From assembly GCA_020621965.1 (NCBI GenBank), contig JAHRYV010000012.1, forward strand, positions 855 through 64,854: a stretch of 64,000 bases of DNA. Direction: 5' to 3'. Origin of the DNA: Curvibacter sp. (lineage in GTDB: Bacteria > Pseudomonadota > Gammaproteobacteria > Burkholderiales > Burkholderiaceae_C). Position numbers and translations under genes: made by a program. The notes under the pieces are model-generated. The model did not search any database. It was given only the letters and a program-made list of their open reading frames with translations, and was not told the DNA's origin. Each line of letters begins with the position of its first letter. The stretch's first letter is position 1. Positions 1 to 64,000 of this stretch are shown one piece after another.

Positions 1-228
1 GCAGGTGCAGGTGCAGGTGCAGGTGCAGGTGCAGGTGCAGGTGCAGGTGCAGGTGCGGGTGCAGGTGCGGGTGCAGGTGCGGGTGCAGGTGCAGGCGCAG
101 GCGCAGGCGCAGGTGCAGGTGCAGGTGCAGGCGCAGGCGCAGGTGCAGGTGCAGGTGCAGGCGCAGGTGCAGGTGCAGGTGCAGGTGCAGGTGCAGGTGC
201 AGGTGCAGGTGCAGGTGCAGGCGCAGGC
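1..228. repeat. Hexanucleotide tandem repeat GC(A/G)GG(T/C), 38 units
   Basis: Direct reading: 27 GCAGGT, 8 GCAGGC and 3 GCGGGT units in tandem; encodes (Pro-Ala)n on the minus strand. Confidence 0.97.
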
Positions 229-629
229 GCAGCCGGCACGGTCGGAGCCGCCGCCGCTTGCCGAGCGCGTGACTCAAGCAGGGCTTTCACACGGTTCAGG
301 GTGTCGACGGCTTTCTCAAGCCCATCCTTGATCGCCTGCTGCAATTCCTCCGTGGTATAGCGGCCGCTGAAGTCCGTGTGCAGCAGTGCATCGAACGCAT
401 CCAGCGCGAATTGCTTGTATTCCGTGGAATGTTTGCCAAAGGCCTCGGCCAGGATGGCATTGGTGCTGTCGCGCAGCCTCTCAAGAGCCGGATCCCAGCG
501 ATCATGGACGTGGGACGCGTCGAACATGCGCAGCTCCTTGATGCGCAGCTCTATCTTGTTGATGGCACTGGCCGCACCAGTCTTGTTGGCTTCGCTTGAT
601 GGGCGCAGAGGGGGGGTCGAGGTGGACAC
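1..629 (-). CDS. Hypothetical protein with helical N-terminal domain and long (Pro-Ala)n C-terminal tail; C-terminus truncated by window edge
   Basis: Manual minus-strand translation from GTG at 629 (SD-like AAGGAG just upstream): MSTSTPPLRPSSEANKTGAASAINKIELRIKELRMFDASHVHDRWDPALERLRDSTNAILAEAFGKHSTEYKQFALDAFDALLHTDFSGRYTTEELQQAIKDGLEKAVDTLNRVKALLESRARQAAAAPTVPAAPAPAPAP... No stop before base 1, so it is absent from the ORF track. All repeat variants are synonymous in this frame. Confidence 0.85.
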   Translation of the reverse strand, partial: MSTSTPPLRPSSEANKTGAASAINKIELRIKELRMFDASHVHDRWDPALERLRDSTNAILAEAFGKHSTEYKQFALDAFDALLHTDFSGRYTTEELQQAIKDGLEKAVDTLNRVKALLESRARQAAAAPTVPAAPAPAPAPAPAPAPAPAPAPAPAPAPAPAPAPAPAPAPAPAPAPAPAPAPAPAPAPAPAPAPAPAPAPAPAPAPAP

Positions 630-804
630 TCAGGGGCTCCTTAAGGACAGCAGTCTGTCTCCAGTTCGCGGTGGACCCGCATTGTGACGCAATCCGTTCC
701 TTGCGACTTGCGTCCGCGGCGCTGGGCCGGATCTCGCCGCGGGGATTGTTGCCGTGTCAGGGCGCAAGCAGGCCCTGGCGCCGCTGACCCCCGCCCGGTC
801 GGCG

Positions 805-829
805 TGCCCAGCACGCCGCGGATGATCTG
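805..829. repeat. 25-bp direct repeat copy A (relic of the 3' end of the DUF853 gene)
   Basis: TGCCCAGCACGCCGCGGATGATCTG occurs here and at 2396-2420 inside the DUF853 CDS; the minus-strand peptide RQIIRGVLG is shared. Confidence 0.85.
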
Positions 830-848
830 GCGATCGGCTGCCACGCGG

Positions 849-2279
849 CTAGGGCGAGGTGGTGGCCGAGACGCTCTGCGGCACGGCTGTTGCGGCCGGC
901 ATCTTCAGTTCGAGCACGGGTCGTTTCTCCAACTGCTTGGCCAGCAGGCCATCCAGCGCGCTCAGGCTGGTGAGGCTGTAGTCAGCCACTGGAATACCGG
1001 ATCGGTCCATCTTCAGGGGAATGATGCCGGCGCCCAGCAACTGGCCTTGCGGGCTGAAGCGCACTTCCGCCACGATGGAGCTGCCCAGTTTGCCTTTGGT
1101 CGAAAAGGAGCGATACCCGACAAAATTGCCGAGCGAAAAGAAGATGGGTTTGTCCTTGTACACCTCGTACGGACGTACCACGTGCGGGCCATGGCCGAAT
1201 ACGGCACTGGCCCCCGCATCGATGGCGAACTGGGCGAATCTGCGCACATTGCCCCGGTATTCGTTCATGAAATACTCGTCCTGCTCAGGCGTGCCGGCCG
1301 CGGACTCACCCTCGCTCCCGGCATGGACCGTGACGATGACCAGGCGGGCGGTGCTCTGGGCGCGCTCGATGTCCCGCCGGATCTGTTCCTCGTTGTCCAT
1401 ATGCGTGAAGGTGGTCAGGTAGCTGTAGCCCAGGAAGGCCACCGTCGTGCCCCGGACCGTGACGGTCGCGACGTTCGCGCCCGGCACGCCCACGGGCTGG
1501 ATGCCCTCGGCCCGCAGGGCGCTCTGGGTGGCTTGCAGGCCCTCGGCGCCGAAGTCCATGGCGTGGTTGTTCGCCAGCGACAGCACGTCAAAGCCCATCT
1601 CGCGCAGCGTGGCGGCATAACTTTTGGGCATCCTGAACGTGAAATAGCCTGGTCGTGAGACGTCCTTGCGCGATTTGCCGTGGTCGTAGAGCACGCCTTC
1701 CAGATTGCCGACCACGATGTCCGCGTTGTTCAGCGTGTGGTGCAGCTCCGCGATGCGCTGGTGGTCGCGCGCGTCGGGCAGACGGGGATGGGGATAGTTG
1801 CTGCCGAGGACGATGTCCCCCACGGCGCGGATCACGATGGGCGGCTCGGCTACGGCGGGCGCGAGCGCGGCGGGTGGGGGTGGCCGCACCCTGAGCACGA
1901 CCGGGGCGGTCGGATCGGGGATCGCCACTTCCGGCAGGGGCAGACCGTTGCGATGGATCGCCGCCGCGGTCGCCATGCCGGAAGCGACGAACAGGATCCA
2001 GAACAACCCGCGCACCGGGTGGATGCGGCGGGCGAGGGGGCGCGACGGCGCCGCCAGCTTCTGCAGGGCCTGCCGCACCTCTGGGTCCTCCGGCATCAGC
2101 TCCAGGTAACGCCCGAGCGCATGGTGCGACACCTCGGCATGGCCGAGTTTCCGGCCCGCCTTTGCGAGCAGGCCTTGGGCCAGGCGCGTCAGCACCAGCG
2201 CCTCGGCCTGCTGACCGTTCTTGTGTTTGCGGTGTATCAGTTCGCGTAGCGTGGCGAGACTGTTGTTGTCGGATGGCAT
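849..2279 (-). CDS. CapA-family (PGA_cap / metallophosphatase-like) protein with N-terminal helical region, TM segment and Pro-rich linker
   Basis: 476 aa; IRAVGDIVLGSN, NNADIVVGNLEGVL, LSLANNHAMDFG, VFGHGPHVVRPYEVYKDKPIFFSLGNFVG are characteristic of CapA. Confidence 0.85.
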   Translation of the reverse strand: MPSDNNSLATLRELIHRKHKNGQQAEALVLTRLAQGLLAKAGRKLGHAEVSHHALGRYLELMPEDPEVRQALQKLAAPSRPLARRIHPVRGLFWILFVASGMATAAAIHRNGLPLPEVAIPDPTAPVVLRVRPPPPAALAPAVAEPPIVIRAVGDIVLGSNYPHPRLPDARDHQRIAELHHTLNNADIVVGNLEGVLYDHGKSRKDVSRPGYFTFRMPKSYAATLREMGFDVLSLANNHAMDFGAEGLQATQSALRAEGIQPVGVPGANVATVTVRGTTVAFLGYSYLTTFTHMDNEEQIRRDIERAQSTARLVIVTVHAGSEGESAAGTPEQDEYFMNEYRGNVRRFAQFAIDAGASAVFGHGPHVVRPYEVYKDKPIFFSLGNFVGYRSFSTKGKLGSSIVAEVRFSPQGQLLGAGIIPLKMDRSGIPVADYSLTSLSALDGLLAKQLEKRPVLELKMPAATAVPQSVSATTSP

Positions 2280-2366
2280 GGGTCTCCCTGTCTGGCAGAT
2301 ACCCCGGCGCGCGGCGGCAGGCGATGCCGATGGCGCAGCCAGGCTGCTCTCTTGTGCGGGCGGTGA

Positions 2367-3872
<1,506 letters not shown>

Positions 3873-3931
3873 GTCAGTCCCTAAAAGTACAATTCAGTCC
3901 CCATAGCGTAACGAAATTTGAAGGACTCCCC

Positions 3932-4651
3932 ATGGCTGGACACAGTAAATGGGCCAATATTCAGCACCGCAAGGGTCGGCAGGACGAAAAGCGCGGCAAG
4001 ATCTGGACCCGCATCGTCCGTGAAATCACCGTGGCGGCACGCGCCGGTGGAGGCGATCCGGCGGCCAACCCGCGCCTGCGCCTGGCCATCGACAAGGCCA
4101 AGGCGGCCAATATGCCGGCCGATCGCGTCAAATACAACATCGACAAGGCCACCGGCAACCAGGAAGGCGTGCATTACGACGAGATACGCTACGAGGGCTA
4201 CGGCATCGGCGGCGCGGCCATCATCGTCGACACCATGACCGACAACCGCGTGCGCACCGTGGCCGAGGTGCGTCACGCCTTCTCCAAGCACGGTGGCAAT
4301 ATGGGCACCGAAGGCTCCGTGGCCTTCCAGTTCAAGCACTGCGGCCAGCTGATCTACGCCCCGGGCACGGATGAGGACAAGGTGATGGAGGTGGCGCTGG
4401 AGGCCGGCGCCGAGGACGTGGTGAGCGACGACGACGGCGCCATCGAGGTGCTGACCACGCCCCACGATTTCGAGGCCGTGAAGAACGCGCTGGAAGCCGC
4501 CGGTCTGAAGGCCGAAGTGGCCGGCGTGACCATGCGCCCCGAGAACACGATCGAACTCAGTGGCGATGACGCCGCCAAGATGCAAAGACTGCTGGACGTT
4601 CTCGAGGATCTCGATGACGTGCAGGAGGTCTACCACAACGCTGCACTCTAA
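3932..4651 (+). CDS. yebC: YebC/PmpR family DNA-binding regulatory protein
   Basis: 239 aa; [32 protein letters not shown] signature. Confidence 0.97.
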
Positions 4652-4654
4652 GGC

Positions 4655-4760
4655 ATACCCCCAGGCTGCGCGCACTGCGTGTCGCTACGCCACCCCCCTT
4701 GCAGGGGGCGGCACCAGCGGCCCGGCGAAGCCGGTTCCGCGGTGCCCCTGAGTTGGCGTG
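4655..4760. repeat. Intergenic palindromic (REP-like) element
   Basis: Non-coding sequence between yebC and purD with two palindromes (CCCCCTTGCAGGGGG and CCGGCGAAGCCGG). It resembles an intergenic repeat I recall from Comamonadaceae; copy number cannot be tested in this window. Confidence 0.5.
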
Positions 4761-4801
4761 ATTTGCCGGCCTACGCGGTATGAGATAAAGAAAAGGTTGA
4801 T

Positions 4802-6082
4802 ATGAAAGTCTTAGTGATTGGTGGCGGCGGCCGGGAACACGCACTGGCCTGGAAACTGGCCCAGTCTCCCAAGGTGCAGATGATCTACGTGGCGCCGGGC
4901 AACGGCGGCACGGCGCGCGACAAGCGGCTGCAGAACGTGCCCATCACCGACGTCAAGGCGCTGCGTGAGTGGGCGCAGCAGGAGAAGATCGGCCTGACCG
5001 TGGTCGGCCCCGAGGCGCCGCTGGCCGCCGGCGTGGTGGACGAGTTCCGCGCCCATGGCATGCGCATCTTCGGCCCCACCCGGGCGGCGGCGCAACTGGA
5101 GTCGTCCAAGGCCTTTTCCAAGGCCTTCATGAAGCGCCACGGCATTCCCACCGCCGAGTACGACACCTTCTCCGATGCCGCGGCGGCCCACGCCTACGTG
5201 GACAAGATGGGCGCGCCCATCGTGGTTAAGGCCGACGGCCTGGCCGCCGGCAAGGGCGTGGTGGTGGCCATGAACGTCGCCGAGGCGCACGAGGCGATCG
5301 ATTTCATGCTGCTGGACAACAAGCTGGGCGTGAGCCACAACGAGGGCGGCGCGCGGGTGGTCATCGAGCAGTTTCTGCAGGGTGAGGAAGCCAGCTTCAT
5401 CGTGCTGTGCGACGGCAAGAACGTGGTGGCGCTGGCCACCAGCCAGGACCACAAGCGCCTGCTGGACGCCGACCAGGGCCCCAACACCGGCGGCATGGGC
5501 GCCTATTCGCCGGCACCGGTGGTGACCCCGGCGGTGCACGCCCGCGCCATGCGCGAAATCATCCTGCCCACCATCAAGGGTATGGAAAAAGACGGCATCC
5601 CCTACACCGGCTTCCTCTACGCCGGCCTGATGATCGACGCCGACGGGCACCCGAAGACGCTGGAGTTCAACTGCCGCATGGGCGACCCCGAGACCCAGCC
5701 CATCATGATGCGCCTCAAGAGCGACCTGCTCGACGTCATGCTGGCGGCCACTGACGGCAAGCTGGACCAGGTTGAGCTGGACTGGGACCGTCGCATCGCG
5801 CTGGGCGTGGTGATGGCCGCGCACGGCTACCCCATGAATCCGCGCAAGGGCGACGTCATCACCGGGCTGCCGGCCGACACGGACGAGGGCGTGGTGTTCC
5901 ACGCCGGTACCGCGCTGCAGGACGGGCAGGTGACCGTGACCGGCGGCCGCGTGCTCTGCGTCACCGCCCTGGGCGACACCACCAAGAACGCGCAGCAGCG
6001 GGCCTACGAGCTGGCGCAGAGCATCCGCTTCGACGGCATGCAGTACCGCCGCGATATCGGCTACCGCGCCATCAAGAACTGA
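4802..6082 (+). CDS. purD: Phosphoribosylamine--glycine ligase
   Basis: 426 aa; MKVLVIGGGGREHALAWKLAQS, NTGGMGAYSPAPVVT, GFLYAGLMID. Confidence 0.97.
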   Translation: MKVLVIGGGGREHALAWKLAQSPKVQMIYVAPGNGGTARDKRLQNVPITDVKALREWAQQEKIGLTVVGPEAPLAAGVVDEFRAHGMRIFGPTRAAAQLESSKAFSKAFMKRHGIPTAEYDTFSDAAAAHAYVDKMGAPIVVKADGLAAGKGVVVAMNVAEAHEAIDFMLLDNKLGVSHNEGGARVVIEQFLQGEEASFIVLCDGKNVVALATSQDHKRLLDADQGPNTGGMGAYSPAPVVTPAVHARAMREIILPTIKGMEKDGIPYTGFLYAGLMIDADGHPKTLEFNCRMGDPETQPIMMRLKSDLLDVMLAATDGKLDQVELDWDRRIALGVVMAAHGYPMNPRKGDVITGLPADTDEGVVFHAGTALQDGQVTVTGGRVLCVTALGDTTKNAQQRAYELAQSIRFDGMQYRRDIGYRAIKN

Positions 6083-6097
6083 CGCCCTCTGCGCACC

Positions 6098-6745
6098 ATG
6101 CCCGGCAGCGACTATCCCCAGCCTTTCCCGGTGCAGTTTGCCGGCAGCGCCGTGGCGCGCTGGCTGCTGCGTCGCATGGGCTGGGAGGTCCATTTCGAGG
6201 GCCTGCCGTCCCTGCAGGGCGTGCTGGCGGTCTACCCCCACACCAGCAACTGGGATTTTGTGGTGCTGATCACCATGAAATGGGCGATCGGCATCCAGGT
6301 GCGCTTCTGGAGCAAGGACAGCCTGTTCCGCATCCCGCTGTTCGGGCGCTGGCTGCGCAGCCTGGGCGGGGTGCCGGTGGCGCGGACCTCGCCGCAAGGC
6401 ATGGTCGGCGATACCGCGGCCCGGATGCAGCAGGCCCGTGAGCGGGGCGACTATTTCTGGCTGGCGGTGGCGCCCGAGGGCACGCGCAAATACCTGCCGG
6501 GCTGGCGCAGCGGTTTTTACCGCACCGCGGTGCAGGCCGGCGTGCCCCTGGGCCTGGTGCGCGTGGATTACCGCGGGCGCCAGGTGACAGTGACCGATTT
6601 CCTGCGCCTCAGCGGTGACGAGGCGGCCGACTTCCAGCGCATCGCCGCCGCCCTGGAAGGCGCGAACGGCTACCACCCGGACAAGGCCGCGCCCATACGC
6701 CTGCTCGACGCCAGCGTGCCGCGCGCCGAGACCATTGTGAAATGA
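6098..6745 (+). CDS. 1-acyl-sn-glycerol-3-phosphate acyltransferase family protein
   Basis: 215 aa; PHTSNWDF (HX4D-like) and VAPEGTRKY motifs. Confidence 0.88.
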
Positions 6746-7680
6746 AGACCATGACGAACGCTACGCCCCCTGTTCAGATCGTGCGCGACTACCTGCAGAG
6801 CCTGCAGCAGCGCATCACCGGCGCCATCGCCGACATCGACGGCGGCACTTTCCTCGCCGACGCCTGGCAAAAAGAGCCGGGGGAACAGCTGCAGGGCAAT
6901 GGCCTGACCAAGATCCTGGAAGGCGGCCCGGTGTTCGAGCGCGCCGGCTGCGGTTTCTCTCACGTGCAAGGCCCCCGGCTGCCGCCTTCGGCCACCCAGC
7001 ACCGTCCGGAACTGGCGGGCGCCCCCTTCGAGGCCATGGGTGTCTCGCTGGTGTTCCACCCGCGCAACCCCTATGTGCCCACCGTGCACATGAACGTGCG
7101 CATGCTGGCGGCCAAGGGCAAGGACGGGCAGGACGTCTGCTGGTTCGGCGGCGGCATGGACCTGACGCCCTACTACGGCTTCGAGGAAGACGCGGTGCAT
7201 TTCCACACCGTCTGCCGCGATGCGCTCAAGCCCTTCGGCGATGACAAATACCCGCGCTTCAAGGCCTGGTGCGACGACTACTTCTTCCTCAAGCACCGCA
7301 ACGAGCAGCGCGGCGTGGGTGGCGTGTTCTTCGACGATTTCTCCGAACTGGGCTTCGAGGGCAGCTTTGCCATGCTGCGCGCCGTGGGCGACGCTTTCCT
7401 GCACGCCTACCTGCCCATCGTCGAGAAGCGGCAGCATCTGGAATATGGTGAGCGCGAGCGCGCCTTCCAGCTCTATCGCCGCGGCCGTTATGTGGAGTTC
7501 AACCTGGTCTGGGACCGCGGCACCCACTTCGGTCTGCAGTCGGGCGGGCGCACCGAATCCATCCTGCTGTCCATGCCGCCGCTGGTGAGCTGGTCCTATC
7601 AGCACACACCCGAGCCGGGTTCGCCCGAGGCGGCGCTCTATACCCGCTTCCTGCCGCGCAGGGACTGGGTTTCGGCGTGA
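6742..7680 (+). CDS. hemF: Oxygen-dependent coproporphyrinogen-III oxidase
   Basis: 312 aa; [22 protein letters not shown] and [22 protein letters not shown]. Confidence 0.97.
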
Positions 7681-8279
7681 CGGCGCCACGCCTGGGCGTG
7701 TTCGGCGGCGCCTTCGACCCGCCGCACCTGGCCCATCGCGCGCTGGCCGAGGCCGCGCTGGCCCAGCTGCGGCTGGACGAGTTGCGCGTGCTGCCCACCG
7801 GCCAGGCCTGGCACAAGAGCCGGCCGCTCACCGACGCCGCGCACCGCCTGGCCATGAGCCGGCTGGCCTTCGCCGGCCTGGAGCAGGTGCGCCTGGACGA
7901 CCGCGAAATCCGCCGCGCCGGCCCGTCCTACACCCTGGACACCTTGCGCGAGCTGCACGCGGAGAACCCGCAGGCCGAGCTCTACCTGGTGATGGGCAAG
8001 GACCAGGCCGATGTGCTGCCGACCTGGCGCAACTGGCAGGAAATCGTGCAACTTGCTATAATTTGTGTAGCTGACCGGGATGTCCTGACCGGTCAGGAGA
8101 CCCGCTTCGCTCCGCCGCCCGAGATGGCGGGGCGCTTCTGCAAGTTGCAGATGCCGGCCATGGACATCAGCGCCACCGGCATCCGCGCCCGCATCGCCAG
8201 CCGCCTGGGCATCGCGCCTCTGGTCAGCCCTGCCGTTGCGCGCTATATTGAGCAAAATCATCTTTATCAAAGCACCTGA
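7677..8279 (+). CDS. nadD: Nicotinate-nucleotide adenylyltransferase
   Basis: 200 aa; [23 protein letters not shown] and C-terminal [12 protein letters not shown]. Confidence 0.95.
8057..8098 (+). promoter_or_regulatory. Candidate internal extended -10 promoter (TGCTATAAT) followed by a perfect 16-bp palindrome TCCTGACCGGTCAGGA (8083-8098)
   Basis: Sequence motif inside nadD upstream of rsfS; no good -35 at canonical spacing. Confidence 0.35.
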
Positions 8280-9043
8280 TGACCACCGAAACCGCCGCCA
8301 AAAAAGACATCCAGAAACTCCAGCGTGCCATCGTCGATGGTCTGGAGGACGTGAAGGCCCAGGACATCCAGGTGTTCAATACCGAGAAGCTCTCGCCGCT
8401 GTTCGAGCGTGTGATGGTGGCCTCCGGCACCTCCAATCGCCAGACCAAGGCCCTGGCGGCCAGCGTGCGCGACGCCGTGCGCGATGCCGGCTTTGGCAAG
8501 CCGCGCATGGAGGGTGAGGAAAACGGCGAGTGGATCATCGTCGACTGCGGCGCGGCCGTGGTCCACATCATGCAGCCGGCCATCCGCCAGTACTACCACC
8601 TCGAAGACCTGTGGGGTGAGACGCCCATCCGTCTGAAGTTCGGTGCCGACAAGCCCGCGGCCAAGGTGGCCGAAAAGGCGCCCGCCAAGGCCGCCGCCCC
8701 CGCCAAGACCGGCAGCCTCAAGCGCGCCAGCGCCGCCAAGCAGGGTGTGGCCGAGGCCTATCCCTCGCGTGCCCAGCTGAAGAAGGCCGAGGAGAAGAAG
8801 GCGGCGGATCGCAAGAAGGCGGCCGGCAAGCCGGCGGCCAAGAAGACGACCGCCGCCAAGGCCCCGGCCAGCAAGACCGCGGCCGGCAAGACCACGGCCA
8901 AAGCCAAAGCCCCGATCAAGACCGTCAAGGTGAACGCCACCAAGGCGCCGGCGAAAAAGGCAGCAGCCAAGACCGCCGCCAAGCCGGCTGGCAAAGCGGC
9001 CAAGGCGCCGGCGAAGAAGACGGCGACCCGCAAGGCGCGGTGA
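8279..9043 (+). CDS. rsfS: Ribosome silencing factor RsfS with long Lys/Ala/Pro-rich C-terminal extension
   Basis: 254 aa; the N-terminal ~115 aa match the RsfS fold ([29 protein letters not shown]); the rest is a low-complexity PAKKA/TAAK histone H1-like tail. Confidence 0.95.
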
Positions 9044-9507
9044 AGCTGCTGATCGTCGCGGTCGGCCAGCGGGTGCCCGACTGGGCCCAGACCGCCTGGG
9101 ACGACTACGCCAAGCGTTTCCCGCCCGAGTTGCGGGTCGAGCTCAAGGCCGTCAAGACCGAGCCGCGCGGCTCCAAGACCGTGGAGCAGCTCTACGCCGC
9201 CGAGCGCAAGCGCATCGAGGAGGCGATTCCCCGTGGCACCCGCATCGTCGCGCTGGACGAGCGCGGCACCGCGCTGACCACGGTGGCGCTGGCCGGCAAG
9301 CTCAAGGACTGGCAGCTCGGCGGGGACGACGTAGCCCTGGTCATCGGCGGCCCCGATGGCCTGGAGCCGGCGTTTCGCCAGGCCGCGCACGAGCGCATCC
9401 GCCTGTCCGATCTGACCCTGCCGCACGCCATGGTGCGCGTGCTGCTGATCGAGCAGCTCTACCGGGCCTGGTCCATCAACGCCAACCATCCCTACCACCG
9501 TGAGTGA
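9040..9507 (+). CDS. rlmH: 23S rRNA (pseudouridine1915-N3)-methyltransferase RlmH
   Basis: 155 aa; [16 protein letters not shown] and [21 protein letters not shown]. Confidence 0.97.
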
Positions 9508-10102
9508 TTTCATTTATCTGGCCTCGCAAAGCCCGCGCCGGCGCCAGCTGCTGGAACAGCTGGGCGTGCGCCACGAGTTGCTGTTGCCCGACGCCGACGA
9601 GGACGCCGAGGCGATCGAGGCCGTCTTTTCCGGCGAGGCCCCGGCCGCCTACGTGCAGCGTGTCACCCAGCTCAAGCTCGACGCCGCGCTGGCCCGCCTC
9701 AAGCGCCGCGGCCTGCCGGCCGCACCCGTGCTGTGTTCGGATACGACCGTGGCCCTGGGCCGCACCATCTACGGTAAACCGGCCGATGCGGCCGATGCGC
9801 GCCGCATGCTGGCCGAGCTGGCCGGCCACAGCCACCGCGTGTTGACGGCGGTGGCCATCGGCACGCCGCGGCGCCGGCTGCAGGCGCTGAGCAGCTCGCG
9901 CGTGACCTTCACTGCCCTGAGCCGGCCGCAGATAAGCGCCTACGTGGCCGGCGGCGAGCCCAGGGGCAAGGCCGGCGCCTACGCCGTGCAGGGCAGGGCG
10001 GCCGCCTTCATCTCGCATATCTCGGGCAGCTACTCTGGCATCATGGGACTGCCTATGCACGAGACGGCACAATTGCTGCAAGCGTTCGGCTTCAAAATCT
10101 AG
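9500..10102 (+). CDS. maf: Maf-family nucleoside triphosphate pyrophosphatase
   Basis: 200 aa; [45 protein letters not shown]. Confidence 0.95.
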
Positions 10103-10115
10103 ACGGCTACTCAAA

Positions 10116-11594
10116 GTGTCACAAGAAGATATCCTGGTCAACTGGTCGCCGCAGGAAACGCGCGTGGCCGTGGTGGAAAACGCCGCCGTGCAGGAGCTGC
10201 ATGTGGAGCGCGCCAGCGAACGCGGTCTGGTGGGCAATATCTACCTGGGCAAGGTGTCGCGCGTGCTGCCGGGCATGCAGTCGGCTTTCATCGACATCGG
10301 GCTGGAGCGCGCGGCCTTCCTGCACGTGGCCGACGTCTGGCACCCGCCGGCCGAGGGCGAGTCGCTCAGCGCCTCGCGCGCGTCCCAGCCGCAGGTGCCG
10401 ATCGAGAAACAGGTGTTCGAAGGCCAGGCGCTGATGGTGCAGGTCATCAAGGACCCGATCGGCACCAAGGGTGCGCGCCTGTCCACCCAGGTCAGCATTG
10501 CCGGGCGGCTGCTGGTTTTCCTGCCGCAGGACGACCACATCGGCGTCTCGCAGAAGATCCCCGTGGCCCAGCGCGATGAATTACGCAACCGGCTGCAGAA
10601 GCTGGTGGGCGAGCCCGGCGGCGGCTTCATCCTGCGCACCAACGGCGAGGACGCCAGCGACGCCGAACTGGCCGACGACATCGCCTACCTGCGCAAGACC
10701 TGGGGCCGCATCAAGGACGCCTCGCTGCGCCTGCCCCCGAAGTCGCTGCTGCACCTGGACCTGAACCTGCTGCAGCGTGTGCTGCGCGATCTGGTCAGCG
10801 AACGCACGGCGGCCATCCGGGTCGACTCGCGCGAACAGTTCGAAGCCCTGCGCGCCTACGGCATGGAGTTCATGCCGGCCGCCGCCGCCAAGCTGCAACA
10901 CTACAAGGGCGAGCGGCCCATCTTCGACCTCTTCGGCATCGACGAGGAGATCGCCAAGGCGCTGGGCCGGCGCGTCGAGCTCAAGTCCGGCGGTTACCTC
11001 ATCGTGGACCAGACCGAGGCGCTGACCACCATCGACGTCAACACCGGCGGCTTTGTCGGCGCGCGCAATTTCGACGACACCATCTTCAAGACCAATCTGG
11101 AGGCGGCCGGGGCGATTGCCCGCCAGCTGCGGCTGCGCAACCTGGGCGGCATCATCATTGCCGACTTCATCGACATGACCCGTGAGGACCACCGCGAGGC
11201 GGTGGTGGCCGAGTTCCGCAAGCAGCTCGCGCGCGACCGCGTCAAGACCATGTTGGGCGGCTTCTCGCAGCTGGGCCTGCTGGAGATGACACGCAAACGC
11301 ACCCGCGAGTCGCTGGCGCACATGCTGTGCGAACCCTGCCCGAGCTGCGAAGGCAAGGGCATCGTGAAGACCGCGCGCAGCGTGGCCTACGACATCCTGC
11401 GCGAGATCCTGCGCGAGGCGCGCCAGTTCAACCCGCGCGAGTTCCGCGTGGTGGCCGCGCCCCAGGTGATCGAACTGCTGCTGGACGAGGAAAGCCAGCA
11501 CCTGGCCGGCCTGTCCGACTTCATCGGCAAGCCCATCTCCCTGCAGAGCGAGGCGTCCATGTGGCAGGAGCAGTACGACATCGTGCTGCTCTGA
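10116..11594 (+). CDS. rng: Ribonuclease G
   Basis: 492 aa; GNIYLGKVSRVLPGMQSAFIDIGLERAAFLHV, TTIDVNTGGFVG, CPSCEGKG. Confidence 0.96.
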   Translation: MSQEDILVNWSPQETRVAVVENAAVQELHVERASERGLVGNIYLGKVSRVLPGMQSAFIDIGLERAAFLHVADVWHPPAEGESLSASRASQPQVPIEKQVFEGQALMVQVIKDPIGTKGARLSTQVSIAGRLLVFLPQDDHIGVSQKIPVAQRDELRNRLQKLVGEPGGGFILRTNGEDASDAELADDIAYLRKTWGRIKDASLRLPPKSLLHLDLNLLQRVLRDLVSERTAAIRVDSREQFEALRAYGMEFMPAAAAKLQHYKGERPIFDLFGIDEEIAKALGRRVELKSGGYLIVDQTEALTTIDVNTGGFVGARNFDDTIFKTNLEAAGAIARQLRLRNLGGIIIADFIDMTREDHREAVVAEFRKQLARDRVKTMLGGFSQLGLLEMTRKRTRESLAHMLCEPCPSCEGKGIVKTARSVAYDILREILREARQFNPREFRVVAAPQVIELLLDEESQHLAGLSDFIGKPISLQSEASMWQEQYDIVLL

Positions 11595-11612
11595 GACGGA
11601 GACTGTCGAGTC

Positions 11613-12746
11613 ATGCGTATTGCCATCATCAACCGCGTGTTCTCGCGCGCCGCCGGCGGTGCCGAGAGTTATTCGGTGGCCGTGGCCCAGCAGCTGGCGC
11701 CGCGCCACGAGATCCATGTGTACGCGCAGGAGAGCAACCAGCCGGTGCCGGGCATCACCTACCACCGCGTGTTCTGCCTGGGCAAGAAGCCGCGCTGGGT
11801 CAACCAGCTGCTGTTTGCCATCGCCAGCTGGTGGCAGACGCGCCGCGGTTTTGACGTCGTGCACTCGCACGAGAACACCTGGCACGGCCAGGTGCAGACC
11901 ATCCATGTGCGGCCGCTGCGCTACAACCTCTTGCATGGCCGCCGCGGCCTGCGGCGGGCGCTGCGCTGGCTCAAGGTGGCCCTGAGCCCGCGTCTGATCA
12001 CCTACGTCTGGCTCGAAGGCGCGCGCTTCAAGCCCCAGCCCGGGCGTCAGGTGGTGGCGACGTCCGACACCCTGAACCAGGAATGCCTGGAGGCTTATCC
12101 GGCCAGCCGCGCGCAGCTGTCGGTCATCACGCCGGGCACCTACCTGCTGCAGGACACCCTCAGCAGGAGCATGGCGCGCCGCCAGCTCGAATTGCCGGCT
12201 GAGGCGCCCTTGCTGCTGTTCGTGGCCAACGACTACAAACGCAAGGGACTCGACGCCCTGCTGCAGGCGCTGGCCCAGTTGCCGCCCCAGGTGCAGTTGG
12301 CGGTGGTCGGCAACCCCAAGCCGATTGCGCAATACCGCCAGCAGGCCGAACAGCTGGGTCTGGCCGGGCGCGTGCATTTTCTGGGCTCGCAGGACGATCT
12401 GGTCCCCGCCTACCGGGCGGCCGACTGCCTGGCCCACCCGACGCTGGAAGACAGCTACGCCATGGTGGTGCTGGAGGCCATGGCCCTGGGTCTGCCCGTG
12501 GTGGTGAGCGGTCCGGCGCACTGCGGCATCTCGCGCGAGCTGGAAGACGGCCGCCAGGCCCTGCTGCTGCACGATCCGCGCGACGCGGCCGAGCTGGCCC
12601 GCCTGCTGCGCACCGCGCTGGACCAGCCCGAGCTGCAGGCCCGGCTCCGGCAGCAAGGCCTGGAGTTCGCGCGGGCCCATAGCTGGGAGAGCGCCGCCCT
12701 ACAATACGAAGCGCTCTACGCCCAGGCTGCAGCCTCTTCCCGATGA
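11613..12746 (+). CDS. Glycosyltransferase family 4 protein
   Basis: 377 aa; GT-B fold: LFVANDYKRKGLDALLQALAQL, DCLAHPTLEDSYAMVVLEAMALGLPVVVS. Confidence 0.9.
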   Translation: MRIAIINRVFSRAAGGAESYSVAVAQQLAPRHEIHVYAQESNQPVPGITYHRVFCLGKKPRWVNQLLFAIASWWQTRRGFDVVHSHENTWHGQVQTIHVRPLRYNLLHGRRGLRRALRWLKVALSPRLITYVWLEGARFKPQPGRQVVATSDTLNQECLEAYPASRAQLSVITPGTYLLQDTLSRSMARRQLELPAEAPLLLFVANDYKRKGLDALLQALAQLPPQVQLAVVGNPKPIAQYRQQAEQLGLAGRVHFLGSQDDLVPAYRAADCLAHPTLEDSYAMVVLEAMALGLPVVVSGPAHCGISRELEDGRQALLLHDPRDAAELARLLRTALDQPELQARLRQQGLEFARAHSWESAALQYEALYAQAAASSR

Positions 12747-14074
12747 CCTCTGATACCCGGCAACGCTGGCTGATCCTGGCCCATGCTTTCAACATGGACG
12801 GCCGGGCCGCCAGCCAGACCATCACCGACAAGCTCCCGCATTTGCGCCAGGCCGGCATCGAGGTCGTGGTGCTCAGCGGCGTCTCGGGCCGCCAGGACAC
12901 GCTGGTGGAGCATCACCAGCTCTGGCCCGCCGGGCCGGCCGGCCTGCGCTTCGAACTGCGCCACGTGCTGCGCCGGCGCTTCCAGAACCGGCTGGTCTAC
13001 CGCACGGTGATGAGCCTGGCCTCGCTCGTGCTGCTGCCCTTCCTGGTGGTCGAGAAGCTGCTGCGCCCTGTGGAAAGCTCCTGGTCCTGGTGGCTCAGTG
13101 CCTACCTGAAGGGGCGGGCGCTGGCGCGCCAGCAGCCTTTCGACCTGATCTACTCCACCGGCGGCGCCTTTGCGGCTCATCTGGCCGGCCGCGCGCTGAA
13201 GCAGGCCACCGGCACGCCCTGGCTGGCCGAGGTGCACGATCCCTTCATCACGCCGGGCGGCACGCCGCAGACGGCGCAGCAGAAGATGCAGGCCCGCGTG
13301 GAGGGCCTGATCTGCCGCGAGGCCGACGTCGCCATCTGGTTCACCGAACAGGCCCTGGCCAGCGCCCGCGCGCGCCACCCCGAGCTGGGCGAGCGCGGCA
13401 AGATGATGCTGCCGGGCATCGACCCGCCGTTCAGGGAGTTGCCGCCCTATCGGCCGGGCCCCAAATTCATCGTCGGCCACTTCGGTTCGCTCTCGGCCAC
13501 GCGCAATCTGACGCCCTTCATCGCGGCGCTGGAGGCGTTGCAGGCGCGCCGCCCGGACCTGGTTGCGGCCACCGAGCTGCAGGTCACCGGCGGTCCGCTG
13601 GATGCCGTCTCGGCGGCCCGGATCGAGAGCTCGCCGGTGCGCGGCTGCATCCGCCATCTGGGCCGCATCGAGGCCGATCCCGTGAGCGGTCTCTCCGGCC
13701 GCGAGCAGATCCTGCGCCGCATGCGCGCCGTGGACTTGCTGCTGCTGCTGCACGGCGAAGAGCCGATCTGCGCCGAGTACATCCCGTCCAAGCTCTACGA
13801 ATACCTGTGGATGCAGCGGCCCATCCTGGCCACCGTGCACCACAGCCCGCAGATGGCCGCGATGCTGCGCGAGCAAGGGCATGTGGCGGTGCCGACCGGG
13901 GCGGGGACGGCGGCCGGGCAAGAGCTTGCCGCGGCGCTGGAGCAGTTCTTCGACCGCTGGCGCAGTGCGGGCCTGCCGGACAGTGACCGCACCAGCCCTT
14001 ATACGACGCAGGCGGCGGTGGGCCAGTTGCTGGCCTGGGCCGCCGCGGTGCGCCGTTCGCGCCCCAAGAATTGA
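12743..14074 (+). CDS. Glycosyltransferase (GT-B-like)
   Basis: 443 aa; [49 protein letters not shown]. Confidence 0.8.
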
Positions 14075-14109
14075 CCGACAATAGACGAATTCCTGACGAC
14101 CTACACACC

Positions 14110-15240
14110 ATGACGACCCAGCCCAAAGTCGCCCTCATCACCGGCATTACCGGCCAGGATGGCTCTTATCTCGCCGAGTTCCTGCTGGAAAAAGGTTACA
14201 TCGTGCACGGCATCAAACGCCGGGCCAGCCTGTTCAACACCGCGCGGGTCGACCACCTGTACCAGGACCCGCACATCGACCACCGCAACTTCGTGCTGCA
14301 CTACGGTGACCTGACCGACACCAGCAACCTGGTGCGCATCGTGCAGCAGGTGCAGCCCGACGAGGTCTACAACCTGGGCGCCCAGAGCCACGTGGCCGTG
14401 TCATTTGAGAGCCCCGAGTACACCGCCGACGTGGACGCCATGGGCACCCTGCGCCTGCTGGAGGCCATCCGTATCCTCGGCCTGGAAAAGAAGACCCGCT
14501 TCTACCAGGCCAGCACCTCCGAGCTCTACGGCCTGGTGCAGGAAATCCCGCAGAAGGAAAGCACGCCCTTCTACCCGCGCAGCCCCTACGGCGTGGCCAA
14601 GCTTTATGCCTACTGGATCACGGTCAACTACCGCGAGGCCTACGGCATGTACGCCTGCAACGGCATCCTGTTCAACCACGAGAGCCCGCGCCGCGGCGAG
14701 ACCTTCGTCACCCGCAAGATCACGCGCGGCCTGTGCAACATCTCCCTGGGCCTGGACAAGTGCCTGTACATGGGCAATATGGACGCGTTGCGCGACTGGG
14801 GCCACGCCAAGGACTACGTGCGCATGCAGTGGATGATGCTGCAGCAGGATGCGCCCAAGGACTACGTCATCGCCACCGGCGTGCAATACAGCGTGCGCCA
14901 GTTCATCGAGAAATCCGCCGCCCAGCTGGGCCTGACCCTGCGTTTCGAGGGGCAGGGCGTGGACGAGCGCGCCGTGGTGGCGGCCATTGCGGGCGACAAG
15001 GCGCCGGCGCTCAGGGTGGGGGATGTCATCGTGCGGGTCGACCCGCACTACTTCCGCCCGGCCGAGGTCGAGACCCTGCTGGGCGACCCCAGCCTGGCCA
15101 AACAGGACCTGGGCTGGATCCCGCAGATCACCCTGGACGAGATGGTGCAGGAAATGGTGGACCACGATCTGGAACAAGCACGCCAGCATGCGTTGCTTCA
15201 GCGCCACGGCTATACCGTGCAGGTCAGCAAGGAAAAATGA
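14110..15240 (+). CDS. gmd: GDP-mannose 4,6-dehydratase
   Basis: [85 protein letters not shown]. Start refined from the track (14071) to 14110. Confidence 0.97.
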
Positions 15241-16208
15241 GCGTCATGGGCCAAGCCGAGAAGATTTACGTAGCCGGTCATCGCGGCATGGCGGGTGGCG
15301 CCATCGTGCGGACGCTGCTCGCACGGGGCGTGGATGCATCGCAGATCGTCACGCGTACCCACGCCGAGCTCGATCTGACGGACCAGCGCGCCGTGCATGA
15401 CTTCTTTGCCAACGAAAAGCCAACCCAGGTCTACCTGGCGGCGGCCAAAGTGGGCGGCATACATGCGAACAATACCTACCCGGCCGACTTCATCTACCAG
15501 AACCTGATGATCCAGGCTAACGTGGTCCACGCCGCGCACCTGCATGGCGTGCAGAAGCTGCTCTTCCTGGGTTCCAGCTGCATTTACCCCAAGCTGGCGC
15601 CGCAACCCATGGGCGAGGATGCCTTGTTCGGCGGCAAGCTGGAGCCGACCAACGAGCCCTACGCCGTGGCCAAGATTGCCGGCATCAAGCTGTGCGAGAG
15701 CTACAACCGTCAGCATGGGCGCGACTACCGCAGTGTCATGCCCACCAACCTCTACGGGCTGGGCGACAACTACCACCCGCAGAACAGCCACGTCATCCCC
15801 GCCTTGCTGCGCCGTTTCCATGAGGCGAAGGTCAAGAATGCGCCGGAGGTGGTGATCTGGGGCACTGGCACCCCGCGACGCGAGTTTCTGTTCGTGGACG
15901 ATATGGCCGCGGCCTGCGTCTTCGTGATGAACCTGGATTCACAGGTCTACGAATCGCAGGTGCAGCCGCAGAACAGTCACATCAACGTCGGCTATGGGGA
16001 CGATGTGACCATCGCCGAGCTGGCGCAGATCGTCGCCAAGGTGGTGGGGTATCGCGGCTCTGTGGTCTTCGATACGAAGATGCCGGATGGAACCCCGCGC
16101 AAGCTGATGGACTCCAGCCGCCTCAATGCCCTGGGCTGGAAACCCAGCACAGGCTTGGAGGCGGGCCTGCAGGTCTCGTATAAGGATTTCCTGGCGCGCC
16201 CGGCCTGA
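15237..16208 (+). CDS. fcl: GDP-L-fucose synthase
   Basis: 324 aa; [74 protein letters not shown] overlap with the gmd stop; start refined from 14733. Confidence 0.97.
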
Positions 16209-16218
16209 GGAACGGGCC

Positions 16219-17034
16219 TCAGCGCATGACCTGGAACGAGCACAGTTCCTGGATCGGCACTTCGATGGCCTGGTCGTTCGGGCCGAACCAGCGCTTGGGC
16301 AGCACGACCAGTGCCTTTGGGTTCAGCAGGGCGGCCGTCAGGCTGTAGGTGCTGTTGGAGCACACCAGAATGCGGGCCTGGCGCATGAGCCAGTGGGAGG
16401 AGTAGGGGTCCAGCTGGTCCAGGTAGCTGACGGACTTGAATAGTTGCCCCATTTTCTGCTTGAAGTCGGCCTCGAAGGGTGAGTCGGACAGCAGTGCCGC
16501 GTGTTCGACCAGGCCCGAGAACTTCTGGCCGAGTTGCAGGAACTCATCGTCCGAGACCAGGTGGCTCGCCACGTTGACATAGTCGCCGCGGCGCACGTGG
16601 ATGCAAAGAAAAGCCTCTCCGGCCACGGCTGGCAACTGGAGGGCCGCCACGTCACGGGGCGCAAAGCGCTCCTGGATCCGGGGGGCTGCCAGGGCGAGCA
16701 TGCCAAGCTCCATCATTTCCGGTCCGTCGCGCAGCATGTAGGACTGCTTTTTCTCGTCGTCATTCGCCGAATGGAAGCTGTCCCGTGTCAGGCCATACTG
16801 GTCCAGTTGCCAGAACCAATGGGTGGCCCGGCCTTTCTCGCCCACCTGGGACATGCGGGCTTCGGTGTCGAAGTAGCTGAGATCGGCGAGCACGGGTTCG
16901 CCCGCCTGCTTCAGCGAGAAATAGACCGCCGCCTGGATGATCTGCGTGCCCATGCCGCCGGCAAAGACCACGACCGTGGTGTCGCCTGGTTCGCGTCGGG
17001 TCTTCTTGCGTCGCAGTCGGCTGATGATGCTCAT
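16219..17034 (-). CDS. GT11-like (alpha-1,2-fucosyltransferase family) glycosyltransferase
   Basis: 271 aa; GGMGTQIIQAAVYF, FLCIHVRRGDYVNV, ILVCSNSTYSLTAALLNP. Confidence 0.8.
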   Translation of the reverse strand: MSIISRLRRKKTRREPGDTTVVVFAGGMGTQIIQAAVYFSLKQAGEPVLADLSYFDTEARMSQVGEKGRATHWFWQLDQYGLTRDSFHSANDDEKKQSYMLRDGPEMMELGMLALAAPRIQERFAPRDVAALQLPAVAGEAFLCIHVRRGDYVNVASHLVSDDEFLQLGQKFSGLVEHAALLSDSPFEADFKQKMGQLFKSVSYLDQLDPYSSHWLMRQARILVCSNSTYSLTAALLNPKALVVLPKRWFGPNDQAIEVPIQELCSFQVMR

Positions 17035-17058
17035 GGTTCTGGTTCGCAGGTGAGTGGC

Positions 17059-18234
17059 TCAGAGCGGGTACAGGCAGCCGCCGATGGTCTCGAGGTCGGT
17101 CTCGGACAGCTCGGGGTAGTTGCCGCAATAGAAGCCGTTGCTGTGCACGAAGTCCGTGCCAGGCAGATCGTACTTTTCCTTCACGTATTTCTCATAGAAG
17201 GGCTGGCGCTGCATATTGCCGGCGATCATGGGGCGGATCTCGATGCCGGCGCCGGCAAAGCGCGCCAAGTAGTGATCCCGCAGCTCCGGCGTCTTGCAGA
17301 CCACGGGGACGGCGAAGGTCGACAGCGTCGTGATGTGCTCATGGCGCAGCAGAACGAGGTCGGGGTTCTTGGTCATGATCTGCTCGAGCCGCAGGTAGTT
17401 GCGCTCGCGGCTCTGGATGTTCGCGTCCAGGAACTGCATCTGGAACTGGCCGAGGAAACCCGTGATTTCCGTGGGTCGGAGGTTGAAGCCCAGGTCGTAG
17501 AAGGTGTACTTGGCCTGGAATTCGGAGTGGATGTCGTAACGCTTGCGCCACTTGTGCTGCTGCACCGCCGTCAGGTTGCGGTCCCAACCGTTGGCGCGGA
17601 CGATGCGCAGCATTTCAGCCAGATCCTGATCATCGGTACAGACCATGCCGCCTTCGATGGTGGACATGTGGTGGGCCACGAAGAAGGAGAAGCTGGCGGC
17701 TACGCCGAAGTTGCCGGCTTTGCCTGACGGCAGCACCGTGCCCAGGGATTCGCAGTTGTCCTCGATCAGGATGATGCCGCGGCTGGCGCACAGGTCACGT
17801 ACCCGTTCGATGTCGCCGGTGAAGCCCAGCACGTTGGTCAGGAACAGGGCCTGCAGGTCCACCTGCTTCAGGCGCTCTTCCAGGTGGTGCGACATCACGT
17901 TGAGCGTGTTCACGTCGCAGTCCAGTGCCACCGGCACCATGCCCATCTGAATGATGGGCATGGTGTTGGTCGACCAGGTCAGGGCCGAGAAGCCCACGCG
18001 GTCGCCGTCCTTGAGCCGCCCAAGGTTCTTAAGCGCCTGCAGCATGGCCAGGTTGGCGCTACCGCCACTGTTGAAGAGGATGGACTCCTTGCGCCCTTGG
18101 TGCTCCGAGAACTTGCGCTCGAACTTCAGGCATTCGGCGTCCATGCTCAGGCGGTCGGCCTTCAGGATGAACTCGGCGAGCGCCTTCTTGGTCTCGTGTT
18201 CGTTCAGGAAGGCGTTTTTCATCAATGGAATCAT
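17059..18234 (-). CDS. DegT/DnrJ/EryC1 PLP enzyme, ColD-like sugar-nucleotide 3-dehydratase (His replaces catalytic Lys)
   Basis: 391 aa; IEDNCESLGT, SFSFFVAHHMSTIEGGMVCTDD (His at the Schiff-base Lys position), RANGWDRNL, GIEIRPMIAGNM, NGFYCGNYPEL. Lacks the Cys cluster present in RfbH. Confidence 0.75.
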   Translation of the reverse strand: MIPLMKNAFLNEHETKKALAEFILKADRLSMDAECLKFERKFSEHQGRKESILFNSGGSANLAMLQALKNLGRLKDGDRVGFSALTWSTNTMPIIQMGMVPVALDCDVNTLNVMSHHLEERLKQVDLQALFLTNVLGFTGDIERVRDLCASRGIILIEDNCESLGTVLPSGKAGNFGVAASFSFFVAHHMSTIEGGMVCTDDQDLAEMLRIVRANGWDRNLTAVQQHKWRKRYDIHSEFQAKYTFYDLGFNLRPTEITGFLGQFQMQFLDANIQSRERNYLRLEQIMTKNPDLVLLRHEHITTLSTFAVPVVCKTPELRDHYLARFAGAGIEIRPMIAGNMQRQPFYEKYVKEKYDLPGTDFVHSNGFYCGNYPELSETDLETIGGCLYPL

Positions 18235-18347
18235 GATTAGTCAGGAGCGGGAGGTGATTGAGACTTTTCGCATCACTTGGTCTTTGCGCGAACGGTAACA
18301 GCAGCCTCGGGTTAAACGGAATTGGACGACGTCTTTGAGTTGGTGAG

Positions 18348-19361
18348 CTACTTTCTAAGGAGGCTCTTTAGTTTCTTTTCCAATGGTCTTGTCACGGAGC
18401 TAACCGCTTTCTTGAGTCTGTAAACGACTCTGTAGATGGAGTCCGGAAGAAAAAGGAGTGGAAGCCACTTGATCCAAAGAGCAGGGCTGTTGTAGATCGA
18501 AATATATTTCTTCGCTACGGCCGATTTGTCCTTGATTCCCCAGAATTTGGCGAGCGGCAACGCCTCAAAGGCATACCTTCGGTCTGCTTTAATGATCGGG
18601 CGTAATATATCTTCGCGGTAGCCCATGGTCAGCAAGGCTTGGTAGAGTGCTCCCGAGGCCAATGCAATATTGATTCTCGCGTCTCCGTCGCCTCGGGTGA
18701 CTGCCTTCTCGCTACCTTCTCGAACCTTGACAACGGATTTCTTGGCGACAAATGCAGATCCCTGACGCAAGATCTTGAAAAGAGCATGCGCAAAGACTAT
18801 TTGAGATCCGAGCGCGTCAGTGAGGTCTAACCTGTTCCAGTCGTTTGTTCTGATGATGAGAGAGGCGATTGCACCCCATCTGCCTTTTGCGTGTGGAAGG
18901 AATGCGTCGCCGTCTTGACAATAGACATCGTCAGGAATCGAGATGGTCTCTACTACGTTTTTCAGAGTCTTGTCGAACTTGTCGAAGTTGACCTGAACGG
19001 CGGCGAGGTCCCTGTGCTTCTCAAGGAGGTCGATCACGTAGATCAGCGCCCCCTCGTACAAGGCATCATCGTCTCCAATTAGCCATACGTATTGACCATT
19101 TGCACTCTTGAAGAGGGCGTCCACGTTTCTGTCAAACCCTACGTTCGTGGCGTTTGCCCTGTATCGAACTAGGTTTGCGTGGGACTCGCGATATTTCTCG
19201 ATCAAGACGCCAGTTCCATCGTTCGAAGCGTTGTCGGAAACTAGGATCTCAATCTTGTCTTCAACATCTGCCGAAACCTGACGGATGATGCTGCTGAGCG
19301 TTTCGTCGATGTGCGCGGCGCCATTGAACGTTGGGATGCCAACTGTCAGCAATTTCTGCAT
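18348..19361 (-). CDS. Glycosyltransferase family 2 protein
   Basis: 337 aa; LTVGIPTFNGAAHIDETLSSI, ILVSDNASNDGTG, YVWLIGDDDAL. Lower GC than its neighbours. Confidence 0.9.
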   Translation of the reverse strand: MQKLLTVGIPTFNGAAHIDETLSSIIRQVSADVEDKIEILVSDNASNDGTGVLIEKYRESHANLVRYRANATNVGFDRNVDALFKSANGQYVWLIGDDDALYEGALIYVIDLLEKHRDLAAVQVNFDKFDKTLKNVVETISIPDDVYCQDGDAFLPHAKGRWGAIASLIIRTNDWNRLDLTDALGSQIVFAHALFKILRQGSAFVAKKSVVKVREGSEKAVTRGDGDARINIALASGALYQALLTMGYREDILRPIIKADRRYAFEALPLAKFWGIKDKSAVAKKYISIYNSPALWIKWLPLLFLPDSIYRVVYRLKKAVSSVTRPLEKKLKSLLRK

Positions 19362-19418
19362 TTTTAGTGGTTCTCTTGACTGGTGGCGTATTTTGTGAGG
19401 TCCGTCGTGCGAGTTGAG

Positions 19419-20348
19419 TTAACGGACAATCTTGGCGGCGCGGGTGCGTTGGAATGTATTGATCCGGTCTCGGACACTCTGCAGGTCGATGCGATGTTCA
19501 CGCAGCAAATGGTCCCAGGTGCCGCAGGAGGTCGAGAACCGGTCTTCCACGCCGATGCGGCAGATGGGCAGCGGGCGGATGTCGGCCACCGCTTCAGCGA
19601 CGGCCGCGCCCAGGCCTCCCATGACTGAGTGTTCTTCCAGCGTGATGATCTGATCCACCCGGCTCGCAATATCGGACAGTTGCCGCGTGGAGAGCGGTTT
19701 GACACTGGGCACGCTCCAGACCTCGGCATCCAGGCCCTGATTGGCGATCTCCAGCGCGGTCTTGACCATCGAGCCCGTCGCCAGCATGGCGATGCGCTGC
19801 GTGCCCTTGCGGACCTGCAGCAGTTCGCCGGCCTGCATCTGAACCGGACCTGCATGTACATCACCACGGTCGCTCTTGCCCATGCGCAGGTAGACGGGTG
19901 AGGCGGCGTTGAAGGCGAATTGCATCGTGGCCGTCATCTCGAAGCGGTCGGCCGGCGACAGCACCGTCAACTCGGGGATGGCCCGCGTGCAGGCGATGTC
20001 TTCCGTGCTCTGGTGGCTGGTGCCCAGGTGGCTGTAGACCAGGCCGGCACCGTCGCCGATCAGGATCACGGGCAGGTTCTCGTAGCAGACGTCGATCTTG
20101 ATCTGTTCCAGCACCCGGATCGGCACGAAGGCCGCCAGGCCATAGACCACGGGCTTGTAGCCGGCCTTGGCCAGGCCGGCGGCCACGCCGACCATGTTCT
20201 GCTCGGCCACGCCACAGTTGATGTACTGATTCGGGCAGGCCTTGCGGAAGGGGTCGAACAGGGCATAGCCATGGTCGCCCGTGAGCAGCAGGACCTTGGG
20301 GTCGGCCACGGCAGCGGCCACCAGGGCGTCGGAGAAGGCGTTACGCAT
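19419..20348 (-). CDS. Transketolase C-terminal subunit (split transketolase)
   Basis: 309 aa; LLTGDHGYALFDPFRKACPNQYINCGVAEQNMVGVAAGLAKAGYKPVVYGLAAF with conserved AEQNM Glu. Confidence 0.93.
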   Translation of the reverse strand: MRNAFSDALVAAAVADPKVLLLTGDHGYALFDPFRKACPNQYINCGVAEQNMVGVAAGLAKAGYKPVVYGLAAFVPIRVLEQIKIDVCYENLPVILIGDGAGLVYSHLGTSHQSTEDIACTRAIPELTVLSPADRFEMTATMQFAFNAASPVYLRMGKSDRGDVHAGPVQMQAGELLQVRKGTQRIAMLATGSMVKTALEIANQGLDAEVWSVPSVKPLSTRQLSDIASRVDQIITLEEHSVMGGLGAAVAEAVADIRPLPICRIGVEDRFSTSCGTWDHLLREHRIDLQSVRDRINTFQRTRAAKIVR

Positions 20349-20352
20349 GGGA

Positions 20353-21162
20353 TCAGTTCCTTGTCAGCGTCACTTCGTGGACGGCTTTGGCATGGTTTTC
20401 CGGGGTCAGCCGCGTGTAGTGCCAGATGTTGTCGTTTTCCATGAAGGAAACACCCTTGCCTTTGACCGTCTCGGCCACGATGGCCTTGGGTCTGCCGTTG
20501 CGGCGGTTTTTCATCTCGGTGTAGGCGCGGTCGACCGCCTGTTCGTCGTGGCCGTTGATCGTCACGGCGTCAAAGCCGAAGGCCTGGAACTTGGCCTCGA
20601 TGCTGCCCAGGCCCATGACCTCGTCGGTGCTGCCCATGGCCTGGAAGCCGTTCTGGTCCACGATGACGATCAGGTTGTCGAGCTTGAAGTGGGCGGCAAA
20701 CATGGCGGCTTCCCAGATGGATCCTTCGTTCAGTTCGCCGTCGCCCACCAGGGCGTAGCAGATCTGATCCGACGGCTTGAGTTTGGCGCCCAGCGCCAGC
20801 CCGGCGGCGACCGACAGGCCGTGGCCGAGCGAGCCGGTGGTGGCTTCGACGCCCGGGACGTGGGCATCGGCCAGTCCTTTCAGGCGCGTGCCGTTCTTGA
20901 AGTAGTTGGCCAGATCGGCGTCGCTCAGCCAGCCCAGTTCGCGCAGGCAGGCGTATTGGGTCATGACGCCGTGGCCCTTGCTCAGGACCAGGTAGTCGCG
21001 GTCCGGTGCGTCCGGATTGGCGGCGTCGAGGCGCAGGTGCTTGCGGTACAGCACGGCCAGCAGCTCAACGATGGAGAAGGCACAGCCGATATGGACGGTG
21101 GAGCCGGCGTAGGCCATGTCCAGGATGGCTTTGCGGATCTGGGGGGCATTGAACTTGGTCAT
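20353..21162 (-). CDS. Transketolase N-terminal subunit (split transketolase)
   Basis: MTKFNAPQIRKAILDMAYAGSTVHIGCAFSIVELLAVLYRKHL; TPP motif LVGDGELNEGSIWEAAMFAAHFKLDNLIVIVDQN. Track start 21186; ATG at 21162 preferred. Confidence 0.93.
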   Translation of the reverse strand: MTKFNAPQIRKAILDMAYAGSTVHIGCAFSIVELLAVLYRKHLRLDAANPDAPDRDYLVLSKGHGVMTQYACLRELGWLSDADLANYFKNGTRLKGLADAHVPGVEATTGSLGHGLSVAAGLALGAKLKPSDQICYALVGDGELNEGSIWEAAMFAAHFKLDNLIVIVDQNGFQAMGSTDEVMGLGSIEAKFQAFGFDAVTINGHDEQAVDRAYTEMKNRRNGRPKAIVAETVKGKGVSFMENDNIWHYTRLTPENHAKAVHEVTLTRN

Positions 21163-22217
21163 GGTGTCATCGCAGAGCGACTCCATTGCAGCGTCTTTTG
21201 GAGGGCGAGGGGCAGCGGGGTGAGCTCCCGCAGATCGAGCGATTGTCGCGCCTTGCGGGTGTCCGGTACATAACGCGGCGGCAGGGCCGTCGTGGAGGCG
21301 GGTGCCTTGATCTCGACCGGTGCGGGGCTGCCGGCGGCCAGCACGACCTGTGCGGCCAGCTCCTGGATGGACACGGCCTGTTCCGAGCCGACGTTGTAGG
21401 CCTGCCCGGACAGCCCCGACTCCAGCAGGCGCAGCAGCCAGACACTCAGATCGGCCATGTAGAGGTAGGAGCGCACGGGGCGGCCGTCACCCTGGATGAC
21501 GATCGGGGCCTGCGCGAGGGCGTCGCGGATGAAGTTGCCGGCGGCAAAGGGGCCATCGAGCGGAATGCCGGGGCCCACGAGGGCAAAGATGCGGGCCATC
21601 GTGGCCTCGAAGCCGGCTTCCTGGCCCTGGGCGGCATAGGCCGCGGTGAGCCATTCGGCGGCGCGCTTGCCGTTGCCGTAGGCGGCGGCGGGCTGCAGCG
21701 GATCCGGTGCGCCGGGGTAGGTCTCCGGCACATGTGTCAGCTCGGGCGGCTGCGGGCCGTATACGGCGCCGCTGGAGGTCAGCAAGAAGCGGCTCACGCC
21801 CTGGGCGCGTGCGACGTCCAGCACCCGGCGCGTACCCGTGACGATGGAGTCGAAGGTGCGCAGCGCGTCGCCGGTCTTGCCGGGATCGGCGACATCGGTG
21901 GCCGCATGGATGCAGAGGTCCAGCTGGCCCGCGGGCGGCGCAAAGTTCGTGATGTCACCACCGAGCAGGCGGATGTCGGCGCGTGCGAAGACCTGGGGGT
22001 GGGCGCGTTGCGCGCGCCCGGGGTCGCGGCTGAGGGCGACGATCTCGATGCGGCTGTCCAGCGTGTCGTTGGCGCGCTGGATGGCCTGGATCAGCCAGTT
22101 GCCGATGAAGCCCGTGCCACCGGTGATGAACAGGCGCGCGCCACGGAAGCGCGACCAGAACCCTGGTGTCAGAGACAGTACCAGGTCCAGGTCGTCGTGG
22201 GGCAGTGGGTGACCCAT
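21159..22217 (-). CDS. NAD(P)-dependent epimerase/dehydratase (extended SDR), sugar-nucleotide modifying
   Basis: 352 aa; LFITGGTGFIGNWL, LLTSSGAVYGPQP, YGNGKRAAE, YNVGSEQAVSIQELA. Confidence 0.88.
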   Translation of the reverse strand: MGHPLPHDDLDLVLSLTPGFWSRFRGARLFITGGTGFIGNWLIQAIQRANDTLDSRIEIVALSRDPGRAQRAHPQVFARADIRLLGGDITNFAPPAGQLDLCIHAATDVADPGKTGDALRTFDSIVTGTRRVLDVARAQGVSRFLLTSSGAVYGPQPPELTHVPETYPGAPDPLQPAAAYGNGKRAAEWLTAAYAAQGQEAGFEATMARIFALVGPGIPLDGPFAAGNFIRDALAQAPIVIQGDGRPVRSYLYMADLSVWLLRLLESGLSGQAYNVGSEQAVSIQELAAQVVLAAGSPAPVEIKAPASTTALPPRYVPDTRKARQSLDLRELTPLPLALQKTLQWSRSAMTP

Positions 22218-22224
22218 GGATGCG

Positions 22225-23547
22225 TCAGAAGTTCACGCCCAGGTAGGTCTCGATCTTGCGCGCCGCAAAGTCCATCATCTCCCGGGTGAGCGAAGGCTGC
22301 ACGCCGATCCAGAAGGTGTTGTTCATGATGTTGTCGGTGTTGGTCAGCTCGCCGCTGATGCGGTAGCGCGCGCCGATCATGTAGGGCTGGCGCACCAGGT
22401 TGCCGGCAAACAGCAGGCGGGTGCCGACCTTGTTCTGGTCCAGGTAGGTCAGCAGGTCCAGGCGGGTGACCGGGCAGTTTTCCTTCAGGGTGATGGGGAA
22501 ACCGAACCAGGACGGATCCGAGTGCTCGGTGGCCTGGGGCAGCTGGAGGAATTCCTCGCAGTCCTTGAGGCGCTCCTTCAGGAAGGCGAAGTTGTCCTTG
22601 CGTGCCTGGATGAAGGCGGGGGCCTTGTCCAGCTGCGCCACACCGCAGGCGGCCTGCATGTCGGTGATCTTGAGGTTGTAGCCCAGGTGGCTGTAGGTGT
22701 ACTTGTGGTCGTAGCCTTCGGGCAGGTCACCCAGCTTCCAGCCGAAGCGCTTGCCGCAGGTGTTGTCCTTGCCGGGCGGGCAGTAGCAGTCGCGGCCCCA
22801 GTCGCGGAAGCTCTCGGCGATGGTCTTCAGTTCGTCATGGTTGGTGAAGACGGCGCCGCCTTCGCCCATGGTGATGTGGTGCGCCGGGTAGAAGCTCAGG
22901 GTGGCGATGTCGCCGAAGGTGCCCACCATCTGGCCGCGGTAGGTGCTGCCCAGGGCGTCGCAGCAGTCTTCCACCAGCCACAAATTGTGCTTCTTGCACA
23001 GGGCCGTCACCACGTCCAGGTTGAAGGGGTTGCCCAGGCTGTGCGCCAGCATGATGGCCTTGGTCTTGGGGCCGATGGCGGCTTCGATCTTGCTGGCGTC
23101 GATGTTGTGGGTCAGTCGGTCCACGTCGACGAACACCGGCACGGCGCCGAACTGGAGGATCGGGTTCACCGTGGTGGGGAAACCGGCGGCCACGCCGATG
23201 ACTTCGTCACCCTGCTTGATGGCGCGGTCACCCAGCTTGGGCGAGGTCAGCGTGCTGAAGGCGACCAGATTGGCTGAGGAGCCGGAGTTGACGGTGATGA
23301 GATGCTTGACGCCGATGAAGGCGGCGAGCTTTTTCTCGAACTCGGTGTTGAAGCGGCCCGTGGTCAGCCAGCCGTCCAGGGAGGCCTGCACCATGCTCTT
23401 GAGTTCGGCGGCATCGAGCAGCTTGCCGGAGGGCGGAACGGCGGTGGCACCGGGCAGGAAGGGTTGCGGCGCGAGCGCAATGGCCGCGTATTCGTCGACG
23501 AGGGCGGCGATCTGTGCGCGCAGGGCGAGGGTCTTGGCGTTTTCCAT
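22225..23547 (-). CDS. rfbH: CDP-6-deoxy-L-threo-D-glycero-4-hexulose-3-dehydrase (RfbH/E1)
   Basis: 440 aa; [18 protein letters not shown] (His for Lys), [43 protein letters not shown] with Fe-S Cys cluster. Confidence 0.95.
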
Positions 23548-23566
23548 AAGAGATCCGAAAGGCGGT

Positions 23567-24691
23567 TTAAGCCGAAGCAGGCGCGCCGGCGCGCGCCTGG
23601 TAGGTGTTGATCTGCGCCAGCGTCAGGGCACGCAGGTCGTCGCCGCGCTGCAGGCCGCGTGCCCAGTCGACCGTCAGGCCCAGGGCCTGCTGGAGGTTCA
23701 ACTGCGGGTGCCAGTCGAGGCGGTGTGCGGCTTTCGAGATGTCGAGCTTGAGGAAGTTGGCCTCGTGCGGGTGCTCGCCGGCGTCGATGCGCCAGGAGGC
23801 GCCTTCGCCCCAGAGCGCGGCCAGTTGGCGCACGATCCACTCCACCGGCTGGGTGTCGTCGCTGCGGGGGCCGAAATTGAAGGCCTCGGCAAAGACGGGG
23901 CCCTGCGTATGGAGGCGCTCGGCCAGCGTCAGGTAGCCGCGCAGCGGCTCCAGCACGTGCTGCCAGGGGCGGATGGCGCGCGGGCTGCGGATGACCACCG
24001 GCTTGCCTTGGGCGTAGGCGGTGAGGATGTCGGGGATCAGGCGGTCCGCCGCCCAGTCGCCGCCGCCGATCACATTGCCGGCCCGCGCAGTGGCCAGGGC
24101 CACGCCGTGCTGCGCGTGCTTCTCGGGGTTGAAGAACGAATTCCGGTAGGCCGAACTCACCAGCTCGGCGCAGCCCTTGCTGTTGCTGTAGGGGTCGTAG
24201 CCACCCATGGGCTCGTTCTCGCGATAGGCCCAGACCCATTCCTTGTTTTCGTAGCACTTGTCGGTGGTCACGTTGACCACGGCGCGCACGGACGGGCACT
24301 GGCGCACGGCTTCGAGCAGGTGGACGGTGCCCATGACGTTGGTGGAGTAGGTCTCCACCGGATCCACGTAGGAGCGGCGCACCAGCGGCTGGGCCGCCAT
24401 GTGGAGGACGATCTCCGGTGCGGCCTCGCGCATGGCGGTAGCCAGCGTGGCGGCGTCGCGGATGTCGCCGATGATGGACACCATGCCCTGGGCCACCCGG
24501 GCCGTCTCGAACAGGCTGGGCGTGGTCGGCGCCGGCAGGGCATACCCCGTGACCTGCGCGCCGAGCTGCTGCAGCCACAGGCTGAGCCAGCCGCCCTTGA
24601 AGCCGGTGTGGCCGGTCAGGAAGACGCGTTTGCCTTGCCAGAATGCCGGATTCACGGCCAGACCTTCCACGGCGCCTCGCCGCTTTGCCAC
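23567..24691 (-). CDS. rfbG: CDP-glucose 4,6-dehydratase
   Basis: 374 aa; [77 protein letters not shown]. Start may be internal near 24655. Confidence 0.96.
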
Positions 24692-25425
24692 AGTTCTTCC
24701 AGATGCGTCTTGTCGCGCAGGGTGTCCATGGGCTGCCAGAAGCCGTGGTGCTGATACGCGGCGAGCTGGCCTTGCTCGGCCAGGGTTTCCAGCGGCGCGC
24801 GCTCCCAGATGCAGCTGTCGCCATCGACGAGGTCGATCACGGAGGGCGACAGCACGAAGAAGCCGCCGTTGATCATGCCGCCGTCGCCCTTGGGTTTTTC
24901 CTTGAAGCTCTGCACCTTGTGGCCCGCCATGTCCAGGGCGCCAAAGCGGCCGGGGGGGTAAGTGGCGGTCAGCGTGGCCTTGACTTTCTGCGCCTTGTGG
25001 AAGGCAAGCAGTTGGGTGATGTCGACGTCGCTCACGCCGTCGCCATAGGTGAAGCAGAAGGCCTCTTCGCCCTGCAGATAGGGCGCCACACGCTTGAGGC
25101 GGCCGCCGGTCATGGTGTTGTCACCCGTGTCGATGAGGGTCACCTTCCAGGGCTCGGCACTCTGCTGGTGCACCTGCATGCTGTTGTTGCTCATGTCGAA
25201 GGTCACGTCCGACATGTGCAGGAAGTAGTTGGCGAAGTATTCCTTGATCAGGTAGCCCTTGTAGCCGCAGCAGATGATGAAGTCGTTGATCCCGTGGTGG
25301 GAGTAGATCTTCATGATGTGCCAGAGGATGGGCTTGCCGCCGATTTCGATCATCGGCTTGGGCTTGAGATGGGTTTCCTCGGAGATTCGGGTGCCGAGGC
25401 CGCCGGCCAGGATGACTGCTTTCAT
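24652..25425 (-). CDS. rfbF: Glucose-1-phosphate cytidylyltransferase
   Basis: 257 aa; [64 protein letters not shown]. Confidence 0.97.
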
Positions 25426-25481
25426 ATCGGACTAAGGGGAGTAAATTGGGAATTCGGGGCGATCAAACCCCTCAATGATAA

Positions 25482-26507
25482 CTACTTGACCTGCCGCGCC
25501 TGCAGGTCTTTGCCGATCCGTTCGACGATGGTCTGCACCACGCGTTCCGAGCTGAATCGCCGTGCGGTCTCGCTGGCCAGGAAATCCCGGATATTGCGCT
25601 GGTAACCAACGAAATCGGCATCGGAGATGGCCAGCAGGTGCTGATGCACCTCGGCGGTGTTGCGGAAGTTCCGGCGGTCGACAAAGCAGCCGGCGGGGAT
25701 GTAGTCCAGCACGTTGTCGGCACCCCAATACACCGGGACACAGCCCTGGACCAGGCTGTCGAAGATCTTCTCGGTGATGTAGTTGGACAGGTCGCGGCTG
25801 TTTTCGTAGCAGTAGGAGAAGCGGGCCCGCCGCAGCACGGCGGCCTTGTCCCTGACCTCTCCCCGGTAGCTCGGGAACGGGGGAATGCCGAACAGGCGCG
25901 TCTTGAGCCGGGAGACGCTGCGCGCCAGGCGGCCGGCGAGCGTGAACGCCGGGGTTGATTTGTCCCAGCCCAGGCCGTAGAGCTCAAACCTGTCGGGCGC
26001 ATGTCTTTCGTACCAGCGGATCGTCTTGAGGCGCTCCAGGTACAGATCGCTGGGCAACAGCTCCTTGAACGCCTTGTTGGCATTGATCAGGCAACTGAAG
26101 ATGGTCCTTTGCTCCGGTCCGGGGAAGTCGTCCCAGATCATCGGGTAGGGGATGAGGATGGGCACCAGGTTCGGCAGCTGAAACAGCCGGACATCCCAGG
26201 CGAATGCCAGCTCGAACTGCCGGCAATATTCGGCGCTGGCATTGAGCTGGTTGATGTTGGGATTTTCCAGCGCGATCAGGTAACGGGGCCGGGTCGTGGC
26301 GGACAGCGGCCGGCCTTCGAGATGGATGTCGAACGCCACGTCCTTGCCGGTATTGAGATCCGGCGTGTTGATCTCGATGCCGCGCTCCAGAAACTTCTGC
26401 CGCAGCAGGCGCGGCGTGAAGGTCGGGTTGTGGCGATGGACCGAGTCTTCGGTGGCAAACATCGAGTTGTTGCTGTGGCCATCGGCGTGAATGCTGGCGT
26501 AGATCAT
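25482..26507 (-). CDS. GT10-like (alpha-1,3/4-fucosyltransferase family) glycosyltransferase
   Basis: YCYENSRDLSNYITEKIFDSLVQGCVPVYWGADNVLDYIPAGCFVDRRNF matches the GT10 signature. Start refined to MIYASIHADGH at 26507, overlapping the upstream stop. Confidence 0.88.
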   Translation of the reverse strand: MIYASIHADGHSNNSMFATEDSVHRHNPTFTPRLLRQKFLERGIEINTPDLNTGKDVAFDIHLEGRPLSATTRPRYLIALENPNINQLNASAEYCRQFELAFAWDVRLFQLPNLVPILIPYPMIWDDFPGPEQRTIFSCLINANKAFKELLPSDLYLERLKTIRWYERHAPDRFELYGLGWDKSTPAFTLAGRLARSVSRLKTRLFGIPPFPSYRGEVRDKAAVLRRARFSYCYENSRDLSNYITEKIFDSLVQGCVPVYWGADNVLDYIPAGCFVDRRNFRNTAEVHQHLLAISDADFVGYQRNIRDFLASETARRFSSERVVQTIVERIGKDLQARQVK

Positions 26508-27418
26508 GACCGGGAAGTCCACTTGACGAGTGCGCGCCGAAGCAGCGCGCGGTAGGTGTCCAGACGTGCATACCGCCGCCACCGGTAGTGCCGCAGGAAG
26601 CGGGCGGCGATGCTCTGCCGCACCGGATGCGAGGTCCCGGCGGATTTCAGGATCATCGGCTTGTAGATGAAGGAGCAGCGATAGTCCTGCAGGATGCCTG
26701 CGCCCAGTTCGCGCCGCTGCTGTTTCAGGTAGCCCAGGAAACGCAGGCGATCCCGCCGCGATTCGATGCTGCCGTCATTGCCGCCGTGCAGCCGGTAGGT
26801 CATCAGCGGCTTGCTGACCCACACGGTGAGACCCGCGCCCGCCAGGCGCAGCAGCCAGGTGACGTCGGAGTACTTGCCTTCGCCGGGGTGGAAGCGTGTC
26901 GTGCCGACCGCCGCGCGCTGATAGACGTAACCGGGAAAGGGGGCGATGCCGGACTGGTAGCGGGCAAAGTAGCGGACCGCGAGTTGACGCGGGGATGTTA
27001 TGAGTTCGTAGCGGCGACCGGACAGGATGGCCAGGCGGGGCTGCCGCTTGCCGAGTGATTCAATGTAGGCGTTGCAGCCGAAGGCGATCGCCTGCGGATA
27101 AGCCTGGATGGCCGCCTTCACCTCCTGCACGAAGTCGGGCGCCATGAGGTCGTCGTCGTGGAAAAGGCAGAAATGCGTGCCCTGCGCCTCTTCGATGCAG
27201 CGGTTGAAATGCTCCAGCGCGGCGAGCATGGGCTGCCGGCGCACGTAGTTCACGCCGGGGAAATCCTGGCGCACCATCTGTTCCACCCGGTCGTCGCTGG
27301 AGTTGTCCGAAACCGTCAGCGTGAACTCCTGGTCGGTCTGGGCCAGCACGGACCGAATCGCCTGTCGGGCATCGTCCGGGCGGTTGTGGCAAAGGATGTA
27401 GAGAGACAGGGCGCTCAT
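26504..27418 (-). CDS. Glycosyltransferase family 2 protein
   Basis: 304 aa; LSLYILCHNRPDDARQAIRSVLAQTDQEFTLTVSDNSSDD, FCLFHDDDLMAPDFV. Confidence 0.9.
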   Translation of the reverse strand: MSALSLYILCHNRPDDARQAIRSVLAQTDQEFTLTVSDNSSDDRVEQMVRQDFPGVNYVRRQPMLAALEHFNRCIEEAQGTHFCLFHDDDLMAPDFVQEVKAAIQAYPQAIAFGCNAYIESLGKRQPRLAILSGRRYELITSPRQLAVRYFARYQSGIAPFPGYVYQRAAVGTTRFHPGEGKYSDVTWLLRLAGAGLTVWVSKPLMTYRLHGGNDGSIESRRDRLRFLGYLKQQRRELGAGILQDYRCSFIYKPMILKSAGTSHPVRQSIAARFLRHYRWRRYARLDTYRALLRRALVKWTSRS

Positions 27419-27425
27419 GGCGGGG

Positions 27426-28313
27426 TCAGATACGGCCCAGCTTGCGCCGCAGCCGCCGCCCGAGGCGCGACAGCCCGTTGCCGCCTTCGCGCGGCCAGTC
27501 CATATCGCGTTCCCAGGCGGATTGGTAGATCACGCCGCAGTAGAACCGGGCCAACTGTTCGGTGGTGAGGCCGGCGCGGCGGTCCTGGTCGTATTGCCAA
27601 GCATAGTGATAGACCTTGAACAGGGCCTGGCAGGGCAGCAAGGGCACGGCCTGGTAGGCGAGCAGGGCTTCGCCATACCAGCGCGATTCGATCGGCGCCT
27701 GGGCGATGGCGTCGGCAAAGCTCATGCCGCGCGGTTGCAGGTAGCGCTCGTCCAGGCTTTGCCAGACGGCGCAGTGCCACACCAGCGGGAAGGGCCCGAA
27801 GCTGTAACGCCGGCCCTGCCGCTGGAAGAGCTGCTGCACCAGATCCGCCTCGCGCCCGAAGGCGTCGACGATGCGCTCGCGCTTGTGGCGCAAGGCATCT
27901 TCCAGCAGATCGTGCGCCTCGTCCATCATGGTGTAGGGCACCCCCTCGGGAGTCATGAAGTCGGCCAGGCCGAAGGGGCGGATGAACACCGCATCCGAGT
28001 CCAGACAGACAAAGGCGGTGGAGAGTCCCAGGCGCCAGAATTCGGACTTGATGACCTGCTGGGCGACGCTGCCCGGCATGGCGCGCAGCTGTTCGACATC
28101 GATGCGCGGCGAAGCGCGCAGGATATCCTCGTCCGCCAACACCTCCACCCCTAGCGGGGCCAGATGTTCACGAAACAGCGGCAGTTCCGTCTGGGGCGCG
28201 GAGACATAAAAGGGGAGACCCTCCGCATTGAACTGACGTATGGATTCGGCCAGGCGCACCACCCGCCGCAGGTCGGTGCTGTAGCTCTTGCAGTAAAGCG
28301 CCAGCGGCTTCAT
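27426..28313 (-). CDS. DUF6492-like putative glycosyltransferase
   Basis: 295 aa; LALYCKSYSTDLRRVVRLAESIRQFN, VCLDSDAVFIRPF; located inside the glycan cluster. Confidence 0.65.
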   Translation of the reverse strand: MKPLALYCKSYSTDLRRVVRLAESIRQFNAEGLPFYVSAPQTELPLFREHLAPLGVEVLADEDILRASPRIDVEQLRAMPGSVAQQVIKSEFWRLGLSTAFVCLDSDAVFIRPFGLADFMTPEGVPYTMMDEAHDLLEDALRHKRERIVDAFGREADLVQQLFQRQGRRYSFGPFPLVWHCAVWQSLDERYLQPRGMSFADAIAQAPIESRWYGEALLAYQAVPLLPCQALFKVYHYAWQYDQDRRAGLTTEQLARFYCGVIYQSAWERDMDWPREGGNGLSRLGRRLRRKLGRI

Positions 28314-29022
28314 GCGCGCCGGTCTTCGTAGGCGGTGGCGACCTTCAGGTAGAACTGCACCGGGTTCGTCGCCCGCGCGACCATGATGCGGCGCAGGGTG
28401 TAGGGGTCGGCGCCGTCGTGCACACGACCGCGCTGGGTAGTGGTGGCCGTGACGTAGCCGGCTGCCTGCACCATGTCGCGGTGTTCGGGGCTGAACCAGC
28501 CGTAGGGATAACAGAAATGCCGCACTTCGAAGCCCGCGGCCTGCTCAAGCTCCTGCTTGGAGCGGCTGATCTCATCGCGGGCCTGCGGCGGCGGCAGTTC
28601 GGTCAGCTTGGCGTGCGTGCAGGTGTGCGAGCCGATGTCCATACCGGCGTCGCGCCACGCCCGCCAGTCGTCCAGCGTCATCAGCGGCTTTTGCGCCACC
28701 TTGCCCTGGTCCCAGCTGTTGCTGCCGCCGATCAGGCGGCTGACGCCGTAGCAGGTGGCCGTGAAGCCGTTCTTCTGCAGCACGGGCAGGGCGTTGTGCA
28801 GATTGTTCTGGTAGCCGTCGTCGAAGGTGATGCCCACCACCTTGCCTTGCTTCTGGCCCGTCAGATAAGGCTCGAGGTCGCGCATGGACAGGCCGCGGTA
28901 GCCCAGCAGCTTCAGCATGCGCATCTGCCAGGCGAAGGAGGAGGGCGCCACGATCAGGCCGCGCAGGGGCGTGCCGCGCGGCGGCGGTGCATCGACCTGG
29001 TGGTACATGAGGATGGGAATGT

Positions 29023-29026
<4 letters not shown>
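28310..29026 (-). CDS. Polysaccharide deacetylase family protein
   Basis: 238 aa; IPILMYHQVD, VVGITFDDGYQNN, IGSHTCTHAKLTEL, FCYPYGWFSPEH (CE4 motifs). Confidence 0.95.
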
Positions 29027-30770
<1,744 letters not shown>

Positions 30771-30774
<4 letters not shown>

Positions 30775-31562
30775 GGCTTGTTGCCCGCCTTGGCCGCCGG
30801 CGCCTTCCAGGCCTCGCCTTTCTGCATCTCCAGCGCCTTCACATAGCGGTAGAAGGTGCCCTCGAAGTTGCCCAGCGCGATCATGAAGCCGGCCCAGCCG
30901 TCCAGGAAACCGAGCTTGAAGACGTAGTGCTTGACGAAGGACCAGAGGCCATGCGCCAGCGCCGAGCCCATGGAGATCTTCTTGTGCACGATCTTCTCGG
31001 CCCCCAGGCTGGAGTAGCGGTTGGCCTTGTGCATGACCTCGGCCATGTTCTTGAACGGGAATTGCCAGATGGAGTTCTGCAGCGTGCCGATGGGCTTGTC
31101 GCTGTGCAGCACGTAACCTTCGTGCACGGGTTTGAGGTCGTAGCTCATCTTGCCCTTGCGGAACAGCTGCGGCTGGCGGAAGTTGGGGTACCAGCCGGAG
31201 TGCCTGATCCAGCGGCCCATGAAGTAGTTGCGCCGCGGCACGCGCCAGACGTCCAGCGAGCCCGGATCATTGGCGATCGCCCGCACCTCGGCGGCCACCT
31301 CGGGGGTGCAACGCTCGTCAGCGTCGATGCTGAAGATCCATTCATGCGTGCAGGCCGCGATGGCCTGGTTGCGCAGGTCGCCAAAGCCCTTGAATTCCAC
31401 CTGCACCACGCGCGCGCCCAGGCGGGTGGCAATGTCGGACGTACCGTCGGTGCTGTGCGAGTCCACCACGATGATCTCGTCCGCCCACTTCGCGCTCTCG
31501 ATGGTGGCGGCGACCTTTTCGGCCTCGTTGTAGGCGATGATGTAGACGGAAATTTTGCTCAT
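30771..31562 (-). CDS. Glycosyltransferase family 2 protein (WaaE/KdtX-like LPS core)
   Basis: 263 aa; ISVYIIAYNEAEKVAATIESAKWADEIIVVDSHSTDGTSDIATRLGARV, WIFSIDADERCTPE. Confidence 0.88.
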
Positions 31563-31633
31563 CAGGGGGTGGTAGTATTCAGCGGCTCGGCCATGCGGCG
31601 CGGGCTGTCTTGAGACGAGTAGTCTAGTTCAAA

Positions 31634-32488
31634 ATGAAACCCTCCCAGCCCGTTTCCGTGGTCATCACCACCTACAACCGCAGCGATGCGCTGCTGGCGG
31701 TGCTCGCGGGACTGGCGCGACAGACCGACCGCCATTTTGAGGTGGTCGTGGCCGACGATGGCTCGCGCGACGAACACCGGCGCGCCATACTGGACTCGGC
31801 GCTGGCGCGCGAGCTCAAGGTGATCCACGTCTGGCATCCTGACGTCGGCTTCACCGCCTCCAAGGTCCGCAACCGCGGCGTCGCGTCGGCCCAGGGGCCC
31901 TACATCATCTTCATGGACGGCGATTGCGTGCCGGAGGTCGATTTCATCGCCCGCCACAAGCTGCTGGCCGAACCGGGGCATTTCGTCAACGGCAGTCGGG
32001 TGCTGCTCTCGCCCGGGCTGACGCAGCGGGTCATCGCCGGGGCCGAGCAGATCTGCGGCCGCAGCGCCTTCTATTGGCTGGCGCAGCGCCTGCGCGGCCA
32101 TGCCAGCAAGTTGACCCATCTGCTGCGCCTGCCGGATTGGCGCGGCCGGGTCCACCCCGAGTTCTACTGGAAGGGCATCCGCAGCTGCAATATGGGCGTA
32201 TGGCGCAGCGACTACGAGCGCGTGGACGGTTTCGACGAGTCCTTCATCGGCTGGGGCCACGAGGACGCCGACTTCGTGCTGCGCCTGCATCACGCCGGTG
32301 TGGCGCGCAAGAACGGTTTTTGCGCCACCGAGGTGTTCCATCTCTGGCACAAGGAAGCCGCGCGCGACCAGGAATCGCGCAATGCGCTCACGGTGCGCGC
32401 TCGCGCGCAGTCGGACATCGTGCGTGCTGCCTCCGGTTATGCTCAGGTTCGTCCGAACGATGATGTCGTGATTACTAGATTGGGATAA
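31634..32488 (+). CDS. Glycosyltransferase family 2 protein
   Basis: 284 aa; SVVITTYNRSDALLAVLAGLARQTDRHFEVVVADDGSRDE, GWGHEDADFVLRLHHAGV. Confidence 0.92.
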   Translation: MKPSQPVSVVITTYNRSDALLAVLAGLARQTDRHFEVVVADDGSRDEHRRAILDSALARELKVIHVWHPDVGFTASKVRNRGVASAQGPYIIFMDGDCVPEVDFIARHKLLAEPGHFVNGSRVLLSPGLTQRVIAGAEQICGRSAFYWLAQRLRGHASKLTHLLRLPDWRGRVHPEFYWKGIRSCNMGVWRSDYERVDGFDESFIGWGHEDADFVLRLHHAGVARKNGFCATEVFHLWHKEAARDQESRNALTVRARAQSDIVRAASGYAQVRPNDDVVITRLG

Positions 32489-32495
32489 TCCAAGG

Positions 32496-33776
32496 ATGAT
32501 GAAACGATTACTGCTGAGTTTGTTGACCGCGCTGGCCCTGCTGCCGGCGCAAGCCCAGTTCCGGGTCGAAGTCTCCGGCGTAGGTCTGACCCAGCTGCCG
32601 ATCGGCCTGGCCACCTTCCGGGGCGAGGACGATGCGCCGCAGAAGATCAGCGCCATCGTCCAGGCGGACCTGGAGCGCAGCGGGCAGTTCCGTCCGGTGA
32701 CGGTCAAGACCGGGCAGCTCGACGAGAACGCCCGTCCGGACCTGGCGCCCTGGCGCCAGAATGGCGCGGATTCCCTGGTGGCCGGCAGCGTGTCCAGGCT
32801 GGCCGATGGCCGTTATGACGTGCGTTTCCGCCTCTGGGATGTGGTGGCCGGGCGCGACCTGGGCGGCCAAGGCTTCTCCGTCACTACGGCCGATCTGCGT
32901 CTGGCGGCGCATCGCATCGCTGATTTCGTCTACGAGAAGCTGACCGGCGACAAGGGCGTCTTCTCTACCCGCATCGCCTACGTGACCAAGGTCGGGCCGC
33001 GTTACCACCTGTGGGTGGCCGATGCCGACGGCGAGGGCGCCCAGCCCGCCCTGACCAGCCCCGAGCCCATCATCTCGCCTTCCTGGTCGCCCGACGGCCG
33101 GCAGCTGGCCTATGTGTCCTTCGAGTCGCGCAAGCCGGTGGTGTACATCCACGACGTGGCAAGCGGCAAGCGCCGCCTGGTGGCCAATTTCCGAGGCTCG
33201 AACAGCGCGCCGGCCTGGTCGCCGGACGGTCGCACGCTGGCCGTGACGCTGAGTCGCGACGGCGGCTCGCAGCTGTACACGCTGGACGTCACTGGCGGTA
33301 GCGCCGAACCGCGCCGCCTGACCCAGTCGTCCAGCATCGACACCGAGCCCCTCTACTCGCATGACGGCCAGTTCATCTACTTCGTCAGCGATCGCGGCGG
33401 CAGTCCCCAGATCTATCGCATGCCCGCTGCCGGCGGCACGCCGGAGCGGGTCACTTTTACTGGCTCTTACAACATTTCGCCGTCGCTGAGTTCGGACGGT
33501 CGGTGGATCGCTTATATTTCCCGGGTTAGTGGTTCCTTCAAGCTGCACGTGATGGAGCTGACCACAGGCAATGTCGTGGCCCTGACCGAAACTGCAGCGG
33601 ACGAAAACCCGAGTTTTGCCCCCAACAGCCGACTGATCCTCTATGCGACCAAGCAGCAGGAGCGCGAGGCGCTGATGACCACCACGCTGGACGGCAAGAT
33701 CAAGGCCCGGCTGGCCGGGCAGGGCGGCGACATCCGGGAACCCGACTGGGGACCTTTCCACAAGCAGGTTAAATAA
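32496..33776 (+). CDS. tolB: Tol-Pal system beta propeller protein TolB
   Basis: 426 aa; secretion signal; SPSWSPDGRQLAYVSFESRKPVVYIHDVASGKRR, SAPAWSPDGRTLAVTLSRDG. Confidence 0.97.
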   Translation: MMKRLLLSLLTALALLPAQAQFRVEVSGVGLTQLPIGLATFRGEDDAPQKISAIVQADLERSGQFRPVTVKTGQLDENARPDLAPWRQNGADSLVAGSVSRLADGRYDVRFRLWDVVAGRDLGGQGFSVTTADLRLAAHRIADFVYEKLTGDKGVFSTRIAYVTKVGPRYHLWVADADGEGAQPALTSPEPIISPSWSPDGRQLAYVSFESRKPVVYIHDVASGKRRLVANFRGSNSAPAWSPDGRTLAVTLSRDGGSQLYTLDVTGGSAEPRRLTQSSSIDTEPLYSHDGQFIYFVSDRGGSPQIYRMPAAGGTPERVTFTGSYNISPSLSSDGRWIAYISRVSGSFKLHVMELTTGNVVALTETAADENPSFAPNSRLILYATKQQEREALMTTTLDGKIKARLAGQGGDIREPDWGPFHKQVK

Positions 33777-33799
33777 GTTCATTCGATACAACAGGAGTA

Positions 33800-34330
33800 A
33801 TGACGATGGCGATGAAGAAAATTGCATTGATCGGCGCCGTGGCGCTGGTGATGGCTGGCTGCTCGAGCGTGAACCTCGACAACCCGCCGGTTGAAGAACG
33901 TACCGGCGGTGCTGCCGCGACCACCGCTGGCGACAGCGTCGTGGCCAAGACCTCGGTGGCGCCCGTCGACGAGGCCAAGTCCGCCCAGGACGCCATCGCC
34001 AATGTGGCCCGCCTGGTGTACTTCGACTACGACAGCTATGTCATCAAGCCCGAGTTCCAGTCCCTGATCGACGCCCACGCCCGTTACCTCAAGGCCGACA
34101 AGAACCGCAAGGTGGTGATCGAGGGCCATGCTGACGAGCGCGGCGGCCGCGAGTACAACCTGGCCCTGGGTCAGCGCCGTTCCGAGGCCGTGCGCCGCGC
34201 GCTGGGTCTGCTGGGCGTGGCCGACGGCCAGGTCGAGGCCGTGAGCTTCGGCAAGGAAAAGCCGGTGGCCCTGGGCAGCAACGAGGCTGCCTGGTCCAAG
34301 AACCGCCGCGCCGAGTTCAGCTACCGCTGA
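33800..34330 (+). CDS. pal: Peptidoglycan-associated lipoprotein Pal
   Basis: 176 aa; lipobox VMAGC; VYFDYDSYVIKPEFQ, IEGHADERGGREYNLALGQRRSEAVR. Confidence 0.97.
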   Translation: MTMAMKKIALIGAVALVMAGCSSVNLDNPPVEERTGGAAATTAGDSVVAKTSVAPVDEAKSAQDAIANVARLVYFDYDSYVIKPEFQSLIDAHARYLKADKNRKVVIEGHADERGGREYNLALGQRRSEAVRRALGLLGVADGQVEAVSFGKEKPVALGSNEAAWSKNRRAEFSYR

Positions 34331-34351
34331 TCGCCAGCCGGAGTCGCGCCG

Positions 34352-35128
34352 ATGAGCAAGACCATCCGCCAGGCGGCCCTGCTGTTGTGCGCCTTCGGCG
34401 CGAGCATCGCGCAGGCCGGCCTGTTCGATGACGAGGAGGCTCGCCGCGCCATCCTGGACCTGCGCGAGCGCGTCGAGGCCAGCCGCAAGGAGGCCGAGCA
34501 GCGCACGAACGAACAGGCCGCGCGCACGGGCGAAGAAAACGCCCAGTTGCGACGCAGCCTGCTCGAGCTGCAGAACCAGATCGATATCCTGCGCGGCGAC
34601 GTGGCGCGCCTGGTCGGCCAGAACGAGCAGCTGACCCGGGACGTCACGGAGCTGCAGCGCCAGCAGAAGGACGTGCAAAGCGGCATCGACGAGCGGCTGC
34701 GCAAGTTCGAGCCGCTCAAGGTGACGGTGGACGGTCATGAATTCCTGGCCGAGCAGGCCGAGAAGCGCGACTACGAGGCCGCGCTGGGCATCTTCCGCAA
34801 GGGCGATTTCGGCGGCGCGCAGAATGCCTTCGTCGAATTCCTCAAGCGTTACCCGACCAGCGGCTACGCGCCATCCTCCTTCTTCTGGCTGGGCAATGCG
34901 CAGTACGCCACCCGCGACTACAAGGAAGCCATCCAGAACTTCCGCACCCTGCTGACGCAGGCGCCGGAACATCTGCGTGCTCCGGAAGCCGTGCTCTCCA
35001 TCGCCAACTGCCAGGTCGAGCTCAAAGACACCAAGGCGGCGCGCAAGACGCTGGAAGACCTGATCAAGGCCTACCCGCAGTCCGAGGCGGCCTCCGCCGC
35101 CAAGCAGCGCCTGCCCCGTCTCAAGTAA
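34352..35128 (+). CDS. cpoB: Tol-Pal system protein YbgF/CpoB
   Basis: 258 aa; coiled coil plus TPR region (YEAALGIFRKGDFGGAQNAFVEFLKRYPTSGYAPSSFFWLGNAQYATRDYKEAI). Confidence 0.94.
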   Translation: MSKTIRQAALLLCAFGASIAQAGLFDDEEARRAILDLRERVEASRKEAEQRTNEQAARTGEENAQLRRSLLELQNQIDILRGDVARLVGQNEQLTRDVTELQRQQKDVQSGIDERLRKFEPLKVTVDGHEFLAEQAEKRDYEAALGIFRKGDFGGAQNAFVEFLKRYPTSGYAPSSFFWLGNAQYATRDYKEAIQNFRTLLTQAPEHLRAPEAVLSIANCQVELKDTKAARKTLEDLIKAYPQSEAASAAKQRLPRLK

Positions 35129-35174
35129 GGCCGTCCGGCCGTCAGGATCGGGCCCTGGCCTTAGAATCCGGGGC

Positions 35175-36290
35175 ATGCAATTGCCCGATATCTCGGCGCT
35201 CAACACCCTGGTGTTGAGCGCCTCCTTCTTTCTTTCCCTGCTCTTCGGCGCGCTGGTCCAGCGCACCCATTTCTGCACCATGGGCGCCGTCAGCGACGTG
35301 GTCAACATGGGCGACTGGACCCGCATGCGCCAATGGGTCCTGGCCATCGGCATCGCCATGGCCGGCTTCGCCGTGCTGGCCTATGCCGACCTGATCGATC
35401 CGACCCAGACCATCCACGGCGGCAACCGCTGGCTCTGGCTGTCGGCTGCCATCGGGGGCGCCCTGTTCGGCTTCGGCATGGTGCTGGCCTCGGGCTGCGG
35501 CAGCAAGACCCTGGTGCGCGTCGGCGCGGGCAGCCTGAAGTCGCTGGTGGTGATGCTGGTCATGGGCTTTGCGGGGTTTGCCACCATGAAGGGCATCACG
35601 GCCGTGCTGCGGGTGTCCACGGTCGATCAGGTGGCGGTCGATTTCTCCACCACGGCCAATCTGCCGTATCTGCTGGCCTCGGCGCTGGGCCTGTCGCCCG
35701 GGTTGGCAGCACTGCTGCTGGGCCTGGGTCTGGGCTCGGCGCTCATCGTCTGGGCCTTGCGCGGCGACCAGTTCCTGCGCGCCGAGAACCTGTGGGCTGG
35801 CATCGGCGTTGGCGCCATCGTCGTGGCCATGTGGTGGGTCAGCGGCCATCTGGGGCGTGTGGCCGAGCATCCCGAGACGCTGGAACAGGTCTTCCTGGCC
35901 ACCAACTCCGGGCGCGCCGAAGCGTTGAGCTTCGTGGCGCCGATTTCCTATGCGCTGGACTGGCTGATGTTCTTCAGCGACAGGACCAAGGTGCTGACCC
36001 TGGGCATCGTCTCCGTCTTCGGCGTCATCGCCGGCTCCGCGCTGATGGCCTTGTGGGGGCGGACCTTCCGCTGGGAGGGCTTCGGCGGCACCGAAGACGT
36101 GGCCAACCATCTGGTAGGCGCCGTGCTCATGGGCGTGGGTGGTGTCACGGCCATGGGCTGCACCATCGGCCAGGGCCTGACCGGACTGTCCACCCTGGGG
36201 CTGAACAGCCTGGTGGCCTTTGGCGCCATCGTGGCCGGCGCGGTGCTGGGTTTCAGGTACCAGATGTGGCGCCTGGAGCGCATGGACTGA
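35175..36290 (+). CDS. YeeE/YedE family (sulfur transport) inner membrane protein
   Basis: 371 aa polytopic; FGFGMVLASGCGSKTLVRVGAG, GVTAMGCTIGQGLTGLSTL. Confidence 0.93.
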   Translation: MQLPDISALNTLVLSASFFLSLLFGALVQRTHFCTMGAVSDVVNMGDWTRMRQWVLAIGIAMAGFAVLAYADLIDPTQTIHGGNRWLWLSAAIGGALFGFGMVLASGCGSKTLVRVGAGSLKSLVVMLVMGFAGFATMKGITAVLRVSTVDQVAVDFSTTANLPYLLASALGLSPGLAALLLGLGLGSALIVWALRGDQFLRAENLWAGIGVGAIVVAMWWVSGHLGRVAEHPETLEQVFLATNSGRAEALSFVAPISYALDWLMFFSDRTKVLTLGIVSVFGVIAGSALMALWGRTFRWEGFGGTEDVANHLVGAVLMGVGGVTAMGCTIGQGLTGLSTLGLNSLVAFGAIVAGAVLGFRYQMWRLERMD

Positions 36291-36300
36291 AGGCGCCGGC

Positions 36301-37062
36301 GTGACGACGGACATCGATCTGGCCCGGCGCTTTGGCGGGCTCGAGCGCCTGTATGGCGTGAGCGGCGCGCAGCGCATCCGTGCGGCCCATGTGGTGGTGG
36401 TGGGTGTCGGCGGCGTGGGGTCCTGGGCGGTGGAGGCCCTGGCGCGCAGCGGGGTCGGGCGGCTCACGCTGATCGACCTCGACCATGTGGCGGAGTCCAA
36501 CATCAACCGCCAGATCCACGCGCTCGATGCTACCCTGGGCCAGGCCAAGGTGCTGGCCATGCGCGATCGCATCGCCCAGATCAATCCCGCATGCCAGGTG
36601 CAGTGCATCGAGGAATTCGTCGACGCAAGCAACTGGCCCGCGCTGCTGCCCGGCGGCGTGGACGCCGTCATCGACGCCTGCGACCAGGTGCGGGCCAAGA
36701 CCGCCATGGCGGCCTGGGCCCTCGCGCACAAGACGCTTTTCATCACGGCGGGCGCGGCCGGCGGCAAGCGTCTGGCGCACAAGGTGGACATCGAGGACCT
36801 CGGGCAGGTCACCCACGACCCGCTGCTGGCGCAGCTGCGCTACCGCCTGCGGCGCGAGCACGGCGCGGCCAAGGGTGGCCGCAAGATGGGCGTGAGCTGC
36901 GTGTTCAGCCGCGAGGCGGTGAGCGGGCCCGATGCCTCCTGCGCGATAGAGGGTGATGGATCGCTCAACTGCAGCGGCTACGGCTCGCAGGTCGCAGTCA
37001 CCGCCACTTTCGGGCAGTGCGCCGCGGGCTGGGTGCTCAATGAAATTGTGATGCGCGCTTGA
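36301..37062 (+). CDS. tcdA: tRNA threonylcarbamoyladenosine dehydratase (CsdL/TcdA)
   Basis: GTG start; RRFGGLERLYGVSGAQRIRAAHVVVVGVGGVGSWAVEALARSGVGRLTLIDLDHVAESNINRQIHA. Confidence 0.94.
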   Translation: MTTDIDLARRFGGLERLYGVSGAQRIRAAHVVVVGVGGVGSWAVEALARSGVGRLTLIDLDHVAESNINRQIHALDATLGQAKVLAMRDRIAQINPACQVQCIEEFVDASNWPALLPGGVDAVIDACDQVRAKTAMAAWALAHKTLFITAGAAGGKRLAHKVDIEDLGQVTHDPLLAQLRYRLRREHGAAKGGRKMGVSCVFSREAVSGPDASCAIEGDGSLNCSGYGSQVAVTATFGQCAAGWVLNEIVMRA

Positions 37063-37088
37063 AGCGAGCGAAAAAATCACGCTATAAT
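37059..37088 (+). promoter_or_regulatory. Sigma70-type promoter for the tRNA-Lys/tRNA-Asn unit
   Basis: TTGAAG (37059-37064), 18-nt spacer, TATAAT (37083-37088), about 40 nt upstream of tRNA-Lys. Confidence 0.75.
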
Positions 37089-37128
37089 TTAAGGCTTGTC
37101 AGGTTGCGATGAAAATCGCGGCGTGTGG

Positions 37129-37204
37129 GGGACGTTAGCTCAGTTGGTAGAGCAGCGGACTTTTAATCCGTTGGTCGCAGGTTCGAATCCTGCACGTCCT
37201 ACCA
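37129..37204 (+). tRNA. tRNA-Lys (anticodon TTT)
   Basis: Cloverleaf GGGACGT...ACGTCCT-A-CCA, loop CTTTTAA, GTTCGAATC T-loop, encoded CCA. Confidence 0.97.
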
Positions 37205-37226
37205 GTACAATACGTATACCGAATAT

Positions 37227-37302
37227 TCCTCGATAGCTCAGTCGGTAGAGCGCCGGACTGTTAATCCGTAGGTCCCTGGTTCGAGCCCAGGTCGAGGAGC
37301 CA
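37227..37302 (+). tRNA. tRNA-Asn (anticodon GTT)
   Basis: TCCTCGA...TCGAGGA-G-CCA, loop CTGTTAA. Confidence 0.97.
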
Positions 37303-37305
37303 AAT

Positions 37306-37337
37306 AAAAAGGCCTTGCAGCAATGCAAGGCCTTTTT
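37306..37337. terminator. Intrinsic terminator after tRNA-Asn, 14-bp perfect stem with GCAA loop
   Basis: AAAAAGGCCTTGCA GCAA TGCAAGGCCTTTTT. Confidence 0.93.
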
Positions 37338-37387
37338 CGTTTTCCGAGGTGCTGGTCTGTTGCGTATTTATTCTGTGAGCAAAAGCA

Positions 37388-37421
37388 AAAAGGGGTCTGA
37401 TCTTGCGATCAGACCCCTTTT
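37388..37421. terminator. Intrinsic bidirectional terminator, 15-bp perfect stem, downstream of tRNA-Lys(CTT)
   Basis: AAAAGGGGTCTGATC TTGC GATCAGACCCCTTTT. Confidence 0.92.
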
Positions 37422-37427
37422 CTCGTC

Positions 37428-37503
37428 TGGTGGGTCCTGTAGGATTCGAACCTACGACCTACGGATTAAGAGTCCGCTGCTCTACCAACTGAGCTAAGAA
37501 CCC
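37428..37503 (-). tRNA. tRNA-Lys (anticodon CTT)
   Basis: Reverse complement GGGTTCTTAGCTCAGTTGGTAGAGCAGCGGACTCTTAATCCGTAGGTCGTAGGTTCGAATCCTACAGGACCCACCA. Confidence 0.96.
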
Positions 37504-37599
37504 GAAGCCCGAATTATGGCATAAAAAGGGCCGTGTTCTCCTCTGGCGGGGCCGGCAGGATCATTTTTTTAACCTCATCCAAACGAACAGGAGTCCACC

Positions 37600-37800
37600 A
37601 TGTCCAGACTGTCAGTCATTGCCCTGAGTGCCGCCATGCTGGCGGGTTGCGGCGCTGAAACCGCCACCACCGCGGCGACCGTCGCCACCATGAAAAAGCA
37701 GGAGCTGGAGCAGGCGCAGAAGACCAAGGAGCAGATGCAGCAGAAGATCGGCGAGTCGATGCAGCAGATGCAGCAAAGCACGCAGCGCGCGACCGATTAG
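37600..37800 (+). CDS. Small putative lipoprotein, Gln/Lys-rich helical
   Basis: 66 aa; MSRLSVIALSAAMLAGCGAE lipobox and an AACAGGAG-type RBS upstream. Confidence 0.7.
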   Translation: MSRLSVIALSAAMLAGCGAETATTAATVATMKKQELEQAQKTKEQMQQKIGESMQQMQQSTQRATD

Positions 37801-37804
37801 CCCA

Positions 37805-39759
37805 TCAGGCTGTGCTGTCCAGCGTGTGGCTGAGCTCCAGCCAGCGTCCTTCGAGCTGGTCGAGTTCGTCCTGCAGCGTTGACAGGCGTTTGCCCAGTTC
37901 GTTGATCTCGTCCATGCCGGGCTGACCGGACAGCCGCTCTTCGAGCGCGGCTTTCTCCTGCGTCAGCTCGCTGATCCGGGCCTCGTTCTTCTCCAGTTCC
38001 TTGCGCAGCTGGCGGGTGCGGTTGTCGTCGCGTCGCGCCGGTGCGGCCACCGGTGCGGGCACCGGGGGTGGGGCGATCGCCGCGGCCGCCGCTGCGGCGG
38101 TGGCTTCCTTCAGCGCTTCGCGCTGGCGTTTGGCTTCGTCCAGCAGGTAACGCTGGTAGTCGTCGAGGTCGCCGTCGAAGGGGCTGATGCCGCCGCGGGA
38201 AACCAGCCAGAACTCGTCGCACACCGAACGCAGCAGGGCGCGGTCGTGGCTGACCAGCATCACCGTGCCCTCGAATTCGTTGAGCGCCACCGCCAGCGCC
38301 TCGCGCGTGGCCAGGTCCAGGTGGTTGGTGGGCTCGTCCATCAGCAGCAGGTTGGGGCGCTGCCAGACCAGCATGCACAGCACCAGGCGGGCCTTCTCGC
38401 CGCCGCTCATGGTGCCCACGGTCTGCTTGACCTGGTCGCCCGTGAAATTGAAGCCGCCCAGGAAACTGCGCAGGTCCTGCTCGCGGGTGGCCTGGCCGCT
38501 GAGCGCACCGCGTGCCGTGGTGTCCTTGACCAGCCAGATCATGTGCTCCAGCGGTGTGTCCTGCGGGCGCAGCACGTCGAGCTCCTGCTGGGCGAAGTAG
38601 CCGATGGACAGGCCCTTGCCTTCGATGATCTCGCCCGCCAGGGGGGCCAGGTCGCGCGCGATGGTCTTGACCACGGTCGACTTGCCCTGGCCGTTGGCGC
38701 CCAGGATGCCGATGCGCTGGCCGGCCAGCACCGACTTGCTGACATTCTTCACGATCACGGTGGGTGGCGTGCCGGCCGGCGCGCCTTCGGGCGGTGGGTA
38801 GCCGAAGTCGATGCCCTGCATGGACAGCATGGGGTTGGGCAGGTTAGCCGGTTCCTTGAACTCGAAGGTGAACTCGGCCTCGGCCAGCACCGGGCCGATC
38901 TTCTCCATGCGGTCCAGCGCCTTGACGCGGCTCTGCGCCTGCTTGGCCTTGCTGGCCTTGGCCTTGAAGCGGTCGATGAACTTCTGCAGGTGGGCGATCT
39001 TTTCCTGCTGCCGGGCGTAGGAGGTCTGCTGCAGCGCCATCTGCTCGGCGCGCATGTCCTCGAACTTGCTGTAGTTGCCGCCGTAGCGGTTGAGCTTGGC
39101 CGTCTCGATGTGCACGGTGACGTTGGTCACGGCATCGAGAAACTCGCGGTCGTGGCTGATGACCAGCATGGTGCCGGTGTAACGTTGCAGCCAGGCTTCC
39201 AGCCAGACCAGGGCGTCGAGGTCCAGGTGGTTGGTGGGCTCGTCCAGCAGCAGCAGGTCCGAGGGGCACATCAGGGCGCGCGCCAGCTGCAGGCGCATGC
39301 GCCAGCCGCCGGAAAAACTGTTCACCGGTTTGTCGAGTTCCGTGGTGCGAAAGCCCAGGCCCAGGATCAGCGCCTGAGCACGGGCCGAGGCATCGTGCGC
39401 GCCGGCATCGTGCAGCTCCATATAGGCGTGCCCCATGCGCTCGCCGTCGTCGGTGGCCTCGGCGGCCACCACCTCGGCTTGCGCCGCGGCCAGGCGGGTG
39501 TCGCCGGCGATCACGAAGTCGGTGGCGCTCTCGCTGGTCTCGGGCATGTCCTGCGCCACCTGGGCCAGGCGCCACTGGGCCGGGACGTAGCAGTCGCCGC
39601 TGTCCTCGTGCAGGGTGCCGTTGAGCAGGGCGAACAGGGTGGATTTGCCGGCGCCGTTGCGGCCCACCAGGCCGACTTTTTCGCCGGGGTTGATGGTGGC
39701 CGAGGCGCCATCGAGAATCACCTTGGCGCCGCGGCGCAGGGTGATGTTTTTCAGGGTGA

Positions 39760-39763
<4 letters not shown>
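37805..39763 (-). CDS. ABC-F family ATP-binding protein (YheS/Uup-like)
   Basis: 652 aa; two ABC domains, LLLDEPTNHLDLDALVWLE, LLMDEPTNHLDLATREAL, C-terminal coiled coil. Confidence 0.95.
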
Positions 39764-42962
<3,199 letters not shown>

Positions 42963-43049
42963 CGTTTAGTCTCCAATGCCAGGAAATGTCGTCAGGTAAG
43001 CCCGGTCGCCGCCGCGCACGCGGTCACCCGCGTGGGGGCGCCGGCCGTG

Positions 43050-43910
43050 TCAGTCGCGCAGCAGGTCGTTCAGGCTGGTCTTGGCGCGGGTCTGGGCGTC
43101 CACGCGTTTGACGATCACGGCGCAATAGAGACTGTACTTGCCGTCGGCGCTGGGCAGGTTGCCCGAGACCACCACGGAGCCGGCCGGCACGCGGCCGTAG
43201 TGGACCTCGCCGGTGGCGCGGTCATAGATCTTGGTGCTCTGGCCGATGTACACGCCCATGGAGATGACCGAGTTCTCCTCGACCACCACACCTTCGACGA
43301 TCTCGGAACGCGCGCCGATGAAGCAGTTGTCCTCGATGATGGTCGGGCCGGCCTGCACGGGCTCCAGCACGCCGCCGATGCCCACGCCGCCCGAGAGGTG
43401 CACGTTCTTGCCGATCTGGGCGCAGGAGCCCACCGTGGCCCAGGTGTCGACCATGGTGTTCTCGTCCACGTAGGCGCCGATGTTCACGTAGCTGGGCATC
43501 AGGATGGCGCCCTTGGCGATGAAGCTGCCGCGGCGCGCCACGGCCGGCGGCACCACACGCACGCCGGTGGCGGCCATTTCCTGCGCGGAAAGATCGGCGA
43601 ACTTGGTCGGCACCTTGTCATAGAAGCCCAGGTCGCCGGCCCGGATGATCTCGTTGTCCTTCAGGCGGAACGACAGCAGCACGGCCTTCTTGATCCACTG
43701 GTGCACGGTCCACTTGCCCACGCTCTCGCGCGTGGCCACGCGCAGGCGGCCCTGGTTCATCTCGGAGATGACGTGCTCGACGGCATCGACCACTTCCTTG
43801 GGCGCCGACTTGACGGAGATGTTGGCGCGGTTGTCCCAGGCGGATTCGATGATCTGTTGCAGTTGTTGGCTCATGTGAAGACTCGGGTTTTCAGGTTCTG
43901 GATTTGACAA
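43050..43910 (-). CDS. dapD: 2,3,4,5-tetrahydropyridine-2,6-dicarboxylate N-succinyltransferase
   Basis: 286 aa; [46 protein letters not shown]. Confidence 0.97.
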
Positions 43911-45084
43911 ACTGGACGATGCGCTCGGCTGCTTCGGCGCACTCGGCGGTTTCGGCCACCAAGGCCATGCGCACGCGCCCGGCGCCTGGATTGAAGCCGC
44001 GGGCTTCGCGCGCCAGGTAGCTGCCGGGCAAAACAGTCACATTGTAAAGAGCGTAGAGCTCGCGGGCGAAATCGGTGTCGGAACCTTGCACGCCGGCCCA
44101 GAGGTAGAAGGCCGCGTCGGGCAGGGCCACGTCCAGCACGGCGCTGAGCATGGGCGTGACCTGGGCGAACTTCTGGCGGTACTGGTTGCGGTTCTCCACC
44201 ACGTGCGACTCGTCGTTCCAGGCCGCGATGCTGGCGGCCTGCACCACCGGGCTCATGGCGCTGCCGTGGTAGGTGCGGTAGAGCAGGAAGGACTTCATGA
44301 TGGCGGCGTCACCGGCGACAAAGCCGCTGCGCATGCCCGGCACGTTGCTGCGCTTGGACAGGCTGGTCAGGGCGATCAGGTTCCTGAAGTCGCTGCGGCC
44401 CAGCTTGGCGGCGGCCTCCAGCCCGCCCAGCGGCGGCTCGTCGCGGAAGTAAATCTCGCTGTAGCACTCGTCGGAGGCGATCACGAAGCCGTAACGGTCG
44501 CTCAGCTCGAACAGCTTCTGCCATTCGGCCAGCGGCATGACGGCGCCCGTCGGGTTGCCGGGCGAGCAGGTGAAGATCAGCTGGGTGCGGGCCCAGACCT
44601 CGGGCGGCACGCTGTCCCAGTCGACGGCGAAGTTGCGCGCCGGATCGCTGGGCACGTAATAAGGCTGGGCGCCGGCCAGCAGCGTGGCGCCTTCGTAGAT
44701 TTGATAGAAGGGGTTCGGGCACAGGACCAGGGCGCCGGGCTGGCTGGCGTCCACCACGGTCTGCGTCAGCGCGAACAGGGCTTCGCGCGAACCGTTGACC
44801 GGCAGGATCTGGGTGCCCGGGTGGACCGTGACGCCATAACGACGCTGCAGCCAGCCGGCCATGGTCTCCCTGAGCACGGGCTCGCCGGCCGTGGGCGGGT
44901 AGCCGGTCAGGCCGGTATCGAGCGCGGCGCTCAGGGCCAGTTTGATGAAATCGGGGGTGGCGTGCTTGGGCTCGCCGATGCCCAGGCTGATCGGCCGGTA
45001 GGCCGGGTTGGGCGTGATGCCGGAAAAAAGCTGTCGCAGCCGCTCGAAGGGATAGGGCTGCAACTTGTGGAGCAGGGGGTTCAT
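43891..45084 (-). CDS. dapC: Succinyldiaminopimelate transaminase
   Basis: [44 protein letters not shown]; class I aminotransferase; start refined from the track (45612). Confidence 0.94.
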
Positions 45085-45277
45085 GGATGGAATTATCCAG
45101 GAACTCCCCGCACGCGGACGGGATGGCGCCGCGACGCCACCTCGGCAGCGCCGCCGGTGTGGGATGTAAGCGGGACCGGGTTTACCCGTAACACAGAATC
45201 CGGCCGCCCGGGCCGTCGAGCGCCCCGGCCGGGACGGTATGATTTCACGCTGCTCCCGATCACTGACTGGCCTCACT

Positions 45278-48200
45278 GTGCGTCTTACCTCCATCAAGCT
45301 TTCCGGTTTCAAGTCCTTCGCCGAACCGACCAACTTCATGTTGCCCGGGCAATTGGTGGGCGTGGTCGGCCCCAACGGCTGCGGCAAGTCCAACATCATG
45401 GACGCCGTGCGCTGGGTGCTCGGTGAAAGCCGCGCCAGCGAACTGCGCGGCGAGTCCATGCAGGACGTGATCTTCAACGGCACCACCACGCGCAAGCCGG
45501 CCAGCCGCGCCAGCGTGGAACTGGTGTTCGACAATGCCGACCACCGCGCCGGCGGCCAGTGGAGCCAGTACGCCGAGATCGCCGTCAAGCGCGTGCTGAC
45601 GCGCGACGGCACCAGCAGCTACTACATCAACAACCAGCCGGTGCGCCGACGCGACGTGCAGGACGTGTTCCTCGGCACCGGTCTGGGCCCGCGCGCCTAC
45701 GCCATCATCGGCCAGGGCACGATCAGCCGCATTATCGAATCCAAGCCGGAAGAGCTGCGCCTGTTCCTGGAAGAGGCCGCCGGCGTCTCCAAGTACAAGG
45801 AGCGCCGCCGCGAGACCGAGAACCGCCTGTCCGATACGCGCGAGAACCTGACCCGCGTCGAAGACATCCTGCGCGAACTCAACGCCAACCTGGAAAAACT
45901 GGAGCGGCAGGCCGAGGTGGCGCAGAAGTACAACACGCTGCAGGCCGACGTCACGCTCAAGCAGCAGCAGCTCTGGTACCTCAAGCGCAGCGAGGCCGAG
46001 GCCGACCAGACCAAGATCCGCCAGGACGGCGAGAAAGCGGTCATCGAGCTCGAGTCCCGCGTGGCCGACCTGCGCCACATCGAGGCCGATCTGGAGACCA
46101 TCCGCCAGGCGCACTACGCCGCCGGCGACCAGGTCAATCAGGCCCAGGGCCTGCTGTACGAGGCCAGCACCGAGGTGGGCCGGCTGGAGGCCGAGATCCG
46201 CTTCGTAGTCGAGGGCCGCCAGCGCGTGGAGGAACGCCTGCTGACACTTAAGGAGCAGACCGGGCAGTGGGCCACGCGCAAGCAGGACGCCCTGGCCGAG
46301 ATCGAGCGCCTGGCCGAGCTGGCCCTGGTGGGCGAGGAAAAGACCACCGAGCTGGCCGCCCAGCTCGAAGAGCAGGCCCAGGCTCTGCCGGACCTGGAAG
46401 AGGCGCTGCGCCAGGCGCAGAGCCGGGCCAACGAGCAGCGCGGCAGCGTGACCCAGGTGCAGCAGCAGATCCAGGTGCTGGCCGCCGAGCAGCGCAGCAT
46501 CGAGGAACAGTCGCGCCAGCTGAACCAGCGCCGCGAGCGGCTGGACACCGACCGCAAGGCCCTGGCCGCGCCCGACGAGGCCCGCCTGCACAGCCTGCAG
46601 GAACAGCTGGCCCAGGCGACCGAGGCCTCCGCCGCGGCCGAGGCGCGGCTGCACGAGCTGCAGGACAGCGTGCCGCAGCTCGACGAAGCGCGCCGCGCCC
46701 AGCAGGACACCGTGAACAGCGAGTCCGCCCGACAGGCTGATCTGTCGGCTCGCATGGAAGCGCTCAAGGCGCTGCAGGAGAAGGTCAAGACCGACGGCAA
46801 GCTGCAGCCCTGGCTGGCCAAACACGGCCTGGCCGAGTTGCAGGCCCTGTGGACCAAGCTGCACATCGAGCAGGGCTGGGAAAACGCCCTGGAGGCCGCG
46901 CTGCGCGAGCGCATGGGCGCGCTGGAAGTCAGCCGCATCGACATGGTCAAGGCTTTCGGCGCCGACGCGCCGCCGGCCAAGCTGGCCTTCTACAGCGCGC
47001 CGCAGGCGGCCGTGCCCGAAAAGGCCGCCGGCCTGCCGCGCCTGGCCGATCTGCTGCGTGTCAACGACGCCGGCCTCAAGGCCGTGCTGGTCGACTGGCT
47101 GCAGGGTTGTTATGTGGCCCAGAGCTTCGAGGATGCGCTGGCCCAGCGGACCCAGCTGCAGCCGGGCGAGACCCTGTACGTCAAGAGCGGCCACGCCGTC
47201 ACCGCCCACAGCGTGAGTTTCTACGCCCAGGATTCCGAGCAGGCCGGCCTGCTGGCGCGCGCGCAGGAAATCGAGAACCTGGAAAAGCAGCTGCGGGCCC
47301 AGTCGCTGATCAACGAAGAGGCGCGTAGCGCCCTGGTGCGCGCCGAGGCTGCCTACGCCGACGCCTCGCAGCGTCTGGTGACCGCGCGCCGTGAAGCTTC
47401 GGAAACCCAGAGCCGCGCCCACGAGCTGCAGGTCGAGACCCTGCGCCTGACCCAACTGGCCGAACAGACCCGCGCGCGCAGCGAGCAGATCGCAGGCGAC
47501 CTGGCTGAGGTCGATGCCCTGCTGGAAGAACTGCAGGAGCGCCGTGTGGCCGCCGAGGGCCGCTTCGAGGAACTGGACATGCAACTGGCCGACAGCCAGG
47601 AGCGCCACGCCCAGCTCGACGAACGCGTGCTGGAAGCCGAGCGCAAGCTCAGTGCCTGCCGCGAGCAGCAGCGCAGCCTGGAGCGCCAGGCTCAGGAGGC
47701 CACCTTCTCCCTGCGCACGCTGGACGCCCGCAAGGCCGAGCTGGCCCGCACCATCGACACCGCCGACCAGCAGGCGGGCTCCGTCGCCGCGGAAGAGCAG
47801 CGCGCCCGTGACGAGCTGGCGCGCCTGACCGACGCCGCCGCCCAGGCCGGGCTGCAGAACGCGCTGGCGCTCAAGCTGGAGCGCGAGCAGGCCCTGGGCG
47901 CCAAGCGCAGCGAATACGACGACCTGACCAACAAGCTGCGCGCCAGCGACGAGCGCCGCATCAGGCTCGAGCGCGAGCTCGACCCGCTGCGGCTGCGCAT
48001 CCAGGACATGCAGCTCAAGGAACAGGCCGCACGCCTGGGCTTCGAGCAGTACGCCCAGCTGCTGGCCGAGGCCCAGGCCGACCTGGAGGCCGTGGCCAAG
48101 TCCATCGAGGAGGGCAATGTGCGCCTCACCGGCCTGCAGGGCGAGATCGAACGCCTGAACCGCGAGATCGCGGCCCTGGGCGCGGTCAACCTGGCGGCGC

Positions 48201-48793
48201 TGGAAGAGCTGGCCCACGCGCGCGAGCGCAAGCAGTTCCTCGACGCCCAGTCGGCCGACCTGAACGACGCCATGAACACGCTGGAAGACGCCATCCGCAA
48301 GATCGATGGCGAAACCCGCGCACTGCTGGGCGACACCTTCAAGACCGTCAACGAGCACTTCGGCAAGATGTTCCCCGAACTCTTCGGCGGCGGCCAAGCC
48401 AAGCTGATCATGACCGGCGACGAGATCCTGGACGCCGGCGTGCAGGTCATGGCCCAGCCGCCGGGCAAGAAGAACCAGACCATCCACCTGCTGTCGGGCG
48501 GCGAGAAGGCGCTGACCGCCATCGCGCTGGTGTTTGCCATCTTCCAGCTCAACCCGGCCCCCTTCTGCCTGCTCGACGAGGTGGACGCGCCGCTGGACGA
48601 CGCCAACACCGAGCGTTACGCCAAGCTGGTGGGCAGCATGAGCAAGGGCACCCAGTTCCTCTTCATCAGCCACAACAAGATCGCCATGGAAATGGCCGAA
48701 CAGCTGATCGGCGTGACCATGCAGGAGCAGGGCGTCTCGCGCATCGTGGCGGTGGACATGGAGTCCGCCGTCTCCATGGCCGAGGCGGCCTGA
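45278..48793 (+). CDS. smc: Chromosome segregation protein SMC
   Basis: 1172 aa from GTG: [81 protein letters not shown]. Confidence 0.97.
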   Translation: [1171 protein letters not shown]

Positions 48794-48877
48794 GGCGACA
48801 CGGAGCAAGAGGCGCATGAGCACCGCACGGCCGCCCGAAGGTGCTCGCACCGCAGTGCGTAGCACGGAGGTTCGCCC

Positions 48878-49927
48878 ATGAGCAAGCTGCAGATCGGGCT
48901 GGCCATTGCGGGCGGTCTCCTGCTGGCCGCTCTGGTGGTGCACGGCGCCTGGACTTCGCGCCGCAACCAGCCGCGCCTGGCCGACCCAGAAACCCTGCCC
49001 GTCGAGCCGCACGGCCTGGGCGAGCTGCTGGTCGATCCGGCCGTGGCCACCGCGCCGGCCGGCCTGGATGACGATGCGCTGATGCTGCCGCCGGCACTGG
49101 AAAAAAAACCGCTGCTGGACCCACTGATCGACGTCATCGCTGCCATCGACCTGGAACATCCCGTCGCCGCCGAGGCGGTGCTGCAGCACATGCCCGCCAC
49201 GCGCCGCGTGGGCAGCAAACCCTTTGCCATCGAAGGCCTGGACCAGGGCGCCGGGTTATGGGAGCATCCGCAGGCCGGGAGTCGTTACGGCGTGCTGCAG
49301 GCCGGGGTGCAACTGGCCAACCGCGCCGGGGCTCTGAACGAGATCGAGTACTCGGAATTCGTCGTCAAGACCCAGGCCCTGGCCGACGCCGTGGGCGGCA
49401 CGCCGGAATTTCCCGACATGCTCGACGCCGTGGCACGCGCGCGCGAGCTCGACTCCTTCGCCAGCGAACACGACGCCCAGCTCAGCGTCACGCTGCGCGC
49501 GCGCCATACGGCCTGGAGCGCCGGTTATATGCAGCAGAACGCCGTGCGCCTGGGTTTTGTGGCCGGCGTGCTGCCTGGGCGCATGGTGCTGCCAGCCAGC
49601 ACGGCCGGCCAGCCGCCCTTGCTGGGTCTGCATTACGACGCCCAGGCGGCACTGGCCGAGGATCCGAGCCAGACCGCCATCCGCGAGGTGACGCTCAGCC
49701 TGGACGTGGCCCAGGTGCCGCGTGCCGAGTGTCCCTACGAGCGCCTGCGCGAGACCGCCACCCGCCTGGCCGAGGTGATGGACGGCCAGATCACCGACGA
49801 CAACGGCCAGCCCCTGACCAGCGAGGCCATGGACCGGATCGGCGCCGAGCTGGAGCACCTGTACGACAAACTCGACGAGCGTGAACTGTCGGCTGGCTCG
49901 GTCTTGGCGCGGCGCTTGTTTTCCTGA
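48878..49927 (+). CDS. zipA: Cell division protein ZipA (C-terminal FtsZ-binding domain)
   Basis: 349 aa; N-terminal TM segment; position between smc and ligA; C-terminal ZipA-type domain. Confidence 0.88.
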   Translation: MSKLQIGLAIAGGLLLAALVVHGAWTSRRNQPRLADPETLPVEPHGLGELLVDPAVATAPAGLDDDALMLPPALEKKPLLDPLIDVIAAIDLEHPVAAEAVLQHMPATRRVGSKPFAIEGLDQGAGLWEHPQAGSRYGVLQAGVQLANRAGALNEIEYSEFVVKTQALADAVGGTPEFPDMLDAVARARELDSFASEHDAQLSVTLRARHTAWSAGYMQQNAVRLGFVAGVLPGRMVLPASTAGQPPLLGLHYDAQAALAEDPSQTAIREVTLSLDVAQVPRAECPYERLRETATRLAEVMDGQITDDNGQPLTSEAMDRIGAELEHLYDKLDERELSAGSVLARRLFS

Positions 49928-52042
<2,115 letters not shown>

Positions 52043-52072
52043 GGGGCCGGGGCCGGCGGGCGGCCGCGGCTC

Positions 52073-52903
52073 TCAGTCAGTCAGACGCGCCGTGAGCCAG
52101 CTCACCAGCCGGTCACGCACGGCTGGCTGGTCCAGCGACTGGATGTGCGCCGCACCCTCGACGATCCACAGCTCCTTGGGCTCGCGTGCGGCCTCGTACA
52201 GGCGGCGCGCATGCTGCACCGGGATCACCTCGTCGCGATCACCGTGCAGGAACAGCAGCGGGATCGGGGCGACCTGGGGCGCGGCAGCCAGCGGGCGGTA
52301 GTCGTCCGTGACGGTCAGGGACAGGGGCCAGCTCAGCGGCCAGGTCAGCCATGAGCCGCGCAGTTTCTCGCCGGCGATCTCGCGGTAGCCGGTGAAAGCG
52401 CTGTCGATCACGGCGCCGCGCAGATGCTGGCGATAGCCGCTGTGGGCCAGGTAGTGCAGGCCGAGCGCGCCGCCCAGGCTTTGCGCCAGCACGACGATGC
52501 GGCGCGGGTCGATGTCCCGGCGCGCGACCAGGTAGCGCATGGCGCTGTCGATGTCCTGCTGCGCGCCGGGCACCGAGGGCTGCCCCTGCGACGCACCGTA
52601 ACCGCGGTAGTCGAGCAGCAGGACGTTGAAGCCGCGCTCGGGCAACCAGTACACGCTGCCCAGGTGGGTGCTGATGTTCTGGGCATTGCCGTGCAGGAAC
52701 AGGATGGTGCCCTTGGCTGGCGTGCGAGACGGCAGGAACCAGGCGCTGAGCGTCAGGCCGTCGGTCGTGGGCAGGCGCAGATCTTCGTAGGCCAGGCCCA
52801 CCGTCTGCGGCGTGCGCACCCAGGGCTGCATGGGCTGGAAGAACACGCCGGTGCAGCCCGCCAGCAGCAGGGTCAGCAGCAGGATGGAGCAACGGCGCAG
52901 CAT
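52073..52903 (-). CDS. Alpha/beta hydrolase lipoprotein
   Basis: MLRRCSILLLTLLLAGCTG lipobox; ILFLHGNAQNIS, VLAQSLGGALGLHYL, LFLHGDRDEVIPVQHARRLY. Confidence 0.9.
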   Translation of the reverse strand: MLRRCSILLLTLLLAGCTGVFFQPMQPWVRTPQTVGLAYEDLRLPTTDGLTLSAWFLPSRTPAKGTILFLHGNAQNISTHLGSVYWLPERGFNVLLLDYRGYGASQGQPSVPGAQQDIDSAMRYLVARRDIDPRRIVVLAQSLGGALGLHYLAHSGYRQHLRGAVIDSAFTGYREIAGEKLRGSWLTWPLSWPLSLTVTDDYRPLAAAPQVAPIPLLFLHGDRDEVIPVQHARRLYEAAREPKELWIVEGAAHIQSLDQPAVRDRLVSWLTARLTD

Positions 52904-54825
52904 CAGAAATGCACGTCCAGGTACAGGGCGGCCGAGCGCGTGTCGCGCTCGTAGGCCCGGCGCCACGACGTCTCGAGCCGCAGGGCCAGATCGCGCGTCA
53001 GGGCGAACCGCTGGTCCAGGCCCACCTCGACGCTGCTGTGCAGTTCGCCGCTGAAGTAGCGCAGGCCGCGCCCGTAGGCATGCAGGCGCCAGGCTGGGCT
53101 GGCATCGAGCAGCAGTCCGGCGCTGGCGCCCGCGCCCGCGGCGTGGCCTTGTTCCAGTCCGTCGGCGGCCAGCAGCGCGCCTTCGCCCAGCACATAGGCC
53201 TGGGCCTTGGGGCCGAATCTGTACGCCATGCCCGAGCCGCCGTCCACATGGGCCGCCAGCGGCCGGCGGCCGTCGCGCAGCTCGATGCGGCGCGCGCCGG
53301 CGTCCAGGCGCCAGGAGCTGGGTTTGAGCAGCCCGTCGCGGGCCGCCAGCGACATGATGCTGGCAAAGGTGGCCTGCTCCAGCTGCACCTCGCCGGAGGC
53401 CTGGTCGCGGCGCAGGGCCAGTTTCAGGAACTCGATCTGGGCACCGGGGAGGTAGCCGTCTTCGGTGTCGAGCAGGTCGTGGTAGGCGGGACGCAGCCGC
53501 AGCTCCTGGTAGTCGCGGGCATTGCGGGTGCCGACGCCCAGGCTCACGCGGCTGGAGCCGTGGCCGTGTTCGGGCCGGACCTCGGGGGCGGGCAGCTCGG
53601 GGATGTCCGGTGCATCGACCTTGCTGCGCTCGACCAGCAGCCGGCGCAGGCGCGGGGCCGCCTGCTGGTTGCTCACGTCACCGCGCAGCCGGCTGTATTC
53701 CAGGTACTCGAAGGACAGGTCCAGCACCTCGGCCCGCGTGGTCGCGGGCAGGGACACCAGGCGCGGGTCGTCGAGCGCGGCGCTGGCCGCGGCGAGCTCC
53801 TTGACCAGGTCCAGCTGCTCGGGCGCGAGCCGCTCCTGGCGGTGCCGCAGCTGCGTGCTGCGGGCCGGCCGGAAGGTTACGCGCTGGACCAGGCCAGTCT
53901 GTTCGGTGACGGCGCGCACGGTGTCGCCGGGAATGGCCCAGAGCGGAAAGCGCTCGGTCAGGCGCAGCCCGGGCCGCGCGACGTCCAGCAGCGACAGCAG
54001 GTGGTAGGAGCAGTTCTCGTCCAGGAAGTAGTAGTCGAAGCGGACGGTCCCCAGCTCCCAGGCGTGCATCAGCAGGCGGTCGATCTCCTCGGCCGTGAGG
54101 GTCAGCTCGTATTCCCAGACGTCGCGGTTTTCCAGATCGTTGTATTCGCCGACCTTGGTGTAGTAGGGGGAAAGACTGAAGTTGCCGCTGTAGCCGCCCA
54201 TCAGGCCGCGCACGGCAAACACGATGCCGTTGGTCTCGTTGGTGTCGGCGGCGTAGTTGATGGCGTAGCTCAACAGGCGCGAGCGTCCGGTCTGGCCGCG
54301 ACCGTCGATGCGCAAAAAGGTGTGGCCGTACATCGAGGCCGGGTTGTTCAGGTAGGCGGCGGGGAAGACCAGCGCCACGCCTTGCGGGTCGAGTGCGCTG
54401 CGCCAGGCCTGGAAGCGCGGGCAGGGCTGCGGCGGCAGCCGCGTCGGATCGAAGCCCAGTTCCTGCTTGAGCCAGTGGTAGCGGGCGACAAAGCGGCACT
54501 GGGGGTGCTGGCGCGTTTCCGTTTCCGTGACGTCGGAGAAGAAGGCGGCCAGGGTGGCCTCGAGTTCGCTCTGGGCGTTGGTCACGCCGTCCGGGGCGTG
54601 GAAGAAGTCCGGGCTGTCGGCCAGGCTGCGCGGAGCAAAAACGCCAAAGCGCGGCTGGTAGTGCAGCAGGGCGCGCCACTCTTCCCGTTCACCCAGGCGC
54701 TGGCTACGCGCGGCCGTGACCAGTTCGTCCAGGTAGGGGTTGGCGTGGGAGGTGCAAGACAGGCTGGCCAGCAGCAGGACCAGACACAGGCGCAAAAGGG
54801 GGGGCAACGCGATCCGGAACGTCAT
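52903..54825 (-). CDS. DUF4105 (Lnb-like N-terminal) domain protein with C-terminal outer-membrane-like region
   Basis: 640 aa; signal peptide; YGHTFLRIDGRGQTGRSRLLSYAINYAA, YFLDENCSYHLLSLLDVARPGL; C-terminus ends SAALYLDVHF (beta-barrel-like). Confidence 0.87.
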   Translation of the reverse strand: MTFRIALPPLLRLCLVLLLASLSCTSHANPYLDELVTAARSQRLGEREEWRALLHYQPRFGVFAPRSLADSPDFFHAPDGVTNAQSELEATLAAFFSDVTETETRQHPQCRFVARYHWLKQELGFDPTRLPPQPCPRFQAWRSALDPQGVALVFPAAYLNNPASMYGHTFLRIDGRGQTGRSRLLSYAINYAADTNETNGIVFAVRGLMGGYSGNFSLSPYYTKVGEYNDLENRDVWEYELTLTAEEIDRLLMHAWELGTVRFDYYFLDENCSYHLLSLLDVARPGLRLTERFPLWAIPGDTVRAVTEQTGLVQRVTFRPARSTQLRHRQERLAPEQLDLVKELAAASAALDDPRLVSLPATTRAEVLDLSFEYLEYSRLRGDVSNQQAAPRLRRLLVERSKVDAPDIPELPAPEVRPEHGHGSSRVSLGVGTRNARDYQELRLRPAYHDLLDTEDGYLPGAQIEFLKLALRRDQASGEVQLEQATFASIMSLAARDGLLKPSSWRLDAGARRIELRDGRRPLAAHVDGGSGMAYRFGPKAQAYVLGEGALLAADGLEQGHAAGAGASAGLLLDASPAWRLHAYGRGLRYFSGELHSSVEVGLDQRFALTRDLALRLETSWRRAYERDTRSAALYLDVHF

Positions 54826-54836
54826 CGGCTTTCAGG

Positions 54837-54869
54837 CAAAAAAACACCCAGTGCGTTAGCACTGGGTGT
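54837..54869 (-). terminator. Intrinsic terminator downstream of the DUF3015 gene
   Basis: ACACCCAGTGC GTTA GCACTGGGTGT stem followed on the minus strand by a T-run. Confidence 0.88.
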
Positions 54870-54890
54870 CGGGTCGACAGACGACCGGGA

Positions 54891-55385
54891 TCAGATGGCG
54901 ACGCTATAGCCGGCCAGCGTCTGGTCGGCAGCCATCGTCTCACGCAGGCCCTTCATGACGTCCTGGGCGGACACCATGTCGGCGGCGTAGATGCGCTCGA
55001 AGTTGACCTTGGCCACTTGGAAGAAGTGGGCCTTGTGCTCTTCCTTGACGCCGATCAACTGGGCCAGGGAGTCCAGGGACTCGCCGTTGCCGCGGGACAT
55101 GTCACGGGCCAGGCGCTCCATGTTGCCGTCGATGAACATGGCGGTCTTCCAGGCGGAGCGAACGGTGCCGTCTTGCGAGCAGCCCAGGGTGCCGGAGGAA
55201 ATGCCGAAGGTCTGGTTGCCCGACGTGCCGTTGGTGGTGGCCGCCATCACCTGGGGAGCAACACCGCTTTGGCCGTCGAAGACCTTGGAGCCCAGGCCGC
55301 AACCGACGTTGTTCTCACCAGCGGCAAAAGACGTGATGGGCAGGGCAGCCACGGCCAAGACGATCAATGCATTCTTAATGTTCAT
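54891..55385 (-). CDS. DUF3015 family secreted protein
   Basis: MNIKNALIVLAVAALPITSFAAGENNVGCGLGSKVFDGQSGVAPQVMAATTNGTSGNQTFGISSGTLGC; start at 55385 preferred on SD spacing. Confidence 0.88.
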   Translation of the reverse strand: MNIKNALIVLAVAALPITSFAAGENNVGCGLGSKVFDGQSGVAPQVMAATTNGTSGNQTFGISSGTLGCSQDGTVRSAWKTAMFIDGNMERLARDMSRGNGESLDSLAQLIGVKEEHKAHFFQVAKVNFERIYAADMVSAQDVMKGLRETMAADQTLAGYSVAI

Positions 55386-55438
55386 GTCCAATTTCCTCTA
55401 TTGATTGAATGATGGGCAGCGAAGTGCTGCCCGTCTTC

Positions 55439-55468
55439 TTTATAGAGGGGAGTCGTCGACCTCGTCAA
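55439..55468 (-). promoter_or_regulatory. Sigma70-type promoter for the DUF3015 gene
   Basis: Minus strand TTGACG (55468-55463), 18-nt spacer, TATAAA (55444-55439). Confidence 0.75.
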
Positions 55469-55572
55469 GATTTGAAAGATGCAACAGTGTGTACGTGTGG
55501 CACATTGCACGAAAAAAGCAACGGGCGGTCTGATTGCGCATCGTGCGCTGCCCTGCCGCCGGGCGGCACCGC

Positions 55573-56022
55573 TCAGTCGCGCGGTGGACCGGCGTCGCTC
55601 GGGAGGCGCTCCGGCCGGCGCCACAGCCACAACGAGGTCGCCACCATGCAGGCCAGGGCCAGCAGGGCGATCCAGAGCGGGCGGACCGCATACAGCAGAT
55701 AGGTTGCGCTGACGCTCATCGCCCCGGTGGCCCACCATTTGGCGCGCCGGCCGACCACACCGCCGTGTCGCCAGTCGCTGATCATCGGGCCGAAGGCGGT
55801 ATGGTTCTCCAACCAGTCCAGCAGGCGCGGTGAACTGCGCGCGGCCGCCCAGGCCGCCAGCAGGATGAAAGGCGTGGTGGGCAGCACCGGCACCAGGGCG
55901 CCGATGAGACCGAGCAGGAGAAAGAGCAGCGCCAGGCCGAGATAGACCCAGCGCATCAGTTGCGACAGCGGTGCGGCCAGGGGGCGGGTCGGCGTGGAGC
56001 CGGGCGGGGGCGGGGACTGCAT
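55573..56022 (-). CDS. YbaN/DUF454 family inner membrane protein
   Basis: 150 aa; LLGLIGALVPVLPTTPFILLAAWAAARSSPRLLDWLENHTAFGPMISDWRHGGVV. Confidence 0.92.
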   Translation of the reverse strand: MQSPPPPGSTPTRPLAAPLSQLMRWVYLGLALLFLLLGLIGALVPVLPTTPFILLAAWAAARSSPRLLDWLENHTAFGPMISDWRHGGVVGRRAKWWATGAMSVSATYLLYAVRPLWIALLALACMVATSLWLWRRPERLPSDAGPPRD

Positions 56023-56086
56023 CCCGTCATTGTGACGCGTGCGCCGGTGCCCGGTATGCTGGTGGCCTTGCCATGACGAAAATTCC

Positions 56087-56626
56087 ATGACTGTTCGTGA
56101 AATCCTCAAGATGGGTGACCCGCGCCTGCTGCGGGTGGCCCAGCCCGTGACCGAATTCGACAGCGACGCGCTGCACCTGCTGGTCAGCGATCTGCTCGAC
56201 ACCATGATCGCCGCCAACGGTGCCGGCCTGGCCGCGCCGCAGATCGGCGTGGACCTGCAACTGGTGATCTTCGGCAGCGAGGGCCCCAATCCGCGTTACC
56301 CCGAGGCGCCTGTGGTGCCGCGCACCGTGCTGTGCAACCCGGTCATCACGCCGCTGGATGACGAGGAGCAGCTGGGCTGGGAGGGCTGCCTGTCGGTGCC
56401 CGGCTTGCGCGCCATGGTGCCGCGCTGGCAACGCATCCGCTACAGCGGCTTCGACCCATACGGTGACCCCATTGAGCGCACGGTGGACGGTTTTCACGCC
56501 CGGGTGGTGCAGCACGAGTGCGACCACCTGATCGGCAAGTTGTACCCGATGCGCGTGCGCGACTTCACGCAATTCGGTTTTACCGAGGTGCTGTTTCCCG
56601 GGCTGGATGCGGGTCAGGACGACTAA
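56087..56626 (+). CDS. def: Peptide deformylase
   Basis: 180 aa; [28 protein letters not shown]. Confidence 0.97.
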
Positions 56627-56631
56627 TTGGC

Positions 56632-59279
56632 CTAGGACGCCAGCACGTCCAGCAGTTCGGTCTCGATCGCGATCTGCGCGCGGTTGTTCTGCAGCGCCGC
56701 GCCGTCGATCAGGAACATGTCGTCGACCCGCTCGCCCAGGGTGTTGATCTTGGCCAGTTGCAGGTTGAGATGGTGCCGCGCCAGCACACGCGCCACTTTG
56801 TAGAGCAGGCCGGGTTGGTCGCTGGCCGTGATGTCGAGCAGCCAGCGCTGGGCCTTCTCGTCCGGTTTGAGGCTGACGCGCGGCGCGAAGGGAAAACTCT
56901 TGACGCGGCGCGAGAGGCGGCCGCGGCTGGGTTCGGGCAGCGGGCCGCCGGTCGCGATGGTGCGGGCCAACTCGGCCTCGACCATGCTGGTCATCTCGCG
57001 GATGTGCTCAGTCAGGCCGGGGGTGACGACCTGGAAGGTGTCCAGCGCAAAACCGTTGCGCGCCGTGTGGATGCGCGCGTCCAGGATGCTGAAGCCGCCG
57101 TGGTCGAAATAGCCGCAGATGCGGGCAAACAGGTCGGGCTGGTCCCGGGTGTAGACCAGTACCTGCAGGCCTTCGCCGGTGAGCGAGCGGCGCGCCCGCA
57201 CGATGGGTTTGTCGCTGCCGACGTGGCGCGAGAGCTGGCGCGTGTGCCAGGCGATGTCGTCGGCGTCGTGGCGCATGAAATAACCCACGTCCAGCGTGTC
57301 CCACAGCTTCTTGTGTGCTTCGAAGGGCAGGCTGTGCAGGGCCAGCTTGACCAGGGCCTCGCGCTTGCGCGCTTCGACCTCGGCGTCGGGCGCGGGGGCG
57401 TGGCCGCCCAGGGCGCGCAGGGTGTAGCGGTACAGGTCTTCCAGCAGCTTGCCTTTCCAGGCATTCCAGACCTTGGGACTGGTGCCGCGGATGTCGGCCA
57501 CGGTGAGCAGGTACAGGGCCGTGAGGTAGCGCTCGTTGCCGACCTCGCGGGCGAAGGCGGCGATGACGTCGGGGTCGCTGAGGTCGGACTTCTGGGCCAC
57601 CCGGCTCATGGTCAGGTGGTGGCGGACCAGGAACTCGATCAGCCGGGCGTCCTCGCGTGCCAGGCCGTGCTGGCGCGCGAATTGCCGCACCTCGACCGCG
57701 CCCAGGTCCGAGTGGTCGCCGCCGCGTCCCTTGGCGATGTCGTGGAACAACGCGGCCGCGTAGAGGATCCAGGGCTGGTCCCAGCCGGCGGCCAGCTGGG
57801 AGCAGAAGGGGTATTCATGCGCGTGCTCGGCCATGAAAAAGCGCCGCACGTTGCGCAGCACCATCAGGATGTGCTGGTCCACGGTGTAGACGTGTGGAAC
57901 AGGTCGTGCTGCATCTGGCCGACGATGCTGCGAAAGGCCCACAGGTAGCGCCCCAGCACCGAGGTCTGGTTCATCAGCCGCATGGCGTGGGTGATGCCGC
58001 GCGGCTGCTGCAGGATGCGCATGAAGGTGGCGCGGTTGACCGGGTCCTGGCGGAACTTGCCGTTCATCAGGGCGCGGGTGTTGTAGAGCGCGCGCAGGGT
58101 GCGGGCCGACAGGCCCTTGGCGCCTTCGGTGGTCTGGTAGACGAGAAAGGTTTCGAGGATGGCGTGCGGTTCGCGCTGGTAGAGGTCGTCGCTGGCGATC
58201 TCGATCAGGCCCGCCTTGTCCAGGAAACGCGCGTTGATGGGGCGCGGCGCCTGGGGCGAGGGGTTGAGCCGCTCCTCGATGTTGAGCAGCAGGATCTGGT
58301 TGAGCTGGGACACCGCCTTGGCGGCCCAGTAGTAGTGGCGCATCAGCGCCTCGCTGGCCCGCACCTTGGTCCGGACCTCGGCCGTGTCGGAGCGATAGCC
58401 GAAGGTCGAGGCCACCGCGGTCTGCAGGTCGAAGACCAGGCGGTCCTCGCGCCGGCCGGCCACCAGGTGCAGGCGCAGGCGGATCAGCTTGAGCATGGCC
58501 TCGTTGCGCTTGAGCTGGCGCACTTCGAAGGCGGTGGCCAGACCGTTGCGCGCCAGTTCGTCCCAGGTGCTGCCGTAGCCCGCGGCCTTGGCCACCCAGA
58601 GGATGACCTGCAGGTCACGCAGGCCGCCGGGGGACTCCTTGCAGTTGGGCTCCAGCGCGTAGGGTGTGTCCTCGAACTTGCTGTGGCGCTGCTGCATCTC
58701 CAGCGTCTTGGCCACGCAGAACGCCCGTGGGTCCAGGGCCTGGCGGAAACGCCAGCGGAAGTCCTTGAACAGCGCCGTCTGGCCGCAGATCAGGCGGGAT
58801 TCGAGCAGGGCGGTCTGCACCGTCACGTCCTTGGCCGCCTCGGCCAGGCATTCGTCCACCGTGCGGACACTGGAGCCGATCTCCAGGCCGGCATCCCAGC
58901 AGCTGGTGATGAAGGCCTCGATGCGCTGGCGCAAGGCCGCGTCCGATTCGGCCGACGTCCCGCCCGTCAGCACGAGCACGTCGATGTCGGAGTGCGGGAA
59001 GAGCTCGCCGCGCCCGAAGCCGCCCACGGCCACCAGGGCGTGCCCCGGGCCGACGCCGGCCTGCTTCCAGAGGTAACGCAAGGTGGCGTCGGTAATGCGC
59101 GCGAGCTGGTGCAGCGCATAGTGCACGCCGCGGCTCGACGCCTCGCTGGTCACGGCCGCCAGCAAGACATCGGCCTTGCGGGCCCGGTATTGTTCCCGCA
59201 AGGTCTGCGGGGAGAGCGGATGCTGCGAAGGCGCTGCTTCGGGGTCGCCCGGGACCACAGGGAATTCGGTGGACTTCAT
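56632..59279 (-). pseudogene. glnD: [Protein-PII] uridylyltransferase GlnD, frameshifted near 57890
   Basis: Two ORFs (57864-59279; 56632-57942) together give full Gln[20 protein letters not shown] ... QMQHDLFH / [19 protein letters not shown] ... HD and ACT domains; 2-nt AC duplication (CACACGTC for CACGTC). Confidence 0.9.
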
Positions 59280-59300
59280 GGGCGAGAGCTTAAGCAGGAA

Positions 59301-60119
59301 TCAGGCCAGGGCCGGGACTGCCTTCACGAAAGCGGGGATGGGCGGGCTGCCGGCCGACAGGGTGAGCACCTCGTAGCCGGTGGGGGTGACCAGGATGGTG
59401 TGCTCCCACTGGGCCGAGAGCGAGTGGTCCTTGGTGACGATGGTCCAGCCGTCGCCCAGCTCCTTGATCTCGCGCCGGCCGGCGTTGATCATGGGCTCGA
59501 TGGTGAAGGTCATGCCGGGCTTGAGCTCGTCCAGCGTGCCGGGCTTGCCATAGTGCAGCACCTGCGGTTCCTCGTGAAAGCCCAGGCCGATGCCGTGGCC
59601 GCAGAACTCGCGCACGACCGAGCAGCCGTTGGATTCGGCGAACTTCTGGATCGCCCAGCCGATGTCGCCCAGGTGGGCGCCGGGCCGGACCTGCTCGATG
59701 CCGTGCCACATGGCCTCATAGGTCAGCGTGCACAGGCGCTTGGCCGCGATCGAGGTCTCGCCGACGTGGAACATGCGGCTGGTGTCGCCATGCCAGCCGT
59801 CCTTGATGATGGTGATGTCGATGTTGACGATGTCGCCCTTCTTGAGCGGCTTGTCGTTCGGGATGCCGTGGCAGACCTGATGGTTGATCGAGGTGCAGAT
59901 GGACTTGGGATAGGGGTTGTAGCCCGAGGGAGCGTAGTTCAGCGGCGCGGGGATGGCGCCCTGGACATCCACGATGTAGCCGTGGGCCAGCATGTCCAGT
60001 TCGTTGGTGGTGACACCCGGCTTCACGTGAGGGGTCAGGAAATCCAGCACTTCGGCGGCCAGCTTGCCCGCCACGCGCATGCCGGCAATGCCGGCTTCGT
60101 CTTTGTAGGTGATCGTCAT
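59301..60119 (-). CDS. map: Methionine aminopeptidase type I
   Basis: 272 aa; [48 protein letters not shown]. Confidence 0.97.
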
Positions 60120-60242
60120 GGGGCGGAATTATCCCATCGGCAGCGTTTTCCTGTCGGCTGCGCCCTTATTCCGGACAGGGTGGAAGTAAAATTCGACCTT
60201 TCCCCGGGACTCTCGTCCGCCACCCTCTACAAGGCCACCCTC

Positions 60243-63200
60243 GTGACCCTGCACATTTCCTCATTCGAAGGCGGCAGCGCCCTCAGCAGCTTCCGCGTCC
60301 AGCAACTTCTGCCCCGCCTGCAGGCCATCCACGACAAGATCAGCGGCATCGCCGCGCGTTATGTCCATCTGGTCGCCTGCGACAGCGCCCCGACACCCGT
60401 GCTCCAGCAGCAGCTCGCCGCCCTGCTGACCTACGGCGAGCCCTATACCGGCCCGGCCGAGGGCCCGCTGGTGGTGGTGGCACCGCGCCTGGGCACGGTC
60501 TCGCCCTGGGCTTCCAAGGCCACGGACATCGCCCACAACTGCGGCCTGGCCGTGCACCGCGTGGAGCGTGTCGTTGAATACCGCCTGACGCTCAAGGCCG
60601 GCCTGCTGGGCAAGGCAGGGCTGAGCGCCGAGCAGCTGGGCCAGATGGCCGCGCTGTTGCACGACCGCATGACCGAAAGCGCCGTGGCTACCCGCGAGGA
60701 GGCCTGTGCCCTGTTCACCGAACTGCACCCGGCCGCCATGGAGCACGTGGACATCCTGGGGGGTGGCCGTGCCGCCCTGGAGCAGGCCAACGTGCAGTTC
60801 GGCCTGGCCCTGGCCGACGACGAGATCGACTACCTCGTGCAAGCCTTCAAGGGCCTGAAGCGCAACCCGACCGACGTCGAACTGATGATGTTCGCCCAGG
60901 CCAACAGCGAGCACTGCCGCCACAAGATCTTCAACGCCGACTTCACCATCGACGGCGTGCGCCAGCCGCGCAGCATGTTCGGCATGATCCGCCACACGCA
61001 CCAGACCAGCCCGCAGCACACGGTGGTGGCCTATTCGGACAATGCCTCCATCATGGAAGGCAACGCCGTCGAGCGTTTCGTCGCCCGCATGGGGCAGGGC
61101 GCGGCACCGGCCTATGCCAAGACCGCAGCCGTCAACCACGTGCTGATGAAGGTCGAGACGCACAACCACCCGACGGCTATTTCTCCGTTCCCGGGCGCCT
61201 CCACCGGTGCCGGCGGCGAGATCCGCGACGAGGGTGCGACGGGCCGCGGTTCGCGCCCCAAGGCCGGCCTGAGCGGTTTCACGGTGTCCAAGCTCTGGGG
61301 GGGCTGGTCGGATCAACCCGGCGGCAAGCCCGAGCACATCGCCAGCCCGCTGCAGATCATGATCGAGGGCCCGCTGGGCGGCGCGGCCTTCAACAACGAG
61401 TTCGGCCGACCCAACCTGGCCGGCTACTTCCGCGAATACGAGCAGAGCGTGGCCAGCGATGTGGACACGGTGCAGCGTGGTTACCACAAGCCCATCATGA
61501 TCGCCGGCGGTGTCGGCGCCATCGATGCGGACCAGACGAAAAAGATCGAGTTTCCGGCCGGCACGCTGCTGATCCAGCTCGGCGGCCCGGGCATGCGCAT
61601 CGGCATGGGCGGCGGCGCCGCCAGCTCCATGGCCACGGGCGCCAATGCGGCCGAGCTGGACTTCGACTCCGTGCAGCGCGGCAACCCCGAGATCGAGCGC
61701 CGCGCGCAGGAGGTCATCAACCACTGCTGGGCCCAAGGCGAGCACAACCCCATCCTGGCCATCCACGACGTCGGTGCCGGGGGCCTCTCCAACGCCTTCC
61801 CCGAGATCACCAACGACGCGGGCCGTGGCGCACGCTTCGACCTGCGCGCCGTGCCGCTGGAAGAGTCTGGCCTGGCCCCGAAGGAAATCTGGTGCAACGA
61901 GAGCCAGGAGCGCTACGTGCTGGCCATCGCGCCCGAGTCGCTGGAGACTTTCAAGGCCTTCTGCGAGCGCGAGCGCTGCCCTTTTGCCGTGGTCGGTGTG
62001 GCGACCGAAGAGCGCCAGCTGCAACTGGTCGACGCCGGGAAAGAAAGCCCGGTCGACATGCCGATGGACGTGCTGCTGGGCAAGCCGCCCAAGATGCATC
62101 GCGACGTCCAGACCATCCAGCGCCAGTTCCAGCCGCTGGACCTGACGGGCGTGGACCTGCAGAAAGCCGTGATCGACGTGCTGAGCCATCCCACCGTGGC
62201 GTCCAAGCGTTTCCTCATCACCATCGGCGACCGCGCCGTGGGCGGCCTCACGCACCGCGACCAGATGGTCGGCCCCTGGCAGGTGCCGGTGGCCGACGTG
62301 GCCGTGACCCTGGCCGACTACGCCGGGTTCAAGGGCGAGGCCATGAGCATGGGCGAACGCACGCCGCTGGCCGTGCTCGACGCCCCGGCCTCGGGCCGCA
62401 TGGCGGTGGCCGAGGCCATCACCAACCTGCTGGCCGCTCCCATCGAGCTGCCGCGCGTCAAGCTCTCGGCCAACTGGATGGCCGCCTGCGGTGAGCCGGG
62501 TGAAGACGCCGCGCTCTACGCCACCGTGCAGGCCGTGGGCATGGAGTTGTGCCCGGCCCTGGGTATCTCCATCCCGGTGGGCAAGGACAGCCTGTCCATG
62601 CGCACGCAGTGGCAGGACGGCAAGGAGAAGAAGAAGGTCACCTCGCCGGTGTCGCTGATCGTCAGCGCCTTCGCCACGCTGAACGATGTGCGCGGCACGC
62701 TGACGCCGCAACTCGACAATCAGGCCGACACCACGCTGCTGCTGGTCGATCTGGGCAAGGGCAGGAACCGCATGGCCGGCTCCATCCTCGCGCAGACGCT
62801 GAACCAGACGGGCGACACGGTGCCGGACCTGGATGACCCGCAGGATCTGGTCCAGCTCGTGAACGCGGTCAACACCCTGCGCGCGCAGGGCAAGCTGCTG
62901 GCCTACCACGACCGCAGCGACGGCGGCCTGCTGGCTGCCGCCGCCGAAATGGCCTTTGCCGGCCACGTGGGCGTGGCGCTGAACGTGGACCTGCTGGTCA
63001 CCGAAGGCGAGGCCACGGACCATGGTGACGCCAAGAACTGGGCGGCGCAGGTCAGCGCCCGGCGCGAGGAACTCACGCTCAAGGCCCTGTTCAACGAGGA
63101 ACTGGGGGCGGTGCTGCAGGTCAGGACGGATGAGCGCGACGCCGTGCTGGCCGTGCTGCGCGAACACGGTCTTTCCAGATTCAGCCATGTGATCGGCAAG

Positions 63201-64000
63201 ACCCGGCCTGCCGGTGGCAGCGTGGCCGCCGGCGTGGGCGAACTGCAGGTCTGGCGCGACGCCAAGGCCGTCTTCAGCGCCAAGCTGGCCGACCTGCATC
63301 AGGTCTGGGACAGCGTGAGCTGGAAGATCAACCAGCAGCGCGACAACACCGATTGCGCCGACCAGGAGCACGCCGCCGCCGGCGCGCCGAACGATCCCGG
63401 CATGCACGTGCACCTGACGTTCGACCCGGCGCAACAAGTGGCCCCGGCGCTGCTCAAGAGCCGTCCGAAGGTGGCCGTGCTGCGCGAACAGGGCGTGAAC
63501 TCGCACGTGGAGATGGCCTATGCCTTTACCGAGGCCGGCTTCGAGGCCTACGACGTGCACATGACCGACCTGCACAACGGCCGTGCCCAGCTGAAGGACT
63601 TCAAGGGTGTGGTGGCCTGCGGCGGCTTCTCTTATGGCGACACCCTGGGCGCGGGCATCGGCTGGGCGCGTTCCATCACCTTCAACCCGGTGCTGTCCGA
63701 GCAGTTCCAGGCTTTCTTCGCCCGCCCCGACACCTTCGGCCTGGGCGTGTGCAACGGTTGTCAGATGTTCGCCGAACTGGCCGACATCATCCCCGGTGCG
63801 CAGGACTGGCCGCGTTTCACCACCAACCGCAGCGAGCGTTTCGAGGCCCGCCTGTCCATGGTGGAAGTGCAGGACTCGCCCAGCCTGTTCTTCCAGGGCA
63901 TGGCCGGCAGCCGGCTGCCGATCGCCGTGGCGCACGGCGAGGGTTATGCCAACTTCGCCCGGCGTGGCAACGCGGCCCAGGCCATCGCCGCCATGCGCTT
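60243..64000 (+). CDS. purL: Phosphoribosylformylglycinamidine synthase, 3'-truncated by window end
   Basis: Manual translation from GTG at 60243: [42 protein letters not shown]; later [35 protein letters not shown] and [11 protein letters not shown]. Absent from the ORF track because no stop lies in the window. Confidence 0.96.

Follow-up and report, generated by a model that had tools for sequence, protein, structure and literature searches.

The gene at positions 17059 to 18234 (minus strand) of the window, a stretch of 64,000 nucleotides from Curvibacter sp., is best explained as encoding a ColD-type GDP-4-keto-6-deoxy-D-mannose 3-dehydratase that would feed GDP-L-colitose to a surface polysaccharide. 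This overall reading is held with good confidence. The protein is here called X, and the features of the window that concern it are the following.

14110 to 15240, plus strand: gmd, GDP-mannose 4,6-dehydratase, maker of the proposed substrate of X (TIGR01472, 581 bits, cut-off 415)
15237 to 16208, plus strand: fcl, GDP-L-fucose synthase, a true Fcl (NF047922, 518 bits, cut-off 500; reductase tree; search of its own genome)
16219 to 17034, minus strand: divergent GT11-family transferase, a candidate colitosyl- or fucosyltransferase (PF01531, 25.8 bits, cut-off 23.9)
17059 to 18234, minus strand: X, predicted ColD-type PLP/PMP-dependent GDP-4-keto-6-deoxymannose 3-dehydratase, 391 aa (profiles, PDB search, tree, AlphaFold2/Foldseek)
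17647 to 17688, minus strand: active-site motif of X, SFFVAHHMSTIEGG, residues 183-196
19419 to 22217, minus strand: split transketolase pair (309 and 277 aa) and an SDR, directly after rfbFGH (conserved in genomes G023 and G054)
22225 to 23547, minus strand: RfbH, E1-type [2Fe-2S] 3-dehydratase of a separate CDP branch, outside the X pathway (NF011936, 750 bits; cysteines kept)

Active site, fold and relationships of X

The open reading frame of X is intact and without interruption. The protein matches the Pfam family DegT_DnrJ_EryC1 (E=7e-57), and a sequence search of the PDB placed ColD (1.9e-52) ahead of E1 (2.5e-38) and perosamine synthase (2.5e-26). A pair of histidines in the active-site motif is retained in 77 of 77 scored relatives, a conservation that is partly due to selection, as SFFVAHHM was one of the six patterns with which relatives were searched. 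Judged from the Pfam and ColD matches and from this count, chance is ruled out as the source of the similarity. No NCBIfam model exceeded its cut-off for X; the best was that of RfbH (NF011936), with 214 bits against a cut-off of 423.

In an alignment of 57 proteins, the first histidine of SFFVAHHMSTIEGG (His188, codon 17671-17673) occupies the column of the Schiff-base lysine of all 11 aminotransferases and replaces it. PDB alignments place it opposite H188 of ColD, the residue altered in the H188N and H188K entries. At three of the columns with [2Fe-2S] cysteines (C254, C256 and C264 of the window RfbH), X carries R, L and W, whereas C, C and C are found in every RfbH row. A preliminary description of this DNA, made from the sequence alone, had reported both the loss of the lysine and the lack of Fe-S cysteines in contrast to the RfbH of the window, and both observations were confirmed by the alignment, in which the check for a lysine returned histidine. 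Assignment of X to the RfbH/E1 type was rejected on the absent cysteine motif and on the NF011936 score.

An AlphaFold2 model of X, for which the alignment consisted of 37 window and locus proteins, reached a pLDDT of 93.6 and a pTM of 0.91. ColD entries took all of its top ten Foldseek places (TM 0.86-0.88), with E1 next and perosamine synthase further down; the structural comparison with ColD and E1 that had been proposed was thus decided for ColD. The maximum-likelihood tree groups X with its close relatives in a clade that is sister to ColD and not nested in the ColD clade. The node that joins the X clade, the enzymes of loci L002 and L003 and ColD is supported at 99/96 against RfbH. Rows with histidine and rows with lysine are split at 100/100, with all lysine aminotransferases outermost and RfbH/E1 outside the group of X and ColD. 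Among 113 columns conserved within each of the three groups (X, ColD and RfbH), all three agree at 49. X and ColD alone agree at 21, ColD and RfbH alone at 13, and X and RfbH alone at 8. Ser187 and Phe240 of ColD are Ala (A187) and Tyr (Y243) in X, the same as in RfbH. The earlier suggestion of a ColD-type 3-dehydratase, not an aminotransferase, is borne out by the tree and by Foldseek, which keep X apart from perosamine synthetases and other aminotransferases, and X is almost certainly an enzyme of this type.

Other histidine-bearing enzymes of the family were also observed. ColD-like members are encoded at L002:1477-2646 (-), L003:1480-2649 (-) and L104:4965-6140 (+), all outside the X clade in the tree. 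Those of L002 and L104 adjoin TPP enzymes; a sugar-phosphate nucleotidyltransferase-like gene is present in L002 and L003, and a GmhA-like gene in L002, suggesting a heptose or branched-sugar pathway for these three loci. A DegT-family protein at L048:15691-16932 (+) likewise has histidine at the lysine site (SFYGSHIINGAGG); it is a long-branch row, weakly placed, that belongs to none of the clades of RfbH, ColD and X.

Gene context, substrate and the CDP branch

In 84,980 species genomes that were scanned, 80 X loci (59-82% identical) were found, distributed among Bacteroidota, Elusimicrobiota, Lentisphaerota, Spirochaetota, Patescibacteria and other phyla. According to tblastn positions, an Fcl-like (GDP-fucose-synthase-like) reductase directly adjoins X in 66 of the 80. 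The gmd gene lies within the locus in 28, contiguous gmd-reductase-X operons occur in ten, and a GT11 gene stands immediately downstream of X in 22. In a relative on a Streptomyces plasmid (49.5% identical), the order is gmd-X-fcl. A search for gmd in ten genomes had a match in each, above the cut-off in nine and below it in one X genome; where the X locus itself lacked gmd, the gene lay in another part of the genome. Two of the ten (G023 and G054) do not contain X and served as the comparison set. Since gmd is found in these X-less relatives too, and fcl also in G054, the presence of gmd and fcl alone is uninformative on X. More can be read from the partner genes: in the reductase tree, the elusimicrobial partners of X group with E. 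coli ColC as true ColC orthologues, showing that members of the X clade work beside true ColC, and most of the remaining partners make up an Fcl-like clade of their own. The operons, the ColC partners in Elusimicrobia and the gmd genes of the X genomes searched make it highly probable that X acts on GDP-4-keto-6-deoxymannose, the Gmd product, as had been predicted. A manC-type gene is also present in the X-bearing genome.

In the window, gmd and fcl on the plus strand converge on X and GT11 on the minus strand. X had been described as lying beside gmd and fcl, and it does, with fcl ending at 16208 on the opposite strand and one gene, the GT11 gene directly downstream of X, between them. The nearest relative of X belongs to a nearly syntenic locus of a gammaproteobacterial MAG (L014:366-13338), which contains GT2b, GT10, rfbFGH, a YerE-like gene, an SDR, an Fcl-like gene, X, GT11 and GTb. 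GT2b, GT10, rfbFGH, X, GT11 and GTb are common to the window, and the YerE-like TPP enzyme stands where the window has the transketolase pair. The GT11 gene directly downstream of X in L014 is 61% identical to that of the window, which also has weak similarity to the GT11 of E. coli O55. The most compositionally foreign gene here is a GT2 gene at 18348-19361 (-), with a GC content of 50% in a cluster of about 61-71%.

X, this GT2 gene, tktC, tktN and the SDR form one run on one strand, and ColD-like His enzymes adjoin TPP enzymes in L104 and L002. The product of X, GDP-4-keto-3,6-dideoxymannose, could accordingly be passed to the split transketolase pair and the SDR to give a branched GDP-sugar and not colitose. 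Such a fate is unlikely: in G023 and G054, which have no X, the pair comes after rfbFGH, it occurs in only 3 of the 80 X loci against 66 with an Fcl-like reductase, and the L002, L003 and L104 enzymes do not belong to the X clade. The link of X to the transketolase pair is regarded as secondary.

The rfbFGH genes occupy 22225-25425 (-), and no E3-type reductase gene (rfbI) is evident alongside them. In G023, a genome of the same genus, the order GT2b-GT10-rfbFGH-SDR-tktN-tktC is found together with a gmd match and without X; in G054, of the same family, fcl, gmd and rfbFGH-tktN-tktC are present, again without X. The CDP branch is thus common to members of the family and independent of X. Its transketolase part possibly leads from a CDP-3,6-dideoxyhexose route to a sugar with a two-carbon branch at C4; a review assigns transketolases of this kind chiefly to secondary metabolism and the YerE-like enzymes to LPS (PMC12247030). 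Of the parallel GDP and CDP routes in the preliminary description, the co-occurrence stands for the window and for about six relatives (6 of the 80 X loci have two or more CDP-branch genes), but the two are independent modules.

A role for X within the rfb branch, as a second, Fe-S-free dehydratase for CDP-4-keto-6-deoxyglucose, would agree with its position in the same gene run as rfbFGH and with their co-occurrence in these relatives. It is very improbable and was rejected on the gene context and the complete RfbH already present in the window; most X loci have no CDP genes, and the tree places X with ColD. The position in the ColD group and the sequence alone do not, however, fix the substrate, since a GDP-heptose is the substrate of C. 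jejuni enzymes that are 62-67% identical to ColD (PMC10440746). With this precedent, GDP-4-keto-6-deoxy-heptose may be considered for X, with as little likelihood as the CDP substrate: an HddC search of the X-bearing genome gave nothing over the cut-off, and gmhA or convincing hddC relatives were found in L002/L003 only and not in the X loci. Least probable of all is a perosamine-synthase-like aminotransferase, a candidate that was rejected, as the product names of annotated relatives (DegT/DnrJ/EryC1/StrS aminotransferase, a name given to E. coli ColD likewise) are contradicted by the missing lysine in the alignment and by the clean His/Lys split in the tree.

The favoured enzyme, a ColD-type dehydratase for the Gmd product, was probably acquired by transfer, because none of the 25 further genomes of the genus contains X. 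Its GC content of 61%, against 68% in flanking housekeeping genes, is weak evidence of transfer since most of the cluster has a similar value.

The proposed pathway and its reductase step

In ColD, glutamate converts the cofactor to PMP, which forms a Schiff base with the C4 ketone; after removal of the C4' proton by His and loss of the C3 hydroxyl, a 4-keto-3,6-dideoxy sugar and ammonia arise through hydrolysis and tautomerisation (PMC8987622). X retains the features required by this mechanism, as far as tested. By analogy, glutamate would turn its bound PLP into PMP, the PMP would condense with the Gmd product at its C4 keto group to give a Schiff base, and His188 would abstract the C4' proton of the cofactor as the C3 hydroxyl departs. 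Hydrolysis would then release GDP-4-keto-3,6-dideoxy-D-mannose and ammonia, with no need of an Fe-S cluster or a reductase. Epimerisation and reduction would next turn this product into GDP-L-colitose, a task that falls in most relatives to a dedicated partner, ColC or ColC-like, and here most likely to the single true Fcl, and the GT11 enzyme next to X may transfer colitose onto the surface polysaccharide.

The gene context makes a GDP-colitose-type branch likely, as the preliminary description had supposed; that ColC is missing from the assembly had escaped it, and a single Fcl is proposed here in its place. The window Fcl is 69% identical to E. coli Fcl and groups with it, apart from ColC and from the main X-linked clade. 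Like ColC, it keeps the catalytic Ser, Cys, Tyr, Lys and His positions of Fcl. A search of the assembly, which is 86% complete, found no ColC, and fcl was the single gene of the Fcl/ColC type; the reductase step would therefore fall to Fcl. In L042 the layout of the window is repeated, with X-GT11 running towards fcl-gmd and a single true Fcl in the genome, which suggests that Fcl probably makes both GDP-fucose and GDP-colitose. The single-Fcl arrangement possibly extends to L045 and L075, whose genomes have one high-scoring Fcl each. Both a high-scoring Fcl and an X-linked reductase are present in three other genomes (G101, G105 and G106, with loci L014, L015 and L019), and this second reductase fits a dedicated ColC-like role. 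Instead of double duty by Fcl, the portion of the genome that the assembly lacks may encode a ColC.

Colitose is moderately favoured as the end sugar of the pathway in the source organism. A further proposal, made tentatively and falling a little short of probable, is that one GDP-fucose synthase serves two pathways: X would compete for the Gmd product, Fcl would make GDP-fucose as well as GDP-colitose, and a fucosylated surface polysaccharide could come to bear colitose through the acquisition of X alone. The question raised is whether the horizontal gain of a single gene suffices to extend a GDP-fucose pathway to GDP-colitose.

The X clade is a large sister clade of ColD spanning many phyla, unnamed by curated models and annotated as aminotransferases, and no assayed member was found. 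It also suggests a wider distribution of colitose-type sugars than is known from the few bacteria described to contain them.

Comparison with known systems

GDP-perosamine synthase (PDB 3bn1, 3dr4) shares with X the family and a Gmd-derived substrate; it is an aminotransferase with an active-site lysine and a much weaker match. RfbH/E1, the CDP-6-deoxy-L-threo-D-glycero-4-hexulose-3-dehydrase (PDB 3bcx), has the same histidine for the Schiff-base lysine and the same 3-dehydratase logic, but it carries [2Fe-2S] cysteines and requires a reductase, whereas X has no such cysteines and lies outside its clade. The GDP-heptose C3-dehydratases of C. jejuni HS:5/HS:11 (PMC10440746) resemble X in the use of PLP and glutamate, in belonging to the ColD group and in their GDP-linked substrate. 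They differ in the heptose and in the accompanying hddA/hddC/gmhA genes, which X loci do not contain, and they are far closer to ColD than X, which is about 29% identical to the E. coli enzyme.

The closest known counterpart is ColD/WbdK of E. coli O55 (PDB 2gms, 2r0t, 3b8x), which has the same fold, His188 at the lysine site, no Fe-S cysteines, partners of the gmd/ColC type and a GT11 gene in its cluster. In E. coli O55, ColC and ColD stand side by side, and the GT11 gene, annotated as an alpha-1,2-fucosyltransferase, is identified in the current analysis as WbgN, a GT11 alpha1,2-colitosyltransferase that also accepts GDP-fucose (PMC12723683, PMC11987014). X differs from ColD in the low identity, in its distinct sister clade and in A187/Y243 against S187/F240. 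The textbook colitose pathway includes ColC, whereas the X-bearing assembly has only one true Fcl. X is a fresh member of the known ColD kind and no new kind of system; its interest lies in the unnamed sister clade and in the possible sharing of Fcl.
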